Source: Halomonas alkalisoli (GTDB lineage: Bacteria; Pseudomonadota; Gammaproteobacteria; Pseudomonadales; Halomonadaceae). From it: a DNA stretch of 64,000 bases. Of the stretch, positions 1 to 64,000 are shown piece after piece. How positions within the stretch are numbered: position 1 is the first letter of the stretch; each line of letters starts with the position of its first letter. The stretch covers positions 62,001 to 126,000 of the forward strand of contig NZ_JAKCMI010000029.1 of NCBI RefSeq assembly GCF_021412585.1, read 5' to 3'. The position numbers and the translations under genes are program-made. The notes beneath the pieces are model-generated. The model saw only the letters and a list, made by a program, of their open reading frames with translations, was not told the DNA's origin and did not search any database.

Positions 1-103
1 CCTGTTGCGCTGGGTACCGATCGTCCTGCTGCTGGTGGGTGTCTTCTACCTGACCTTTACCCAGCTTCTCAATGTACGTCTGCCTTCGGGCCTGCTGATC
101 TAG
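1..103 (+). CDS. C-terminal fragment of a membrane protein, probably TctB-like
   Basis: Only the last 33 codons and the TAG stop lie in the window. They encode one hydrophobic helix (WVPIVLLLVGVFYLTF) followed by a short tail with VRLPSGLL. A final helix followed by a PLP/LPxG-type tail is typical of TctB, the small membrane subunit of tripartite tricarboxylate transporters. The stop is 9 bases before the tartrate dehydratase gene, so the two are probably co-transcribed and the transporter may bring in a hydroxy-dicarboxylate. The family call rests on a very short fragment. Confidence 0.45.
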   Translation, partial: LLRWVPIVLLLVGVFYLTFTQLLNVRLPSGLLI

Positions 104-112
104 GAGTCACGC

Positions 113-1282
113 ATGCGCATCACCGACATACGCGAGGCGCGGGTATCCATCGCCTCCGACATCGCCAACGCCTACATTTCCTTCTCGAAGATGGATGTCT
201 CGGTGCTGGCCATCTATACCGATGCCAAGGTCAATGGCCGCCAGGTGGTGGGCTATGGCTTCAATTCCAATGGCCGCTATGCCCAGAGCGGCCTCCTGCG
301 CGAGCGCTTCCTGCCGCGACTCAAGGAAGCGGACGCCGCCGCCCTGCTCGACGAGAGCGGTGCTAACCTCGACCCCTTCAAGGTCTGGTCGGTGTTGATG
401 GCCAACGAGAAGCCCGGCGGCCACGGCGAGCGCAGCGTTGCGGTGGGCATCATCGACATGGCGATTTGGGACATTGTCGCGAAGGTGGAGAACAAGCCCC
501 TGGCTCGGCTGCTGGCCGAGCGCTACGACGACGGTACGCCCGACGACAAGGTCGCCGTCTATGCGGCTGGTGGCTATTACTACCCGGGCAAGCCGATCCA
601 GGGCCTCAAGGACGAGATGCGCGACTACCTTGACCTGGGCTACACCTGCACCAAGATGAAGATCGGCGGCGTGCCGCTCGCCGAGGATATCGAGCGGGTC
701 GAGGCGGCCATCGAGGTGGTCGGCGAGGCCGGCCGCCTGGCCGTGGACGCCAACGGCCGCTTCGACCTCAGGACAACCCTGGCCTTCGCCGAAGGACTGG
801 CACCCTATGGGGTGCGTTGGTACGAGGAGGCGGGCGATCCGCTCGACTACGCCTTGCAGCAGCAACTCGGCGAGCACTATGCCGCACCCACGGCCACCGG
901 TGAGAACCTGTTCTCCCACCAGGACGTGCGCAACCTGCTGCGCTATGGGGGAATGCGTCCCGACCGCGACATCCTGCAGATGGACCCTGTGCTCAGCTAC
1001 GGACTGGTGGAGTACCTGCGCATGCTCGAAGTATTGCGCGCCCATGGCTGGTCGTCACGCCAGTGCATACCCCATGGCGGCCACCAGTTCGCGCTGAACA
1101 TTGCCGCCGGCCTGAAGCTCGGCGGCAACGAGTCCTATCCCAGGGTGTTCGCCCCCTTCGGCGGCTTCGCCGACTCCACTCCGGTGGAGGGGGGAGTGGT
1201 CGCGTTACCCGACATGCCGGGGATCGGCTTTGAGGACAAGCGTGAATTGATGCAGGTCTTCAAGGAGCACTTGTCGGTCTGA
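113..1282 (+). CDS. tarD: D(-)-tartrate dehydratase (enolase superfamily)
   Basis: Enzyme of the mandelate racemase/enolase superfamily that dehydrates D-tartrate to oxaloacetate in the cytoplasm. The 389-residue length matches the characterised Bradyrhizobium enzyme. Recognisable residues are the KMKIGG base motif (K181/K183), metal ligands D212, E239 and E264, and the D291/H321 dyad in the IPHGGHQ motif. These sit one position from the residues known in the characterised protein, which makes this call firmer than a generic superfamily assignment. The start follows a GGAGTC stretch by 6 bases. The preceding TctB-like tail suggests a tartrate or related dicarboxylate uptake and use operon. 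Confidence 0.88.
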   Translation: MRITDIREARVSIASDIANAYISFSKMDVSVLAIYTDAKVNGRQVVGYGFNSNGRYAQSGLLRERFLPRLKEADAAALLDESGANLDPFKVWSVLMANEKPGGHGERSVAVGIIDMAIWDIVAKVENKPLARLLAERYDDGTPDDKVAVYAAGGYYYPGKPIQGLKDEMRDYLDLGYTCTKMKIGGVPLAEDIERVEAAIEVVGEAGRLAVDANGRFDLRTTLAFAEGLAPYGVRWYEEAGDPLDYALQQQLGEHYAAPTATGENLFSHQDVRNLLRYGGMRPDRDILQMDPVLSYGLVEYLRMLEVLRAHGWSSRQCIPHGGHQFALNIAAGLKLGGNESYPRVFAPFGGFADSTPVEGGVVALPDMPGIGFEDKRELMQVFKEHLSV

Positions 1283-1461
1283 CGGCTCGCGTCACGCCCC
1301 TCAGTCGTCAGACTCGTCCGCTACGCTGGCCTTGAAACCCCATCTGATGATCACCACATTCATCCATGCAAGGTCCCCCTGGGGCCTCCCGCCACGGCGA
1401 CAGTGCCGTTGGAACGAGTTCAATCTGAAAACTGGTCACGGATACACAGGAGGTGATTGGG

Positions 1462-2460
1462 ATGCCAGTGCAAACATCGTCCAACCGCAAGCTGAAACAG
1501 GTCACCGATTATGCCGTTGCCGACGGACCAGCCACTCTCGGCCAGGCAGGCTATTTTGCCGATCGCCTACGGGATCCCTATCCCACTCGCCTGAGCCAGC
1601 CGCTCGATGTTCCCTGGCTCGACCGCCAGGAGGCAGTGGTCAAGGGGCGTGCCGAGGATGGCCCACTGAGCCAGGCGCAGCTCGATGAGTTCGACCGCAA
1701 GGGCTTCCTCTTCGAGTCCAATTTCATCCGGGGAGAGGAGCTCGAGGCGCTATATGGGGAGCTGAACGAGCTGCTGGGGCGCGACGATTTCCGGGGTCGC
1801 GATTTCAGTATCACCGAGCCCGACAGCCGCGAGATTCGCTCGCTGTTCGCTGTCCACTACCTCTCGGAGCGCTTTCGACGGCTGGCCCACGATGAGCGGT
1901 TGATGGGCCGGGCCCGGCAGATCCTCGGCGGTGACGCCTATGTCCACCAGTCGCGTATCAACTACAAGCCCGGCTTCGAGGGCAAGGGCTTCAGCTGGCA
2001 CTCCGACTTCGAGACCTGGCACGCCGAGGATGGCATGCCGGCGATGCATGCGGTGAGCGCCTCTATCGTGCTGACCGACAACCATGCATTCAATGGGCCG
2101 CTGATGCTGATACCCGGCTCGCACAAGGTCTTTGTGCCCTGCCTGGGCGAGACCCCCGACGATCACCACAAGCAGTCACTGAAGCACCAGGCGTTCGGTG
2201 TGCCGGGTCGCGATGCGCTCAGGCAGCTGGTCGAGCGCCACGGCATCGAGGCACCGACCGGTGCCGCCGGTGGTCTGCTGCTGTTCGATTGCAATACGCT
2301 GCACGGCTCCAACGCCAACATGTCACCGGACCCGCGCAGCAATGTCTTCTTCGTCTACAATCGACGTGACAATGCCTGTGTCGAGCCCTTCGCCGCCCGG
2401 CGCAGACGGCCAAGCTTCCTGGCCCATGCGCCCGACGAGGCGTGGTCGCCGGAGCGGTGA
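1462..2460 (+). CDS. ectD: Ectoine 5-hydroxylase
   Basis: Fe(II)/2-oxoglutarate-dependent dioxygenase converting the compatible solute ectoine to 5-hydroxyectoine. The EctD signature WHSDFETWH is present, giving iron ligands H180 and D182, with the distal ligand H281 in the LHGSN motif. The 332 residues match the family. The ATG at 1462 is chosen because an ideal AGGAGG (1448-1453) lies 8 bases upstream; the in-frame GTG at 1453 falls inside that site. The ectABC synthesis genes are not adjacent, so ectD is a stand-alone copy here, as is common in Halomonadaceae. It is a strong marker of halotolerance. Confidence 0.96.
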   Translation: MPVQTSSNRKLKQVTDYAVADGPATLGQAGYFADRLRDPYPTRLSQPLDVPWLDRQEAVVKGRAEDGPLSQAQLDEFDRKGFLFESNFIRGEELEALYGELNELLGRDDFRGRDFSITEPDSREIRSLFAVHYLSERFRRLAHDERLMGRARQILGGDAYVHQSRINYKPGFEGKGFSWHSDFETWHAEDGMPAMHAVSASIVLTDNHAFNGPLMLIPGSHKVFVPCLGETPDDHHKQSLKHQAFGVPGRDALRQLVERHGIEAPTGAAGGLLLFDCNTLHGSNANMSPDPRSNVFFVYNRRDNACVEPFAARRRRPSFLAHAPDEAWSPER

Positions 2461-2566
2461 TGCTCAGCCTCACGCCTCGGGGATTGTGGAACAGGGTGCC
2501 TGGTGGGGTAGACTGTCTAGCTTGTTGTTGAAGAGCGGCACGCATATGAGAAGGAGAAGACCCGCC

Positions 2567-3232
2567 ATGCGCTTTGTCCCACGTTTTACCGATGGTCAGG
2601 AGTTTCCCCATCCGCTCGGAAAGGTCGTGTGTATCGGTCGTAACTATGCCGACCATGCCCGGGAGCTGGACAACCCGGTGCCCAGCGAGCCTTTGCTGTT
2701 CATCAAGCCGGCCACCAGTGTGGTCAGCCTGGACGAGCCGCTCGACCCGCCCTTTTCCCGCGGGGATGTGCACTACGAAATCGAGCTGGCCCTGCTCATC
2801 GGCGAGGAGCTGACCCATGCCACGTCGGACGAGGCCGAGCGCGCCATCGTCGGTATCGGCCTGGGCCTGGACCTGACGCTGCGCGACGTACAGACGCGCC
2901 TCAAGGAGAAGGGCCACCCCTGGGAAGTGGCCAAGTCCTTCGACGGCGGCTGCCCGCTGAGTGACTTCCTGCCGCTCAGTCGCGTGCCGAACTGGAATGC
3001 GCTCACCTTCGAGCTGAAGATCGATGGGGAGCTGCGCCAGCACGGAGAAGGTTCGGACATGCTGTTTCCGGTGCCCACTCTGGTGGCGGAGATGAGCCGG
3101 CATTTCACCCTGCAGCCGGGCGACGTGATCCTCACCGGGACCCCGGAAGGCGTGGGTGAGCTGCCGCGCGGTGCCCGCCTGGAAATGACCCTGACCGGCG
3201 GATTACAGGCCACTGTGCAGGTCGTGGAGTAA
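2567..3232 (+). CDS. Fumarylacetoacetate hydrolase family protein (YcgM/FAHD1-like)
   Basis: 221-residue single-domain FAH-family enzyme. The N-terminal KVVCIGRNYADHA motif and the metal ligands E71 and E73 (YEIELA) and D102 (GLGLDLT) are those of the YcgM/FAHD1 group, which act as acylpyruvate hydrolases or oxaloacetate decarboxylase/tautomerases. The ATG at 2567 is preceded by AAGGAG (2551-2556); an upstream in-frame ATG at 2546 lacks such a site. A role in handling oxaloacetate made by the nearby tartrate dehydratase is possible but not shown. The exact substrate cannot be read from sequence. Confidence 0.85.
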   Translation: MRFVPRFTDGQEFPHPLGKVVCIGRNYADHARELDNPVPSEPLLFIKPATSVVSLDEPLDPPFSRGDVHYEIELALLIGEELTHATSDEAERAIVGIGLGLDLTLRDVQTRLKEKGHPWEVAKSFDGGCPLSDFLPLSRVPNWNALTFELKIDGELRQHGEGSDMLFPVPTLVAEMSRHFTLQPGDVILTGTPEGVGELPRGARLEMTLTGGLQATVQVVE

Positions 3233-3264
3233 TCCCGCCGCCACGGCACTGATTGCAGGACCTG

Positions 3265-3307
3265 AACGACAGAACCCCCGCAGCCTGGCCGCGGGGGTTC
3301 TGTCGTT
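3265..3307. terminator. Bidirectional hairpin terminator
   Basis: Perfect 17-bp stem (3265-3281 with 3291-3307) and a 9-base loop, lying between the convergent FAH-family gene and speA. The stem contains CCCCCGC/GCGGGGG. No long T-run follows on either strand, so termination strength is inferred from the stem. Confidence 0.8.
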
Positions 3308-3335
3308 GGCTATTCCAGAGGGCTATCTCAAAGCG

Positions 3336-5258
3336 CTATTCCAGATAGGTATAGCCCTGCAGGCCGGCGGAGAGGTCGTCGAGGAACTGTGCCTGCTCCT
3401 CTTGCGGCAGCCCGCTCTCGGCCAGCTGGCCAGCCAGCCGCTCACGCAGCACCTCGGCATCGAAGTTGACGTAGGCGAGGACGTCGGCCACCCGGTCGCC
3501 CTGCTGGGCATGGGACAGCACCCAGCGCTCATCCTCGCCCAGGGCAGCATCCACCGAATCGGTATCGCCGAAGAGGTTGTGCAGGTCGCCGAGTATCTCC
3601 TGATAGGCGCCGACCAGGAAGAAGCCCAGCAGCCGCTCTTCGCCCTCACGCCACTCCGGCAACGGCAGCGTGGTCTCCACGCCCTGGCCATCCACGTAGC
3701 CGTCGATGCGACCATCGCTGTCACAGGTGATGTCCTGGATCACGCCGCGACGGGTCGGTTCGCGGTCGAGTCCGGTCAGCGGCAACACCGGGAAGATCTG
3801 GTCGATACCCCAGACATCGGGAACCGACTGGAACAGCGAGAAGTTGACGAATAGCTTGTCGGCCAGCTTCTCGGCCAGTTCGTCGATGATTTCCCGGTGG
3901 GCCCGGTTGCGGCTGTCCAGCCGTGAGCGCAGGCGGGCGCAGGCGGCGAAGTAGACGCCTTCGCCCTCGGCACGGGCAATGATGTCGGCAAGCCCCATGA
4001 TGAAGCGGTCATGCAGCTCGCTCATCGCCTGCAGCAGGTCGTGCCACGCCTCCACCAGCCCTCGGGGCTCCATGTGGTCGTGAAGCAGGTCATGGACCCT
4101 CCACAGCTCCTCGAGCTGGGGATCATCCTCGGCCTGGCGCTCGGGGGCCTGGTCGTTGACCCGCTCCTCGCCAATCACGTTGGTGATCAGCACGGCGTGG
4201 TGCGCGGTGAGTGCCCGGCCGGACTCGCTGATCAGGTGGGGCTGGGGGATCTCCGCTTCATTGCAGGCCTGAGCGAAGGCGCTGACCACGTTGCGGGCGT
4301 ATTCGCGCATGGAATAGTTGATCGAGCAGAAGCTGCGCGAGCGAGTGCCTTCGTAGTCGATGCCGAGCCCGCCGCCCACGTCGACGGTATCGATGGGGGC
4401 GCCCAGGGCCAGCAGGCTCTGGTAGAAGCGCGCGCACTCCCGCAGGCCGAACTGGATGTCGCGGATATTGGCGATCTGCGAGCCCAGGTGGAAATGCACC
4501 AGCTGCAGGCAGCCCAGGGCATCCGATTCGCGCAGGCTCTCCACCACGGCCAGCATCTGGCCGGAAGTGAGGCCGAACTTGGATTTCTCGCCACCGGTAT
4601 CCTGCCACTTGCCCATGCCCACCGAGGCCAAACGTGCCCGCAGGCCAATGCGTGGGGTCACCCCGAGCCGCTCGGCCTCTTCCATGATCAATGGCAGCTC
4701 GGAGAATTTCTCCACCACCAGATAGACCCGGTGGCCGAGCTTTTCCCCCATCAGCGCCAGGCGGATGTACTCGCGGTCCTTGTAGCCGTTGCAGACGATC
4801 AGCGAAGGGCCGTCGCCGGAGAGGGCCAGTACCGCCAGGAGTTCCGGCTTGCTGCCGGCCTCGAGGCCGACTCGCCCGTGGCCGCGCTCGCGGGTGGCGA
4901 GAATCTCCTCGACTACCCGGCGCTGCTGATTGACCTTGATGGGATAGACCGCGGTATAGCCGCCGGTGTACTCCTCCTCGGTCATGGCCAGATCGAAGGC
5001 GTCACAGAGCTGCTCGACCCGGTCGTGGAGGATGTCGCTGAAGCGCACCAGTACCGGCAGGCGCAGGCCGGCCTGGCGCAGCTCATCCACCAGCGGTGCG
5101 AGAGGCAGTGCCGGGCCGTCGGCCTCGCTGCCGAGCGGTCGTACCAGGGCGTGCCCGGCATCGTCTACATCGAAATAACCGCTGCCCCACTGGTCGATGT
5201 TCCAGGTACGGCGGGCGCGCTGGGCGGGACCGGAGGCTGCTCCCATCGATAGAGTCAT
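3336..5258 (-). CDS. speA: Biosynthetic arginine decarboxylase
   Basis: PLP enzyme converting arginine to agmatine, the first step of the arginine route to putrescine. At 640 residues it has the usual length of the alanine-racemase-fold SpeA family. The PLP lysine is in YPIKVNQQ (K108), GGGLGIDY forms the phosphate-binding region, and the C-terminal active-site cysteine motif TCDSDG is present. The start codon overlaps the thrB stop by 4 bases (ATGA), so translation is probably coupled to thrB. Coupling a threonine-pathway kinase to polyamine synthesis is not an obvious metabolic pairing. Confidence 0.96.
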   Translation of the reverse strand: MTLSMGAASGPAQRARRTWNIDQWGSGYFDVDDAGHALVRPLGSEADGPALPLAPLVDELRQAGLRLPVLVRFSDILHDRVEQLCDAFDLAMTEEEYTGGYTAVYPIKVNQQRRVVEEILATRERGHGRVGLEAGSKPELLAVLALSGDGPSLIVCNGYKDREYIRLALMGEKLGHRVYLVVEKFSELPLIMEEAERLGVTPRIGLRARLASVGMGKWQDTGGEKSKFGLTSGQMLAVVESLRESDALGCLQLVHFHLGSQIANIRDIQFGLRECARFYQSLLALGAPIDTVDVGGGLGIDYEGTRSRSFCSINYSMREYARNVVSAFAQACNEAEIPQPHLISESGRALTAHHAVLITNVIGEERVNDQAPERQAEDDPQLEELWRVHDLLHDHMEPRGLVEAWHDLLQAMSELHDRFIMGLADIIARAEGEGVYFAACARLRSRLDSRNRAHREIIDELAEKLADKLFVNFSLFQSVPDVWGIDQIFPVLPLTGLDREPTRRGVIQDITCDSDGRIDGYVDGQGVETTLPLPEWREGEERLLGFFLVGAYQEILGDLHNLFGDTDSVDAALGEDERWVLSHAQQGDRVADVLAYVNFDAEVLRERLAGQLAESGLPQEEQAQFLDDLSAGLQGYTYLE

Positions 5259-6217
5259 GCGTTGCTCGCTTCGGGCAGGGGCAGGGCGCCGTGGTTCAGG
5301 CGTGCCGTGAGAATGGTATGAAAGTGTCCCGGGTCGTGGGGCGTCAGGTCATGGGCCGGCGGGTCCACATAGACCACCAGCAGGCGGGACAGCCAGTAGC
5401 GCAGGGCGGTCATGCGCAGCATCGTCGGCCACACCTCGCGCTCGGGACCGGTGAGCGGCCGCCGGTTCTGGTAGGCACGCAGGATGACATCGTGGCGCTC
5501 GGCGTCGAGGCGTCCGTCGTCACCGGTGGCCCAGTCGTTGATCACGATGGCAAGGTCGAAGAGCAGGTCCCCGGTGCAGCCATTGTAGAAGTCGATGATG
5601 CCGCCGAGGCGGTCACCCTCGAACAGGGTATTGTCACGAAACAGGTCGCCATGCAGCGCACCCTGGGGTAGCTGCGGCGCATCACCGAAGACACCCTGGT
5701 AGATCTCCACCTCGTCCTTCATCAGGGCCTGGTCCTCGGGGGACAGATAGACCAGCACCCGGTGGTGCATGGCCATCAGCCAGTTCAGGTCGCGTGGGTT
5801 GGGGCGGTGGCCGGGAAAGTGCTGCGAGACCATGTGCATGCGGCCCAGGGTATCGCCGAGCACCCGGCACTGCTCCAGGCTGGGTGATCGGGGATGGCGG
5901 CCCGGCAGCTTCGGGAAGAGCAGCGACGGCTTCCCCGACAGGCTGTGCAGGGCGACACCCTCCCGATCGTGAACGGGGCCCGCCACCGGCAGGCGGTGTT
6001 CGTCCAGGTAGTCGAGCAGCTCGACGAAGAAAGGCAGCTCCTCGTGTTCACCCTGCTCGAAGAGGGTCAGAACCAGCTCACGGCGGTCGGTGGTGACGAA
6101 GAAGGTGGAGTTCTCGGTGCCACCGGCCACGCCCTCCAGTGTCGCCAGCGAGCCGACGTCGAAACGGCTGAGGAATTCCGCGACCTGCGCGTCGCTTAGC
6201 GGTGTGAATACGGCCAT
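5255..6217 (-). CDS. thrB: Homoserine kinase, aminoglycoside-phosphotransferase-like type
   Basis: 320-residue homoserine kinase of the Pseudomonas type, which has the aminoglycoside phosphotransferase fold rather than the GHMP fold of E. coli ThrB. It phosphorylates homoserine in threonine synthesis. The protein begins MAVFTPLS, as orthologues do, and carries the catalytic HGDLFRDN (189-196) and the metal-binding IIDF (207-210). The ATG at 6217 is favoured over an upstream start because it matches the family N-terminus and has a GAGAGA ribosome site. It is followed by DUF2782 and polA in the same arrangement as in Pseudomonas. Confidence 0.94.
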   Translation of the reverse strand: MAVFTPLSDAQVAEFLSRFDVGSLATLEGVAGGTENSTFFVTTDRRELVLTLFEQGEHEELPFFVELLDYLDEHRLPVAGPVHDREGVALHSLSGKPSLLFPKLPGRHPRSPSLEQCRVLGDTLGRMHMVSQHFPGHRPNPRDLNWLMAMHHRVLVYLSPEDQALMKDEVEIYQGVFGDAPQLPQGALHGDLFRDNTLFEGDRLGGIIDFYNGCTGDLLFDLAIVINDWATGDDGRLDAERHDVILRAYQNRRPLTGPEREVWPTMLRMTALRYWLSRLLVVYVDPPAHDLTPHDPGHFHTILTARLNHGALPLPEASNA

Positions 6218-6327
6218 GTCTCTCTCGCCCGGGTTGCCAAGCCGCCTATTGTAGCGACTTGGCACTTCGATGCACGTCCGTGGAGGATGGTTCGACATTC
6301 CGGCATCGTCAAAACCCGGGACGAGGG

Positions 6328-6624
6328 CTACCAGCTGATCAGCACCCACTGGGGCACGGCAATCCGATCGCCCTCCTGGCGCTCGAAGTTACCATCGCCG
6401 TCATGGTCCACCAGGTAGTAACTTGGGCCCCGGCTGGGGCGGATCTCGATGGCGTAGAGCTGGCCGTTCACCCGGTACTCGCGAATGGTGCGCTCCTCTT
6501 CCTGGCGGATGGTGATGTCGGGCTCCACATCGGCGGAGGATTGCGCCAGGGCCGGGGCGGCAAGGCCCAGGCCGAGCCCCAGGGAGAGTAGTGCGACAGC
6601 CAGGATATGACGCTTTGTGTTCAT
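6328..6624 (-). CDS. DUF2782 family periplasmic small protein
   Basis: 98-residue protein with a clear Sec signal peptide ending near PALAQSS, followed by a short domain (ITIRQEEERTIREYRVNGQLYAI...) typical of DUF2782. Members sit between polA and thrB in many Pseudomonas-like genomes, as here. The function is unknown. An acidic DHDGDG motif resembling a calcium-binding loop lies in the C-terminal half (about residues 73-78). The start has a GGAGGT site. It is divergent from polA, with the 168 bases between them holding both promoters. Confidence 0.85.
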   Translation of the reverse strand: MNTKRHILAVALLSLGLGLGLAAPALAQSSADVEPDITIRQEEERTIREYRVNGQLYAIEIRPSRGPSYYLVDHDGDGNFERQEGDRIAVPQWVLISW

Positions 6625-6792
6625 CTTGACCTCCGAAGCCGGCTTGCGACAATCGCTATCACCGCGCGGGATACATGCAGTGTATGACGTTGGACAGCGC
6701 GAACCCAATGTCGGCGGCAAAACAGTTGCGCAATGCGTATCATGGCTGACCAGGATCACGTTTTCTTGCACAGACTCAACGGATGCCGATAC

Positions 6793-9591
6793 ATGGCCGA
6801 CACGCCCATCGTTCTCGTCGACGGTTCCTCCTATCTCTACCGAGCCTTCCACGCCCTGCCGCCCCTGACCACGTCCAAGGGGCAGCCTACCGGCGCCGTG
6901 AAAGGCGTGCTCAACATGCTCAAGAGACTGATCAAGGACTACCCTGACAGCCCCATGGCGGTGGTCTTCGATGCCAAGGGCAAGACCTTTCGCGATGAAC
7001 TCTTCGATCAGTACAAGGCCCATCGTCCGCCGATGCCCGATGACCTGCGCTCCCAGGTGGAGCCGCTGCACGCCTGCGTTCGGGCATTGGGGTTGCCGCT
7101 GCTCTGTGTCGAAGGCGTGGAGGCCGACGACGTCATCGGCACCCTGGCCCGCCAGGCCACGGAGGCGGGCCGCGACGCGGTGATTTCCACCGGTGACAAG
7201 GACATGGCCCAACTGGTCAATGAGCACATCACCCTAGTCAACACCATGAAGGACGAGACCCTCGACGTGGAGGGGGTCAAGGCCAAGTTCGGCCTGCCGC
7301 CGGAGCTGATCATCGACTACCTGGCGCTGATGGGCGACAAGGTCGACAACATTCCCGGCGTGCCGGGGGTCGGCGGCAAGACGGCGCTGGGCCTGCTGCA
7401 GGGCCTGGGTGGCGGCCTGGATGCCATCTATGCCGACCTGGAAAAGGTCAAGACGCTCGATTTTCGGGGGGCCAAGACGCTGCCCAAGAAACTCGAGGAG
7501 CACCGCGAGATGGCCTATCTCTCGTACCAACTGGCCACCATCAAGACCGACTGCGAGCTGCCGGTTGGCCTCGACGACCTGGATATCGCCCATCCCGATC
7601 GTGAAGCGCTGAAGCACTGGTACGCCGAACTGGAGTTCAAGGCCTGGCTGTCGGAACTGCTGGCCGGAAAGGACGAAGGCGTCGATGACCTGAACCGTGG
7701 CGCCGGGGCCGTAGGCAGCGCTGCCGCCGACAACTCCGACCCGGAGGCGCCGCCGGCCAGTGTGGCGACGTGCAAGAACCACCTGATCCTGACCCGGGAG
7801 GAGCTGGACGACTGGCTCGCGCGCCTGGATGCGGCAGAGACGTTCTGCTTCGACCTGGAGACCAACAGCCTCAACTACATGGTTGCCGAGGTCGTCGGCA
7901 TCGGCCTGGCGCTGGAACCGGGGGAGGCGGCCTACATTCCCGTGGCCCACGACTACATCGACGTGCCTGACCAGCTCGATCGCGACCAGGTGCTGGCGCT
8001 GCTCAAGCCGCTGTGGGAGGACCCCGCGCGGGGCAAGATCGGCCAGAACCTGAAGTACGACATCTCGGTGCTGGCCAACTACGGCATCCGCGTGCGCGGG
8101 CCGCTCACCGACACCATGCTCGAGTCCTATGTGCTCAACTCCACGGCGACCCGGCACGACATGGACTCGCTGGCGCTCAAGTATCTCGGCCAGAAGACCG
8201 TCAGCTTCGAGGAGATCGCCGGCAAGGGGGCCAAGCAACTTACCTTCAACCAGATCGACTTCGAGCAGGCCGTGCCCTATGCCTGCGAGGATGTCGACGT
8301 GACGCTGCGGCTGCACGGCGAACTGCGCCCGCGGATCGAGGCCGAAGGGCGTCTGGCCGAGGTGCTCGACAACCTGGAGCGGCCGCTGATTCCGGTACTG
8401 TCGCGCATGGAACGCACCGGGGTGGCCCTGGATGCCGACCGGCTCCACCGCCAGAGCCAGGAGCTGGCCGAGCGTATCCGTGAGCTCGAGATCCGCGCCT
8501 TCGAGCTGGCCGGTCGCGAATTCAACCTCGGCTCGCCCAAGCAGCTGGGGGAGATCCTGTTCGAGGAGCAGAAGATCCCGGTGATCAAGAAGACGCCGAA
8601 AGGCGCGCCCTCCACCGCCGAGGCGGTACTCGAGGAACTGGCGCTGGATTACCCGCTGCCCAAGGTGATCATGGAGCACCGGGGGCTCTCCAAGCTCAAG
8701 TCCACCTATACCGACAAGCTGCCCCGGCTGATCAACCAGGCGACGGGGCGGCTGCACACCAGCTATCACCAGGCGGTCACCGCCACCGGGCGGCTCTCGT
8801 CCAGTGATCCCAACCTGCAGAACATCCCGATCCGTACCGAGGAGGGGCGCAAGATTCGCCGGGCCTTCATCGCCCGGCCCGGCTACTGCATCGTCGCCGC
8901 CGACTACTCGCAGATCGAGCTGCGCATCATGGCCCACCTCTCCGAGGACAAGGGGCTGCTCACCGCCTTCGCCGAAGGGCGTGACATCCATACCGCCACC
9001 GCTGCCGAGGTCTTCGGCGTGCCCATCGACAAGGTCTCCGGCGACCAGCGGCGCAGCGCCAAGGCGATCAACTTCGGCCTGATCTACGGCATGAGCGCCT
9101 GGGGGCTCTCCAGGCAGCTGCATATCGAGCGCAACCAGGCGCAGACCTATATCGACCGTTATTTCGACCGCTACCCCGGCGTGGCGCGCTACATGGATCG
9201 CATTCGTGCCCAGGCGGCGGAGGATGGCTACGTGGAGACGGTCTTTGGCCGACGGCTCTATCTGCCCGAGATCCGTGCCCAGAACCATGCCCGGCGCCAG
9301 GCCGCCGAGCGCACCGCGATCAACGCGCCGATGCAGGGCACCGCGGCGGATATCATCAAGCGTGCCATGATCGAGGTCGACACCTGGCTGCATGAGCAGG
9401 CGGGCAAGGCGGCCGAATTCGACGCCGTGATGGTGATGCAGGTCCACGACGAGCTCGTGTTCGAGGTGGCCCAGGCCCAGGTAGCCGACTTCCTCGTCCA
9501 GGTTAAGCAGCGCATGCAGGCTGCCGCCGAGCTCAGCGTACCGCTGATCGTCGAGGCGGAGAGTGGGGTGGACTGGGACGAGGCTCACTAG
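6793..9591 (+). CDS. polA: DNA polymerase I
   Basis: 932-residue three-domain polymerase used in Okazaki fragment maturation and repair. The N-terminal 5' nuclease domain begins [13 protein letters not shown]. The 3'-5' proofreading domain keeps the D354-x-E356 pair. The polymerase domain has motif A with D704 (YSQIELR), motif B with K757 ([11 protein letters not shown]) and motif C H885-D886-E887. These positions are within a few residues of E. coli Pol I, so all three activities look intact. The ATG at 6793 matches the family N-terminus; upstream in-frame codons to 6733 are probably untranslated. Confidence 0.97.
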
Positions 9592-9664
9592 CGTGAGTCC
9601 GGAGCCAGTAGTCTAGCGGGCGCCACCTACGCAAGCGGCGCCGGGGACGGGTCGGAGCGGAGGT

Positions 9665-9686
9665 CATTCTTCAGGGATGAAGAATG
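9665..9686. repeat. Hairpin in the polA/fbpC intergenic region
   Basis: The 204 bases between polA and the convergent iron-transport operon hold no gene. They contain CATTCTTCA/TGAAGAATG, a perfect 9-bp stem with a 4-base loop, and just upstream GGCGCC repeated 12 bases apart. The remaining GC-rich stretch (9687-9790) looks like non-coding dispersed-repeat material, but no second copy exists in this window. It may serve as a terminator for polA. Confidence 0.5.
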
Positions 9687-9795
9687 TAGCGCCCAGGGAG
9701 GGGTTCACAGCGCCTCCGCGAAGGCCGGGCCCCGGGAAAGCCGCGCTGTTAGGTCCTCGCCGTTCCACCCCTGAGCAGCTGGCGTTTGGCCCCGC

Positions 9796-10869
9796 TCAGT
9801 CCCTCAGCACCGTGGCGGTGCGCTGGGGCTCGAGTCGCACCTGCTCGCCGATCTTCCACAGGGTGTGGCTGGGGGTGATGGCGCAGAATCGCTGGCCGTG
9901 GTGCTCGAGCAGGTAGTAGCAGTCGTGGCCGCGGAACTCGCGCTCGACGATGGTGGCGCCATGGTCGTCGGGCGCGGCTGACAGCGACAGGTGCTCAGGG
10001 CGCAGTGAAAGGCGCACCGGACCCTGATGGTGGTGGTTGATCGCCACGGGGCCGAGGACGGTCTGGGCGATCTCGCCATCGGCCTCGCCTTCCAGCAGGT
10101 TGGTATGGCCGAGAAATTCGGCGATGAAGGAGGTGGCGGGCGTCTGGTAGATGCACTCCGGGCAGTCCATCTGCAGCAGTCGCCCCGAGTGCATGACCCC
10201 GACCTGATCGGCGAAGGAGAGTGCCTCGGCCTGGTCGTGGGTAACGAGAATGACGGAGGTGCCGGCGGCCTTGAACAGGCGACGCACTTCCTTGCGGGTC
10301 GACTCCCGCAGGGCGGCATCGAGGTTGGAGAAGGGCTCGTCCAGCAAGACCAGCTCCGGCTCGGCGGCCAGCGTTCTGGCCAGGGCGACCCGCTGCTGCT
10401 GGCCTCCCGAGAGCTCGTCGGGCATACGGGCGGAGAGGTCCGCCAGGCCCACCAGGTCGAGCCATTCCCGCGCCTTGGCGTGGCGTTTCGTCTTGGCGAT
10501 ATGGCGCATGGCGAAGGCGACGTTGTCACCCAGGCTCATGTGCGGGAAGAGCGCATAGTCCTGGAAGACGATGCCGATGCGACGCTGCTGGGGAGGCAAC
10601 TGGGTCACTCGCTTGCCATGCAGGAAGATCTCCCCGCTATCCGGCGTCTCGAAGCCGGCGATCATGCGCAGCGTGGTGGTCTTGCCACAGCCGCTGGGAC
10701 CCAGCAGAGCGAGGATTTCGCCGTTGCCCAGCGTGAAGTTGACGTCTTCCGCCGCCAGCGGATCACCGCTGCGGTAGCGTTTGCTGAGCCCCTCCACCGA
10801 GAGCAGCGGGTCGACCAGCCGGACAGGGCTACCCTGCGGGTCGGCGCTGATGTTGAGGTTCGTCATCAT
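9796..10869 (-). CDS. fbpC: Iron(III) ABC transporter ATP-binding protein
   Basis: 357-residue ATPase of the FbpC/AfuC type, energising ferric-iron import. Walker A GPSGCGKTT is at 57-65, followed by a Q-loop, the signature LSGGQQQR, Walker B LVLLDEPFSNLD and an H-loop VTHDQ. The C-terminal 110 residues form a TOBE-like regulatory domain. The start overlaps the permease stop by 4 bases, and a second ATG follows at 10866. The cognate permease and binding protein lie upstream in the order A-B-C. Iron specificity is inferred from the binding protein and the Fur-like site. Confidence 0.9.
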   Translation of the reverse strand: MMTNLNISADPQGSPVRLVDPLLSVEGLSKRYRSGDPLAAEDVNFTLGNGEILALLGPSGCGKTTTLRMIAGFETPDSGEIFLHGKRVTQLPPQQRRIGIVFQDYALFPHMSLGDNVAFAMRHIAKTKRHAKAREWLDLVGLADLSARMPDELSGGQQQRVALARTLAAEPELVLLDEPFSNLDAALRESTRKEVRRLFKAAGTSVILVTHDQAEALSFADQVGVMHSGRLLQMDCPECIYQTPATSFIAEFLGHTNLLEGEADGEIAQTVLGPVAINHHHQGPVRLSLRPEHLSLSAAPDDHGATIVEREFRGHDCYYLLEHHGQRFCAITPSHTLWKIGEQVRLEPQRTATVLRD

Positions 10870-12476
10870 TTGCCCTCCTTGGTGAGCAGCAGGCCCACGG
10901 ACAGGCTCGAGAACACCACGATGGCAGCGGCGAAGGGCGCCGCTTCGGCCAACATGCCTTCCGAGGTACGGGTGAATACGGTGACCGCCAGCGTGGTATA
11001 GCCGGTGGGGGCCAGCAGGAAGGTGATCGGCAGCTCCTTCATGCAGAGCACGAAGACCAGCACGACGCCGGCCAGGATGCCGCGACGCAGGCGTGGGAAG
11101 ATCACGTGGATGAAGGTGCTGACCGGGCCATGGCCCAGCGAGTGGGCGGCCTGTTCCATGCTGGGCCGGGTCTGCAGCAGTGAATTGCGGATCGGGCCCA
11201 GTGCCAGCGCCAGGGATGCCATGGCCCAGGTAATGATCAGCAGCGCCAGCGTCTGGTAGAGAAACGGTGCGGTACGCAGCGAGAAGAACACCATGGCCAG
11301 GCCAAGTGCCAGCGGCGGCAGAGCATAGCCGATATACGCCGAGCGCTCGATCAGCGTCGAGAAGGGAGAGCGGTAGCGCACCGTGAGGAAGGCCAGGGGC
11401 AGGGCGAAGGCGGCCGCCAGCAGTGCGGCCGGCAGTGCGGCGCCTGCAGAGCGCAGGAAGGTCCCTGGCACCCGGGCGAAGAAGCTCATGTCGGGGGGCG
11501 CGAGCAGCAGCCAGTAGCCGAGAATCATCACCGGCAGGCCGATGGAGACACCGAACAGCACGATCAGGTAGGGCCAGGCCAGCCAGCGGGCCCTGCCCAG
11601 GGGTGTGGGGCGAAGGGGGCGTGCCACGCCGGTACCGACACGGGCCAGCTTGCGCCTGAGCACCAGGCTGTCGAGCATCACGAAGCTGGCCGCCACCACC
11701 AGCAGCATGATGGCGAGCCAGGCGGCATAGATGCGATCGAAGGCGCCGGAGTACTGGGTATAGATGGCGTAGCTGAAGGCCTCGTAGCGCATCAGCGCAA
11801 CAGCACCGAAGTCACCCAGCACGTAGAGGGTGATCACCAGCCAGCCGGCCATCAACGATGGCATCAGGTGAGGCAGCGTCACCTTGCGCAGGATCTCGCC
11901 CTGGGAGTAGCCCAGGCTGCGTGCGCTCTCTTCCAGGTTGCCGTCCAGGCCGGAAAGGGCCGTGCGCAGGTTGAGGAAGAGATAGGGGAAGGTATAGAGC
12001 GACAGCGCCAGGGTAGCGCCGACGTAGCCTTGAATGCGTGGCAGCTGAATGCCGGTGAGCTGGGCCAGCACGCCGTAGTTGCCGCCCAGGCCGATCAGCG
12101 CATAGGCCATCACGTAGCCCGGCACAGCGAGCGGGATGACGCCCATGATGGTAAGGGCACGCTTGAAGCGAATGTCGGTACGAGTCACCAGCCAGGCCAG
12201 CGGAAAGGCCATTACGGTGGTCAAGACCACCACCCCTGCGGCCAGGGCCAGGGTGTTGATCAGCAGTTGGAGATTGCGGGGGCGAAAGACCAGGTCGACA
12301 AGCGTGGCACTGTCGGCCTCGAAGGCACGCAGGCCCAGATAGACCAGCGGCACCAACATGGCGGCGGCAACGACCAGTGACGGCAGCAGGATGTGCAGCG
12401 GCACATGCCGGGGCAGCAGGCGCTGCAGGCGTGAGGCCGGCTGACTATGGATGGAGGTGCTGTTGGTCCGTGTCAT
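10866..12476 (-). CDS. fbpB: Iron(III) ABC transporter permease (fused double permease)
   Basis: 536-residue inner-membrane permease with about 12 hydrophobic segments and two copies of the binding-protein-dependent permease domain, the FbpB/SfuB layout in which one polypeptide supplies both halves of the channel. Two cytoplasmic-loop motifs of the EAA type are visible (EESARSLGYSQGEI and EQAAHSLGHGP). The ATG at 12476 is chosen because GAGG lies just upstream; the open frame extends 15 codons further without a good ribosome site. It lies between fbpA and fbpC. Confidence 0.9.
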   Translation of the reverse strand: MTRTNSTSIHSQPASRLQRLLPRHVPLHILLPSLVVAAAMLVPLVYLGLRAFEADSATLVDLVFRPRNLQLLINTLALAAGVVVLTTVMAFPLAWLVTRTDIRFKRALTIMGVIPLAVPGYVMAYALIGLGGNYGVLAQLTGIQLPRIQGYVGATLALSLYTFPYLFLNLRTALSGLDGNLEESARSLGYSQGEILRKVTLPHLMPSLMAGWLVITLYVLGDFGAVALMRYEAFSYAIYTQYSGAFDRIYAAWLAIMLLVVAASFVMLDSLVLRRKLARVGTGVARPLRPTPLGRARWLAWPYLIVLFGVSIGLPVMILGYWLLLAPPDMSFFARVPGTFLRSAGAALPAALLAAAFALPLAFLTVRYRSPFSTLIERSAYIGYALPPLALGLAMVFFSLRTAPFLYQTLALLIITWAMASLALALGPIRNSLLQTRPSMEQAAHSLGHGPVSTFIHVIFPRLRRGILAGVVLVFVLCMKELPITFLLAPTGYTTLAVTVFTRTSEGMLAEAAPFAAAIVVFSSLSVGLLLTKEGK

Positions 12477-12532
12477 CGTGCCTCGCAGAATGAAGTGTGC
12501 CGCCTGCAGTGCAGGCGGCACTCGGATCGGCG

Positions 12533-13531
12533 TTAAAGCAGGCCGACATCGCGTAGTAGGTTCAGGGTGCCTTCGAGATCCTCGAGATCATCCAGGTCGA
12601 TTTCCGGTGCTACCTCGAGCAGGCGGTCTGAGTCCTCGAGGAGTGGGTTCTGGATGACGCCACGGGTCACCGGGTACTCATAGACGTTGGTGGTGAAATA
12701 CTGCTGGGCGGCCGGTGAGAGCAGGTAGCGAATGAACTCGACGGCCTCTTCCTGGTTGTCGCTGCTGGCCACTACGGCAATGCCGGCGACGTTCACCAGG
12801 TTGCCGATATCACCCTCGGCGAAGAAAGCCTGTTCGACGGGGAATTCCTCGTCGCTGGCCTGGAAGCGAGGCAGGTAGTAGTTGTTGACCAGGCCGAAGT
12901 CGATCTCGCCATCGGCGATGCCCTGCACCTGGGTGGAATTGTTGCGGAAGGTGACGGCATCGTTGTCACGCATGCCTTCCAGCCATTCGCGGGTACGCTC
13001 TTCGCCGTGCTCCAGGCGCATGGCGGTGATGAACGACTGGAAGGAACCGTTGGTTGGGGCCCAGCCGACGCGGCCTTCATAGCGCTCGTCGGTGAGGTCG
13101 AAGACGCTCTCGGGCAGCTCGCCCTCGTCCACGCGTTCCGGTGAATAGGCGACGACCCGCGCACGACCGCTGGCAGCGACCCAGCTGCCGGTCTCGCTGG
13201 TATAGATGGTCGGCAAGCCTTCATAGATGTCGGCCGGCAGCTCGGCGAGCAGCCCGGCCTGGCTGATGGCGCCCATGGCCCCGGCATCCTGCCCCCAGTA
13301 GAGGTCGGCCGGCGAGCGGTCGCCCTCTTCCTGCAGCAATACGGCCAGCTGGGCAGTGTCGCCATAGCGGACTTGCACGCTGATGCCCGTGTCCTTCTCG
13401 AACTGCTTGACGATCGGCTCGACCATCGACTCGCCACGGCCCGAGTAGAGCGTCAGGCTGGCGGCAGAGGCCAGCGGAGCGGCAAGCAGGGTGGTGGCAA
13501 CAGCGGTTGCAGTAAACAGCGTCTTGCGCAT
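12533..13531 (-). CDS. fbpA: Iron(III) ABC transporter substrate-binding protein
   Basis: 332-residue periplasmic binding protein of the FbpA/FutA group. The signal peptide ends near ASAASLTLYSGRGE, and the mature protein begins with the family's typical LTLYSGR strand. A pair of adjacent tyrosines in NNYYLPRF corresponds to the iron-binding tyrosines known in FbpA. The ATG at 13531 has AAGGAA 8 bases upstream. A 15-bp Fur-like element lies about 115 bases upstream, which fits iron-repressed expression of the fbpABC operon. Confidence 0.92.
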   Translation of the reverse strand: MRKTLFTATAVATTLLAAPLASAASLTLYSGRGESMVEPIVKQFEKDTGISVQVRYGDTAQLAVLLQEEGDRSPADLYWGQDAGAMGAISQAGLLAELPADIYEGLPTIYTSETGSWVAASGRARVVAYSPERVDEGELPESVFDLTDERYEGRVGWAPTNGSFQSFITAMRLEHGEERTREWLEGMRDNDAVTFRNNSTQVQGIADGEIDFGLVNNYYLPRFQASDEEFPVEQAFFAEGDIGNLVNVAGIAVVASSDNQEEAVEFIRYLLSPAAQQYFTTNVYEYPVTRGVIQNPLLEDSDRLLEVAPEIDLDDLEDLEGTLNLLRDVGLL

Positions 13532-13646
13532 GGATGTGTTCCTTGAGGCTGAAAGGCGGGGAAATGGTGCGCCACTCTGCGTTGGCATCGTCCCTCGGCC
13601 AGTCTCGGTCTAGCGCCACGATAGCAAAAATGGATCTGGTTGCAAA

Positions 13647-13661
13647 TGACAATGATACGCA
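13647..13661 (-). promoter_or_regulatory. Candidate Fur box upstream of fbpA
   Basis: TGACAATGATACGCA matches 10 of 14 defined positions of the 7-1-7 Fur consensus. It sits in an AT-rich stretch about 115 bases upstream of the fbpA start, in the only long non-coding gap before this iron-uptake operon. Confidence 0.5.
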
Positions 13662-13706
13662 AAAAGATTTTTATGATCTCGGTCAATTTTTCCGACCTGG
13701 AAAGTG

Positions 13707-13739
13707 CGCCGCCCGCCACTCGGTGAGTGGCGGGCGGCG
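13707..13739 (-). terminator. Hairpin terminator of the TRAP operon
   Basis: Perfect 15-bp GC-rich stem (13707-13721 with 13725-13739) with a 3-base loop, 22 bases beyond the end of the TRAP large-subunit gene on the minus strand. Only a short TTT follows. Confidence 0.75.
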
Positions 13740-13761
13740 TAACAGCATCAACCCGGTGGGT

Positions 13762-15090
13762 TCAATAGCCGACCAGCATAGAGGGCAGGCCGGTGATGAT
13801 GGCAGGGAAGAAGGCCATCAGCACGCAGGCCAGCATGATGATGGCCACGAAGGGGATCACCGCCTTGTAGAGATCGACGATCTCCACCCCCTTGGGCGCC
13901 ACCCCCTTCAAGTAGAAGAGCGCATAGCCGAACGGCGGGGTGAGGAAGGAGGTTTGCAGCACCACGGCCACCATCACCACGAACCACAGTACGTCGATGC
14001 CCATCTCGGCGACGATCGGCAGCATGATCGGGAAGCTCAGCAGCACGATGCCGGTCCAGTCGAGGAACATGCCCAGGATGAACACCAGGAAAAGCATCAG
14101 GATCAGCGCGCCGGTGGTGCCACCGGGCATCGCCAGCACCAGGTCGCTGATCACCGTCATGCCGCCGCCGCGAGAGAAGACCCCGGTGAAGGCGGTGGCG
14201 CCCACCAGCACCAGCATCACCATGGTGGTGGTCTTGCCGGCGTCGATCAGGGTGCGGTAGCAGGTCGAAGCCTTGCGATCGCCGAAGATCATGAACAGCA
14301 GGAAGGCGATCAACACGCCGATGGCCGAGGCCTCGGTGGCGGTGGCGATGCCGGTAAACAGGGCACCGAGCACCCCGAGGATCAACGACATGGGCGGCAG
14401 TACGTACTTGGCCAGCATGATCAGCAGTTGGCCGGTATTGGTCTCGGCACGCTCCTCTGCCGGCACTTTCGGCCCATAGGCGGGCTTGATGTAACAGATG
14501 ATCAGCACATAGAGGGCATACATGACACCCAGCATCACGCCGGGGACCAGGGCGCCGGCGAACAGCGCGCCCACCGAAACAGGTGAGTAGCTGGCCATCA
14601 GGATCAGCATGATGCTCGGCGGAATCAGGATGCCCAGGCAGCCGCTGGCCATGATGACCCCGGAGCTGAGCTCCTTGTTGTAGCCGTACTTGAGCATCGG
14701 CACCAGGGCGATCATACCCATCACCGCGATGGAGGCGCCGACGATACCGGTGGTGGCGGCCAGCAGCACCGAGACGATGACCACCGTCAGCGCCAGGCCG
14801 CCGCGCAGGTTGGCCAGCAGCAGTCGCATGGTGTCGAACATCTTCTCGGTGACGCCGGAATCATTGAGGAAGCGCGCCATCAGCACGAACAGCGGAATGG
14901 CCACCAGGACATAGTTATCCATGGCGTTGCCATAGATGTTGTTGATAATGGTGCCGAGGACCCGCGATCCGGGCCCCAGCCAGGCGCCCAGCACGGCGAT
15001 GCCGCCCAGTACGAAGGCCAGCGGATGGCCCATGAACAGGCCGACCAGCAGGCCGCCGAACATGAACAGGGTGAGCATTTCGGGGCTCAT
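13762..15090 (-). CDS. dctM: TRAP transporter large permease subunit (DctM type)
   Basis: 442-residue inner-membrane protein with about 12 hydrophobic segments, forming the ion-coupled transport subunit of a TRAP importer. Family features include GLLVGLFMGHPLAFVLGG at the N-terminus, ASGCLGILIPPSI in the middle and FLTPPFGYALFYLKG near the C-terminus; the last is typical of the mannitol/chloroaromatic-labelled subgroup. The start overlaps the dctQ stop by 4 bases. The substrate is an organic acid by family knowledge, but its identity is not readable. Confidence 0.92.
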   Translation of the reverse strand: MSPEMLTLFMFGGLLVGLFMGHPLAFVLGGIAVLGAWLGPGSRVLGTIINNIYGNAMDNYVLVAIPLFVLMARFLNDSGVTEKMFDTMRLLLANLRGGLALTVVIVSVLLAATTGIVGASIAVMGMIALVPMLKYGYNKELSSGVIMASGCLGILIPPSIMLILMASYSPVSVGALFAGALVPGVMLGVMYALYVLIICYIKPAYGPKVPAEERAETNTGQLLIMLAKYVLPPMSLILGVLGALFTGIATATEASAIGVLIAFLLFMIFGDRKASTCYRTLIDAGKTTTMVMLVLVGATAFTGVFSRGGGMTVISDLVLAMPGGTTGALILMLFLVFILGMFLDWTGIVLLSFPIMLPIVAEMGIDVLWFVVMVAVVLQTSFLTPPFGYALFYLKGVAPKGVEIVDLYKAVIPFVAIIMLACVLMAFFPAIITGLPSMLVGY

Positions 15091-15590
15091 GAGGCGGTCT
15101 CCTCGCGCAGTTGCTGAATGGCACGGATGACGATGGCGATGGCCTGCAGCAGGATCAGCACCGCGGCGAAGACGATCACGCCCTTCACCGGATAGACCGG
15201 GATCGAGACCATGCCGTAGGTGGTCTCACCGCGGCTGAAGGAGCGCATGAAGAAGCTCCAGCCGAATGTCAGCAGCATCCAGATGAAGGGGACGAAGAAG
15301 ATCAGGTAGCCGAGGATATCGAGGGCGGCCTGCTTGCGGCGCGAGAGCAGGCGCTTGAGCACATCGACCTCGACGTGAGCGTGATGGCGTAGGCCATAGG
15401 CTGCCATCAGCATGAAGTGGGCGCCAAATAGCATCTTGGTGATGTCGAAGGCCCAGTCGCTGGGTCGGCCGGCGAAGTAACGCAGGCCGATGTCATAGAG
15501 GACGATCAGAGTGATCACGGCAATCAGAGGGGCAATCAGCCGACCGAACCCCTCGTTGAGGGCATCGATCGCCTTGGCAATGGCATTCAT
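15087..15590 (-). CDS. dctQ: TRAP transporter small permease subunit (DctQ type)
   Basis: 167-residue membrane protein with four hydrophobic segments, the usual DctQ layout. The N-terminal AIDALNEGFGRLIAPLIAVITL and the WAFDITKMLFGAHFMLMAAYGLRHHAHVEVD-type core (about residues 45-75) identify the family. It partners the large subunit encoded immediately downstream. It is separated from the binding-protein gene by 125 bases holding two hairpins. Confidence 0.9.
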   Translation of the reverse strand: MNAIAKAIDALNEGFGRLIAPLIAVITLIVLYDIGLRYFAGRPSDWAFDITKMLFGAHFMLMAAYGLRHHAHVEVDVLKRLLSRRKQAALDILGYLIFFVPFIWMLLTFGWSFFMRSFSRGETTYGMVSIPVYPVKGVIVFAAVLILLQAIAIVIRAIQQLREETAS

Positions 15591-15636
15591 GGTCGGTGGT
15601 CTCGAGAGTCTTGGAGGTTAGCTACAGGACGGAAAA

Positions 15637-15703
15637 CGCCACCGGTGCAGCTCCAGCGCCGGTGGCGATCACTCCCAATGAGCCTCCCGGGATCACCGGG
15701 AGG
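15637..15703 (-). promoter_or_regulatory. Two intercistronic hairpins between TRAP binding protein and permease genes
   Basis: On the minus strand, a stem at 15683-15690/15696-15703 (8 bp, 5-base loop) is followed by one at 15637-15645/15659-15667 (9 bp, 13-base loop). Both lie just after the dctP stop and before dctQ. Such hairpins commonly protect or partly terminate the message so that the binding protein is made in excess over the membrane subunits. Confidence 0.65.
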
Positions 15704-15715
15704 TCTCGTTGACGC

Positions 15716-16825
15716 TTAGAGACAGGCTTCGAGTTCTTCCAGCGACGGGAGATTATCCATGGTCCGGCTCATGTTGAAGGGCGCGGAAATGTCACGCCAG
15801 TTGGCGTAGTGCTCCAGGTAGCTGACCATGGAGTGATAGACCTTGGCGTGCATCGGGTCTTCACAGGCGCCGCGCAGAATCACGTCGTTGGTGATGTCCT
15901 GGATGCGGGCTAGGTCGTCGTCGGAGAGCTGGTGGATTTCCACGCCGGCTTCCATGAAATTCACCGTACCCTCGGTGGACTCGCGCTCGGACCAGGCCAG
16001 CGACCAGGCCATGGTGGCATCAGCAGCGATCTTCAGCTTCTCCTGGGTTTCCTCGGTGAGGGCGTCCCAGGCGTCCTTGTTGATCATCACGCCGAATACG
16101 CTGGCTGACTGGTGCCAGCCGGGCACCGTCCAATGCTCGGCTACCTCGGCGAAGCCGACGTTGTAGTCGACACCCGGGGTGGAGAATTCGCCGGCGTCGA
16201 TGACGCCACGCTCGATGGCCTGGTAGACCTCGCCCCCGGCCAGGGTGACCTGGGAGCCGCCCAGCTCTTCCAGCACGCGACCCTGGTCACGGCCTGACAG
16301 GCGCAGGCGCTTGCCGTCCAGGTCGGCCAGGCTCTCGATGGGCGTGCGGCCCATGAAGCCGGACTCGTTGTTGGTGATGCCGTAGGGCAGATACACCATG
16401 TTGTAGTCCCCATAGACCTCCTGGTAGAGCTCCCAGCCGCCCCACTGCTGGATCCAGTTCAGGTAGTCCACGCCGTTGAACAGGCTGGTGGTGGTGGCCA
16501 GCGGCGAGAAGGCCGGGCTGCGGCCGGCCCAGTAGCCGGGCCAGTCACCGGAGGCCTCGATGCTGCCGGTCTCGGTTGCGTCGAACACCTCGGTGCCGGG
16601 CATCAGGGTGCCGCCGGCGCGGAACTCGATCTGCAGCTCGTCACCGGCGAGCTTGTTGACCAGGTCGGCCCAGTGGCGGTCGATCTGGATCAGATCGATG
16701 TTTTCCGGCCAGGTGGTGGTCATGGTCCACTGCTCCTGAGCCTGAGCCTGGGCCGTGGTGGCCATGGCTGCGAAACTAATGCTGGCCGCCAGGCCAGTTA
16801 GAGCGAACCGGGTCGTCTTCTTCAT
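15716..16825 (-). CDS. dctP: TRAP transporter substrate-binding protein (DctP type)
   Basis: 369-residue periplasmic binding protein with a signal peptide ending near AQAQAQEQ. The motif GGEVYQAIERGVIDAGEFSTP and the following PGWHQ resemble the alpha-keto acid/lactate-binding subgroup of DctP proteins, so a 2-oxo or 2-hydroxy monocarboxylate is a reasonable guess. The ATG at 16825 directly precedes MKKTTRFALTG, a normal signal peptide start, with GGGAG upstream. It is the first gene of the TRAP operon. Confidence 0.92.
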   Translation of the reverse strand: MKKTTRFALTGLAASISFAAMATTAQAQAQEQWTMTTTWPENIDLIQIDRHWADLVNKLAGDELQIEFRAGGTLMPGTEVFDATETGSIEASGDWPGYWAGRSPAFSPLATTTSLFNGVDYLNWIQQWGGWELYQEVYGDYNMVYLPYGITNNESGFMGRTPIESLADLDGKRLRLSGRDQGRVLEELGGSQVTLAGGEVYQAIERGVIDAGEFSTPGVDYNVGFAEVAEHWTVPGWHQSASVFGVMINKDAWDALTEETQEKLKIAADATMAWSLAWSERESTEGTVNFMEAGVEIHQLSDDDLARIQDITNDVILRGACEDPMHAKVYHSMVSYLEHYANWRDISAPFNMSRTMDNLPSLEELEACL

Positions 16826-17210
16826 CTCATGCTCCCTAGTATTTCGTTGTCTTGTCATAACCGGGAAAAACGTCGATTTGCCGAGGTGCCCGGAGCGCCT
16901 GAGGCCTTGTTGACCGAACGCACAACTCGACAGCAAATAACAACCTAGCAGGTGTGCCTGACATGTTCGATAGCTTGATCAAGGAAGCGCTAAAATAGGA
17001 GCGAGGATAGAGAACGCTACGCTAAGGCATGATAATGATCTTTTCGCTGTATCTTATTGTAATGTATTGATATACGGGATTAAAAGCAGCGGGTTGCTGG
17101 CGGCGGCGGCTCCCTCTTACTGCCACCAAGGTCTAATTAAAGATATTCAGTGCAAGGCGCCCATGGGACAGGTCGGTGGGCGTCTTCAGTTGCTTCTACA
17201 GGAGAGTCAT
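16826..17210. promoter_or_regulatory. Divergent promoter region of dctP and tmcA
   Basis: 385 bases without a gene. They hold a perfect 10-bp palindrome CTTGATCAAG (16974-16983), a possible operator for dctP, and an AT-rich stretch (17025-17085) with TGATAAT G ATC at 17030-17040 that resembles half of a Fur box. The in-frame codons upstream of 17211 are AT-rich at first and give no plausible protein start. Confidence 0.4.
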
Positions 17211-19331
17211 TTGAGAGCGTCAGAGGTCGCTTTATTGCTGAATTGGACAGACCAAATGGCGAAGCTTGGCTGGCGAGGCCTTGCCTGGATCAGCGGCGGT
17301 GTGGAGGAGGCCCAGGAGCGTGCCGACGACATCTGGGAGCAAGGCAGTTGGCAAGCGCCGTGCTGGGTGGCTGCCGAGCGGCCGCCCGGGTGCGACGCGG
17401 CTCAGTGGCTGTCACCGACAATGGCGCGCAGCCACCTGGGCGGCGAGCATGATCTGGTCGTGTTCGATACGGTGACGGCGGATGCCGGCTTCGACCCCGA
17501 CGCCTTTGGCGCCCTGAGCGGCACCCTCCGCGCCGGGGGCCTGCTGCTGCTGCTGACACCCGTAGACTGGGGAGGACCACGGGCGGAGAGCCCGGCGGGT
17601 CCCTACCTCTCGCGTCTACGCCGACGGCTGGAGGCAGACGGTGCTGTGGCTCACTGGCGGGCCGGCTCGACCCCGGTGCTGCCCGAGTGGCCCGGCGCGG
17701 AACCTGCGAAGACCACTCCCGTCGCCGACCCGGACTGTCTGACGGCCGACCAGGTCGAGGCGGTGTCGCGGCTGGTCAGGTTGAAGCGCCGTCGGCCACT
17801 GGTGCTCACGGCGGACCGCGGGCGGGGCAAGACGGCGGCCCTGGGGATCTCCTGTGCCCGACTCCTGGCCGCCGGGGAGCGTGAAATACTGGTCACGGCT
17901 CCCCGGCCCGCCGCGGTGTCGGCACTGTTCGAGCGGCTGGCCTCGCTGTGCCCGGAAGGCGAGCGGCAAGGCAACGACTTCGTCGACGGCCGTGGGGGGC
18001 GGGTGGCGTTCGTCGCGCCGGATACGCTGTCCTCCATGGCGGAGCGGGGGGAGGCGGGCGGCAGCGGCAGCCGCTTGCTGGTGGACGAGGCGGCGGCGAT
18101 TCCCGCCGGCCTGCTGGGCCAGTGGCTCGAGGCCTTTCCGCGGATCGCCTTCGCTACCACGGTTCATGGCTACGAAGGCTCCGGGCGCGGCTTTGCCCTG
18201 CGCTTCCGGGCGCGGCTGCAGCGCCAGGCGCCCGACTGGCACGAACTCCACCTGGCGGCGCCGGTCCGCTGGGCGGAGGGCGACCCGTTGGAGCGTCTGG
18301 TCAGCGACCTGCTGCTGCTCGACGCCGAACCGCCCATTGCTGCACCCGCGACAACCGCGCTGGTGGAGAAGGCGTGGCCGCGCGACCGGCTCGCCACCGA
18401 TGAAGCCGCACTGCGTGATCTGTTTGGCCTGCTGGTCCAGGCTCACTACCGCACGACCCCGGGAGACCTGCGGCGCCTGCTCGACGAGCCGGGTCTGCGG
18501 GTTTCGACGCTGGATGCCGCAGGGCAGGCCCAGGGGGTGATCGTCCAGGGGGATGAGGGTGGTTTCGATAGCGAGTTGGCCGAGCGGGTGGCCAGGGGCG
18601 AGCGTCGCCCACCGGGGCACCTGCTGGCTCAATCCCTGGCTGCCCATGCAGGCTCCCGCGAGGCCCTGATGGCTCGACTGCGGCGCGTGCAGCGCATCGC
18701 CGTGCACCCCGCGCGCCGCCGCGAGGGGCTGGGGCGACGACTGATCGACTCGGCCCTGGCTGAGGCCCGTCGGGACGGGGTCGACCTGCTGGGCGCAAGC
18801 TTCGGTGCCGAGTCGGGGCTGATGGCCTTCTGGCAGGCGCAGGGCTTTCGGACGGTCAGGCTGGGGCTGTCCCGGGAGACGGCCACCGGCGAGCATGCGC
18901 TGATGGTGCTGGCGCCGACCAGCGAGCGGGGCGAGGCCCTGGCCACCGAGCTCACGGCAGGCTTTCAGCGTCTGCTGCCAGCGTTGCTTGCCTTCGAGCT
19001 GAAGTCCCTGGATCCGGCGGTGGCGTTGACGCTGCTGGCCGAAGGGCCGAGGCCCGTCCTGGATGCCGGCGATCGGCGTGATATCGACGATGTGGCCTTC
19101 GGCTATCGCGAACCGGCCCTGGTACGCCCGGCCCTGCAGGCCCTGCTGCGCCAGGCGGCGATCGACAGGTGTGGCGATCCGGCGCTGGTATGGCTGGTGG
19201 CCTGGGCCTTCCAGGGCCGTGACATGCGCTGGATGGCGACTAACCTGAAGGTTGCGGGTCGGCGCAGCGTCATGGAGCAGCTGCGCAAGGCCGTGGCACG
19301 GCTCATCGAGGGGCAGGTCGCGCAGGGCTAG
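17211..19331 (+). CDS. tmcA: tRNA(Met) cytidine acetyltransferase
   Basis: ATP-dependent enzyme forming N4-acetylcytidine at the wobble base of elongator tRNA-Met. Domains in order are an N-terminal DUF1726-like region, a RecD-like helicase domain with Walker A ADRGRGKTAAL (about 201-211), a Walker B-like LLVDEAAAIP, a GNAT domain with RIAVHPARRREGLGRRL, and a C-terminal tRNA-binding tail. The TTG at 17211 is preferred as start because AGGAGA sits 6 bases upstream and the resulting 706-residue protein aligns with the family N-terminus. An ATG at 17163 is the alternative. Confidence 0.93.
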   Translation: MRASEVALLLNWTDQMAKLGWRGLAWISGGVEEAQERADDIWEQGSWQAPCWVAAERPPGCDAAQWLSPTMARSHLGGEHDLVVFDTVTADAGFDPDAFGALSGTLRAGGLLLLLTPVDWGGPRAESPAGPYLSRLRRRLEADGAVAHWRAGSTPVLPEWPGAEPAKTTPVADPDCLTADQVEAVSRLVRLKRRRPLVLTADRGRGKTAALGISCARLLAAGEREILVTAPRPAAVSALFERLASLCPEGERQGNDFVDGRGGRVAFVAPDTLSSMAERGEAGGSGSRLLVDEAAAIPAGLLGQWLEAFPRIAFATTVHGYEGSGRGFALRFRARLQRQAPDWHELHLAAPVRWAEGDPLERLVSDLLLLDAEPPIAAPATTALVEKAWPRDRLATDEAALRDLFGLLVQAHYRTTPGDLRRLLDEPGLRVSTLDAAGQAQGVIVQGDEGGFDSELAERVARGERRPPGHLLAQSLAAHAGSREALMARLRRVQRIAVHPARRREGLGRRLIDSALAEARRDGVDLLGASFGAESGLMAFWQAQGFRTVRLGLSRETATGEHALMVLAPTSERGEALATELTAGFQRLLPALLAFELKSLDPAVALTLLAEGPRPVLDAGDRRDIDDVAFGYREPALVRPALQALLRQAAIDRCGDPALVWLVAWAFQGRDMRWMATNLKVAGRRSVMEQLRKAVARLIEGQVAQG

Positions 19332-19431
19332 GTGAAGAGTGAAGCGGGGGGTGGATGGCGAGTTTGAGTGGACTTTCCCCAGCGCGGTCGTCCCGGTAAG
19401 GTAGCGCGGTTATCCACATGAAGACTCAACG

Positions 19432-20901
19432 ATGAACGAACATCTCGAGCAGCTTTCGCCGCAGCCGCTGTGGCGGCATTTCCGGACCCTGTGCAATACG
19501 CCGCGGCCCTCCGGGCACGAGGCCGCGCTGGTAGCGATTCTCGAGGCCTGGGCCGACGCCCGCGGCCTGGCCCATGACCGCGACGCCTTCGGCAACCTGC
19601 GTATCCGCAAGCCCGCCACGCCGGGCCATGAAGAGGCGCCTGGCCTCATTCTGCAGGGGCATCTGGACATGGTGGCTCAGGCCAACGCCGACCACCCCCA
19701 CGACTTCACGCGGGACCCCATCGAGACCCATGTGAATGAAGGCTGGCTGCACGCTCGCCATACCACGCTGGGGGCGGACAACGGGCTGGGCGTGGCGGCG
19801 GCGCTGGCCGTGCTCGAGGATGATAGCCTTCGTCATGGCCCGCTCGAGGCGCTGTTCACCCTGGAGGAGGAGTCCTCCATGGGCGGGGCCCTGAACCTGG
19901 CGGAGGGGTGGCTGGATGGCCGGGTGCTGCTCAACCTCGATTCCGAGGACCGCGGCGAGGTCTTCGTCGGCTGTGCCGGTGGCGCCGATATCGTGGTGGA
20001 AGCGCAGCTGCCGACCGGCGAGCTTGCCGACGATGAACTGGCGCTGCGGCTCTCCATCACCGGCCTGGTGGGGGGCCATTCCGGCATCGATATTCACCGC
20101 GGTCGTGGCAACGCCAATCGGCTGCTGGTGCGGGCCTTGCGGGCGCTGGAAGCCTTCGATGCGCGCCTGGTGGACTACCACGGAGGCACCCTGCGCAATG
20201 CCTTGCCCCGTGAGGCGTTTGCCACCCTGGCGCTGCCGGTCGACGAGGAAACGGCTGCCCGTGAACGGATCGCCGCGCTGCAAGAGGAGCTGCGTGCCGA
20301 GCTGGCAGGCGTCGACGAGGGGGTGACGCTGGCCCTGCAGGCCCTGGTGGTGGCGCCGGCCAAGGCGCTCAACGCCCATGCCAGCCGGATGCTGGTAGCG
20401 GCATTGCACGTGGCGCCCTGTGGGGTGGAGCGGATGAGCCAGGATATGCCCGGGGTGGTGGAGACCTCCAACAACCTGGGTGTGATCAGCCTGGAGGAGG
20501 GGCGCTTCCATCTCTGCGCGCTGGTCCGCTCGCTGCGCGATAGTGCCGCGGCGGACATGGCCGACCGCTTTGCCGGCCTGTTCGACCTGATCGGTGCCCG
20601 CACCCGTGTCGAGAATGCCTATCCCGGCTGGACGCCGGACCCCGACAGCCCCCTGCTGGCGCGCTTCCGCCGATTGCATCGGCGCCAGCTGGGCAGTGAC
20701 CCGGCGGTCAAGGTGATCCATGCCGGACTGGAGTGCGGCATCCTGGCCGGCAAGTATCCCCACCTCGACATGATCTCCTTCGGTCCGCTGATTCGCGGGG
20801 CACACTCCCCCGACGAGCGGGTGGAGCTGGCTTCCGTCGAGGAGTTCTGGGCGTTGCTGCGGGGGCTGATCGAGGATCTCGCCGAGAGCCGGGTGGCCTG
20901 A
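19432..20901 (+). CDS. pepD: Aminoacyl-histidine dipeptidase (Xaa-His dipeptidase, carnosinase type)
   Basis: 489-residue M20-family metallopeptidase of the PepD type, hydrolysing dipeptides such as Xaa-His in the cytoplasm. Zinc-site and catalytic residues are visible: H77 and D79 in QGHLDMV, D116 in GADNGLG, and E145/E146 in LEEESSMGG. Length is close to E. coli PepD (485). It follows tmcA by 100 bases on the same strand with little spacing signal, so it may have its own promoter. A hairpin terminator follows. Confidence 0.94.
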   Translation: MNEHLEQLSPQPLWRHFRTLCNTPRPSGHEAALVAILEAWADARGLAHDRDAFGNLRIRKPATPGHEEAPGLILQGHLDMVAQANADHPHDFTRDPIETHVNEGWLHARHTTLGADNGLGVAAALAVLEDDSLRHGPLEALFTLEEESSMGGALNLAEGWLDGRVLLNLDSEDRGEVFVGCAGGADIVVEAQLPTGELADDELALRLSITGLVGGHSGIDIHRGRGNANRLLVRALRALEAFDARLVDYHGGTLRNALPREAFATLALPVDEETAARERIAALQEELRAELAGVDEGVTLALQALVVAPAKALNAHASRMLVAALHVAPCGVERMSQDMPGVVETSNNLGVISLEEGRFHLCALVRSLRDSAAADMADRFAGLFDLIGARTRVENAYPGWTPDPDSPLLARFRRLHRRQLGSDPAVKVIHAGLECGILAGKYPHLDMISFGPLIRGAHSPDERVELASVEEFWALLRGLIEDLAESRVA

Positions 20902-20932
20902 CGCCGACGTCAGGACGAACCGGGCATGGAAA

Positions 20933-20959
20933 ACGGCACCGTCCGAAGGGCGGTGCCGT
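20933..20959. terminator. Hairpin terminator between pepD and dps
   Basis: Perfect 9-bp stem ACGGCACCG/CGGTGCCGT with a 9-base loop, lying between the convergent pepD and dps genes. It could serve both. Confidence 0.7.
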
Positions 20960-21001
20960 AGAAGCGGTGAGCCGGTATCGAGGTCAACCAGGCCGGGGCC
21001 G

Positions 21002-21475
21002 TCAGCCCAGGTAGGCGTTGAGCATCCAGACGGTCTTTTCCTGCTCGCGAATGTAGTCACCGGCTTGGGCGGCGGTGCCTTCGTCATCGGCATCGGACGC
21101 CAGGGCAAGAACCTCGCGCTGCAGCTCGATCAGCGTTTGATAGCCCTTGAGCACGCCTCGTACGCAGGCTTCGCCATCGTGTACGTCCTTGTCTTCGCCG
21201 ATCACCGCCATGGACACATAGTCACTGTAGGCGTGGGCAGGCTGGTGCCCCAGCGTCAGGATGCGCTCGGCCACTTCGTCGACCTTGGTCAGCAGGTCGG
21301 TATAGAGCTCCTCGAACTTGGTGTGCAGCTCGAAGAACTGAGGGCCCTTCACGTTCCAGTGGTAGCCGCGGACATTCATGTAGAAGATCTGATAGTTGGC
21401 CAGCAGGGCGTTGAGCTTTTCGGCAAGCTGGCTGGCGCTGCTTTCGTGCAGGCCGATGGCATTGGTGTCGCTCAT
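21002..21475 (-). CDS. dps: Dps ferritin-like DNA-protecting protein
   Basis: 157-residue member of the Dps family, a 12-subunit shell that oxidises and stores iron and protects DNA under stress. The ferroxidase-site motif is present with H39 (GYHWNVKG), H51 (ELHTKFEELY) and D66/E70 (KVDEVAERI). The N-terminal tail is short and not lysine-rich, so DNA binding may be weak. The ATG at 21475 matches the family start, with AAGGAG about 10 bases upstream. A 21-bp-period direct repeat lies 34 bases upstream. Confidence 0.95.
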   Translation of the reverse strand: MSDTNAIGLHESSASQLAEKLNALLANYQIFYMNVRGYHWNVKGPQFFELHTKFEELYTDLLTKVDEVAERILTLGHQPAHAYSDYVSMAVIGEDKDVHDGEACVRGVLKGYQTLIELQREVLALASDADDEGTAAQAGDYIREQEKTVWMLNAYLG

Positions 21476-21508
21476 GTGCAGTGCTCCTTGTGCTGAGTGC
21501 TTTCCCTG

Positions 21509-21543
21509 GAGAGAGTGCCTCTCCTGAGTGAGAGAGTGCCTCT
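21509..21543 (-). repeat. 14-bp direct repeat with 21-bp period upstream of dps
   Basis: GAGAGAGTGCCTCT occurs at 21509-21522 and again at 21530-21543, identical and 21 bp apart. A weaker GAGTGC follows at 21495. The spacing of two helical turns puts both copies on one face of the DNA, as expected for an operator, though a 5' UTR role is also possible. Confidence 0.75.
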
Positions 21544-21869
21544 TGGAAGAAAGCAGATCCATTGGACAAATCGCCGTTTCGGGTGCGATTTGCATCCCCA
21601 TGGCTGGATGACCAGTGTAAAAGTCCCGGTGCCGGGGGATAAGAAAAATCTTGTCATCGCCCCCATAGCGTTCCTTCATGATGTGTCGCCGAGCGTATCG
21701 TTTTTCAAGGGTATGCGAGGTTTTGCCACACCGTCGACGACCTTGCGGGAACCCTGCGTCATGGCGAGACTCTGATAGTGGGCCTTCACGTGGCATGCTG
21801 CGCATCCGGCGGTTGCATGGCGCCCTGTGCCGAGTAGACTTCGAGCCAAACCGAATGGGAGAGAACCCG

Positions 21870-22421
21870 ATGCGTTCATGGTGGTGGATGCCCTGCCTGC
21901 TGGTGCTGGCCGGCTGCCAGACGGCCCCCACGGCACTGCCCACGGCGGAGCCTCGACCGGCAGCGGAGTGCCGTTGGGAAGGCGGTGGCCTGGGGTCGGA
22001 GGAGTGGCTGCGCCGGGCCCTCACGGCGCTCGAGCAGGAGGGGTTCGTGATTCGGCACACCGAGACGGCGCTGGGGCTGGTCAATGCCGAGCGTACCCGC
22101 ACGGTGCCTGGCTACGGCGACTTCTACGACCGTGAACGTGTCGGTGTGTTCGGCGGCTATGGCGTGGGCGGCGGGCGCGGCGGCCTATCCACCGGTGTGA
22201 TGATCGGCTTTGGCGGCGTGGCAGGCAGCTTTACGCGTGATGCCACGCGCCTGGAGCGTGTCTCGCTGGTGGCCGACGGTGATTGGGTGCGGGTCACGCG
22301 GGATATCCAGGTCATCGACTGGCAGGGCGAGATCCGCGAGTCCCGCAGTGCCAGCGACACCGACTTCTGCCTTTCGTTGCGCAATGCCATGGCCGCGATC
22401 GACTCCCGGGGAGGCGCCTGA
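21870..22421 (+). CDS. Putative outer-membrane lipoprotein with glycine-rich segment
   Basis: 183-residue lipoprotein. The signal peptide MRSWWWMPCLLVLAGC ends in the lipobox LAGC (Cys16). A segment around EEWLRRALTALEQEGFVIRH is related to the next gene's EEGYVIRH region, and a glycine-rich stretch (GGYGVGGGRGGLSTGVMIGFGG-like, about 92-113) may be flexible or membrane-associated. I do not recognise a named family. Its stop overlaps the next start (TGATG), so the two are co-translated. The ATG has GGGAGAG upstream. Confidence 0.8.
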   Translation: MRSWWWMPCLLVLAGCQTAPTALPTAEPRPAAECRWEGGGLGSEEWLRRALTALEQEGFVIRHTETALGLVNAERTRTVPGYGDFYDRERVGVFGGYGVGGGRGGLSTGVMIGFGGVAGSFTRDATRLERVSLVADGDWVRVTRDIQVIDWQGEIRESRSASDTDFCLSLRNAMAAIDSRGGA

Positions 22422-22777
22422 TGTCCCGTTTCGTCATCCTGCTGCTGGCGCTCTTGCTGGCCGGCTGCGCGGCCACTGCTCCTGTGCCCGAGCCCCGCGA
22501 ACTCTCCCTGGCGGCCACGCCAGGTGCCGTGCTGCAGGAAACCGTCGACCTGTTGATGGAGGAGGGCTATGTGATACGCCATGCGGATGCCGATCTGGGC
22601 CGGGTGGAAGCGGCACTGGCCCGCTGGCCCGGTTATCGGGTCCGGGCGGAGGTCACGCCCGAGGGCGAGGCGGCACGCATCTCGCTGACGGCCACGCGGG
22701 GTGGGCGCCCATTGCCGCCTCACCTGCTCGACCGACTGCTCGCGGCACTGCAGACCCGGCTCGGGCTGGCTCCCTGA
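22421..22777 (+). CDS. Putative small lipoprotein, paralogue of the preceding gene
   Basis: 118-residue lipoprotein with lipobox LAGC (signal MSRFVILLLALLLAGC). The segment LMEEGYVIRHADADLGRVEA aligns with LEQEGFVIRHTETALGLVNA of the upstream lipoprotein, and both end with an ALQxR/LRNAM-type helix, which suggests an old tandem duplication. The function is unknown. It shares a 1-base overlap with the previous gene. The DUF1007/NicO pair follows 66 bases downstream. Confidence 0.8.
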   Translation: MSRFVILLLALLLAGCAATAPVPEPRELSLAATPGAVLQETVDLLMEEGYVIRHADADLGRVEAALARWPGYRVRAEVTPEGEAARISLTATRGGRPLPPHLLDRLLAALQTRLGLAP

Positions 22778-22843
22778 TGTCTCGGTGCATCGGCGCCTGT
22801 AACGCGCTCCCTGTTTCACCTGCTTTCGAGATACCCGAAGACT

Positions 22844-23524
22844 ATGAAGCTTTTACGCCCTTTAATACCGCGCCGTGCTCGCTTCTGGCTGATCTGGATG
22901 ACGGTGCTGCTGCTGATGCCTGTTCTGGCTCAGGCACACCCCCATGGCTGGATCGACATGCGCATGCGCTTGATGCTCGACGACCAGGGCCGCCTGGAAG
23001 GGTTGCATCAGGCCTGGCGCATGGACCCCTTCTATAGCCTGATCATCCTGGAGGAGCTGGGGCTGGCCGAAGGCGAGGGCGGCCTCGAGGCGGGTCTTGA
23101 CAAGCTGGGTGGCGAAATACGCCAAAACCTGGCGCCCCACGACTATTTCACCGAGCTGCAGGTGGATGGCGAAAAGCTGGCCGTCGGGGAAGTGACCGAA
23201 TACACCGTCATGGAGCGCGGCGGGCGCGTCGAGTTCATCTTCATGCTGCCGCTGGAGACGCCGCTGCCGCTGAGCGAGAAGACGCTGTACTACAAGGTGT
23301 TCGATCCCACCTACTACCTCGAGGTGGTGCACGAAGCCGAAGGCAACACGCCCCTGGACGATGCCCTGACGGTCAACGGCGAGTTGACGTGCTCGACGCG
23401 TATCGTACCGGCCGACCCGGACCCCGAACTCGTCATGGAAGCCGCGATGCTGGATATCACCGATGAAGCCGAGCCGGGGCTGGGCCGTTACTTCGCCGAG
23501 ACCGGGGAGGTGACATGCGATTGA
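22844..23524 (+). CDS. DUF1007 family periplasmic protein
   Basis: 226-residue protein with an N-terminal hydrophobic segment ending near AQAHPHGW. The mature region begins HPHGWIDM, the hallmark of DUF1007, and its histidines could bind metal. DUF1007 proteins are often encoded with nickel/cobalt or zinc transporters, and here the gene overlaps the NicO-type exporter by 10 bases. It probably delivers or buffers a divalent metal in the periplasm; this is inferred from context. Confidence 0.85.
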   Translation: MKLLRPLIPRRARFWLIWMTVLLLMPVLAQAHPHGWIDMRMRLMLDDQGRLEGLHQAWRMDPFYSLIILEELGLAEGEGGLEAGLDKLGGEIRQNLAPHDYFTELQVDGEKLAVGEVTEYTVMERGGRVEFIFMLPLETPLPLSEKTLYYKVFDPTYYLEVVHEAEGNTPLDDALTVNGELTCSTRIVPADPDPELVMEAAMLDITDEAEPGLGRYFAETGEVTCD

Positions 23525-24576
23525 GTGCAATGCGCCTGCAGGGCAGAGGGTGGCTGCTCGGGGTTGGCCTGCTGCTGGTTGCCACTCTCGTTCTGCTGGT
23601 CACTCAGGGAAGCTTTCAGTCACTGAGCTTTCAACTGGTCTCCTGGCAGCGAGATTTTCACCGCGCCCTCACCATGGCGATTACCGAACTCTCCGGGACG
23701 CCCTCGCCGGCCACCTGGATGGCACTGCTGGGCATCAGCTTCGGCTACGGGGTCTTCCATGCCGCGGGGCCGGGTCACGGCAAGGCGGTATTGACCACCT
23801 ACCTGCTCACCCAGGGGGGAGCGGTTCGCCGTGCCCTGGCGCTCTCCTTTGCGGCTTCGCTGCTGCAGGGCGTCGTCGCCATCAGCCTGGTCGTCGTGCT
23901 GGTACATGGCCTGGGCTGGGTCACCCGCCAGGCCATGGGTAGCGTGGTCTGGGTCGAGCAGGCCAGCTTCCTGATGGTGGCGCTGTTGGGGGCCTGGCTC
24001 TGCCTGCGTGCCATTCGACAGCTGCGACGGCCAGCGACCCACCGCCATGCCGACTCGCCGCCCGGTGCTGCTGCGGACCATGCATCAGAGCATGCGGCGG
24101 ACCCTCATCATGGCCATGAGCACTGCTGCGGGGGGCATCACCACGTGGACCCCCGGCAGGCCGCCGACTGGCGTACCGCGCTGGCCACCGTCGTCGCCAT
24201 CGGCATCCGCCCTTGCAGCGGCGGGGTGCTGCTGCTGGGTGCGGCGACCCTGCTGGGCCAGTTTCCGGTTGGTGTGGCAGCGGTGCTTGTCATGTCGCTG
24301 GGCACGGCATTGACCGTCTCCGGCCTGGCGTTGGCCAGCGTCGTGGCGCGCGGCTGGGCCGAGCGGCGCCTGGCCCGGCAGAGCAGCATGGAGCGTGCCG
24401 GTCGCATGCTGGGTTGGGCGTCTCTGGGAGGCGGCCTGGCCATCATGGCGCTGGGAATCTCGCTTTCCGTGACCGGGGTGTCCCAGCCCGCTTCGGCGCC
24501 ACTGCTGGGGGAGCCGCCTTCGCGCAGTGCCGGCGCCGAGTCGCCCGCCCGGACCAACCCCTTCGGTGGAGGCTGA
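23515..24576 (+). CDS. Nickel/cobalt exporter-like protein (NicO/RcnA family)
   Basis: 353-residue membrane protein with about 7-8 hydrophobic segments. The NicO motif FHAAGPGHGKAVL (about 82-94) and the second signature IGIRPCSGGVLLL (about 224-236) identify the family. Between them is a histidine-rich cytoplasmic loop (HRHADS, HHGHEHCCGGHHH) resembling the metal-sensing loop of RcnA. The start lies inside the DUF1007 gene. Export of a divalent metal is expected; nickel, cobalt or zinc cannot be distinguished. Confidence 0.88.
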   Translation: MRLSAMRLQGRGWLLGVGLLLVATLVLLVTQGSFQSLSFQLVSWQRDFHRALTMAITELSGTPSPATWMALLGISFGYGVFHAAGPGHGKAVLTTYLLTQGGAVRRALALSFAASLLQGVVAISLVVVLVHGLGWVTRQAMGSVVWVEQASFLMVALLGAWLCLRAIRQLRRPATHRHADSPPGAAADHASEHAADPHHGHEHCCGGHHHVDPRQAADWRTALATVVAIGIRPCSGGVLLLGAATLLGQFPVGVAAVLVMSLGTALTVSGLALASVVARGWAERRLARQSSMERAGRMLGWASLGGGLAIMALGISLSVTGVSQPASAPLLGEPPSRSAGAESPARTNPFGGG

Positions 24577-24582
24577 GCTCGG

Positions 24583-25005
24583 TTACCTCAGCTTGAGGGC
24601 CTCGAGCTGGGCCAGCAGGTGGTCCCGCATACTGGCCAGGCCGTCCAGGTCGTAGGGTTCGGCCTCGCCATGGCCCCACACGGGCGCGGGCCAGGCGGCA
24701 TCGCCCCTGCGCCTGACGACGACATGGACATGGAGCTGGGTGACGACGTTGCCGAGGCTGGCAATGTTGAGCTTGTCCCCCTTGGCCAGGGCCTTCAGCA
24801 TGCGGCCGACCTGAGTGGCTTCGTACCAGAGCCGCTGCTGGTCCTCCTCGCTCAGGTCGAATATCTCGCTTACGCCGCTGCGACGGGGAATCAGGACCAG
24901 CCAAGGGAAGCGGGCGTCATCCATCAATCGGACCTGGCACAGTGATAGCTCGGTTACCGGGTAACTGTCCTGCACCAGCCGCTCGTCGAGTTCAATGACT
25001 GTCAT
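24583..25005 (-). CDS. HIT domain protein
   Basis: 140-residue histidine-triad protein, a family of nucleotide hydrolases or transferases. The triad is QLHVHVVVRR, where glutamine replaces the first histidine of the usual HxHxH; the catalytic middle histidine remains. This Q-variant occurs in a proteobacterial subgroup, so it is not necessarily inactive. The ATG at 25005 has GGGAG upstream. It is convergent with the NicO gene, 6 bases away. Confidence 0.88.
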   Translation of the reverse strand: MTVIELDERLVQDSYPVTELSLCQVRLMDDARFPWLVLIPRRSGVSEIFDLSEEDQQRLWYEATQVGRMLKALAKGDKLNIASLGNVVTQLHVHVVVRRRGDAAWPAPVWGHGEAEPYDLDGLASMRDHLLAQLEALKLR

Positions 25006-25180
25006 GGCTCCCCCTCGTCGTGATCGCCGTGTTGAGTATCCGCCCGTCTCATCATGACACAGCCAGTTCGAGAATGGCTTCACTACGGCGGAGCGAGCCG
25101 TTGTTGTCTTAATCAGCGCAGTGGCGGGCCGTCGATGCTAGATTAAAGAAGCAGACGTCCTGCCCAATGGAGAAGGCAAA

Positions 25181-25312
25181 ATGAAACGGATACTACCCAT
25201 GTTGCTGGTTTCGCTCTTTGCCCTGTCACTGCTGAGTGGCTGCAACACCATGCGTGGCGCGGGCGAGGACATCGAAAGAGGCGGCGAGGCGATTCAGCGC
25301 CAGGCAGAGTGA
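25181..25312 (+). CDS. Entericidin A/B family lipoprotein, copy 1
   Basis: 43-residue lipoprotein with lipobox LSGC, followed by NTMRGAGEDIERGGEAIQ, the entericidin pattern of a short amphipathic helix. In E. coli the EcnA/EcnB pair is an envelope toxin-antidote locus. The start is preceded by GGAGAAGG (about 25169-25176). The mature peptide is only about 24 residues. A second copy follows 104 bases downstream. Confidence 0.85.
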   Translation: MKRILPMLLVSLFALSLLSGCNTMRGAGEDIERGGEAIQRQAE

Positions 25313-25416
25313 AGCGGCAGAATTAGGCAAGGCTTGGCCAGCCCTGTTACGCTGAACGAGGCCATTGCTTCACGGAAAGGAATGGATGTCCCGGAAATTT
25401 TCAAGGAGAAACGACC

Positions 25417-25548
25417 ATGAAGAAAGCCATTGCCCTTAGCTTTGCCCTGCTGATGACCGCCGGTGCCCTTGCAGGCTGCAACACCATGCAAGGTGCCGGA
25501 GAGGATGTGGAGCGCGGCGGACAGGCGGTACAGGATGCCGCCGAATAA
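25417..25548 (+). CDS. Entericidin A/B family lipoprotein, copy 2
   Basis: 43-residue paralogue of the preceding gene, with lipobox LAGC and the mature segment NTMQGAGEDVERGGQAVQ. It has its own strong AAGGAG ribosome site 8 bases before the ATG. The two mature peptides are nearly identical in their central helix, so a toxin/antidote division cannot be assigned by sequence. Many Halomonas-like bacteria carry entericidin genes as general stress-induced envelope proteins. Confidence 0.85.
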   Translation: MKKAIALSFALLMTAGALAGCNTMQGAGEDVERGGQAVQDAAE

Positions 25549-25666
25549 GTCCGTGTTCTAACTCCATGAACGGTTCGGCCGACACACGGGTGTGCCAGGC
25601 GGCATGCCCGTGTGTCCCCCCTTCGGCCGTCCTTCCCTGTTATTTCCGTCAGCCATTGAGGCGAAG

Positions 25667-25999
25667 ATGGCCATATCCATGAAGCTGTGCCTGTCGTTTA
25701 CCAGCCTGTTGCTGCTAACCGCGTGTGCTCCCATGAACCAGACCAACCCACCCCGTGAGCCAGCCCCGGAGCCTCCCCGCGTCAGCAGTGGAGAGGATGT
25801 CTGTGGCGCGAGCCGTGTCCAGGACCGTGTCGGTCGCCGCTATGACGAGGCGCTGGGCGAGTCGATGCGCGAACAGAGCGGTGCCGGTACGCTGCGAGTG
25901 ATGCGTCCCGGCCACGCCTATACCCTCGAGTACCGTGAGGATCGTCTCAACGTGCGCGTCGACGAGAACGAGGTGATCACCGACATCGGCTGCGGCTGA
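25667..25999 (+). CDS. I78-family peptidase inhibitor lipoprotein
   Basis: 110-residue lipoprotein with lipobox LTAC, a proline-rich linker (REPAPEPP) and a C-terminal I78 inhibitor domain. The domain shows the defining VCGASRVQDRVG start, the RVMRPGHAYTLEY middle and the DENEVITDIGCG end with paired cysteines. Relatives inhibit serine peptidases such as elastase. The ATG at 25667 has GAGG 5 bases upstream; ATG 25679 lacks one. Confidence 0.85.
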   Translation: MAISMKLCLSFTSLLLLTACAPMNQTNPPREPAPEPPRVSSGEDVCGASRVQDRVGRRYDEALGESMREQSGAGTLRVMRPGHAYTLEYREDRLNVRVDENEVITDIGCG

Positions 26000-26017
26000 A
26001 GCCGGCTTTCGTTCGCT

Positions 26018-27025
26018 TCAGTCATAGCGCTGCTTCCAGCGCTGGCGGGTGACCTGCTCCTTGAGCAGCTCCAGGGTGTCGAGCAGTACCTGCTCGGTCA
26101 CTCGGTCGGTGTGCGCATCGACCCGCAGCCAGGCGTCGAAGCTGCTGTCGGCGAGGTGCTCCACCAGCGAGTCGAATTCCGGCGAGTGCAGGCCCTCGAT
26201 GGCCTCGTGCACCAGCCGTTGCGCGATATCGCTGAGCGTTTCATCGAGGGCGCTGGCGACCTGGCCGCCCAGCGGCAGGCGCCTGAGCCGCTTGATCTCG
26301 GGGCTTTCCGCCAGGGTTCGCCTGACCAGGGCACTGATGAAGCGCATCAGGTCATCGCGATTGGCCCGGTAGGCACTGTCCGCCATATCCTCCAGGCGGC
26401 GACAGATTTCGTGGATCAACTCCTGCTTGCGCGGCATGATCACCTCGTCGGCGATACGCTGCGACAGGGAGTCGCTGCTGCGTACCTGCTCCTGGATACT
26501 CACCAGCTGGCGAAGGGCGATACGGTCCGACAGCTCCTCGAGCAGGATGTCGTAGTACTTGGCGTAGATGCCGTACAGCCGCCACTGGCGGATATCGATC
26601 AATCCCAGCCGTTGCAGGCGGTGCAGCAGTGAAATGATGCGCAATATCCTCAGTAGCCGGAAGCCGCCCACCGGAATGCAGCCCAGCACGTCGTACCAGT
26701 GCACGAACGGGTAGAAGAACCAGCGATGATAGCGGCGCTCGGCAATGGCCGCCGCCCAGCCCAGCAGGACATCGAGCACGAAGATCGCCACGAATACCAG
26801 GTCGATGGCGACGAAGTTGGCATGGATGTGCCGGTCGTAGGCGCCATGCAGACCCGGGGCGATGGCCTCGAAGGCGTCGTTCAGCGGTGACAGCAGGAAC
26901 AGGCCATCAATCAGCAGCAGCATCAGGTTGGCCACGACCAGCACGATGATGACCAGATCCCAGACCAGATGGATGCGCTCGATGAAGACGGAGGGTCTGC
27001 CGTGGTCGGCTCGGGTGCGGGACAT
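26018..27025 (-). CDS. Ion-transporter-family protein with a voltage-sensor-like domain and no visible pore
   Basis: 335-residue protein. The N-terminal 150 residues look like an S1-S4 voltage sensor: S1 (WDLVIIVLVVANL), S2 with a counter-charge aspartate (VFVAIFVLDVLLGW), S3 with an aspartate (HWYDVLGCIPV) and S4 with arginines every third residue (FRLLRILRIISLLHRLQRL). No S5-pore-S6 follows. The remaining 185 residues are charged, helical and cytoplasmic by composition. The ATG at 27025 has AAGGAG at good spacing. Its 3' neighbour is unrelated. The function is unknown; it may be a sensor rather than a channel. Confidence 0.75.
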   Translation of the reverse strand: MSRTRADHGRPSVFIERIHLVWDLVIIVLVVANLMLLLIDGLFLLSPLNDAFEAIAPGLHGAYDRHIHANFVAIDLVFVAIFVLDVLLGWAAAIAERRYHRWFFYPFVHWYDVLGCIPVGGFRLLRILRIISLLHRLQRLGLIDIRQWRLYGIYAKYYDILLEELSDRIALRQLVSIQEQVRSSDSLSQRIADEVIMPRKQELIHEICRRLEDMADSAYRANRDDLMRFISALVRRTLAESPEIKRLRRLPLGGQVASALDETLSDIAQRLVHEAIEGLHSPEFDSLVEHLADSSFDAWLRVDAHTDRVTEQVLLDTLELLKEQVTRQRWKQRYD

Positions 27026-27060
27026 GGCCTCTCCTTGTGCGCTATCGGGCTGGGCGTGCG

Positions 27061-27579
27061 TCAATCATCCTGCCGCTGGCTGGCGAAGTGATCCTTCTGT
27101 GCGCGGCGCTCTTCCTCTTCGGCCTTCTTGCGCAGTTTCTTGCGCAGCGCGGCCTTCTCGAACCGCAGTTTCTGCAGCGAGGTCGCGAGCTTTAGCGGGG
27201 GCACCGGTGCCGGGTGTCCGCTGGCATCCACCGCCACCATGGTGAGGTAGCAGCTGTTGGTATGCCGTATCACCTTGTCGCGAATGTTCTCGGCCACCAC
27301 CTTCACGCCGATCTCCATGGAGGAGCGGCCGACGTGGTTGACGCAGGCGAGGAACGTCACCAGTTCGCCGACGTGGATCGGCTGCTTGAACAGCACCTGG
27401 TCGACGGAGAGCGTCACCACATAGTGGCCCGAGTAGCGGCTGGCGCAGGCATAGGCCACCTCATCGAGCTTCTTGAGGATGGCGCCGCCATGGACCTTGC
27501 CGCTGAAGTTGGCCATGTCGGGGGTCATCAGCACGGTCATGCTCAATTCATGCTGACCGGGCAGGTCGTGGTGGTCCAT
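27061..27579 (-). CDS. Acyl-CoA thioesterase (hotdog fold, YciA/BFIT-like)
   Basis: 172-residue hotdog-fold thioesterase. The family pattern MANFSGKVHGGAILKKLDEVAY carries the catalytic aspartate/glutamate region, followed by FKQPIHVGELVTF. The C-terminal tail is highly charged (RFEKAALRKKLRKKAEEEERRAQ) and probably a helical extension. The ATG at 27579 has AGGAAA at good spacing. Likely substrates are medium or long acyl-CoAs. Confidence 0.9.
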   Translation of the reverse strand: MDHHDLPGQHELSMTVLMTPDMANFSGKVHGGAILKKLDEVAYACASRYSGHYVVTLSVDQVLFKQPIHVGELVTFLACVNHVGRSSMEIGVKVVAENIRDKVIRHTNSCYLTMVAVDASGHPAPVPPLKLATSLQKLRFEKAALRKKLRKKAEEEERRAQKDHFASQRQDD

Positions 27580-27609
27580 ATCGATTTCCTGTGGTGTCGT
27601 TCCTACAGC

Positions 27610-27654
27610 ATAACGCCTTGCCACGATCGTCACGACTCGTTGGCAAGGCGTTAT
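27610..27654 (-). terminator. Hairpin terminator after the fatty acid transporter gene
   Basis: Perfect 14-bp stem ATAACGCCTTGCCA/TGGCAAGGCGTTAT with a 17-base loop, 33 bases beyond the transporter stop and just upstream of the thioesterase start. Confidence 0.65.
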
Positions 27655-27687
27655 CTCAGCCTGGGGGCCGTTGGTGCGCGGCCGAGT

Positions 27688-28998
27688 TCAGAACCAGGTC
27701 AGGCCAACGGCAATGATGATGCCGGTAAAGAACAGCTGGATCAGGCAGAAGCCCATGATGTCCTTGGCCTTCAGCCCGGCGATGGCAAGTACCGGCAGCG
27801 CCCAGAACGGCTGCAGCAGGTTGGTCCAGGCATCGCCCCAGGCCACGGCCATGGAGACGCGTGCCACGTCCACGCCCAGCGCCTCGGCGGCCGGCAGCAT
27901 CACCGGTGCCTGTACCGCCCACTGGCCGCCACCGGAGGGCACGAAGAGGTTGACGATGCCGGCACTGAGGAAGGACCAGAAAGGCAGCGAGGTTTCGGTG
28001 GCAAACGAGATCAGGCCCTGGGACATGGATTCGGCAAGTCCGGACTGCACCATGATCGCCATGATCCCGGCGTAGAAGGGGAACTGGATCACGATGCCGG
28101 CACCGCCCTTGATCGCCTCATTGAGGCTCTCGAGCAGGCTGCGGGGCGTGCGGTGCAGCACGATGGCCAGGAACAGGAACATGAAGTTGACGATGTTCAG
28201 GTTCAGGCCGCCGCCACGCAGGAGGAAGTGGTCGAGCAGGAAGATCACCCCGGGGATGCCCACCAGCCAGGCCAGGGTCACGCTGTTCTCGAGCCGGTCG
28301 GCGGGGCGGGTGATGCGTGCCCGGGCATCGGGCGCCTCCCCCAGCACCTTGGGGTCTACATAGACGCTGTCCTTCTCGTCGGGCAGCATCAGGCGGTTGA
28401 CCAGGGGAATGCTGATGAACAGGCAGGCCACGATCGCCAGATTGAAGAAGGAGAAGATGGTGGAGCCGGTGCCGATCACGCCGATCTGGTCGGCGGTGAA
28501 GTGCCCGTCGGTGGCGATGGTCAGCGGAATGGAACCGGCCAGCCCGCCGTGCCAGACAACGAAGCCGGAGTAGGCGCTGGCCACCAGCAGGCGATAATCG
28601 ACCCGCACCAGCCGTGCCAGTTCCTTGGCGAACAGGGCGCCTACCACCAGCCCGAAGCCCCAGTTGATCCAGCTGGCCAGCAGCGAGACCAGGGTGACCA
28701 GGATGATGGCGCTGCCGGCGTTCTTGGCCTTGCCTGCCAGCTGCTGCAGCATGCGTTTTACCGGCGGTGAGCTGGCCAGCATGAAGCCGGTGACGAGAAT
28801 CAGCAGCATCTGCATCGAGAACGTCAGCAGATTCCAGAAGCCATCGCCCCAGAAGCGCATCACCGCCAATGGTGTCTGGCGTTCGACGCCAATGGCCGCG
28901 GCGGCCGCGATGATCGTAAGCAGCAGCACGAAAATGAATGGATCGGGCAGATAGCGATCGACCAGCCTGACGGCAGGTTTGGACAGGAACTTGAGCAT
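27688..28998 (-). CDS. Short-chain fatty acid transporter (AtoE family)
   Basis: 436-residue inner-membrane protein with about 11-12 hydrophobic segments. The motifs RYLPDPFIFVLLLT near the N-terminus, INWGFGLVVGALFAKEL in the middle and NLFVPSGGGQWAVQ/WGDAWTNLLQPFW near the C-terminus are those of AtoE-type short-chain fatty acid (butyrate, acetoacetate) transporters. The ATG at 28998 gives the expected MLKFL start. The thioesterase lies downstream on the same strand beyond a terminator. Confidence 0.9.
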   Translation of the reverse strand: MLKFLSKPAVRLVDRYLPDPFIFVLLLTIIAAAAAIGVERQTPLAVMRFWGDGFWNLLTFSMQMLLILVTGFMLASSPPVKRMLQQLAGKAKNAGSAIILVTLVSLLASWINWGFGLVVGALFAKELARLVRVDYRLLVASAYSGFVVWHGGLAGSIPLTIATDGHFTADQIGVIGTGSTIFSFFNLAIVACLFISIPLVNRLMLPDEKDSVYVDPKVLGEAPDARARITRPADRLENSVTLAWLVGIPGVIFLLDHFLLRGGGLNLNIVNFMFLFLAIVLHRTPRSLLESLNEAIKGGAGIVIQFPFYAGIMAIMVQSGLAESMSQGLISFATETSLPFWSFLSAGIVNLFVPSGGGQWAVQAPVMLPAAEALGVDVARVSMAVAWGDAWTNLLQPFWALPVLAIAGLKAKDIMGFCLIQLFFTGIIIAVGLTWF

Positions 28999-29116
28999 GG
29001 CAGTTTCGCTTCTTCTAATGTTGTGGAATGGCTGTCGGGTCGTCTGAGAAAAGTAGCGCAAGCTCAGAAGGTTGCATGGTTCGACTCGTCAACGGTGGGA
29101 CGAATGCCGGGCTTTG

Positions 29117-30463
29117 TCAAAGGCAAGGGGCCGCAGGATGCCAGCGGGTACGGCGGTGATGAAGGTAATAGCCGGCAAGAACGGCCGAGCGCACCAGGCT
29201 GAATGTCAGGAAGGCCAGCCATAGGCCATGGTTGCCCAGCGACTGAGTGGCCCACCAGATCGGAAGGTAGGCGGCAAGGCCAATGAAGATGCTGTTGCGC
29301 ATCTCGCGTATCGCCGTGGCGCCGATGAAGACGCCATCCAGCAGGTAGCTCCACACGGCGATCAAGGGCATGGCCACCATCCATGGCAGGTAGCTGCCTG
29401 CCGTGGCACGCACTTCCGGTAGCCCCGTCAACAGGGCGATGAGGTAGTGGCCACCGAGGGCGAAAGCCAGCGAGGCGATGCCTGCAGTGGCCAGCGAGAA
29501 CCAGGCCGCGGTACGCACGGCGGTGGCGAACTCGTCCCAGCGGCGCCGCCCCACCGAGCGGCCGACGATCGCCTCAGCGGCGTGGGCGAAGCCGTCCAGG
29601 GCATAGCTGGTGAGCATAATGAACTGCAGCAGCACGGCATTGGCGGCCAGCACGGTATCGCCCTGTACGGCGCCCCGCGAGGTGAAGAAGGCCATGGCGA
29701 ACAGCAGCCCCAGGGTGCGCACGAAGAGATTGGCATTGACGTGGAAGAGCTCGGCGTAAGCGGCCAGCGTCAGCAGGCGCTCGCGCAGGAAGCGTCCCTC
29801 CAGCAGCTTCAGCTGTCGGCTCACCAGCCACAGGCCGAAGGTCAGCGCCGTATAGTCGGCGATGACCGTGGCCCAGGCCACCCCGTCGCTGGTCATGCCG
29901 AGCCCCACCACGAAGAGCAGGTCGAGGGCGATGTTGACGCTATTGGTCAATACCAGGATGAGCAGGGTGACCCGTGAATTCTGCTGGCCCAGGAACCAGC
30001 CGAGAATCGCATAGTTGGCCAGCACCGCCGGCGCCGAGAGAATGCGGATCTGCGCGTACTCGGCTGCCAGTTCGGTGGCCACTTCGCTGCCGTTCAGCAG
30101 CCAGAGGCCGAGTGAGATCAGCGGCCGTGAGAAGAGGATCAACAGGGTGCCGATGGCGGCAGCCAACAGCAGCGACTGGCCCAGCAGGTTGCGCACCTCG
30201 CTGTCGCTTTCGCGCCCCAGCGCCTGGGAGGTCAGCCCCGTGGTGCCCATGCGCAGGAAACCGAAGCCCCAGTAGAGGAAGCTGAACAGGGTGGCGCCCA
30301 GGGTCACCCCGGCCAGGTAGCGGGAATCCGGCAGGTGACCGACCACGGCGGTGTCCACCAGCCCCAGCAGCGGCACGGTGATGTTCGACAGGATGATGGG
30401 CCAGGCCAGCATCCAGATGCGACGGCGGGCGGCGGAGGGTGTAGCCAGTTCCTGGGGTGCCAC
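29117..30463 (-). CDS. MATE family efflux transporter (DinF-like)
   Basis: 448-residue membrane exporter with 12 hydrophobic segments in two related halves. It opens RIWMLAWPIILSNITVPLLGLVDTAVVGHLPD, and NANLFVRTLGLLFAMAFFTSRGA plus YALDGFAHAAEAIVG in the second half place it in the DinF branch. It exports cationic drugs or metabolites in exchange for H+ or Na+. The start appears to be GTG (30463), with GGAAGA upstream; no ATG fits the family N-terminus. Confidence 0.9.
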   Translation of the reverse strand: MAPQELATPSAARRRIWMLAWPIILSNITVPLLGLVDTAVVGHLPDSRYLAGVTLGATLFSFLYWGFGFLRMGTTGLTSQALGRESDSEVRNLLGQSLLLAAAIGTLLILFSRPLISLGLWLLNGSEVATELAAEYAQIRILSAPAVLANYAILGWFLGQQNSRVTLLILVLTNSVNIALDLLFVVGLGMTSDGVAWATVIADYTALTFGLWLVSRQLKLLEGRFLRERLLTLAAYAELFHVNANLFVRTLGLLFAMAFFTSRGAVQGDTVLAANAVLLQFIMLTSYALDGFAHAAEAIVGRSVGRRRWDEFATAVRTAAWFSLATAGIASLAFALGGHYLIALLTGLPEVRATAGSYLPWMVAMPLIAVWSYLLDGVFIGATAIREMRNSIFIGLAAYLPIWWATQSLGNHGLWLAFLTFSLVRSAVLAGYYLHHRRTRWHPAAPCL

Positions 30464-30521
30464 GGGGTCTTCCGGTGAGAGGCGAAACCGTGAAGCATGG
30501 CGGGCGATGCAACATAACGCA

Positions 30522-30545
30522 ACAGCCCCGCGGCGGCGGGGCTGT
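30522..30545 (-). terminator. Hairpin terminator after the outer-membrane barrel gene
   Basis: Perfect 10-bp stem ACAGCCCCGC/GCGGGGCTGT with a 4-base loop, 24 bases beyond the barrel gene's stop and 59 bases before the MATE gene start. Confidence 0.75.
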
Positions 30546-30569
30546 CAGGTGCCGAGCCAGCTGGGTGAA

Positions 30570-31184
30570 TCAGAACAGATAGCCGATACCGGCGGAGATC
30601 AGGTCGATGGTAAAGTCCTCGCCCTGATCGCGTAGATCGAAGTACTCGTACTCGGCGCGTACCATCACTTGGTTGACCACATATTCGACACCCACCCCAT
30701 AGAATGGGTCGGTGCCATCGGCGCTACCCAAGACCTGTACTCGGTTGCCTTGGGTCGTGGTGAAATTCCCGCTCCCCTTTCCGTCCCAGGCGATCAGCCC
30801 CACCTTGCCGTATATGCCGAATCCGTGCTGGATCGGTAGCCTGCCCAGCAAGGCAAAGCCAAAGCCGTCAGCGCTTGCTTTCCCATCGGCAGGCTCGCCA
30901 TTGATGCTGCCACTGGCAGTGAAGTCGCCGAAATCCACATAGCTGGCTTCCAGCGAGAAGTTGGGATTGAAGTCATAGCCGACAAACAGCTTATAGGCGG
31001 TATCGGTGTCATCGGTACTGGCACCAAGGTCGCTTAGCAAGTCCAGGGTATCGTTATCCAGCTTGGACTGCCCGAGACCGGCGCCCAGGTAGAGGCCCGT
31101 ATGGGGGCCAGGCTGGTAGCTCTGGGCGAAGGCAGGGCTGGAGACCAGGGTGGCCAGGGCGGCGGTGGCGATCAGACGCTTCAT
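30570..31184 (-). CDS. Outer-membrane beta-barrel protein (OmpA/OmpW-like fold)
   Basis: 204-residue protein with a signal peptide ending at SPAFAQS. The mature part shows alternating aromatic and hydrophobic strands (TGLYLGAGLGQSK, AYKLFVGYDFNPNFSLEASYVDFGDF, VMVRAEYEYFDL) and ends with GIGYLF, a terminal phenylalanine as required by the barrel assembly machine. It is probably an 8-stranded barrel. No periplasmic OmpA domain is present. The ATG at 31184 is chosen with GGAGAA upstream. Confidence 0.85.
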   Translation of the reverse strand: MKRLIATAALATLVSSPAFAQSYQPGPHTGLYLGAGLGQSKLDNDTLDLLSDLGASTDDTDTAYKLFVGYDFNPNFSLEASYVDFGDFTASGSINGEPADGKASADGFGFALLGRLPIQHGFGIYGKVGLIAWDGKGSGNFTTTQGNRVQVLGSADGTDPFYGVGVEYVVNQVMVRAEYEYFDLRDQGEDFTIDLISAGIGYLF

Positions 31185-31378
31185 GGCGTTCTCCATTGCA
31201 GGTTAGGGCGGGCCTTGGCCCGCGAGGCAGGGCAATCGACACAAGCCGGCCACCCTTAATGTAAACTAATGCATCAGAATGTATCCTAGGCGCTGTCAGG
31301 TGCTAAATCCAATTAATACTTTTGTACGCGACAAGGCATACTAATCACACCAGCCGTAGACGACAGAAGGGGAGGGAA

Positions 31379-31702
31379 ATGATCACGACACACAAGACGC
31401 TAATGGTAGCCGTGCTGGTGCTGGTCACGATGCTCGGCAGCACGAAGGCAATGGCTCAGGAGCAGCATCTTGAAGCTCGACCGAGCGGCGGCGCGATGAT
31501 CGCCGATGCTCTTATTGCACGGCCGTTGCTGCTGGTGGCGACCCTGGGCGGTACCGCACTATTCGTGGTGTCGCTGCCGTTCTCGGCAATGGGGGGCAAC
31601 GTGGATCAGGCTGCGGAAACGCTGGTCAAGACACCGGCCGAGGCCACGTTCCGGCGCTGCCTGGGGTGCACGTCCATCAATCCCCGTACCTACGAGCGAT
31701 AA
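31379..31702 (+). CDS. Small secreted or membrane protein of unknown function
   Basis: 107-residue protein with an N-terminal signal peptide ending near AMAQEQ, a central hydrophobic helix (PLLLVATLGGTALFVVSLPFS) and a conserved-looking C-terminus FRRCLGCTS with two cysteines. Similar Pseudomonas-type proteins are conserved but uncharacterised; some databases label them multidrug transporters without evidence. The start has GGGGAGGG upstream. A strong hairpin follows. It is divergent from the barrel gene. Confidence 0.75.
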   Translation: MITTHKTLMVAVLVLVTMLGSTKAMAQEQHLEARPSGGAMIADALIARPLLLVATLGGTALFVVSLPFSAMGGNVDQAAETLVKTPAEATFRRCLGCTSINPRTYER

Positions 31703-31720
31703 CCTGACCGTCACCAACCA

Positions 31721-31756
31721 ACGCCAGCGCCCCGCGTAATAGCGGGGCGCTGGCGT
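31721..31756. terminator. Hairpin terminator between the small protein gene and ferredoxin gene
   Basis: Perfect 15-bp stem (31721-31735 with 31742-31756) with a 6-base loop, between two convergent genes. Confidence 0.85.
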
Positions 31757-31785
31757 CTGTCGTGAGTCCTGGCGTCGTTGCGCGT

Positions 31786-34584
<2,799 letters not shown>

Positions 34585-34641
34585 GCCGCTTTCCTCGTTC
34601 TGCTGTTGGTGCGAGTGGCTGTAATTGGTATGAGACTGGCG

Positions 34642-34671
34642 ATCATAGCACCCGGCCCGGGACCCCGTCAT
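34642..34671 (-). promoter_or_regulatory. Candidate fabY promoter
   Basis: Read on the minus strand, TGCTATGAT is an extended -10 element (TATGAT at 34647-34642), and ATGACG (34671-34666) is a -35-like hexamer 18 bases upstream. The predicted 5' leader to the TTG start is about 50 bases. Confidence 0.5.
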
Positions 34672-34705
34672 GGGCTCCCCGGGGCCCTTTGAGGCACAAA
34701 TAAAT

Positions 34706-34719
34706 GAAACGAACGTTTG
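34706..34719. promoter_or_regulatory. PsrA-like operator upstream of fabY
   Basis: GAAAC-GAAC-GTTTG fits the known PsrA box (G/C)AAAC-N2-4-GTTT(G/C). PsrA is a TetR-family regulator that senses long-chain fatty acids in pseudomonads. It is embedded in an 18-bp near-palindrome, 35 bases upstream of the proposed fabY promoter, and overlaps the -35 of a candidate plus-strand promoter. Confidence 0.45.
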
Positions 34720-34751
34720 ATGTATGGCGGCTGGCGCGCTACCATGGGCTT

Positions 34752-34811
34752 GCTGTTTGAGTCATACGAGTGGGTATGTGGGCGCGCTTCTTTGGAGCGC
34801 GCCATTTTTTT
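34752..34811 (+). ncRNA. Candidate small RNA ending in an intrinsic terminator
   Basis: A stem GGCGCGCT/AGCGCGCC (34781-34788 with 34796-34803) followed by ATTTTTTT is a textbook plus-strand terminator, yet no plus-strand gene precedes it; fabY points away. Upstream, TTGATG (34717) and TACCAT (34740) are spaced 17 bases and predict a start near 34752. The roughly 60-nt RNA has one more small stem, CATAC/GTATG (34763-34778). Alternatively it is the leader of the methyltransferase gene at 34907. Confidence 0.35.
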
Positions 34812-34906
34812 GTTCACTCGCCGCCTATCTCCGCCGCATCCCGCCTCGCGTGCGGCGCCATGGCTGGTAGAATGGTCGGTTTCGCAATCGTCGTAGCCGA
34901 TGCCGC

Positions 34907-35611
34907 ATGCATGCCACTTCCCGTAACATCGTGACCAACCAGCCGGGGCCCCACCGGGACCTGGCCCGCCGCGTCGAGCGTGCCCTGCGCCATCCGCTGC
35001 GCAAGCCCATAGCCGACCATACCCGCGCGGCCTTCGAGCAGGCCGACGCCTGGCTGCAGGGCGCTGCCGGGGCACCGCTGATCCTGGATGCCGGCTGCGG
35101 CGTGGGGCTTTCCACCAGGCGCCTGGCGAGCCGCTTCCCCGACCATCGGGTCATCGGTGTGGATCGCAGCGCCGACCGCCTTTCCCGCGATCATGGCGCG
35201 CTTCCCGACAATGCCCTGCTGGTACGTGCCGACCTGGTGGATTTCTGGCGCCTGGCGCTGGCAGCCGGCTGGCAGCCGGCGCGTCACTACCTGCTCTACC
35301 CCAACCCCTACCCCAAGTCGGCCCATCTCAAGACCCGCTGGCACGGTCACGCGATCTTCCCGGTGATCGTGGCGCTGGGCGGACGCCTGGAGCTGCGCTC
35401 CAACTGGCGGCTCTACGTCGAGGAGTTCGCCCTGGCGCTGGAGCAGGCCACCGGGGAGACGGCCGCCGTGGAGGCTCACGATCCCGGCGCGGATTGCCTG
35501 ACTCCCTTTGAACAGAAGTACCATGCCAGTGGTCAGTCTCTGTGTCGCCTCGTTGCCACACTGCCCCATGCACCCGGCCTGGTACCCACCGAATCGAACG
35601 AGGAGGGCTGA
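34907..35611 (+). CDS. TrmB-like SAM-dependent methyltransferase
   Basis: 234-residue methyltransferase. The SAM-binding motif I LDAGCGVGLSTRRLA and the motif YLLYPNPYPKSAHLKTRW resemble the tRNA (m7G46) methyltransferase TrmB, where the corresponding motif is FPDPWPKxRHxKRR. The variation suggests a TrmB relative rather than the housekeeping enzyme. The start lacks a good ribosome site, so the true start may differ slightly. The SMR gene begins 1 base after its stop. Confidence 0.75.
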   Translation: MHATSRNIVTNQPGPHRDLARRVERALRHPLRKPIADHTRAAFEQADAWLQGAAGAPLILDAGCGVGLSTRRLASRFPDHRVIGVDRSADRLSRDHGALPDNALLVRADLVDFWRLALAAGWQPARHYLLYPNPYPKSAHLKTRWHGHAIFPVIVALGGRLELRSNWRLYVEEFALALEQATGETAAVEAHDPGADCLTPFEQKYHASGQSLCRLVATLPHAPGLVPTESNEEG

Positions 35612-35612
35612 G

Positions 35613-35942
35613 ATGGCGTTTGTCTACCTGGCCCTGGCCATCGTGGCCGAAGTGGTTGCCACCAGCGCGCTCAAGGCCACCGAGGGCTTTACCCGGCTCT
35701 GGCCCAGCCTGATAGTGGTAGTCGGTTACGTGCTGGCCTTCTACATGCTGTCGCTGGTGCTGCGTACCATCCCCGTCGGGGTCGCCTACGCGATATGGGC
35801 CGGCATGGGGATCGTACTGGTGGCACTCGTCGGTGCGCTGGTGTTCGGCCAGCGGCCCGACCTGCCGGCCATGCTGGGGATTACGCTGATCATCGTGGGG
35901 GTCGTGGTGATCCAGCTGTTCTCCCGGGTATCCGTACACTGA
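35613..35942 (+). CDS. Small multidrug resistance (SMR) family transporter, EmrE-like
   Basis: 109-residue protein with four hydrophobic helices. The essential glutamate in helix 1 is present at residue 13 (VAEVVATSALKAT), and VGVAYAIWAGMGIV carries the conserved aromatic pair seen in drug-exporting EmrE/QacE. It exports quaternary cations in exchange for protons. The ATG has AGGAGGG upstream, within the end of the preceding methyltransferase gene. Confidence 0.92.
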   Translation: MAFVYLALAIVAEVVATSALKATEGFTRLWPSLIVVVGYVLAFYMLSLVLRTIPVGVAYAIWAGMGIVLVALVGALVFGQRPDLPAMLGITLIIVGVVVIQLFSRVSVH

Positions 35943-36000
35943 GGCGTACTTCGGGCCGGCCACATGGGTTCGACATTCTTACAATACGAGGTTCCTGTTC

Positions 36001-37443
36001 ATGTCGCGTTGGCTTGTCCTGCCGTTGGGATTGCTGTTGGGGTTGCTGTTGCCACTGGGTGCGGCGGGTGCCGGCTTTCCGGAACTGGAGCGCATGGTCG
36101 AGAGGGGCTTTCTGGTCAGTGCCGAGGCCAAGCTGCTCGACACCGGCGAAGTCCTCGGTGCCATCGAGCCCCAGCGCCAGCTGTCGCCCGCCTCGGTGAC
36201 CAAGGCCTACCTGGCGGCGGCGGCACTGGATCGTTGGGGCCCCCAGCACCGCTTCACAACCCGGCTGGCAAGCGATGCCGAGCTCAACGGCTCCGGTGTC
36301 GTGGCCGGCGACCTGATACTCGAGGGAGGCGGCGACCCGGCGCTCACCACCGAGGACCTGTGGCGCCTGGCGCAGCGTCTCCACCAACGTGGCGTACGTG
36401 AGGTGGAAGGGCGCCTGGTGGTCAGCCAGTGGCGCTTCGGCCCCGTGGAGTGCATCACCACCGATCGCTGCCAGGCCCGTACGCGCACGGCCAACGCCTA
36501 CAGCGCGCTGCTCTCGTCGGCGGGGGTCAACTACGGCAGCTGGTGCGTCAGCGTGGCCCCCGGGGCGGCGGCCGGCCAGCCGGCGCAGATCACCAGCTGT
36601 GACAGCCAGACCACCATCGTCGGCATCGACAACCAGGTCGAGACCCAGCCCCCCAACAGCGGCACCGAGCTCAATGCAGAACGGGTCACCGGTGAGGAGG
36701 GTGATGTCATGGTGCTGCGTGGCCAGATATCGCTGAACGCCTCGCCACGCGAGGTCTACCGGGCCAGCAGCGACCCGGCACAGCAGACGGCGCGGACCAT
36801 GACGGCCATGCTCGAGCAGGCAGGGATCGCGGTGCGCCAGGGCTATACCACCAGCGTCGAGGAGCCCCCCGCCGCGGCCGGCACCCTGGCGGCAGTGGAT
36901 GGCAAGCCGCTGCAGGAGCTGTTGCTGCGAACCATGAACTACTCCAACAACTTCATGGCCGATGTGCTGGCGCTCAACCTGGTCGATACGCCGCGCAGCA
37001 GCCTGCTGCAGGCCGGCGACGCCATCGAGCACTACGTGGCGGGGATGCCCGACCATGGACCGTTGATCATGCAGAGCGGCAGCGGGCTGACCACCGAGAA
37101 TCGCACCTCGGCCCATGGCTCCAACATCCTGCTGGAGAGCATGTTTCACCGCACGGCGCTGTTCCCCAGCTTCGTTGCCAGCTTCCAGTCGCCGGCCAAC
37201 GGCGTGTCGCGCTTCATCCAGCGGGGCTCGTCCACCTTCCAGAACCACGTCATGCTCAAGACCGGGACCCTCAACCAGCCCATTGCCGTGCGCTCCGTGA
37301 GCGGCTACTTCCGAACCCTCTCCGGGCGTTGGGGGGTCTTCACCGTACTGGTCAACGGGACCGCGACGACGCCGTGGCTCAACTGGGCCCAGGTGCTCGA
37401 CCCCCTGGCCGACGACCTGGAGCGCATGATCGAGGCCCACTGA
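36001..37443 (+). CDS. dacB: D-alanyl-D-alanine carboxypeptidase/endopeptidase (PBP4)
   Basis: 480-residue periplasmic peptidoglycan hydrolase. The signal peptide ends near GAAGAGFP. All three penicillin-binding motifs are visible: SxxK with S65/K68 (SPASVTK), SxN with S315 (YSNNF) and KTG at 420-422 (LKTGTLN). The long insertion between the first two motifs is typical of PBP4. It trims or cleaves peptide cross-links. Neighbours sugE-like SMR and dgkA are on the same strand without overlap. Confidence 0.93.
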   Translation: MSRWLVLPLGLLLGLLLPLGAAGAGFPELERMVERGFLVSAEAKLLDTGEVLGAIEPQRQLSPASVTKAYLAAAALDRWGPQHRFTTRLASDAELNGSGVVAGDLILEGGGDPALTTEDLWRLAQRLHQRGVREVEGRLVVSQWRFGPVECITTDRCQARTRTANAYSALLSSAGVNYGSWCVSVAPGAAAGQPAQITSCDSQTTIVGIDNQVETQPPNSGTELNAERVTGEEGDVMVLRGQISLNASPREVYRASSDPAQQTARTMTAMLEQAGIAVRQGYTTSVEEPPAAAGTLAAVDGKPLQELLLRTMNYSNNFMADVLALNLVDTPRSSLLQAGDAIEHYVAGMPDHGPLIMQSGSGLTTENRTSAHGSNILLESMFHRTALFPSFVASFQSPANGVSRFIQRGSSTFQNHVMLKTGTLNQPIAVRSVSGYFRTLSGRWGVFTVLVNGTATTPWLNWAQVLDPLADDLERMIEAH

Positions 37444-37500
37444 CCTGGCCGTAGGCCCTTCACCCAGCCCGCTAGGGCGCGAGACAGGAAGCACAGCATC

Positions 37501-37872
37501 ATGAAGCGTGGACACACCGGTTGGCGCCATCTGATCAACTCCACCGGCTATTCGCTCAAGGGGCTTGAGCTCGCCTTCCGCCATGAAGCGGCGTTTCGCC
37601 AGGAGCTGGCCCTTTGCGTGATCCTGCTACCGCTGGCCTGGTGGATCGGCGAGGGGCCGGTGGAGTGGATCCTGCTGCTGGGCAGTTGCCTGCTGGTACT
37701 GATCGTCGAGCTGCTCAACAGCGCCATCGAGAGCGTGGTGGACCGCATCGGCACCGAGCACCATGAACTCTCGGGGCGGGCCAAGGACATCAGCTCGGCG
37801 GCGGTGATGCTGTCGCTGCTGCTGGCAGGCCTGGCCTGGGGCCTGCTGACCTGGCAGAAATTCCTGAGCTGA
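37501..37872 (+). CDS. dgkA: Diacylglycerol kinase
   Basis: 123-residue integral membrane kinase with three hydrophobic helices, recycling diacylglycerol to phosphatidic acid. The family motif ELLNSAIESVVDRI (about 70-83), which carries catalytic and metal-binding acidic residues, is followed by the conserved KDISSAAVM. Length is standard. It lies between dacB and glnE. Confidence 0.95.
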   Translation: MKRGHTGWRHLINSTGYSLKGLELAFRHEAAFRQELALCVILLPLAWWIGEGPVEWILLLGSCLLVLIVELLNSAIESVVDRIGTEHHELSGRAKDISSAAVMLSLLLAGLAWGLLTWQKFLS

Positions 37873-37920
37873 ATGCCGCCATGGGCTCCTGCGGGGTGCC
37901 GGTAAGGCCTCGCCTTCGTT

Positions 37921-40900
37921 ATGCTGGAGGCATCCGAGCTGCGACAAGGCGAGCTGCATATGGCCCTTCCCGATGACTTCCTCCCCGACGATGACGTTCC
38001 CGCTCCGCTCAGGCCCGCCCTGGGCAAGGCCTGGCAGCGCCTGAGCGACAGCCTGGCCCAGGCCGACAATGTCGCCGAGATGACGGGGCAGGAGCGGCCC
38101 TCGGAGAGCTGGGAGGCGCTCGATGAACAGCGCCGCCGCCAGCTGGCCCGGGTGCTGGTCATCTCCGACTTCGTGCTCGATACCCTGGTGCGCCATCCCG
38201 ACTGGCTGTTGCATCTGGATGCCGGCGGCGAGCTGGAGGCGGCCCCCGACGAGGCGACGCTGCGCGATACGCTGGGCGAGCGGCTGGAAGCGGCCGAGGA
38301 CGAGGATGCCCTGCATGCGGCCATCCGTCGGTTTCGGCGTGCGCGCATGCTGGGCATCGTGTGGCGCGACCTGACACGGCCTGCCGGCGTGGACATGTGG
38401 CATACCAGCGCGGCGGTTTCCCGCCTCGCGGAGGTCTGCCTGGATGGCGCCCTGGGCTGGCTTGAAGCTCATCTCGAGCCCCGCTGGGGGCGCCCCGCCC
38501 CGCGTGACGACGGCAGGGAGCAGCGCCTGGTGGTGCTGGGCATGGGCAAGCTCGGCGCCGGCGAGCTGAATCTCTCCTCGGATATCGACCTGATCTTCGC
38601 CTACGCCGAGACAGGCGAGACCCAGGGCGGCCGCAAGGCGCTCGAGCATCAGGAATATTTCACCAAGCTGGGGCAGCGGCTGATCACCGCCCTGGACGCG
38701 GTGACCGCCGATGGCTTCGCTTTTCGCGTCGACATGCGGCTGCGCCCGCTGGGCGACGGCGGGCCACTGGTGGGCAACTTCGCCTCGCTGGCCTCCTACT
38801 ACCAGGACCAGGGGCGCGAATGGGAGCGCTACGCCCTGCTCAAGGCACGGCCGGTCGCCGGCGACCTGGAGGCGGGCGGCGAGCTGCTGGCCAACCTGCG
38901 GCCCTTCGTCTATCGCAAGTACCTCGACTTCGGCGCCATCGAGTCGCTGCGCGAGATGAAGGGGCTCATCAACCGCGAGGTGAAGCGCAAGGGCATGCAG
39001 GCCAATATCAAGCTCGGCCCCGGCGGCATCCGCGAAGTGGAGTTCGTGGTCCAGGCCTTCCAGCTGATTCGCGGGGGGCGCGACACGGAGCTCCAGGTGA
39101 CCTCGCTCAAGACCGCGCTGGAGCGGCTTCCCGACGTGGGGCTACTGCCCCAGGAAGTGGTCGACGAACTGCTGCCGGACTATGTCTTCCTGCGCGACCT
39201 GGAACATGCCCTGCAGGCGCTGGAGGACCGTCAGACCCAGAGCCTGCCCGGCGACGACCAGGACCGCGAGCGGGTGGCGCTGGCGCTGGACATGGAAGAC
39301 TGGCCGGGGGTGATCGCCCGCCTCGACGAGGTGCGGGAGCGGGTGCGTCAGCACTTCGACGCGGTGATCGCCGACCCGGAGGGGGAAAACGGGGGTGAAA
39401 ACGGAGAGAGCGACGAGGCGGAGGATGGCAGTGCCGGCTCGCTCGAGGCGTGGCGTTCGCTGTGGCAGGGCGAGTTCAACCAGGAGGAGAGCCTGGAACT
39501 GCTGACCCAGACCGATTTCTCCGCGCCGGACACGGCCTTGCGCCGGCTCGTGTCGCTGCGCGAGTCGCGCCAGGTGCAGGCGATGCAGCGCATCGGCTAC
39601 CAGCGCCTGGATGCCCTGATGCCGATGCTGCTCAACGCCGTCGCCGAGAGCGAGAACCCGGATACCGCGCTGGAGCGTGTCCTGCCGCTGGTCGAGTCGG
39701 TGCTGCGGCGCACCGCCTACCTGGCGCTGCTGCGCGAGAACCCCGAAGCCCTGAGCCACCTGATGCACCTGTGTGGCGCCAGCCCCTGGATCGCCGAGCA
39801 GCTGGCCCGCTTCCCGCTACTGCTCGATGAGCTGCTGACCCCCGAAACGCTCTATACCCCCGCCGACAAGGCGCGGCTGGCCGATGAGCTGCGCCAGGCA
39901 CTGGGCCGTATTCCCGAAGACGACGAGGAGGCCCAGCTCGAGGCGCTGCGGGTCTTCAAGCACGCCCACGTGCTGCGGGTCGCCGCCTCGGATATCGCCG
40001 GCACCCGCCACCTGATGAAGGTCAGCGACTACCTCACCTATATCGCCGAGGTGCTGCTGGAGGCGGTGCTGGGCATGGCCTGGCGGCACCTGGTGCGCAA
40101 GCACGGCTACCCGGTGCGCAGGGATGGCTCCCGGGCCGGTGCCGACCCGGAGTTCCTGATCATCGGCTACGGCAAGCTGGGCGGCATCGAGCTGGGCTAC
40201 GGTTCGGACCTGGACCTGGTGTTCGTCCATGATGCCGATGCCAACGCCAGCACCGACGGTGCACGCCCCGTCGACGCGCCGGTCTTCTTCACCCGCCTGG
40301 GGCAGCGCATCATCCACCTGCTGACGGCGGTGACCCCGGCCGGCACGCTCTATGAAGTAGACATGCGCCTGCGGCCCTCGGGCAATTCCGGCCTGCTGGT
40401 GACCTCGCTGACTGCCTTCGCCGACTATCAGCGCAATCAGGCCTGGACCTGGGAGCACCAGGCACTGGTTCGGGCCCGGGTGGTGGCCGGCAACCCACAG
40501 TTGGCAGAGGGTTTCCATGCGGTGCGCCAGGAGATCCTTGGCCGCAGCCGCGACGTCGAGGCGCTGCGCCAGGAGGTGGTGGCGATGCGGCGCAAGATGC
40601 GCGACCACCTGGGCAGCAAGGGCGAATCCGGTGCCTTCGACCTGAAGCAGGACGCCGGCGGCATGATCGACATCGAGTTCATCTGCCAGTTCGCGGTGCT
40701 CTCCATGGGGCACGACACGCCCGAGCTGCTCCAGTGGAGCGACAACATGCGCATCCTCGAGACCCTGGAGAGCAGCGGTCGCCTGCCTGCCGACGACTGT
40801 CGGCGCCTGCGCGAAGCCTACCTGGCCTACCGCAGCGCCGTTCACCGTACCTCGCTGACCCGCGAAGCGTCTCTCGGTGATGGCAGTGACTTCCAGGCGC

Positions 40901-40953
40901 ACCGGCAGGTCGTGATCGATGCCTGGCAGCGATTGCTCGAACCGTCGACATGA
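37921..40953 (+). CDS. glnE: Bifunctional glutamine synthetase adenylyltransferase/deadenylylase
   Basis: Large (up to 1010 residues) enzyme that adenylylates and de-adenylylates glutamine synthetase in response to PII. Two nucleotidyltransferase domains are visible: the N-terminal one with GMGKLGAGELNLSSDIDLIF-type sequence near residue 210 and the C-terminal one with GYGKLGGIELGYGSDLDLVF-type near 748, each keeping the paired aspartates. An acidic insert (EGENGGENGESDEAED) separates the halves. An in-frame ATG at 37960 (MALPDD) is an alternative start; neither has a strong ribosome site. Confidence 0.95.
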   Translation: MLEASELRQGELHMALPDDFLPDDDVPAPLRPALGKAWQRLSDSLAQADNVAEMTGQERPSESWEALDEQRRRQLARVLVISDFVLDTLVRHPDWLLHLDAGGELEAAPDEATLRDTLGERLEAAEDEDALHAAIRRFRRARMLGIVWRDLTRPAGVDMWHTSAAVSRLAEVCLDGALGWLEAHLEPRWGRPAPRDDGREQRLVVLGMGKLGAGELNLSSDIDLIFAYAETGETQGGRKALEHQEYFTKLGQRLITALDAVTADGFAFRVDMRLRPLGDGGPLVGNFASLASYYQDQGREWERYALLKARPVAGDLEAGGELLANLRPFVYRKYLDFGAIESLREMKGLINREVKRKGMQANIKLGPGGIREVEFVVQAFQLIRGGRDTELQVTSLKTALERLPDVGLLPQEVVDELLPDYVFLRDLEHALQALEDRQTQSLPGDDQDRERVALALDMEDWPGVIARLDEVRERVRQHFDAVIADPEGENGGENGESDEAEDGSAGSLEAWRSLWQGEFNQEESLELLTQTDFSAPDTALRRLVSLRESRQVQAMQRIGYQRLDALMPMLLNAVAESENPDTALERVLPLVESVLRRTAYLALLRENPEALSHLMHLCGASPWIAEQLARFPLLLDELLTPETLYTPADKARLADELRQALGRIPEDDEEAQLEALRVFKHAHVLRVAASDIAGTRHLMKVSDYLTYIAEVLLEAVLGMAWRHLVRKHGYPVRRDGSRAGADPEFLIIGYGKLGGIELGYGSDLDLVFVHDADANASTDGARPVDAPVFFTRLGQRIIHLLTAVTPAGTLYEVDMRLRPSGNSGLLVTSLTAFADYQRNQAWTWEHQALVRARVVAGNPQLAEGFHAVRQEILGRSRDVEALRQEVVAMRRKMRDHLGSKGESGAFDLKQDAGGMIDIEFICQFAVLSMGHDTPELLQWSDNMRILETLESSGRLPADDCRRLREAYLAYRSAVHRTSLTREASLGDGSDFQAHRQVVIDAWQRLLEPST

Positions 40954-41018
40954 AATCAGAGCCGGCCTTCTCTAGGCGCGGTTCCTTCCGCCATCACGAC
41001 AGTGCTATCACGAAAGCG

Positions 41019-41168
41019 CTAAGGAAGCGCTGAACAAATTGACGAGCGAGATGAAGCGCAAGGCGCACGGAGCACAGGAACCGGAGCATATGGGGTATAT
41101 GTGAGGATTCCGAGCACCGCGCAACGTAGCGATTCGCTCGCGCAGGCATTTGTGCAGTGTTTCCCTAA
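41019..41168. repeat. About 150-bp imperfect palindromic element upstream of aroQ
   Basis: The ends are imperfect inverted repeats: CTAAGGAAGCGCTGAACAAAT on the left against the complement of ATTTGTGCAGTGTTTCCCTAAC on the right. GAGCGA and GGAGCA/GAGCAC elements pair further inside, and a CATATGGGGTATATG centre (41088 region) closes the structure. It lacks a coding frame. It looks like a dispersed non-autonomous repeat (MITE- or REP-like), but no second copy lies in this window. Confidence 0.55.
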
Positions 41169-41186
41169 CACGAAAGAGACAACGAG

Positions 41187-41630
41187 ATGAACAAAGTACT
41201 GGTACTGCACGGCCCCAATCTCAACCTGCTGGGTACCCGCCAGCCGGAGATCTACGGCAGCGAGACCCTCAACGACATCAACAATGCCCTCTATGAGAAG
41301 GCGGCGATGAACGGCTGGGACGTCACCTGTCGCCAGAGCAACCACGAAGGCGAACTGATCGATGCGATCCATGCCGCCCGTATCGACGGCACCGCGGCGA
41401 TCATCATCAACCCCGCCGCCTATACCCACACCTCGGTGGCGATCCTCGATGCGCTCAACGCCTTCGACGGCACGGTCATCGAAGTGCATCTCTCCAACGT
41501 GCACAAGCGCGAGAGTTTCCGCCATCACTCCTATGTCTCGCTGCGTGCCGACGGCGTCATCGCCGGGCTCGGCAGCCAGGGCTACCAGGCCGCGCTGGAT
41601 GCGCTGATCCGAGGGGCTAAACAGCCCTGA
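41187..41630 (+). CDS. aroQ: 3-dehydroquinate dehydratase, type II
   Basis: 147-residue enzyme of the shikimate pathway. It starts [18 protein letters not shown], has the catalytic tyrosine at 23 (PEIYG), the [11 protein letters not shown] motif, [12 protein letters not shown] with the catalytic histidine, and [11 protein letters not shown]. Length is standard. The stop codon lies inside the first copy of a 12-bp repeat. The large palindromic element lies directly upstream and may carry or disturb its promoter. Confidence 0.96.
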
Positions 41631-41681
41631 GCGGGGTGGTGGAAAGCAGCCCTGAGCGGGGGTAGAAGACAGCCCTGAGCG
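41622..41681. repeat. Three copies of CAGCCCTGAGCG at the aroQ 3' end
   Basis: The 12-mer occurs at 41622-41633, 41647-41658 and 41670-41681. The first copy contains the last sense codon and the TGA stop of aroQ. Spacing is 25 and 23 bases. The intervening sequence (GGTGG/GGGTAGAAGA) is also partly shared. Confidence 0.85.
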
Positions 41682-41703
41682 AGATATCTTTGCCGTTGCC
41701 CCG

Positions 41704-41727
41704 CGGGCCCGCCATCCGGCGGGCCCG
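41704..41727 (+). terminator. Hairpin terminator after aroQ
   Basis: Perfect 10-bp stem CGGGCCCGCC/GGCGGGCCCG with a 4-base loop, followed by TTGCGTTATTTG. It separates aroQ from the nap operon. Confidence 0.75.
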
Positions 41728-41830
41728 TTGCGTTATTTGCTTATGACAAGGCGTGACAGGCTCGGAATATTAGCTACCCTTGAAGTCAAGGTGACCAAGA
41801 ATTTGCTGTTGGGTAATGAGGGAGAGTGGT

Positions 41831-42004
41831 ATGGAAGACCCGGATACCATGGCGCCGGAGGTCCGAAAGCGGAAGGAGCTCAAGCTGTTCCTGTTCATCG
41901 CCATCCTGCTGTTTCCGATACTGGCGATCGCCGTGGTGGGCAGCTTCGGCTTTTCCGTCTGGATCTACCAGACCTTCACCGGCCCGCCCGGCCCCCCGGG
42001 CTGA
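41831..42004 (+). CDS. napE: Periplasmic nitrate reductase small membrane protein NapE
   Basis: 57-residue single-helix membrane protein (LKLFLFIAILLFPILAIAVVG about 18-38), encoded first in the nap cluster as in Paracoccus and Pseudomonas. Its role is unknown. GGAGAG lies 5 bases before the ATG. A proline/glycine tail (GPPGPPG) ends the protein. I saw no convincing FNR or NarL site in the 100 bases upstream. Confidence 0.85.
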   Translation: MEDPDTMAPEVRKRKELKLFLFIAILLFPILAIAVVGSFGFSVWIYQTFTGPPGPPG

Positions 42005-42011
42005 GGGCCGT

Positions 42012-42512
42012 ATGGCAAAGACGAACAACAACAACAGGCGTCGTCAGTTCTTTCGCTCCCTTGGCGGACATGGCCCCATCCGGCGGCCTCCCTGGACCGG
42101 CGATGACTTCACCGAGCGCTGCGTGCGCTGTGCGGCCTGTATCGAGGCCTGCCCCGAGCAGGTGCTGTTCCAAGGCGGTGGCGGCTACCCCGAAATCCGC
42201 TTCGACGAAGAGGGCTGCTCCCTGTGCGGCGCCTGCGTAGAGGCCTGCGGCGAACCGGTCTTCGATACTCGACGCGTCGCCTTTCCCTGGCGGGCCCGGA
42301 TCGAGGCCAACTGCCTGGCGCTGGGAAACGTTCACTGCCAGAGCTGCCAGGACGCCTGCGAGTGGCGAGCCATCGCCTTTGCGCCTGAAATCGGCCGCGC
42401 CCCAAGACCGCGACTGGATACCGAGGCCTGTACCGGCTGCGGTGCCTGCCAGTCCCAGTGTCCCAATCATGCCATCACAATGACAATCGAGGAGATGGCC
42501 CATGCCGAATGA
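42012..42512 (+). CDS. napF: Ferredoxin-type protein NapF
   Basis: 166-residue iron-sulfur protein with three or four cysteine clusters: CVRCAACIEACP, CSLCGACVEAC, a variant CQSCQDACEW and CTGCGACQSQCP. NapF is known to help assemble the NapA [4Fe-4S] cluster in the cytoplasm before Tat export. The start is 7 bases after the napE stop, and its end overlaps napD by 11 bases. Confidence 0.93.
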   Translation: MAKTNNNNRRRQFFRSLGGHGPIRRPPWTGDDFTERCVRCAACIEACPEQVLFQGGGGYPEIRFDEEGCSLCGACVEACGEPVFDTRRVAFPWRARIEANCLALGNVHCQSCQDACEWRAIAFAPEIGRAPRPRLDTEACTGCGACQSQCPNHAITMTIEEMAHAE

Positions 42513-42813
42513 AGCCCTGCATATCGCCAGCCTGCTGGTCCATGCCCGGCCCGAGCACCGCCGGGAAGTGGCCCAATGGCTGGATGCCCAATCCGGGAGC
42601 GAGGTCAGCGCCGACGATCCGTCCGGCAAGCTCGTGGTGGTGGTGGAGAGCGAGCGCGAGGCGCGGATTCTCGAGCTGATCGATTCGGTCCAGATGAGGC
42701 CCGGCGTACTGGGGGCGGCGCTGGTCTATCACCAGATGCTCGACCCTGCTACCGCCGATGAACCCGCCGATACCGTCGAACAACAAGCCCCAGCAGAAGG
42801 GATGCCGACATGA
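42502..42813 (+). CDS. napD: NapA maturation chaperone NapD
   Basis: 103-residue cytoplasmic chaperone that binds the Tat signal of NapA and prevents premature export. The family features [21 protein letters not shown] at the N-terminus and [12 protein letters not shown] are visible. The C-terminal acidic tail ([10 protein letters not shown]) is variable. It overlaps both napF (11 bases) and napA (4 bases). Confidence 0.92.
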
Positions 42814-45314
42814 AGCTGACTCGTCGTGAATTCGCCAAGGCCAATGCAGCGGCAGTGGCGGCCGCCACCGCCGGCATGGCCATGCCGGTTGGCGCCAGCA
42901 ACCTGATCACCAATGCCGAGCTCACGCAGCTCAATTGGAACAAGGCGCCCTGCCGATTCTGTGGGGTGGGCTGCAGCGTGATGGTAGGCACCCAGAACGA
43001 CCGTATCGTTGCCACCCACGGCGACGTTCATTCAGAGGTCAACAGGGGGCTCAACTGCGTCAAGGGCTACTTCCTGTCCAAGATTCTCTACGGCCAGGAT
43101 CGGCTGCAGCAGCCGATGCTGCGCAAGCGCAACGGGGTCTATGACAAGCGGGGTGACTTCGAACCGGTCTCCTGGGACGAAGCCCTCGACCTGATGGCCG
43201 ACAAGTTCAAGACCGCCATTCGCGACCATGGGCCCGACAGCGTGGCCATGTTCGGCTCCGGACAGTGGACGATCTGGGAAGGCTATGCCGCCAGCAAGCT
43301 GTTCAAGGCCGGGCTGCGCACCAACAACATCGACCCCAATGCGCGCCACTGCATGGCCTCGGCGGTGTATGCCTTCATGCGCGCCTTCGGCTCCGACGAG
43401 CCCATGGGCGTCTACGACGATATCGAACATGCCAATGCCTTCGTGCTCTGGGGCTCGAACATGGCGGAGATGCACCCGATCCTCTGGACCCGGGTCACCG
43501 ATCGACGGCTCTCCTTCCCCGATACCCAGGTGGCGGTGCTCTCCACCTTCGAACACCGCAGCTTCGACCTGGCCGACATCCCCATGGTGATGACGCCCAA
43601 TGCGGACGTGGTGATCCTCAACTACATCGCCAATCACATCATCCAGACCGACCGGGTCGATCGCAATTTCGTCGATAGCCATACGAACTTCGTGCGTGCG
43701 GTGGACGACATCGGCTACGGCCTGCGCGACGAGCATCCGCTGCAGCAGGCGGCCGCCAACGCCGACGATCCCAACCGCTGGACGGCGATGAGCTACGACG
43801 AGTTCGCCGAACACGTTGCCGACTTCACCCTGGAGCGGGCGGCGCGGGAGTCCGGGGTCTCCGAGAGCCGACTGGAGCAGCTTGCCGAACTCTACGCCGA
43901 TCCCGACATCAAGGTGATGACCTTCTGGACCATGGGGGTCAACCAGCACACCCGCGGCGTGTGGGTGAACAACCTGATCTATAATCTGCACCTGCTCACC
44001 GGCAAGATATCGGAGCCCGGCAACAGCCCCTTCTCGCTGACCGGCCAGCCCTCGGCCTGCGGCACGGCACGGGAAGTCGGGACCTTCGCCCACCGCCTGC
44101 CGGCGGACCGGGTGGTCACCAACCCCGAACATCGCGCCTTCGCCGAAGAGGTCTGGAAGCTGCCTGAGGGGACCATCCCCGAAAGGGTGGGCTTCCATGC
44201 CGTTGAGCAGAGCCGCAAGCTGAAGGATGGCGAGATCAAGGTCTACTGGACCCAGGTCAACAACAACATGCAGGCCGGGCCCAATACCCAGCAGGAGATC
44301 CTGCCGGGCTGGCGCAACGAAGAGGCCTTCGTCATCGTCTCCGATATCTACCCCACTGCGTCGGCCCAGGCCGCCGACCTGATCCTGCCGGCCGCCTCCT
44401 GGGTCGAGAAGGAGGGCGCCTTCGGCAACTCCGAGCGGCGCACTCAGTTCTTCCATCAGCTGGTCACCGCCCCGGGTGAGGCGCGCTCCGACCTCTGGCA
44501 GCTGGTGGAGTTCTCCAAGCGCATCCGGGTCGACGAGGTCTGGCCGGCGGATCACCTCGACAAGGCGCCGGAGTACCGCGACAGCACCCTGTTCGACCTG
44601 CTCTACGCCAACGGCCAGGTGGATCGCTACCCGCTTTCCGACATGGAGGAGGGCTACGCCAACCAGGAGGCCGAGGCGCTCGGTTTCTATATCCAGAAGG
44701 GGTTGTTCGAGGAGTACGCCCGCTTCGGTCGCGGCAAGGGCAAGGACCTGGACGACTTCGACAACTACCACCAGAACCGCGGCAAGCGCTGGCCGGTGGT
44801 GGATGGCAAGGAAACCCTGTGGCGCTATCGCGAAGGCTACGACCCCTACGTGGAAGAGGGCCGGGGCGTGCAGTTCTACGCCAAGCCCGACGACCGCGCG
44901 CTGATCTTTGCCGTACCCGACGAGCCGCCCCCCGAGTCGCCGGACGACGAGTTCCCCTACTGGCTCTCGACCGGGCGGGTGCTCGAGCACTGGCATACCG
45001 GCTCCATGACCCGCCGGGTGCCGGAACTGCACCGGGCGGTGCCGGCGGCGCTGCTCTACATGCACCCGGAGGATGCCCGTGCGGAAGGCGTGCGGCGCGG
45101 CAGTGAGGTGAAGGTGATCAGCCGCCGTGGCGAGGTACGCCTGCGGGTCGAGACCCGCGGCCGGGTGAGGCCGCCGCAAGGGCTGGTCTACGTGCCCTTC
45201 TTCGATGCCAACCGGCTGATCAACAACGTGGTGCTGGACGCCACGGACCCGATCTCCAAGCAGACGGACTTCAAGAAATGCGCCGTTCGTCTCGAACTGG
45301 TCAGCCTGGCCTGA
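42810..45314 (+). CDS. napA: Periplasmic nitrate reductase catalytic subunit
   Basis: 834-residue molybdopterin enzyme reducing nitrate to nitrite in the periplasm. A Tat signal TRREFAK is at 4-10. The [4Fe-4S] cysteines are C48, C51, C55 and C83, and the molybdenum ligand is C181 (NARHCMAS). Length and motifs match NapA rather than assimilatory NasA. It supports aerobic or anaerobic nitrate respiration or redox balancing; the membrane donor is NapC. Confidence 0.97.
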
Positions 45315-45338
45315 GGCCGAGAGAGAAGGAGAAATGCA

Positions 45339-45830
45339 ATGAAATGGCTCACTATGCTCAGTCTCTCGCTGGCGCTGGTCGTCGCCGGCCTTGTGATCGC
45401 CGAAGAGCACCGCGACGATTCGGCACCGGACGGCCTGCGGCCGGGCGGTACCCTCAGCCAGTCCCTGCCGGCACCGCCGCTGGCCGGCGAGCCCCGGGAT
45501 GCGGGGCGTGAAGTGCTCAACTATCCCGAACAGCCGCCGGTCATTCCCCACGGTATCCGCGACTACCAGGTCGATGTCCGGGCCAACCGCTGCCTGACCT
45601 GCCACAGCCGCAGCGAGGCGGTACAGGCCGGCGCCCCCATGGTCAGCATCAGCCACTTCCGCGACCGCCACCAGCAGGTGCTGGCGGCGGTATCGCCCGA
45701 CCGCTACTTCTGCACCCAGTGCCATGTGCCCCAGACCGATGCGAGCCCCATCGTCCCCAATACCTTCCTTACGGTCGACGAGGTGCTCGGCGACATGCTT
45801 CGGGAGCGGCGTGAGGGAGGTGGCCAATGA
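45339..45830 (+). CDS. napB: Nitrate reductase cytochrome c subunit
   Basis: 163-residue periplasmic dihaem cytochrome, electron donor to NapA. A signal peptide is followed by two haem-binding motifs, CLTCH (about 87-91) and CTQCH (about 127-131), with conserved histidines between (SHFRDRH). The stop overlaps the napC start by 4 bases. GAGAAGGAG lies upstream of the start. Confidence 0.95.
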
Positions 45831-46468
45831 AGCGCTGGCTGGCCAGTTACTGGCGTATCCTCACCCGCCCCAGCATGCACTTCAGCCTGGGGTTCCTGAC
45901 ACTGGGGGGCTTCATCGCCGGGGTCTTCTTCTGGGGTGGCTTCAATACGGCGGTGGAGGCGACCAATACCCAGCAGTTCTGCATCTCGTGCCATGAGATG
46001 GAGCGCAATCCCTACCGGGAATTGCAAGGCACGATCCACGACGTCAACCGCTCCGGGGTCGGCGCGCAGTGTGCCGACTGCCACGTGCCCCACGGCTGGA
46101 CCCACAAGATGGGACGAAAGATGGAAGCCTCCAAGGAGGTCTGGGGCTGGATCTTCGGCACCATCAATACGCCGGAGAAGTTCGAGGACAAGCGGCGTGA
46201 ACTGGCCGAACGGGAATGGGCGCGGCTGGAGGCCAACGATTCCCTGGAGTGTCGCAACTGTCACGACTTCGAATCCATGGACTTCACGGCGCAGAGTTCC
46301 CGGGCTGCCCAAGCTCACTCCACCTCGCTGGCCAGCGGCGAGGCGACCTGCATCGACTGCCACAAGGGCATCGCCCACGAGCTACCGGACATGAGCGACT
46401 ACCACGGTACCGCCACCCGGCTGCCCGATATCGAATCCTGGGTCGCGCACCTGGAGCGGGATGGGTGA
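45827..46468 (+). CDS. napC: Membrane-anchored tetrahaem cytochrome NapC
   Basis: 213-residue quinol dehydrogenase of the NapC/NirT family. One N-terminal transmembrane helix ([19 protein letters not shown]) anchors a periplasmic domain with four haem motifs: CISCH, CADCH, CRNCH and CIDCH. It passes electrons from quinol to NapB. It is the last gene of the operon; napGH are absent, so this is the NapC-dependent route only. Confidence 0.96.
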
Positions 46469-46510
46469 GGTGATGCTGTAGCCACTTCTGTTTAACGTTC
46501 TGTGTTGCCC

Positions 46511-46550
46511 GATGTCCTGCCTATGGTGATAGGCAGGACATCTTTTTTTT
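46511..46550 (+). terminator. Strong intrinsic terminator of the nap operon
   Basis: Perfect 14-bp stem GATGTCCTGCCTAT/ATAGGCAGGACATC with a 4-base loop, followed directly by eight T residues. Confidence 0.95.
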
Positions 46551-46561
46551 CGGCTATTAGT

Positions 46562-46603
46562 TGTCCATTTGGTCGACGGATAAAAAATCCAGATTGGACA
46601 TTT
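46562..46603. promoter_or_regulatory. Candidate operator upstream of the ABC/hydroxyquinol operon
   Basis: The 160 bases between the nap terminator and the binding-protein gene hold no gene. TGTCCA (46562-46567) and TGGACA (46595-46600) form an inverted repeat spaced about three helical turns. The right arm lies in CCAGATTGGACATTT (46589-46603), which matches 12 of 15 bases of a site at 60110-60124. GGAT/ATCC with an AAAAA centre lies between the arms. Confidence 0.45.
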
Positions 46604-46710
46604 CTCTTCATGAGCTGCATTGCACCGTCTTGGTGCCGAAGCCTAAGCTCCTCCTTCCTACCTGCTAAAAGAAGCAGGGGACAAATAAGTATTAAAACAA
46701 GGAGAGAGAG

Positions 46711-47664
46711 ATGGCTATAAATAATACCCTGAAAATGAGTGTGCTGGCTGCTTCGGTCTTCGTGGCATCGACTACAGTAGCGTACGCGGAAAATTCCTAC
46801 CGGATCGGTATTACCCAGAACAACGTCGGCGTCGACAGCTACCAGACGACCTATGAAAGGGCTTTCGTGGAAGCCGCGGAGGCCGCTGGTAATATCGATA
46901 TCGTGGTGCTGGACGCCGGGGGCGATGTGGCGCGCCAGATCGGCCAGATGCAGGACCTCGTCCAGCAGCAGGTTGACGCCATCATCATCTGGCCGACCAA
47001 TGGTCAGGCGGTCATTCCCGCCATTCGCCAGGCAAACAATGCGGGTATTCCGGTCGTCGTGACCAACTCAAAAATTGCCGATGCCGGCATGGATTTCATC
47101 GCGGCGTTTTCAGGCCCCGATAACGTAGAACAGGGTTCTTCTTCGGCCGAGATGATGTGCGATGCCTTGGGTGGAGAAGGACAGATCGTGCAGATTTCCG
47201 GTCAGCCGGGCTATACCACCGCCATCGAGCGCGCTGCCGGGTTTGAGGAGCGGCTTGCCGAACTCTGTCCCGGTGTCGAACTGATGGAAACCCAGCCAGG
47301 CAACTGGAATCGTGAGCGGGCGCAACGTGTCATGGAAGACTTCCTCACCAAGTACGACCGTATCGACGGCGTCTATTCCGGGGACGACAACATGGGGGTT
47401 GGCGCCCTGAATGCTGCCAAGGACGCTGGTCGCGCCGGCGATATCGTGTTCATTGGTGCCACCAACTTCGCCGTAGGCTATGACGCCATTGCACGCGGTG
47501 AGTACTACGGCTCCATCTACCAGTCCCCGGTGGATGATGCTCATGCGGCGCTGCAGACAGCGTTGGACGTACTGGCCGGTGAGGATGTCCCCAAGCTCAA
47601 CTTCTTCGAGACGCCGAAGATCACCGCCGAGAACCTGGAAGAGTTCGACCGTCCGGTCTTCTGA
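46711..47664 (+). CDS. Ribose-type ABC transporter substrate-binding protein
   Basis: 317-residue periplasmic binding protein of the Peripla_BP_4 (RbsB-like) family. The signal peptide ends at VAYAENS. Typical features are the YRIGITQNN first strand, IIIWPTNGQAVIPAIRQANNAGIPVVVTNS and a hinge DGVYSGDDNMGVGAL. AAGGAGAGAGAG precedes the ATG. Two permeases and a double ATPase follow. The location ahead of aromatic genes suggests the ligand may be a polyhydroxylated cyclic compound or glycoside, but this is inference. Confidence 0.9.
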   Translation: MAINNTLKMSVLAASVFVASTTVAYAENSYRIGITQNNVGVDSYQTTYERAFVEAAEAAGNIDIVVLDAGGDVARQIGQMQDLVQQQVDAIIIWPTNGQAVIPAIRQANNAGIPVVVTNSKIADAGMDFIAAFSGPDNVEQGSSSAEMMCDALGGEGQIVQISGQPGYTTAIERAAGFEERLAELCPGVELMETQPGNWNRERAQRVMEDFLTKYDRIDGVYSGDDNMGVGALNAAKDAGRAGDIVFIGATNFAVGYDAIARGEYYGSIYQSPVDDAHAALQTALDVLAGEDVPKLNFFETPKITAENLEEFDRPVF

Positions 47665-47777
47665 CGACACGGTGCACTGCTCGGGGCGAGATATTCTTAA
47701 GCGATTTATGCCCGGGCTACAGGACTGGCCTGGGCGCAACCACCCCTGCGCAAGGCCTACCCAAACAGGTGATTAAC

Positions 47778-48788
47778 ATGGCTTCTGCAGAACAAACGAA
47801 ACAGCCGGTCTTGAAGGGAAGAGTTAGCCGCGCGGGTATTCTCGGCTTTCTCTCCGCTCAGGGTATCCTGGTATTCTTTCTTTTAAGCATGTTCGTCTTC
47901 TCATTATTTTCCGAACAGTTTCTATCCCAGTCGAACATCATGACCGTCGTGCGACAAGCGTCGATCATCGGCATCATCGCCGTCGGAGTGACGGTGGTCA
48001 TTATTGGCGGAAACCTGGACCTTTCCGTGGGCTCGATGCTGTCATTCGCCACCGTGCTGGTCGTGGATCTTCATGACAAGATCGGTCCGATGAACGCCAT
48101 CCTGGTGATGTTCGCACTGACCCTGCTTCTCGGCGCCGTGAATGGTTTCCTGGTCGGCCTGATGCGACTCAACTCCCTGATCGTGACGCTGGCCATGCTC
48201 TCCGTCATCCAGGGGTTGGTGTTGATCTACAGCGGTGGCCAGAACGTGGATATCGCCAATCAGGGCGGCACCTGGTTCGCTTTCTTCGGCCGTGGGTATG
48301 TGTTGGGTATCGCGGTGCCGGTGTTGCTGTTCGGCCTGCTGGCCATTCTGGTCCAGTGCCTGATGTCCTACACGGGCTATGGACGGCGTATCTTCGCCGT
48401 CGGTGGCAACCCCATGGCGGCCGTCTACTCAGGCATTCGCAAGAACTGGTGTGTGTTCAGTACCTACCTGATCTCGGCCTTCTGTGTGGCATGCGCCGCT
48501 CTGGTGCTCGGCTCTCGGGTCATGGGCTCCCAGAACAATGTCGGCCAGGGCTACGAGCTGCTGGTGTTGGCCGGCATCATCCTCGGTGGCACCAGCCTGC
48601 TCGGCGGCGCCGGCAGCATCTGGAAGACCGTGATCGGCGTGCTCATCCTGGGGTTCATCCAGAACGGCCTGCTGCTGATGGGCTACCCCTACTACACCCA
48701 GTGGATCGTGACCTGGGTCATCATCATCCTGGCCGTCTGGCTGGACCTCGCCAACAAGCGCAAGCGCTTGCTGACGACCCACTCATGA
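47778..48788 (+). CDS. Ribose-type ABC transporter permease 1
   Basis: 336-residue RbsC-family permease with about 8-10 hydrophobic segments. The motif GVTVVIIGGNLDLSVGSMLSF is the hallmark nucleotide-domain-facing/channel segment of this family, and GRRIFAVGGNPMAAVYSGI is the coupling loop. CAGGTGA lies 7 bases before ATG 47778, which is favoured over an in-frame GTG at 47769. A second, related permease is adjacent, so the channel is probably a heterodimer. Confidence 0.9.
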   Translation: MASAEQTKQPVLKGRVSRAGILGFLSAQGILVFFLLSMFVFSLFSEQFLSQSNIMTVVRQASIIGIIAVGVTVVIIGGNLDLSVGSMLSFATVLVVDLHDKIGPMNAILVMFALTLLLGAVNGFLVGLMRLNSLIVTLAMLSVIQGLVLIYSGGQNVDIANQGGTWFAFFGRGYVLGIAVPVLLFGLLAILVQCLMSYTGYGRRIFAVGGNPMAAVYSGIRKNWCVFSTYLISAFCVACAALVLGSRVMGSQNNVGQGYELLVLAGIILGGTSLLGGAGSIWKTVIGVLILGFIQNGLLLMGYPYYTQWIVTWVIIILAVWLDLANKRKRLLTTHS

Positions 48789-48805
48789 CGCGGAGGGCAT
48801 CACGC

Positions 48806-49765
48806 ATGACTTCAATAAAAGGCTTCTTCCGCGGTAAGGCGGCCATTCAGCCGATCTGGCTCTTCGTCATCGCCATCTTCATCTTCTTCAGCTTCATGTC
48901 GGAGTACTTCCTGTCGCTGGGTAACATCACCAATATCCTGGTCCAGACGTCGACCATCGGCCTGATCGCCTTGGGTATGACCTACGTGATGATCAACGGC
49001 AATATCGACCTCTCGGTGGGCGCGATACTGGGGCTTGCCGCCTCGCTGGCGGTCGGGCTACAGGACCATGGGTTGACCATCGCCATCATCGCGGCGCTGG
49101 CGTCCGGCATGCTGCTCGGGGCGCTCAACGGCCTGGTCGTGTGGAAGACCGGGGTCAACGCCTTCATCGTCACCCTGGGTGCCATGCTGGGTATCCGCGG
49201 GCTGATCTTCCTCTATACCGGCGAGCAGTCCTTCTACTCGATGAACTTCGCCTTCGCCGACTTCGGTGCCAGCACCATTGGGCCGATCCCGGTACTGGCG
49301 ATCATCTTCCTGCTCTGCACCCTGGTGATGCACCTGGTGTTGACCCGCACCGGTCACGGCCGCAATACCTTCGCCGTAGGGGGTAACCCGGAGGCCTCCA
49401 TCGATGCCGGCATCCGGCTCGGTCGCCACATGATGATCAACTTCATCATCGTCGGTTTCTTTGCCGCACTGGCCGGCGTCCTGCTGGCCAGCCAGATGGG
49501 TGCGGCCACTCCCAATCTCGGGCGTGACTACGAGCTGTGGACCATCACCGCGGTGGTGCTCGGCGGCACCAAGCTGACCGGCGGCTACGGCAGCATCACC
49601 GGCACCCTCGGCGGCGTCTTGGCCATCGGCATCCTGCGCAACGGCATGAACCTGATGCAGGTGCCGGCCTTCTACGTGCTGGTCGTCCTCGGTGTGATCC
49701 TGATCTCGGTGCTGATCATCGACAAGAAACTCAATGTGCCGTCGACCAAGGAGGTGCGGATATGA
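48806..49765 (+). CDS. Ribose-type ABC transporter permease 2
   Basis: 319-residue RbsC-family permease, paralogue of the preceding gene. It has the same GMTYVMINGNIDLSVGAILG and GRNTFAVGGNPEASIDAGI motifs. The ATG at 48806 has GGAGG upstream; an ATG at 48785 overlapping the previous stop lacks a ribosome site. The stop overlaps the ATPase start by 4 bases, indicating coupled translation. Confidence 0.9.
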   Translation: MTSIKGFFRGKAAIQPIWLFVIAIFIFFSFMSEYFLSLGNITNILVQTSTIGLIALGMTYVMINGNIDLSVGAILGLAASLAVGLQDHGLTIAIIAALASGMLLGALNGLVVWKTGVNAFIVTLGAMLGIRGLIFLYTGEQSFYSMNFAFADFGASTIGPIPVLAIIFLLCTLVMHLVLTRTGHGRNTFAVGGNPEASIDAGIRLGRHMMINFIIVGFFAALAGVLLASQMGAATPNLGRDYELWTITAVVLGGTKLTGGYGSITGTLGGVLAIGILRNGMNLMQVPAFYVLVVLGVILISVLIIDKKLNVPSTKEVRI

Positions 49766-51321
49766 ATCCCGTCCAAGCCATTACTGGCCGCCAACCGATC
49801 GACGCCGAGCCGATCCTGAAGCTCGAAGGCATCACCAAGCGCTTCCCCGGGGTGGTGGCCCTCAACAAGGTCGACTTCGATGTGCGCCCCGGCGAAGTCC
49901 ATGCCCTGCTCGGCGAGAACGGCGCCGGGAAGTCGACCCTGATGAAGGTGCTGGCCGGCAAGCATCAGGCCAACGAGGGCAGGATCATTCTCGGTGGTGA
50001 GGAGATGGAGTTCGAGAACCCCAAGCATGCCAAGCGGGCCGGGGTCGTGCTGATCCACCAGGAGCAGTCGTTGGTCCCGGAGATGACGGTGGCCGAGAAC
50101 ATCTACCTCGGCAGCCTGCCGAAGAAGTGGGGCAACCGAGTCGACTGGCGCAGGTTGCGCGAGGACACCAACCGGATCCTCGAGACCCTCAAGTGCAGCT
50201 TCCAGCACGATGACCTGGTGGGTTCGCTGTCGATCGCCAAGAAGCAGATGGTCGAGATCGCCCGGGCGCTGGTCTTCACCCCGCGGGTGGTGGTGTTCGA
50301 CGAGCCGACCGCCTCGCTCACCGACCACGAGAAGCCGGTGCTCTACGACGTGATCCAGTCGCTCTGCGAGCAGGGCGTGGGGATCGTCTACATCTCGCAC
50401 CGCATGGACGAGATATTCCACCTGTCACATCGCATTTCGGTGCTGCGCGATGGCGAGTACACCGGCACGGTGAATACCTGTTCGACCAACGAGGACGAGG
50501 TCACGCGGATGATGATCGGCCGCAGCCTGGAGCTCGACCATGCCAGCAAGCCGAGCGAGTTTGGTGAAAACATGCTCGAACTGCGCAATCTCTCGGTCAA
50601 GCGGCTGTTCACGGATGTCAGTCTTAACGTCCGCAGGGGCGAGATCATCGGCATGTATGGCCTGGTGGGGGCAGGGCGTTCGGAGGTCGCCGAGACCATC
50701 TTTGGCCTGCGCTCTCCTTCGGGTGGAGAAATCCTGCTGGATGGCGAAGTGGTGAACTTTCGTAACTCCCACGATGCCGTTGTCGCGGGTATCGCCCTGG
50801 TGCCGGAGGATCGCAAGGACCAGGGGCTGATCCTGGGCATGAACTGCCGCGACAACATGACCCTGGCTGGGCTGAAAACAGTCTCCACGATGGGTTTCAT
50901 GAAGCGTGCCGATGAGCGTGCCGTCTACGACAAGTACCACCAGGCGATGAAGATCAAGACACCCAGCTGGCGCCAGAAGGTCGGCAATCTGAGTGGTGGC
51001 AACCAGCAGAAGATTGTCATCGGCAAGTGGCTGCATACCCATCCCAAGCTGCTGATCCTCGACGAGCCGACCCGCGGGATCGATGTGGGCTCCAAGGCGG
51101 AGATCCACGCCCTGGTCAAGGATCTCGCCAAGTCGGGCTACGCGGTGCTGGTGATCTCCTCGGAGATGCCGGAAGTGCTCGGCCTGAGCAACCGCATCAT
51201 CGCCATGTACGACGGCCGGGTCACCGCCGAGTTCGACGGTGACAGCGTCAGCGAGGACGAGCTGGTGCAGGCGATCACCGGAATGGGCACGCCAACCCCG
51301 GCGGCGGCCGTGATCGGCTAG
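49762..51321 (+). CDS. Ribose-type ABC transporter double ATP-binding protein
   Basis: 519-residue fused ATPase of the RbsA/MglA type. The first domain has Walker A GENGAGKST and signature LSIAKKQM, the second a degenerate Walker A GLVGAGRSE and signature LSGGNQQK. This asymmetry is normal in sugar-type importers, where one site is non-hydrolytic. The overall order binding protein, permease, permease, ATPase differs from the common RbsDACB order. Confidence 0.93.
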   Translation: MNPVQAITGRQPIDAEPILKLEGITKRFPGVVALNKVDFDVRPGEVHALLGENGAGKSTLMKVLAGKHQANEGRIILGGEEMEFENPKHAKRAGVVLIHQEQSLVPEMTVAENIYLGSLPKKWGNRVDWRRLREDTNRILETLKCSFQHDDLVGSLSIAKKQMVEIARALVFTPRVVVFDEPTASLTDHEKPVLYDVIQSLCEQGVGIVYISHRMDEIFHLSHRISVLRDGEYTGTVNTCSTNEDEVTRMMIGRSLELDHASKPSEFGENMLELRNLSVKRLFTDVSLNVRRGEIIGMYGLVGAGRSEVAETIFGLRSPSGGEILLDGEVVNFRNSHDAVVAGIALVPEDRKDQGLILGMNCRDNMTLAGLKTVSTMGFMKRADERAVYDKYHQAMKIKTPSWRQKVGNLSGGNQQKIVIGKWLHTHPKLLILDEPTRGIDVGSKAEIHALVKDLAKSGYAVLVISSEMPEVLGLSNRIIAMYDGRVTAEFDGDSVSEDELVQAITGMGTPTPAAAVIG

Positions 51322-51390
51322 GCGGCTCCGCCGTCATCGCGGCGTCCAGCAGGGCGCCGACATGCATCTTCAACGTCTGAGGAAAGACCC

Positions 51391-52470
51391 ATGCAACCCT
51401 TTGTCTATCATGGCCTGCCATCTCGGGTGGTATTCGGCCAGGGGACCCTGTCGCGCCTCGTCGAGGAAATCGAGCAACTCGGTTGCCGTCGAGCCCTGGT
51501 GCTGGCTACTCCCCAGCAGCAGGAACAGGCCCGAGAGGTGCTGGATCAACTAGGCGAGCGTGGGGTCGGGCTTTATGCCGAGGCAGCCATGCACACGCCG
51601 GTCGAGGTCACCGAGCGCGCCATGCGGGTGGTCGAGGCACTGGGGGTCGACTGCACCGTGGCTATCGGTGGCGGTTCGACCATCGGCCTGGGCAAGGCCA
51701 TCGCGCTGCGCACCGGGCTGCCCCAGGTGGCCATCCCCACGACCTATGCCGGCTCCGAGATGACGCCGATCCTCGGCGAGACCCGTGACGGCATCAAGAC
51801 CACCCAGCGCACCCTGGAGGTGCTGCCCGAGACGGTGATCTACGACGTCGACCTGACCCTCTCGCTGCCCGCCGGGATGTCCGGTACCAGCGGCATCAAT
51901 GCGATTGCCCATGCGGTGGAGGCGCTCTACGCCCGTGACCGCAACCCGGTGATCTCGCTGATGGCAGAAGAGGGCATCGCCGCGCTGGCCAGGAGCCTCA
52001 AAGTGATCGCCTATGACCCCGCCAATGCCGAGGCGCGCGCCGATGCCCTCTATGGCGCCTGGCTGTGCGGTACCTGCCTGGGCTCGGTGGGCATGTCGCT
52101 GCACCACAAGCTCTGCCACACCCTGGGCGGTTCCTTCGACCTGCCCCATGCCGAGACCCACACCATCGTGCTGCCCCATGCGGTGGGCTACAACGCCCCG
52201 GCGGCTCCCGAGGCGATGTCGCGCATCGCCCGGGCCCTGGGCTGCGAAGATCCCGCCGCCGGTCTCTTCGACCTAGCTCGGGCTGTCGGTGCGCCCACGG
52301 CACTGGAGGAGATCGGCCTGCAGGAGAGCGATATCGACCGGGCGACGCAGATCGCCACGAGCAATCCCTACTGGAATCCACGCGAGGTCGAGGCCGAGGG
52401 CATCCATCGCCTGCTGAGCGATGCCTATGCCGGCCGTCGCCCGACGTCGAGGGAGGTGACCGACGTATGA
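51391..52470 (+). CDS. Maleylacetate reductase
   Basis: 359-residue member of the iron-containing alcohol dehydrogenase superfamily, converting maleylacetate to 3-oxoadipate with NAD(P)H. The cofactor motif GGGSTIGLGKAIAL and the conserved IPTTYAGSEMTPI and HHKLCHTLGGSFDLPHAETH-type segments (about 231-250) match maleylacetate reductases such as MacA and TcbF. Finding hydroxyquinol 1,2-dioxygenase three genes downstream strongly supports this call. AGGAAAG precedes the ATG. Confidence 0.92.
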   Translation: MQPFVYHGLPSRVVFGQGTLSRLVEEIEQLGCRRALVLATPQQQEQAREVLDQLGERGVGLYAEAAMHTPVEVTERAMRVVEALGVDCTVAIGGGSTIGLGKAIALRTGLPQVAIPTTYAGSEMTPILGETRDGIKTTQRTLEVLPETVIYDVDLTLSLPAGMSGTSGINAIAHAVEALYARDRNPVISLMAEEGIAALARSLKVIAYDPANAEARADALYGAWLCGTCLGSVGMSLHHKLCHTLGGSFDLPHAETHTIVLPHAVGYNAPAAPEAMSRIARALGCEDPAAGLFDLARAVGAPTALEEIGLQESDIDRATQIATSNPYWNPREVEAEGIHRLLSDAYAGRRPTSREVTDV

Positions 52471-53846
52471 AGACCCTGCTGACCAATGCCACCGTGATCA
52501 CCATGGATCCCGAACTCGGCGATCTGGCCGACAGCCAGGTGCTGGTGGAGGACGACCGGATCCTGGCCGTGGGCCATGACCTGCCGTCGGAGGGGGCCGA
52601 GCGGGTCGACTGCCGCGGCGGCATCCTGATCCCCGGGCTGGTCAACGCCCATATGCATACCTGGCAGACCGCCCTGCGCGGCGTCGCCGCCAACTGGACG
52701 CTGCTGGAGTACTTCCGCCACGTCCACCGTGGCCTGGCAACGCTCTTCACCCCCGATGACATCCATATCGCCACCCGCATGGGTGCGCTCAACCAGCTCA
52801 ACTGCGGCACCACCACCCTGGGTGACTGGTGCCACAACAACCCCACCCCGGAGCATACCGATGCGGCGGTACGCGGTCTCAAGGAGTCCGGCATCCGGGC
52901 GCTGTTCTTCCACGGCTCGCCCAAGCCGGACCCCGAGCCGGGCCAGCCGCACTTCAGCGAGGTCCCGCACCCCCGCGGCGAAGTCGAGCGGCTGATGAAG
53001 GGGGCGCTTGCCGACCCCGAGGGCCGGGTGACCCTGGGGCTGGCCATCCTCGGGCCACATTACTCCACCCTCGAGGTCAGCCTGCAGGATTTCACATTGG
53101 CCAAGGAGTTCGGCCTGGTCGCCTCCATGCACCAGGGTGGCGGTGAGGCTGTCAGCCCCGGCGGCTGGGACGTGATCGAGGAGCGGGGACTGCTGGGGCC
53201 GGACATCAACATCGTTCACGGACAGAGCCTCGACGACGGACAGCTGGCCCGCTTCTGCGAGCAGGGCGTGACCTTCTCCATCGCGCCGGAGAACGAGATG
53301 ACCCAGGGGCATGGCTTCCCGATCACCGGCCACCTGCGCCGGCACGGCGGTGTCGTTTCCCTGGGGGTGGACCTGGAGTCGGTCATCTCCGGTGACATGT
53401 TCTGTGTCGCCCGCATGGCGCTGGGCATGCAGCGGGCACTGGACAACGATGCCTCGCGGCGCGAGCAGGGCAGCATTCCCGACACCTCGACCATCCGCAC
53501 CCGCGAGGCGTTGGCCTGGATCACCGTCGACGGTGCGCGTGCCCTGGGCCTCGAAGCGCGCATCGGTAGCCTGACGCCGGGCAAGCAGGCCGACATCGTG
53601 CTGCTCGATAGCGGCCTCCTGAACATGCAGCCGGTCAGCGACCCGGTCTCGACCGTGGTCATGCAGGCGAGTCTCGCCAACGTCGACAGCGTCATGGTGG
53701 CGGGGGAGTTCCACAAGCGAAACGGCCGGTTGCTGGCGGATGTGGCGGAGGGGGTCAGGCACCTCGACGCCTCCGCTCAGCGGATCTACGGCGAACTGAT
53801 GTCACGGGAACAGGCTTCCCGAGCACAAGGGGAGAGAACCCAATGA
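52467..53846 (+). CDS. Amidohydrolase family protein (deaminase/chlorohydrolase-like)
   Basis: 459-residue metal-dependent hydrolase of the cytosine-deaminase/AtzB/SsnA group. Predicted metal ligands are H62 and H64 (NAHMHT), H222 (SMHQGG), H251 (IVHGQS) and D302 (GVDLES). Family members deaminate or dechlorinate ring compounds or hydrolyse amides. It overlaps maleylacetate reductase by 4 bases and is followed by a dehydrogenase overlapping by 4. Within a hydroxyquinol pathway it is a candidate for an early step such as removal of an amino group, but the substrate is unknown. Confidence 0.8.
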   Translation: MKTLLTNATVITMDPELGDLADSQVLVEDDRILAVGHDLPSEGAERVDCRGGILIPGLVNAHMHTWQTALRGVAANWTLLEYFRHVHRGLATLFTPDDIHIATRMGALNQLNCGTTTLGDWCHNNPTPEHTDAAVRGLKESGIRALFFHGSPKPDPEPGQPHFSEVPHPRGEVERLMKGALADPEGRVTLGLAILGPHYSTLEVSLQDFTLAKEFGLVASMHQGGGEAVSPGGWDVIEERGLLGPDINIVHGQSLDDGQLARFCEQGVTFSIAPENEMTQGHGFPITGHLRRHGGVVSLGVDLESVISGDMFCVARMALGMQRALDNDASRREQGSIPDTSTIRTREALAWITVDGARALGLEARIGSLTPGKQADIVLLDSGLLNMQPVSDPVSTVVMQASLANVDSVMVAGEFHKRNGRLLADVAEGVRHLDASAQRIYGELMSREQASRAQGERTQ

Positions 53847-54778
53847 CCACGACAAGCCCAATGACCACCACAGACAGGGTGGCCTGGATCGGCCTCGGCA
53901 AGCTGGGCCTGCCCATGGCCGAGCGGATCGCTGCGGCGGGTTACCCCGTCCAGGGGTTCGACCTCAGTGCCGAGCGGATGGCGCTTGCCGAGCAGGCCGG
54001 CATCACTTCCCACCGGGCGTTGGCCTCTTCTGTTGAGGACTGCCACCTGGTCTTCGTCTCGATTCCCGATGACCGGGCGCTGCTGGGCCTGACCCTGGGG
54101 CCGGATGGGCTGATCGAGGCGATGGCCCCGGGCAGCGTGCTGATCGAGACCAGCACCGTCAGCATCGAGGCCTCCGCCAGGGTGGCCGCGGCCGCGGACG
54201 CCAGGGGCATCGCCTATCTGCGCAGCCCGGTCTCGGGGAATCCCGTCGCCGCCGAGTCCGGCACCCTGTCGGCCATGGTCTCCGGCCCGCGTGACGCCTT
54301 GGAGGGGGCCGTGCCGGTGATGGCCGCCTTCACCAAGGCCCAGTACTGGCTCGGTGACGAAGAGCAGGCTCGCTACGCCAAGCTGGCGATCAACCTGATG
54401 ATCGCGGTGAGCGCGGGAATGATGGGCGAGGCCCTGGCGATGGCCCGCAAGGGCAACATCGGCTGGGAGGCGATGCTGGACCTGATGGCCGACAGCGCCG
54501 TCGGCTCGCCGATGGTCAAGTACAAGACCCAGCCGCTGAAGGATCGCGACTTCACGTCCACCTTCTCGGCCGCCCAGATGGCCAAGGACCTGGACCTGAT
54601 CCTCGGCTGTGCCCACGGGGACGGTGTTGCCGTGCCCCTGGCCGCTCAGATGCGCGAAGCCTACAGCTCCCTGATCGGCACGGGCCACGGCGAGGAAGAC
54701 TACATCGCCACGATCCACCACACCGAGCGCCTTTCCGGGCTGCCGGCCTTCGAGAGCGCCTCCGGCGCCAGGGGATGA
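53843..54778 (+). CDS. NAD(P)-dependent beta-hydroxyacid dehydrogenase family protein
   Basis: 311-residue oxidoreductase of the 3-hydroxyisobutyrate dehydrogenase superfamily. The Rossmann motif is GLGKLGLPMAERI near the N-terminus, the substrate motif SPVSGNPVAAESGTL replaces the usual DAPVSGG, and the catalytic lysine is in AKLAINLM. It overlaps the amidohydrolase by 4 bases. The changed substrate motif hints at an unusual substrate, perhaps an intermediate specific to this pathway. Confidence 0.85.
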   Translation: MTTTSPMTTTDRVAWIGLGKLGLPMAERIAAAGYPVQGFDLSAERMALAEQAGITSHRALASSVEDCHLVFVSIPDDRALLGLTLGPDGLIEAMAPGSVLIETSTVSIEASARVAAAADARGIAYLRSPVSGNPVAAESGTLSAMVSGPRDALEGAVPVMAAFTKAQYWLGDEEQARYAKLAINLMIAVSAGMMGEALAMARKGNIGWEAMLDLMADSAVGSPMVKYKTQPLKDRDFTSTFSAAQMAKDLDLILGCAHGDGVAVPLAAQMREAYSSLIGTGHGEEDYIATIHHTERLSGLPAFESASGARG

Positions 54779-54782
54779 CGAG

Positions 54783-55646
54783 ATGCGAAACCTTAACGCC
54801 GTGAACATCACGGATGCCGTGATCGAGCAGTTTGCCGGCTGTCGTGACGAGCGCCTGAAACAGGTGTTGAACAGCCTGGTTACCCACTTGCATGCCTTCA
54901 TCCGCGACGTGGAGCCCAGCGAACAGGAGTGGACCGATGCCATCGACTTCCTGACCCGGACCGGCCAGATGTGCGACGACAAGCGGCAGGAGTTCATCCT
55001 GCTCTCAGATACCCTGGGCGTGACGATGCTGGTCGATGCCATCAATCACCAGACCTCGGACCCCATGGTCTCCGAGAGCACGGTGCTGGGCCCCTTCTAT
55101 GTGGCCGACCCGCCCGAGGCCGCCCAAGGAGAGGCGATCGACTGGAACGTCGAGGGGGAGCCCTTCTTCGTGGAGGGGCGGGTGCACGATGCGCGCGGTG
55201 AGCCACTGGCCAATGTCGTGGTCGATGTCTGGCAATCGGACAGCGAAGGGTTCTACGACGTCCAGAAGGAGCTGGAGAGTGCCTCGCTGAGGGCCAGGTT
55301 TACCACCGATGCCCAGGGGCGCTATGCCTTCTGGACGGTGACCCCCTCACCCTACCCGATCCCCACCGACGGCCCGGTCGGCAAGATGCTGGAAATCACT
55401 GGTCGACACCCTTACCGGCCCGCCCATGTGCACTTCATGCTGATGGCCGAGGGATACGAGACCCTGGTGACCCAGGTCTTCGCCGAGGACGACCCCTACC
55501 TCGACTCCGATGCCGTCTTCGGCGTCAAGGATTCCCTGGTCAGGGAGTATGAACTGCTGCCTCCAGGAAGCGCACCGGATGGACGGTCGATGGAAGTCCC
55601 CTTCCGCCATCTGACATACGACTTCGGCCTCAAGGCGAGCCGCTAG
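54783..55646 (+). CDS. Hydroxyquinol 1,2-dioxygenase (intradiol)
   Basis: 287-residue non-haem Fe(III) dioxygenase cleaving hydroxyquinol (1,2,4-benzenetriol) to maleylacetate. Iron ligands Y158, Y191, H215 and H217 (RPAHVHFM) are in place, and the N-terminal alpha-helical dimer domain is present. ESTVLGPFYV and YPIPTDGPVG are typical of the hydroxyquinol/chlorocatechol branch. It works directly with the maleylacetate reductase upstream. An 18-bp tandem repeat begins 9 bases after the stop codon. Confidence 0.92.
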   Translation: MRNLNAVNITDAVIEQFAGCRDERLKQVLNSLVTHLHAFIRDVEPSEQEWTDAIDFLTRTGQMCDDKRQEFILLSDTLGVTMLVDAINHQTSDPMVSESTVLGPFYVADPPEAAQGEAIDWNVEGEPFFVEGRVHDARGEPLANVVVDVWQSDSEGFYDVQKELESASLRARFTTDAQGRYAFWTVTPSPYPIPTDGPVGKMLEITGRHPYRPAHVHFMLMAEGYETLVTQVFAEDDPYLDSDAVFGVKDSLVREYELLPPGSAPDGRSMEVPFRHLTYDFGLKASR

Positions 55647-55654
55647 TTGCATCG

Positions 55655-55759
55655 CAAGACGAAGCCATCCAGCAAGACGAAACCATCCAGCAAGACGAAA
55701 CCATCCAGCAAGACGAAACCATCCAGAAAGACGAAACCATCCAGAAAGAGGAAAGCAAC
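55655..55759. repeat. 18-bp tandem repeat (five full copies) before the nitroreductase gene
   Basis: The unit is close to CAAGACGAAACCATCCAG, with full copies at 55655, 55673, 55691, 55709 and 55727 and a partial one to 55759. Each is 6 codons. In the frame of the dioxygenase it stays open after the TAG stop (55644-55646), encoding a KTKPSS-type repeat to the TGA at 55761. The last partial copy supplies AGAGGAAA, the ribosome site of the next gene. Confidence 0.95.
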
Positions 55760-56350
55760 ATGACGATCATCGACAACAAGGCGGTCGAGACCCTGTTTAC
55801 CGAGGCACGTACCCATAACGTGTGGCAGGACCAGGAGGTCAGCGAGGAAAAACTGCGCGAGCTGTATGACCTGCTGCATTTCGGCCCGACCTCCATGAAC
55901 TGCCAGCCCCTTCGCGTGCTCTTCCTGAAGAGCGAGGCGGCCAAGGAAAGGCTCAAGCCGGCACTGCTTCCCGGCAACCAGGAGAAGACCATGAAGGCGC
56001 CCGTGGTGGCTGTGCTGGGATACGACACAGAGTTCTACCAGCATCTGCCGCGCATGTTTTCCCACAACAAGGATGCCAAGTCGCTGTTCGAGGGCAAGAC
56101 GGACTTCATCAACACCACGGCCTTCCGCAACAGCTCCATCCAGGGGGGGTATTTCATCCTGGCCGCCCGTGCGGTTGGGCTGAATGCCGGGCCGATGTCC
56201 GGCTTCAACAATGCGGCGGTGGATGAGGAGTTCTTTCCCGATGGCCAGGTGAAGAGCAACTTCCTCTGCAACCTGGGGTACGGCGATGCCTCGGCGCTCT
56301 TCCCGCGCCAGGAACGCTTCGCCTTCGAGGAGGTCTGCGACGTCCTGTGA
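55760..56350 (+). CDS. Nitroreductase family protein, RutE/HadB-like
   Basis: 196-residue FMN-dependent oxidoreductase. Motifs FGPTSMNCQPLRVLFL and the C-terminal NLGYGDASALFPR match the RutE subgroup, known for malonic semialdehyde reduction in uracil breakdown and for some nitro- or halo-aromatic pathways. No other rut genes are nearby. In this operon it may reduce a quinone or nitro group, or an aldehyde side-product. It is the last gene before a terminator. Confidence 0.85.
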   Translation: MTIIDNKAVETLFTEARTHNVWQDQEVSEEKLRELYDLLHFGPTSMNCQPLRVLFLKSEAAKERLKPALLPGNQEKTMKAPVVAVLGYDTEFYQHLPRMFSHNKDAKSLFEGKTDFINTTAFRNSSIQGGYFILAARAVGLNAGPMSGFNNAAVDEEFFPDGQVKSNFLCNLGYGDASALFPRQERFAFEEVCDVL

Positions 56351-56379
56351 TCCCGTCTTTCGGGGGCGACTCCCGGATA

Positions 56380-56405
56380 CCCCATGAGGCACCCCGCTCA
56401 TGGGG
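56380..56405 (+). other. Hairpin after the nitroreductase gene
   Basis: Perfect 9-bp stem CCCCATGAG/CTCATGGGG with an 8-base loop, 30 bases after the stop. It precedes a second hairpin that has a T-tract. Confidence 0.7.
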
Positions 56406-56424
56406 GCAGCATCACCCTCCGCTT

Positions 56425-56451
56425 GGGCCGTGTTCGCTACGGCCCCTTTTT
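56425..56451 (+). terminator. Intrinsic terminator of the hydroxyquinol operon
   Basis: 7-bp stem GGGCCGT/ACGGCCC with a 7-base loop, followed by C and TTTTT. It ends the ten-gene transport and catabolism operon; the permease gene at 56480 is probably transcribed separately or by read-through. Confidence 0.8.
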
Positions 56452-56479
56452 CATAGCCGGTCAGAGAATCGAGGCCCGC

Positions 56480-57217
56480 ATGGTGTACGACTGGCAGTTC
56501 ATTGTATTGATCATCATTGCCGTGCTGATTACCGGGATCTCAAAATCGGGTTTCGCCGGCGGCGTCGGGGTGGTGGCGGTGCCGCTGATCTCGCTGAAGG
56601 CCAGCCCGGCCTTCGCCGTGGCCGTCATGCTGCCTCTGCTGATAGTGATGGATGTCTTCAGCCTCAAGGCCTGGTGGCGCCATCGTGTGGGGGCCGTTCT
56701 GTGGCTGATATTTCCCCCGGCGGTGCTGGGGGTGGTGGTGGGCTACCTGACCTATGGCCGCTTCGATGAGGACCTGCTGAAAGTCCTGCTGGGGGTGTTC
56801 TCGATCCTTTTCGGGCTGTGGGGGCTACTCAAGCCCTTCCGTGGGCGGGTCCTGCCGACCTGGGTCGGTGGGTTGAGTGGCGGTATCGCCGGCTTCACCA
56901 GTTTCATCGCCCATGCCGGGGGACCGCCGCTCAACTTCTATCTGCTGCAGTGCCGGCTCACCAGGGAGCAGTTCCTCGCCACCGCAGTGGTCTTCCTGGC
57001 CGCCACCAATCTGGTCAAGCTGGTGCCCTATGGCATGCTCGGCCTGCTGAACCTCGAGAATCTCACCATTGCACTGTTGCTCATCCCGGTGGCTTGGCTG
57101 GGGGTTCGACTGGGGCTGGTCATACAGCAGCGTCTGAGTGGTGAGCTCTTCTTCCGAATCATTCTGGGCCTGCTGATCGTGCTGGGCATTCGCCTGATCG
57201 TCGACGGCTGGGGATAG
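56480..57217 (+). CDS. TauE/SafE family permease (TSUP)
   Basis: 245-residue membrane protein with about 8 hydrophobic segments. GISKSGFAGGVGVVAVPLISL and the second GGLSGGIAGFTSFIAHAGGPP are the paired motifs of the sulfite/organosulfur exporter family TSUP. The ATG at 56480 has GAGG upstream. In a catabolic cluster it may export a small sulfonate, sulfite or organic anion. That would fit a sulfonated aromatic substrate, but nothing else here shows sulfur metabolism. Confidence 0.85.
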   Translation: MVYDWQFIVLIIIAVLITGISKSGFAGGVGVVAVPLISLKASPAFAVAVMLPLLIVMDVFSLKAWWRHRVGAVLWLIFPPAVLGVVVGYLTYGRFDEDLLKVLLGVFSILFGLWGLLKPFRGRVLPTWVGGLSGGIAGFTSFIAHAGGPPLNFYLLQCRLTREQFLATAVVFLAATNLVKLVPYGMLGLLNLENLTIALLLIPVAWLGVRLGLVIQQRLSGELFFRIILGLLIVLGIRLIVDGWG

Positions 57218-57297
57218 CTGCGTTGGCGTCGCGTTTGCTGCCGGACGTGAGGCGGCGCTATCTTGGTGCACTACCCTCTTCCTGCCATGAGGCGAAC

Positions 57298-59070
57298 ATG
57301 AGCGACCTCCCCGACGAGAGGCATCCGGAGGGCCCCTATGATCGGCTGTCCCAGACGCCGATGCCGAAGCTTTCCAATACGGAACTCTCGCGCTTCATCG
57401 ACTTCATCGAGAAGTTCGAGGAGGAAACCGAGCACTCGCTCTCCCTGAGCCACGGCTACCGGGAGATGCGCATGATGCTGCATATCATGCGCAACCACCT
57501 GGCCGGCCGACTGACGACGCCCACCTCGCTGGCGGATGCATCCGGGCTCTCCTACGGCACCGCCAAGCGCGGGATAGAGAGCATCATCCAACGCGGGCTG
57601 ATCCTGTCACGCCCCAGGACGAAATCGGGCAAGACCGTCTCGCTGCATCCCTCGCCGATGATGATCGAGGAGTGGGAGAGCTATGCCCACCGGATCAAGG
57701 GCCTCCTGGGCCCCCTGTTCGGTGTGGATCCGGCCTCGGACACTGGCCGACGGATCTTCCTCGAGCCTGATGCGAAAAATCGCGTGATCTCGCCGCCGGC
57801 GGTGCTGTCGGCACGGCTCGAACTGAAGGGTGGGCTGCGTGGGCTGATCCACGCCGACCCCACCTTCATGGCGATGCATAACCTGAAGCAACAGCTGGAA
57901 TCCATCTTCGGCCTGGAGATTCATAACTCTGCCAGGTCGATCGACGACCTGCTCGAGGCGATCCTGGCCAACGCGGGCCGGACCAGGTCCCGCTATGACC
58001 TGGTGGCCTGCGACCTTCCCTGGTTCGGCGAACTGGCGTCGAAGGGTATCCTGATGCCCCTCGACGGCTTCATTCGGCGTGATGGCTACGATCTCACTGA
58101 TTTCCACCCGGTTGCCGTTCAGAGCACGCAATACGCTGGACGGCAATACGGTATTCCCCTGCAGACCACGCCGGAGCTGCTCTGTTATCGCAAGGATATC
58201 CTCGAGCAGGCACAGCTTGAGCCCCCGACAACGACCGAGGGACTGGTCAAGGTGGCCAGGCGGTTGCACGATCCCGCCCGGGGGCGGTATGGCATTGCCT
58301 GGAATGCTGCGCGAGGAACGCCGCTGGGCCATACCTTCAGTTTCCTGATGGCCAAGTTCGGCCAGCCGATCATCAATCTCCGCCCCTGCGATGGAGGCTA
58401 TGACTTTCAGCAGGCGTCCGGGGAAGAGCTGCGACCAATGTTCCTGTCGGATGCCGCCTTTCGGGCCTGCGAATACATGCTGGATATCCTCAAGTACTCC
58501 CCTCCCAATATCCTCAACATGGCATGGTACGAGCGGGCCCAGTCCTATGCCGCCGGCGAATCCTGCATGGCCTACTGCTACACGCTGCTGGCCCCGCTTA
58601 TCGAGTTCGATCGGGAGTCACCGGCCTGGGGGAAGACCGGTTATCTGCCACACCCTATCGGTAATCATGGCCGTCCGATCACCCCGATCGGGGGCTATGC
58701 CCTGGCCATCCCCGCCAACCTGTCCGATGAACGTGTCGAGGCTGCCTGGACGGCCCTGCGCCACCTGACCTCGGCCAACATGTCCAAGCTCTATATCCTG
58801 AACGGCAGCCTGGTAACCCCGCGTTTCAGCGTTAGCCAGGACCCTGAAGTTTCGGCACTGTCGCCGCTGATCGAGATTGTGGATGGCATGGCAAGGAAAG
58901 ATATCCTGCAGGCATGGCCGCGGCCCCCGGTGCCGGGCATCACGGACCTGATCAGTATCGCCGGGCACGAGATCTTCGAGGTGCTGGATGGACGGCGCTC
59001 CATCAAGAAGGCCCTGTCCATGGCGCAGGACAGGGCCGATCGGGTGATGCGAGACAGGGGCTACTACTGA
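57298..59070 (+). CDS. Winged-helix regulator fused to an ABC-type solute-binding domain
   Basis: 590-residue protein with no signal peptide or membrane segment. Residues about 50-118 look like a winged helix-turn-helix (LTTPTSLADASGLSYGTAKRGIESIIQRGLI-type helix pair at about 72-102, then a basic wing SRPRTKSGK). After a linker, residues about 178-575 match family-1 extracellular solute-binding proteins (RYDLVACDLPWFGELASKGIL, GIPLQTTPELLCYRKD, YAAGESCMAYC, ITPIGGYALAIP). I infer a one-component transcription factor that senses the imported substrate in the cytoplasm. It follows the permease gene by 80 bases. The ATG at 57298 has GAGG upstream. Confidence 0.8.
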   Translation: MSDLPDERHPEGPYDRLSQTPMPKLSNTELSRFIDFIEKFEEETEHSLSLSHGYREMRMMLHIMRNHLAGRLTTPTSLADASGLSYGTAKRGIESIIQRGLILSRPRTKSGKTVSLHPSPMMIEEWESYAHRIKGLLGPLFGVDPASDTGRRIFLEPDAKNRVISPPAVLSARLELKGGLRGLIHADPTFMAMHNLKQQLESIFGLEIHNSARSIDDLLEAILANAGRTRSRYDLVACDLPWFGELASKGILMPLDGFIRRDGYDLTDFHPVAVQSTQYAGRQYGIPLQTTPELLCYRKDILEQAQLEPPTTTEGLVKVARRLHDPARGRYGIAWNAARGTPLGHTFSFLMAKFGQPIINLRPCDGGYDFQQASGEELRPMFLSDAAFRACEYMLDILKYSPPNILNMAWYERAQSYAAGESCMAYCYTLLAPLIEFDRESPAWGKTGYLPHPIGNHGRPITPIGGYALAIPANLSDERVEAAWTALRHLTSANMSKLYILNGSLVTPRFSVSQDPEVSALSPLIEIVDGMARKDILQAWPRPPVPGITDLISIAGHEIFEVLDGRRSIKKALSMAQDRADRVMRDRGYY

Positions 59071-59095
59071 TCCACCGGTCGGGTTTTCAGTGTTA

Positions 59096-59902
59096 TCACT
59101 GCATAATCATGCCGCCGTCGATCATCAGCAACTGGCCGGTCATATAGTCCGATTCCTTGCTCGCAAGGAAGGAGGCTGTGCCGACCACATCTTCAGGATA
59201 GGAGTAGCGCTTCATCAGGATCATCTTCTCGGCGAGTTCGTCCATGGATTGACCCTGCTTGTCGAACTTGCCGATGCTGACCAGGTCCTTGTCAAGCTGC
59301 TCCCAGAGCTCAGTACGTACTACGCCCGGCCCGTAACCATTGACAGTAATATTGTGGTCGACCAGTGCCTTGGCGCCACCGTTGATCATGGCCAGCACGG
59401 CGTGCTTGCTGCAGGAGTAGGGCACCACGTCATCGAAGGCCTGGCGGGACAGGATGGAACCCACATTGAGGATCTTGTAGGGACCGTTCTCCTTGCCCTG
59501 CGCGATCATCTGCTTGGCGGCTTCCTGCATGCCGAGCAGGCAGCCCAGGGCATTCACGTCCATGATCTGATGCCAATTCTCTTCGGTAATATCGAGAAAC
59601 ATGAGCGGCTTGTTGATGCCGGCATTGTTGACCATGACGTTGATACTGCCGAAGGCATCGACGGTGGCCTGGACGGCTGCCTTCACCTGGTCTCGCTCGG
59701 TCACGTTGAGCTTGACCGCGATGGCCTTGCCGCCATCCCTGCCATTGATGCGCTTGACGACTTCCTCGCACCCCTCGATGTTGAGGTCAGCTACGCAGAC
59801 ATTCGCGCCTTGCTCGGCATAGTGTTCTGCGACCGCTGCCCCCATCCCTCGGGCTGCACCGGTGATAAGGCAGTTCTTTCCCGTGAGTCGATTATTGTCC
59901 AT
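59096..59902 (-). CDS. Short-chain dehydrogenase/reductase
   Basis: 268-residue classical SDR. The cofactor motif TGAARGMG is at 14-21 and the catalytic S149, Y162 and K166 are in GSILS and PYSCSK. An aspartate after strand 2 (ADLN) suggests NAD preference. It resembles polyol or sugar dehydrogenases, though the substrate is not certain. It is convergent with the fused regulator. The ATG at 59902 matches the SDR start; codons upstream to 59950 are probably untranslated. Confidence 0.88.
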   Translation of the reverse strand: MDNNRLTGKNCLITGAARGMGAAVAEHYAEQGANVCVADLNIEGCEEVVKRINGRDGGKAIAVKLNVTERDQVKAAVQATVDAFGSINVMVNNAGINKPLMFLDITEENWHQIMDVNALGCLLGMQEAAKQMIAQGKENGPYKILNVGSILSRQAFDDVVPYSCSKHAVLAMINGGAKALVDHNITVNGYGPGVVRTELWEQLDKDLVSIGKFDKQGQSMDELAEKMILMKRYSYPEDVVGTASFLASKESDYMTGQLLMIDGGMIMQ

Positions 59903-60098
59903 CGTTTCGCCCTTTATAGTGTTTAAAGAATTCATGGCGCAGGCCATCAAATTCTGGGTTGGTGTCAGTTGGAGCCAGCCATCACTAAGCTGTTGACCCA
60001 GCGATTTATTGCGAAGAAGCCAGCGGAGATGAACAGCTGCCTGGCTTGCTGAACTGCATTGTCGGTGGGGCGGTGGGGAAAGCGACAGGTCGTGAGCG

Positions 60099-60124
60099 GG
60101 TCAATCTGACCAGTTTGGATGTTT
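60099..60124. promoter_or_regulatory. Candidate operator in the SDR/AEC intergenic region
   Basis: The 289 bases between the SDR start and the AEC stop contain no gene. They hold GGTCA-ATC-TGACC (60099-60111), which runs into CCAGTTTGGATGTTT (60110-60124), a 12/15 match to a site upstream of the ABC operon. It lies about 200 bases upstream of the SDR start. Confidence 0.4.
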
Positions 60125-60191
60125 TGGGGTGGAGAAGAGTTACAGCAGTGCGACCACGGCCTCAATGGGGCCGGATTCAGGGCTGAAGGTA

Positions 60192-61148
60192 TCAGCGAAT
60201 GGGGAGAAGGTTGGCCAGCGTCATCAGCCAGATACCCAGGCTCAGGGTCACGAACGCGGCCAGGGTACCCACCATCAGCGCGGCGGCGCTGACGCCGGCC
60301 ATGCCATAGCGCTGGCCGAGCAGCGGATAGATGCTGATCATCGGCGCACTGGCGAACAGCAGGGCGCCGACCAGCAGGGTCGGGTCTACCGACGGCATCA
60401 GCAGGAACAGGACAAGCACCGCCAGGGGATGCAGGATCAGCTTGCCGACGACGATCTGGCCGACGTCGTTGACCATGCCACGCACCTGAAGGCCAAACAG
60501 GGTGCCGCCGATGACGAACAGTGCTGCCGGGCCGGCGGCATTGGCCAGCATCTCGACGACCTGGGCCAGGGGGCCTGGCAGGGAGGTTTCCGTCACGGCC
60601 AGCACCAGGCCTGCCGCCAGGCCGACCAGGACGGGGTTGCGCACCAGGCGTACCACGGTCTTGCGAGCCACGGTGACGATGCCGGCGCCGCTCTGGCGAC
60701 CCGCCTCGGCCAGGATCAGTGCTGCCGGTATGATCAACAGGTTCTCGATCACCATGTTAAGGGCCATGAGCACGGCCGCCGGTGAGGCGCCGAGCACCAT
60801 GGCGGCGACGGGATAGCCGATGAAGCCGCTATTGGAGGCGGACATGCCCAGGGCATGCATGGCGCCCTCGCTGAGCGGCTTGCCTTGCAGCTTCAGGGTC
60901 AGCAGCAGGGCGAAGGCGAATACCGCCAGTGAGCCGAGGCCATAGGCCAGCAGGTAGTGGGGCTGGAAGACTTCGTCGAGGGGGCTTTGAGTCAGGGCCC
61001 GGATCACCAGGGCAGGGAGGGCGAAGTAGAGCACGAAGGTGGCCACACCCTGCAGCTGCTCCCGGCTCACCAGCCGGGTGCCCATGGCCAGGTAGCCGGC
61101 ACCGATCAGCAGGAAGATCGGCGTGGTAATGGCGAGTATCTCGAGCAC
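60192..61148 (-). CDS. AEC family transporter (auxin-efflux-carrier type)
   Basis: 318-residue membrane protein with about 10 hydrophobic segments in two halves. LFLLIGAGYLAMGTRLVS at the N-terminus and ASNSGFIGYPVAAMVLG, the family's hallmark discontinuous helix, identify it. Bacterial members move organic acids such as malonate or malate. The GTG at 61148 is chosen with AAGGAGG upstream; an in-frame TTG at 61169 is an alternative. It sits between the SDR and the IclR regulator on the same strand. Confidence 0.85.
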   Translation of the reverse strand: MLEILAITTPIFLLIGAGYLAMGTRLVSREQLQGVATFVLYFALPALVIRALTQSPLDEVFQPHYLLAYGLGSLAVFAFALLLTLKLQGKPLSEGAMHALGMSASNSGFIGYPVAAMVLGASPAAVLMALNMVIENLLIIPAALILAEAGRQSGAGIVTVARKTVVRLVRNPVLVGLAAGLVLAVTETSLPGPLAQVVEMLANAAGPAALFVIGGTLFGLQVRGMVNDVGQIVVGKLILHPLAVLVLFLLMPSVDPTLLVGALLFASAPMISIYPLLGQRYGMAGVSAAALMVGTLAAFVTLSLGIWLMTLANLLPIR

Positions 61149-61245
61149 GTGGCCTCCTTGCCAAGGCAACCAGGACAGGGCCGCGGAAGATCACGGCCGG
61201 CCGTTTTCAGGAAGATGGAGGGTCAGCTGAAGGCGCGCGACGCCC

Positions 61246-62070
61246 TCAACTGATGTTGGTGCGTATCTCGCAGGCCTTCTGCTGAAGCAGCGGCAGGTAC
61301 TCCTTCATCAGAGTGTCGAGATCCACCCGCGCGGCATTGGTGCTGATATTGATGGCGCCCAGCAGCTTGCCGTTGGCATCGAAGGCCGGCACGGCAATGG
61401 AGCGCAGCCCCGAGTCCAGTTCCTGGTCGGCGATGGCATAGCCCTGCTGGCGCACCTTGAGGATGCATTGCCTGAGTTCGGCCTTGTCGGTAATCGTCTT
61501 CTCGGTGTGGCGTTCGAGTACCACACCCTCGAGCCAGGCATCCAGCTCATTGTCTGGCAATTGGGCCAGCAGTGCGCGCCCCATGGAGGTGTGGGCCGCG
61601 GGCAGGCGCGTGCCCACCGAGAGGGTGATGGCCATCAGCCGGTGCCGCGAAGCGGAGCGGGCCACGTAGGTGACGTCGTTGCCATCAAGCACACCCAGTG
61701 ACGAGGACTCGCCGCACTCGGCGGTGATGTCCTCGAGGACTTGCTGAATCACACTGCGATAATTGTTGGCGGAGAGAAAAGCATAGCCAAGCTGCAGCAC
61801 CTTCGGGGCAAGCTCGAAGTGCCGCTGCTGCTTCCGTACGTAGCCCAAAGCATGCAGCGTCAGCAGGAAGCGGCGTGCCTTGGCCCGGTTCATCCCGGTT
61901 CGGGCAGCTACTTCGCTCAGGGTCATGCGTGGGTTTGCTTCGTCAAAGGCGAGTATCACCTCGAGACCGCTGGCCAAGGCGGTGATGAAATCGCGATCGT
62001 CTGTGCTTAGAGCGTCTTCCTGTGCTGCCTTTTCCATCCCGTATTGTCCTAAGTCTCGGTCGCTCGTCAT
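61246..62070 (-). CDS. IclR family transcriptional regulator, PcaR/PobR-like
   Basis: 274-residue regulator with an N-terminal winged helix-turn-helix (SGLEVILAFDEANPRMTLSEVAARTGMNRAKARRFLLTLHALGYV-type, about 34-80) and a C-terminal IclR effector domain. This branch (PcaR, PcaU, PobR) controls protocatechuate and beta-ketoadipate genes using beta-ketoadipate as inducer. It is divergent from the CoA-transferase genes, with three PcaR-like boxes in the gap. ATG 62037 (MEKAAQ) is an alternative start. Confidence 0.9.
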   Translation of the reverse strand: MTSDRDLGQYGMEKAAQEDALSTDDRDFITALASGLEVILAFDEANPRMTLSEVAARTGMNRAKARRFLLTLHALGYVRKQQRHFELAPKVLQLGYAFLSANNYRSVIQQVLEDITAECGESSSLGVLDGNDVTYVARSASRHRLMAITLSVGTRLPAAHTSMGRALLAQLPDNELDAWLEGVVLERHTEKTITDKAELRQCILKVRQQGYAIADQELDSGLRSIAVPAFDANGKLLGAINISTNAARVDLDTLMKEYLPLLQQKACEIRTNIS

Positions 62071-62418
62071 GGGGCTTCAATCTAGCATAGCGTTCGAGTT
62101 GCGAACACTTGTACGTCTTTGGTTTTCCGGTGCCAGGAGAAGCTTCCGGCTTGGGCGAGTGGCCCCTTTCTATATACCTTGGTAGTGGTCGTCAGCAGGT
62201 CCGCACGCCCTTGTCTAACTGAATCTCACCTAACGTTTTGTCAAATCTCTATTTTCTATATCTCCGGATGTGAAGGGTGGGCCAAGTCCTCCCTTTTCAA
62301 TTTGACGACGATTGTGTTCGGAGGTAGTTTGTTCGTATTGCAAATCAATGTTCACATAGCGAACTGCGATGATCGGCTCTACCGGCATCAGCTTGAACCC
62401 CCCAGGAGGCAAACCAAG
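62071..62418. promoter_or_regulatory. Divergent regulatory region between the IclR regulator and CoA-transferase genes
   Basis: 348 bases without a gene. Three 15-bp elements resemble the PcaR site GTTCGATAATCGCAC: GTTCGAGTTGCGAAC at 62092-62106 (next to the regulator start), GTTCGTATTGCAAAT at 62331-62345, and GTTCACATAGCGAAC at 62350-62364. The last two start 19 bases apart and lie 55-88 bases before the CoA-transferase start. The composition is more AT-rich than its neighbours, especially at 62200-62350. Confidence 0.6.
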
Positions 62419-63249
62419 ATGGCCGAGCTCCTCAGCCTGCATGACGCGGTGGCACGCTACGTCGAAGACGGCGCCACCGTGGCCATGGAGGGCTTTACCC
62501 ACCTGATTCCCTTCGCCGCCGGTCACGAGGTGATCCGCCAGCGCAAGCGCGACCTGACCCTGATCCGCATGACGCCCGACCTGGTCTACGACCAGATGAT
62601 CGGCGCCGGCTGCGCCAGGAAAGTGATCTTCTCCTGGGGCGGCAACCCCGGCGTGGGCTCGCTGCACCGCCTGCGCGATGCGGTGGAGAAGGGCTGGCCG
62701 CACAAGGTCGAGATCCTCGAACACAGCCACGCCGCCATGGCCTGCGCCTTCGACGCCGGCGCCGCCGGGCTGCCGCTGGCGGTGCTGCGGGGCTATGTGG
62801 GCAGCGAGCTGCCCAGCGTCAACGACCAGATCAAGTTCATCGAGTGCCCCTTCACCGGCGAGCGCCTGGCCGCAGTGCCCTCGGTGCGCCCCGACGTCTC
62901 CATCGTCCACGCGCAGAAGGCCGACCGTGCCGGCAACGTGCTGGTGGAAGGCATCATCGGCGTACAGAAGGAAGCCGTGCTGGCGGCGAAGAAGAGCATC
63001 GTCACCGTCGAGGAGATCGTCGAGGACCTGACCACCGAGCCGGACTATCACCCCAACGCCTGCATCATCCCCGGCTGGGCGATCAGCGCCGTCGCCGTGG
63101 CCGAGAAGGGCTCCTACCCCTCCTACGCCCACGGCTACTACCCGCGCGACAACCGCTTCTACAAGGAGTGGGACGCTATCGCCCGGGATCGCGACGCCTT
63201 CACGGCCTGGATCGAAGATAACGTCATGAATGCAGGGGGGAACGCCTGA
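62419..63249 (+). CDS. catI: 3-oxoadipate CoA-transferase subunit A
   Basis: 276-residue alpha subunit of the enzyme that transfers CoA from succinyl-CoA to 3-oxoadipate, the step after maleylacetate reductase. It has the family features AMEGFTHLIPFAAGHEVIRQ, FSWGGNPGVGSLHR and HPNACIIPGW. CAGGAGG lies 9 bases before the ATG. It shares a 1-base overlap with subunit B. The pcaI name would also fit; CatI/PcaI are the same function. Confidence 0.92.
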   Translation: MAELLSLHDAVARYVEDGATVAMEGFTHLIPFAAGHEVIRQRKRDLTLIRMTPDLVYDQMIGAGCARKVIFSWGGNPGVGSLHRLRDAVEKGWPHKVEILEHSHAAMACAFDAGAAGLPLAVLRGYVGSELPSVNDQIKFIECPFTGERLAAVPSVRPDVSIVHAQKADRAGNVLVEGIIGVQKEAVLAAKKSIVTVEEIVEDLTTEPDYHPNACIIPGWAISAVAVAEKGSYPSYAHGYYPRDNRFYKEWDAIARDRDAFTAWIEDNVMNAGGNA

Positions 63250-64000
63250 TGAGCCTCGAGTACACCTCAGCGGAAATGATGAGCGTCACCGCCGCACGCG
63301 CGCTCGAAAACGGCATGACCTGCTTCGTCGGCATCGGACTACCCAGCGAGGCCGCCAACCTGGCGCGCCTGACCCACGCTCCCGAGGTGGTGCTGATCTA
63401 CGAATCCGGCACCCTACAGACCAAGCCCGAGGTGCTGCCGCTCTCCATCGGCGATGGCGAGCTGTGCGAATCGGCGCTGACCACCGTCTCGGTGCCCGAG
63501 ATGTTCCGCTACTGGCTGCAGGGCGGCAAGGTCAGCGTGGGCTTTCTGGGTACCGCCCAGATCGACCGCTTCGCCAACCTCAATACCACCCTGATCGGCG
63601 ACTACCATGATCCCAAGGTGCGCCTGCCGGGCGGCGGCGGAGCGCCGGAGATCGCCACCAACGCTGGCGAGGTCTTCATCACCTTGAAGCACTCCAAGCG
63701 TGCCTTCGTCAAGGACGTCGACTTCATCACCACCCTGGGCTTCGGCCGCGACGGCAAGGGCCGCGACGGCGTGCCCAATATCGGCCGCGGGCCGACCCGG
63801 GTGATCACCGACCTGTGCGTGATGAAGCCCGATCCCGAGACCAAGGAGCTGGTGGTTGTCTCGCTGCACCCGAACGTCTCCCGCGAGGACGTGATTGAGG
63901 CCACCGGCTGGGAGATCCGCTTCGCCGACACGCTCGAAACCACGCCCGAGCCCAGCGCCCACGAACTCGAGATCCTGCGCGAATTGAAGGCCAGGACCGA
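63249..64000 (+). CDS. catJ: 3-oxoadipate CoA-transferase subunit B (partial, cut by window end)
   Basis: The first 250 residues of the beta subunit are present; no stop occurs before the window end and about 10 more residues are expected. MSLEYTSAEMMSVTAARAL starts the protein. The catalytic glutamate is probably E52 in YESGTLQ. RLPGGGGAPEIATNAGEV and FGRDGKGRDGVPNIG are typical. It forms the active transferase with the preceding subunit. Confidence 0.92.
   Translation, partial: MSLEYTSAEMMSVTAARALENGMTCFVGIGLPSEAANLARLTHAPEVVLIYESGTLQTKPEVLPLSIGDGELCESALTTVSVPEMFRYWLQGGKVSVGFLGTAQIDRFANLNTTLIGDYHDPKVRLPGGGGAPEIATNAGEVFITLKHSKRAFVKDVDFITTLGFGRDGKGRDGVPNIGRGPTRVITDLCVMKPDPETKELVVVSLHPNVSREDVIEATGWEIRFADTLETTPEPSAHELEILRELKART

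Follow-up and report, generated by a model that had tools for sequence, protein, structure and literature searches.

Gene locus and domain architecture

The gene at 57298..59070 (+ strand) of the 64-kb window, by which we mean the whole stretch of Halomonas DNA analysed, is an intact open reading frame with an ATG start, encoding a 590 residue protein in which a predicted winged helix-turn-helix (wHTH) is fused to a MalE-type solute-binding protein (SBP) domain. It is preceded on the same strand by a ribose-type ABC importer (46711..51321), comprising an SBP (46711-47664), two permeases (47769-48788 and about 48791-49765) and an ATPase ending at 51321, and by a set of catabolic genes (51391..56350, assigned by sequence reading and NCBIfam), both presumed to belong to the target operon. 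The catabolic set encodes an iron-type dehydrogenase, read from its sequence as maleylacetate-reductase-like, an amidohydrolase, a 2-hydroxy-3-oxopropionate-reductase-like protein, an intradiol dioxygenase and a malonic-semialdehyde reductase. Within this set the NCBIfam cut-off is reached by two models only, one for the amidohydrolase (a subfamily model) and one for malonic semialdehyde reductase. Immediately before the fusion gene an open reading frame (56384..57217, + strand) encodes a membrane protein, read from its sequence as presumably TauE/SafE-like, and on the 3' side lies an SDR dehydrogenase gene (59096..59911, - strand). The original remark that the fusion gene sits beside an importer and catabolic operon is borne out by this gene order. 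Further along the window, 61246-62070 encodes an IclR-type regulator of the PcaR/PcaU/PobR subfamily (299.8 bits, cut-off 284.75), adjoined by a gene that matches 3-oxoacid CoA-transferase weakly (37.8 versus 128.5 bits), and a terminator-like stem-loop (46511-46542, 14 pairs followed by 8 T) separates the importer promoter from the operon before it.

The fusion protein matches Pfam SBP_bac_1 (residues 216-493, E 1.3e-22, 81.7 bits, cut-off 26) and also SBP_bac_8 (E 5.3e-20); a scan of the full-length protein up to E 1 gives nothing beyond these two families and does not call the wHTH, and NCBIfam gives no match above its curated cut-off. SBP_bac_1 is found at E<=1 in 35/35 members of a homologue alignment (A1), and the best 60 of 75 PDB sequence matches all fall in the C-terminal part. 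A longer upstream frame, from a TTG at 57223, is unsupported by the 35 rows of A1 because conservation begins only at residues 10-13.

An AlphaFold2 model of the 590 residue protein, built with A1, has a mean pLDDT of 88.6 and a pTM of 0.85, where the same sequence folded poorly without an alignment (pLDDT 37.3). From the N-terminus the model shows a helix of residues 27-47 (57376..57438, + strand) with a possible role in dimerisation, the wHTH of residues 54-118 (57457..57651, + strand) with helices at 54-69, 75-82 and 86-98 and strands at 102-106 and 114-118, a linker helix of residues 120-140 (57655..57717, + strand), a low confidence linker from about 140 to 160, and from about residue 180 a mixed α/β region that aligns with solute-binding proteins over residues 172-590. 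Within the putative recognition helix T88, A89 and R91 are invariant in all 35 rows of A1.

The sensor domain (residues ~175-590, 57820..59067, + strand) is assigned by Pfam, sequence and fold searches, and as modelled it is a MalE-type Venus-flytrap domain. Its nearest solved fold, in a search that effectively spanned residues 175-590, is 5iai (Z 47.3, rmsd 2.1 Å over 395 residues, 27% identity), which is also closest by sequence (E 2.3e-43); the maltose-, trehalose- and sulfoquinovose-binding proteins are likewise similar, with Z about 37-43 among the matches listed. 5iai is Arad_9887 of Agrobacterium radiobacter, a stand-alone ABC transporter binding protein that differs from the fusion protein in having no DNA-binding domain, and whose ligand we take to be a polyol.

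Profile evidence for the N-terminal domain comes mainly from homologues. MarR_2 matches 19/24 and MarR 12/24 of the members' N-terminal domains at E<=1 (best 1.8e-5), the single-protein bit scores given for both families all being under the cut-offs (12.5 bits for the window protein against MarR_2, cut-off 27), while HTH_IclR exceeds the Pfam curated cut-off in one divergent member (L110, residues 44-79, 31 versus 22 bits). An HTH-profile sequence search gave weak matches only, the best (E 0.013) to a MarR/SlyA protein. The likeness to MarR- and IclR-type winged helices is confined to this domain, the rest of the fusion protein being unrelated to them. Mean column identity is 62% in the N-terminal domain (24 rows) compared to 64% for the whole protein (A1). 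The DNA-binding-like N-terminus and MalE-type C-terminus originally read from the sequence are thus recovered as the AlphaFold2 wHTH at 54-118 and the SBP_bac_1 match in Pfam, and the structure prediction that had been proposed as a check, with a wHTH at about residues 50-118 plus an SBP_bac_1 domain, returned both parts in the model and the fold search.

The N-terminus of the fusion protein is not hydrophobic: in the first 60 residues the highest 11-residue hydropathy is 0.45 (Kyte-Doolittle) compared to 2.26 in the importer's own SBP, and none of 83 homologues, for which we chose the start codons, exceeds 2.0 near the N-terminus. By this measure, which is hydropathy rather than a signal-peptide predictor, the protein lacks an export signal, as was first proposed, and the sensor is therefore expected to be in the cytoplasm. 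A predicted DNA-binding domain and an SBP-fold sensor are accordingly found in one protein without an export signal, and the signal required of an exported importer SBP is absent.

Occurrence of the family and origin of the sensor

Scanning the genome contigs of bacteria and archaea yielded 79 homologous fusion loci, nearly all full length and 46-93% identical, mainly in Halomonadaceae and Alphaproteobacteria, with hosts including Halomonas, Vreelandella, Billgrantia, Onishia, Marinobacterium, Natronospirillum, many Rhodobacteraceae, Rhizobiales, and SAR116 and its relatives. Both the DNA-binding and sensor parts are still present in relatives at ~25% identity. Plasmid records add 34 further members (25-58% identity, query coverage 87-99%), labelled 'extracellular solute-binding protein' in 26/34, 'ABC-type sugar transport system, periplasmic component' in one and 'hypothetical protein' in one, the others having no listed feature (four) or no annotation (two). 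With its own genome counted, the fusion is present in 6/398 sampled genomes of the phylum and 29/201 of the family (three of the 29 partial), in agreement with the prediction that it is uncommon, yet it is not a one-off; the family is uncommon, widespread and patchy. A search of 299 genomes with the HTH alone found matches in six, four of which are the fusion itself, and the other two (L116, L117) resemble, by eye, response regulators whose winged helix is C-terminal.

Among nine fused SBP domains, pairwise identity is 26-76% over 373-421 residues. These domains match five adjacent MalE-type SBPs weakly, the window protein reaching at best 32% identity over 125 residues (E 4e-12), and with L089, a Halomonas SBP that stands alone, they share 21-29% identity, with E down to 2e-22. 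The idea that the sensor is a local copy of a neighbouring MalE-type SBP is therefore unsupported, as the fused domains are far closer to one another, and in the window the adjacent importer's own SBP is ribose-type, so the sensor was not copied from that protein. These pairwise scores, which are not a tree, suggest a single old fusion that later spread over operons.

Gene neighbourhoods could be compared in 63/79 loci with enough flank (6 kb or more on the upstream side of the fusion gene and 3 kb or more on the downstream side). A ribose-type ABC importer gene lies within 7.5 kb in 60/63; one of the three exceptions (L062) has a MalE-type SBP nearby, plus permease genes by eye. An at least 55% identical copy of the SDR dehydrogenase is present in 50/63. 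Many alphaproteobacterial loci have a 58-82% identical SDR gene upstream, divergent to another ABC importer, and the fusion gene directly follows that importer's last gene. In a third group (e.g. L058, L066, L106) the importers are MalE-type and the neighbouring genes include IolE-like and Gfo/Idh-type ones. In L060 the fusion gene is followed by a DddP-like M24 protein and then a pyruvate-dehydrogenase-like complex; together with an SSADH-like aldehyde dehydrogenase these stand after the fusion gene or its SDR neighbour in both L060:11820-19864 and L105:12609-20995. An intradiol dioxygenase and a maleylacetate reductase are encoded at the loci of the distant members L107 and L109, and across the window (46711-57217), L107, L109 and L111 sugar-type importers, Gfo/Idh or SDR dehydrogenases and an intradiol dioxygenase recur with the fusion gene. 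The recurring genes hint at a putative polyol- or cyclitol-to-hydroxyquinol route.

A palindrome that accompanies the fusion gene

A common palindrome, consensus TRTCCA-N3-TGGAYA, was first noticed on reading the SDR/importer intergenic regions of the alphaproteobacterial loci. Expectation maximisation on 28 of these regions (of 30, after a mild redundancy filter) returned tTTTaTCCAatTTGGAt with a log-likelihood of 246, compared to 68-77 in eight first-order resampled control sets, and a double palindrome spaced 20 bp apart reached 489 compared to 119-131, one locus (L044) being without a good second copy. When the regions are stacked on the motif, its 33 columns carry 0.2-1.3 bits (mean ~0.7, two registers being mixed) and the downstream columns mostly 0-0.4.

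The matrix was then applied to 28 held-out loci, excluding those under 10 kb, the training loci and the Halomonas-type loci. A success was a top match of the whole locus lying between 400 bp before the fusion gene's start and 30 bp inside the gene, or no more than 300 bp beyond its stop. This was seen in 17/28 loci, where 300 column-permuted matrices gave a mean of 2.2 and a maximum of 12 and the window-share expectation is 1.2; several of the loci are close relatives of one another, so the successes are not independent events. Seven loci (L034, L048, L053, L055, L056, L068, L070) are of the training operon type, and among those of other operon types there were 14/21 successes, including L075 at only 8.9 bits. 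The 11 misses are L048, L056, L062, L065, L068, L070, L073 and L107-L110. In some of these the best match is intergenic and close to other cluster genes, as in L048 and L068 (ahead of SDR) and in L107 and L109. Sites are also found in the cluster promoters of L107 and L109, which are members of 25-34% identity. In L098-L104, too short to enter the count, the best matches score 12.4-28.9 bits; locus L096 was set aside. There is no good consensus site in L062, L065, L075, L108 and L110, nor in the short-flank L070.

Just after the fusion stop codon L075 carries the palindrome TGTTC-N5-GAACA and L065 TTCTCA-N3-TGAGAA, at the place where relatives have consensus operators, and these are possibly altered operators. 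A change of specificity through residue 87, which is A, A and S rather than G in the site-poor L062, L065 and L075, was considered and rejected because L105, L107 and L109 also have A87 yet keep TCCA-N3-TGGA-type sites.

In Halomonas the palindrome takes the form AAATNNCCA-N3-TGGNNATTT. The predicted operator of the window, AAAAATCCAGATTGGACATTT (46583..46603), lies upstream of the importer operon, and a possible second, degenerate copy, TCCATTTGGT (46564..46573), is weak and lacks an equivalent in any of the six other Halomonas promoters inspected. Exact TCCANNNTGGA occurs twice in the 64-kb window, once in the importer promoter (46588-46598), while the bare pattern with one mismatch is not enriched there (30 found, 25.6 expected). 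The matrix learned in alphaproteobacteria ranks the importer promoter first in four of seven Halomonas loci and second in the other three (L093-L095), where a place in what by position is a permease gene outscores it by 0.7-1.2 bits. None of its six best matches in the window stands directly before the fusion gene; the second best, ATCTGACCAGTTTGGAT (60104..60120), is a weaker operator-like site upstream of the SDR gene, and resembling sites are found upstream of SDR in L001, L008 and L014.

A Halomonadaceae pattern, AAATNNCCANNNTGGNNATTT, was written after seeing the seven Halomonas promoters. Its best match in the 4.87 Mb genome, with one mismatch, is the importer promoter, and seven other places have two mismatches. 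Allowing up to one mismatch, the site is present in 26/26 Halomonadaceae genomes with an intact gene, four of which (G000, G010, G015, G023) were sources of the pattern and from which three partial-match genomes (G443, G546, G606) of the 29 were left out, compared to 4/26 genomes without the gene, hand-picked from those with no full-length match; none of those four sites is exact. In 25/26 genomes the site is 10,507-10,841 bp upstream of the fusion gene, and in 14 of them it is exact; its placement in the importer promoter follows from direct reading in seven loci and is deduced from the distance in the others. In the remaining genome (G516) the fusion gene and sites are on separate contigs. 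Another site in G010 stands about 1 kb past the fusion gene, the expected position of the SDR promoter. In one sister genus several genomes carry 1-5 additional sites at other places, and in G495 one exact site falls outside the locus. The reversed control pattern matches 8/52 genomes, at up to four places. Because the loci are orthologous across the Halomonadaceae, these sites are not independent events; it is the variety of operons in the held-out test that lends independent weight.

Proposed mode of action

The predicted wHTH, the absence of an export signal and a palindrome that tracks the gene (17/28 held-out loci; 26/26 versus 4/26 genomes) together uphold the original reading as a one-component regulator, which is made much stronger by the palindrome travelling with the gene. 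The fusion protein is probably a cytoplasmic one-component regulator that uses a TRTCCA-N3-TGGAYA operator. The winged helix, probably as a dimer, would bind this site in the promoter of the neighbouring importer/catabolic operon; the Venus flytrap would remain in the cytoplasm and close on a small solute, presumably polyol- or sugar-like, or on an early metabolite, and closure would alter the DNA-bound dimer. Direct sensing of the imported ligand, as first suggested, is plausible. The fusion gene stands at the end of, or adjoins, the operon it presumably controls, so positive feedback could occur.

The direction of control would more probably be activation of the importer/catabolic operon than not, which is favoured because the operator sits upstream of putative promoter elements. 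In the seven Halomonas promoters it precedes, by eye, common TTG-containing and TAAGCT/TAATCT elements; a sigma-70 consensus scan of 46470-46720 found no promoter, so the assignment of -35 and -10 was made by eye. Repression, with ligand-free protein on the operator blocking the importer promoter until ligand releases it, would suit the palindrome, since dimeric repressors use sites of this kind, and many winged-helix regulators of catabolic operons do repress. Against this, the sites precede the putative -35, assigned by eye, in the seven Halomonas promoters and less clearly in alphaproteobacteria, rather than covering the promoter; the importer promoter also looks weak, and we regard a repressor as unlikely. 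The palindrome might instead be owned by another regulator, the fusion protein acting as accessory sensor, since ROK, FCD, LysR, IclR or two-component regulators are present at several loci; but these vary from locus to locus whereas the fusion gene and motif recur together over different operons, down to ~25% identity, making this improbable.

Two further explanations concern the sensor itself. Its position directly after permease genes in many alphaproteobacterial loci would suit an SBP domain that senses transport through contact with the importer or its ATPase, rather than free cytoplasmic solute, although the importer type varies between groups while the fused domains compared stay closest to one another, and such contact is distinctly improbable. 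That the protein is simply an exported SBP, its N-terminal domain not binding DNA, agrees with the strong SBP_bac_1 match and with the 'extracellular' label of most plasmid records; it is at odds with the non-hydrophobic N-terminus, the confidently predicted wHTH, the invariant residues of the putative recognition helix and the palindrome that tracks the gene, and we consider it highly improbable. Taken at its fullest, the regulator reading would describe an old, hitherto undescribed family of bacterial activators in which a cytoplasmic MalE-type flytrap senses the inducer and one operator code, TRTCCA-N3-TGGAYA, serves many operons whose products take up and degrade polyol- or cyclitol-like compounds, some tied to intradiol (hydroxyquinol-type) ring cleavage, hidden until now by the extracellular label; to this whole we give about even chances.

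Relation to known regulators

The design of an HTH joined to a binding-protein fold is already known, and the fusion protein differs from the regulators below in its domain classes. LysR- and LacI-type regulators have periplasmic-binding-protein-fold sensors, of other classes and with other HTH families, and the fusion protein shares this kind of sensor but shows no Pfam match up to E 1 to their HTH or sensor domains. Btr of Bacillus is an AraC-type cytoplasmic regulator with a siderophore-binding, FeuA-type SBP domain, likewise an SBP-type sensor in a cytoplasmic protein, but differing in both its AraC HTH and its SBP class. Fusions of GntR with SBP_bac_1 may occur in Firmicutes; in the open-access literature searched we found no description of these, nor of a MalE-type member of such regulators. 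SgrR and DsvR join an N-terminal HTH to a C-terminal ABC solute-binding-protein domain, SBP_bac_5 (PMC13060122). The fusion protein resembles them in uniting an HTH and a solute-binding-protein domain in one regulator, and differs in having SBP_bac_1/SBP_bac_8 in place of SBP_bac_5. SgrR_N (PF12793) is absent both from the window protein and from the 17 Pfam families matching members, being seen only below threshold in the divergent member L110 (12.7 versus 24 bits), so that neither feature defining the SgrR family, the SBP_bac_5 sensor or the SgrR_N domain, is found in the fusion protein.

If the regulator reading is true, a set of entries named 'extracellular solute-binding protein' are transcription factors whose annotation needs correcting, and the MalE class becomes one more binding-protein fold taken up by regulators. 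Since domains of the MalE type are sugar sensors that are well understood and open to engineering, a natural transcription factor bearing one, with a predicted operator, could provide a ready biosensor scaffold; the operator would also allow regulon prediction for uncharacterised solute-uptake pathways in marine and soil Proteobacteria.

Some genomes carry more than one such gene. From 7843 onward the 12.5 kb contig of L053 encodes a second fusion-like protein, 38% identical and with its own ribose-type importer, and genome G355 has three matches to the full fusion profile; judged by sequence, fusion paralogues with separate operons exist.
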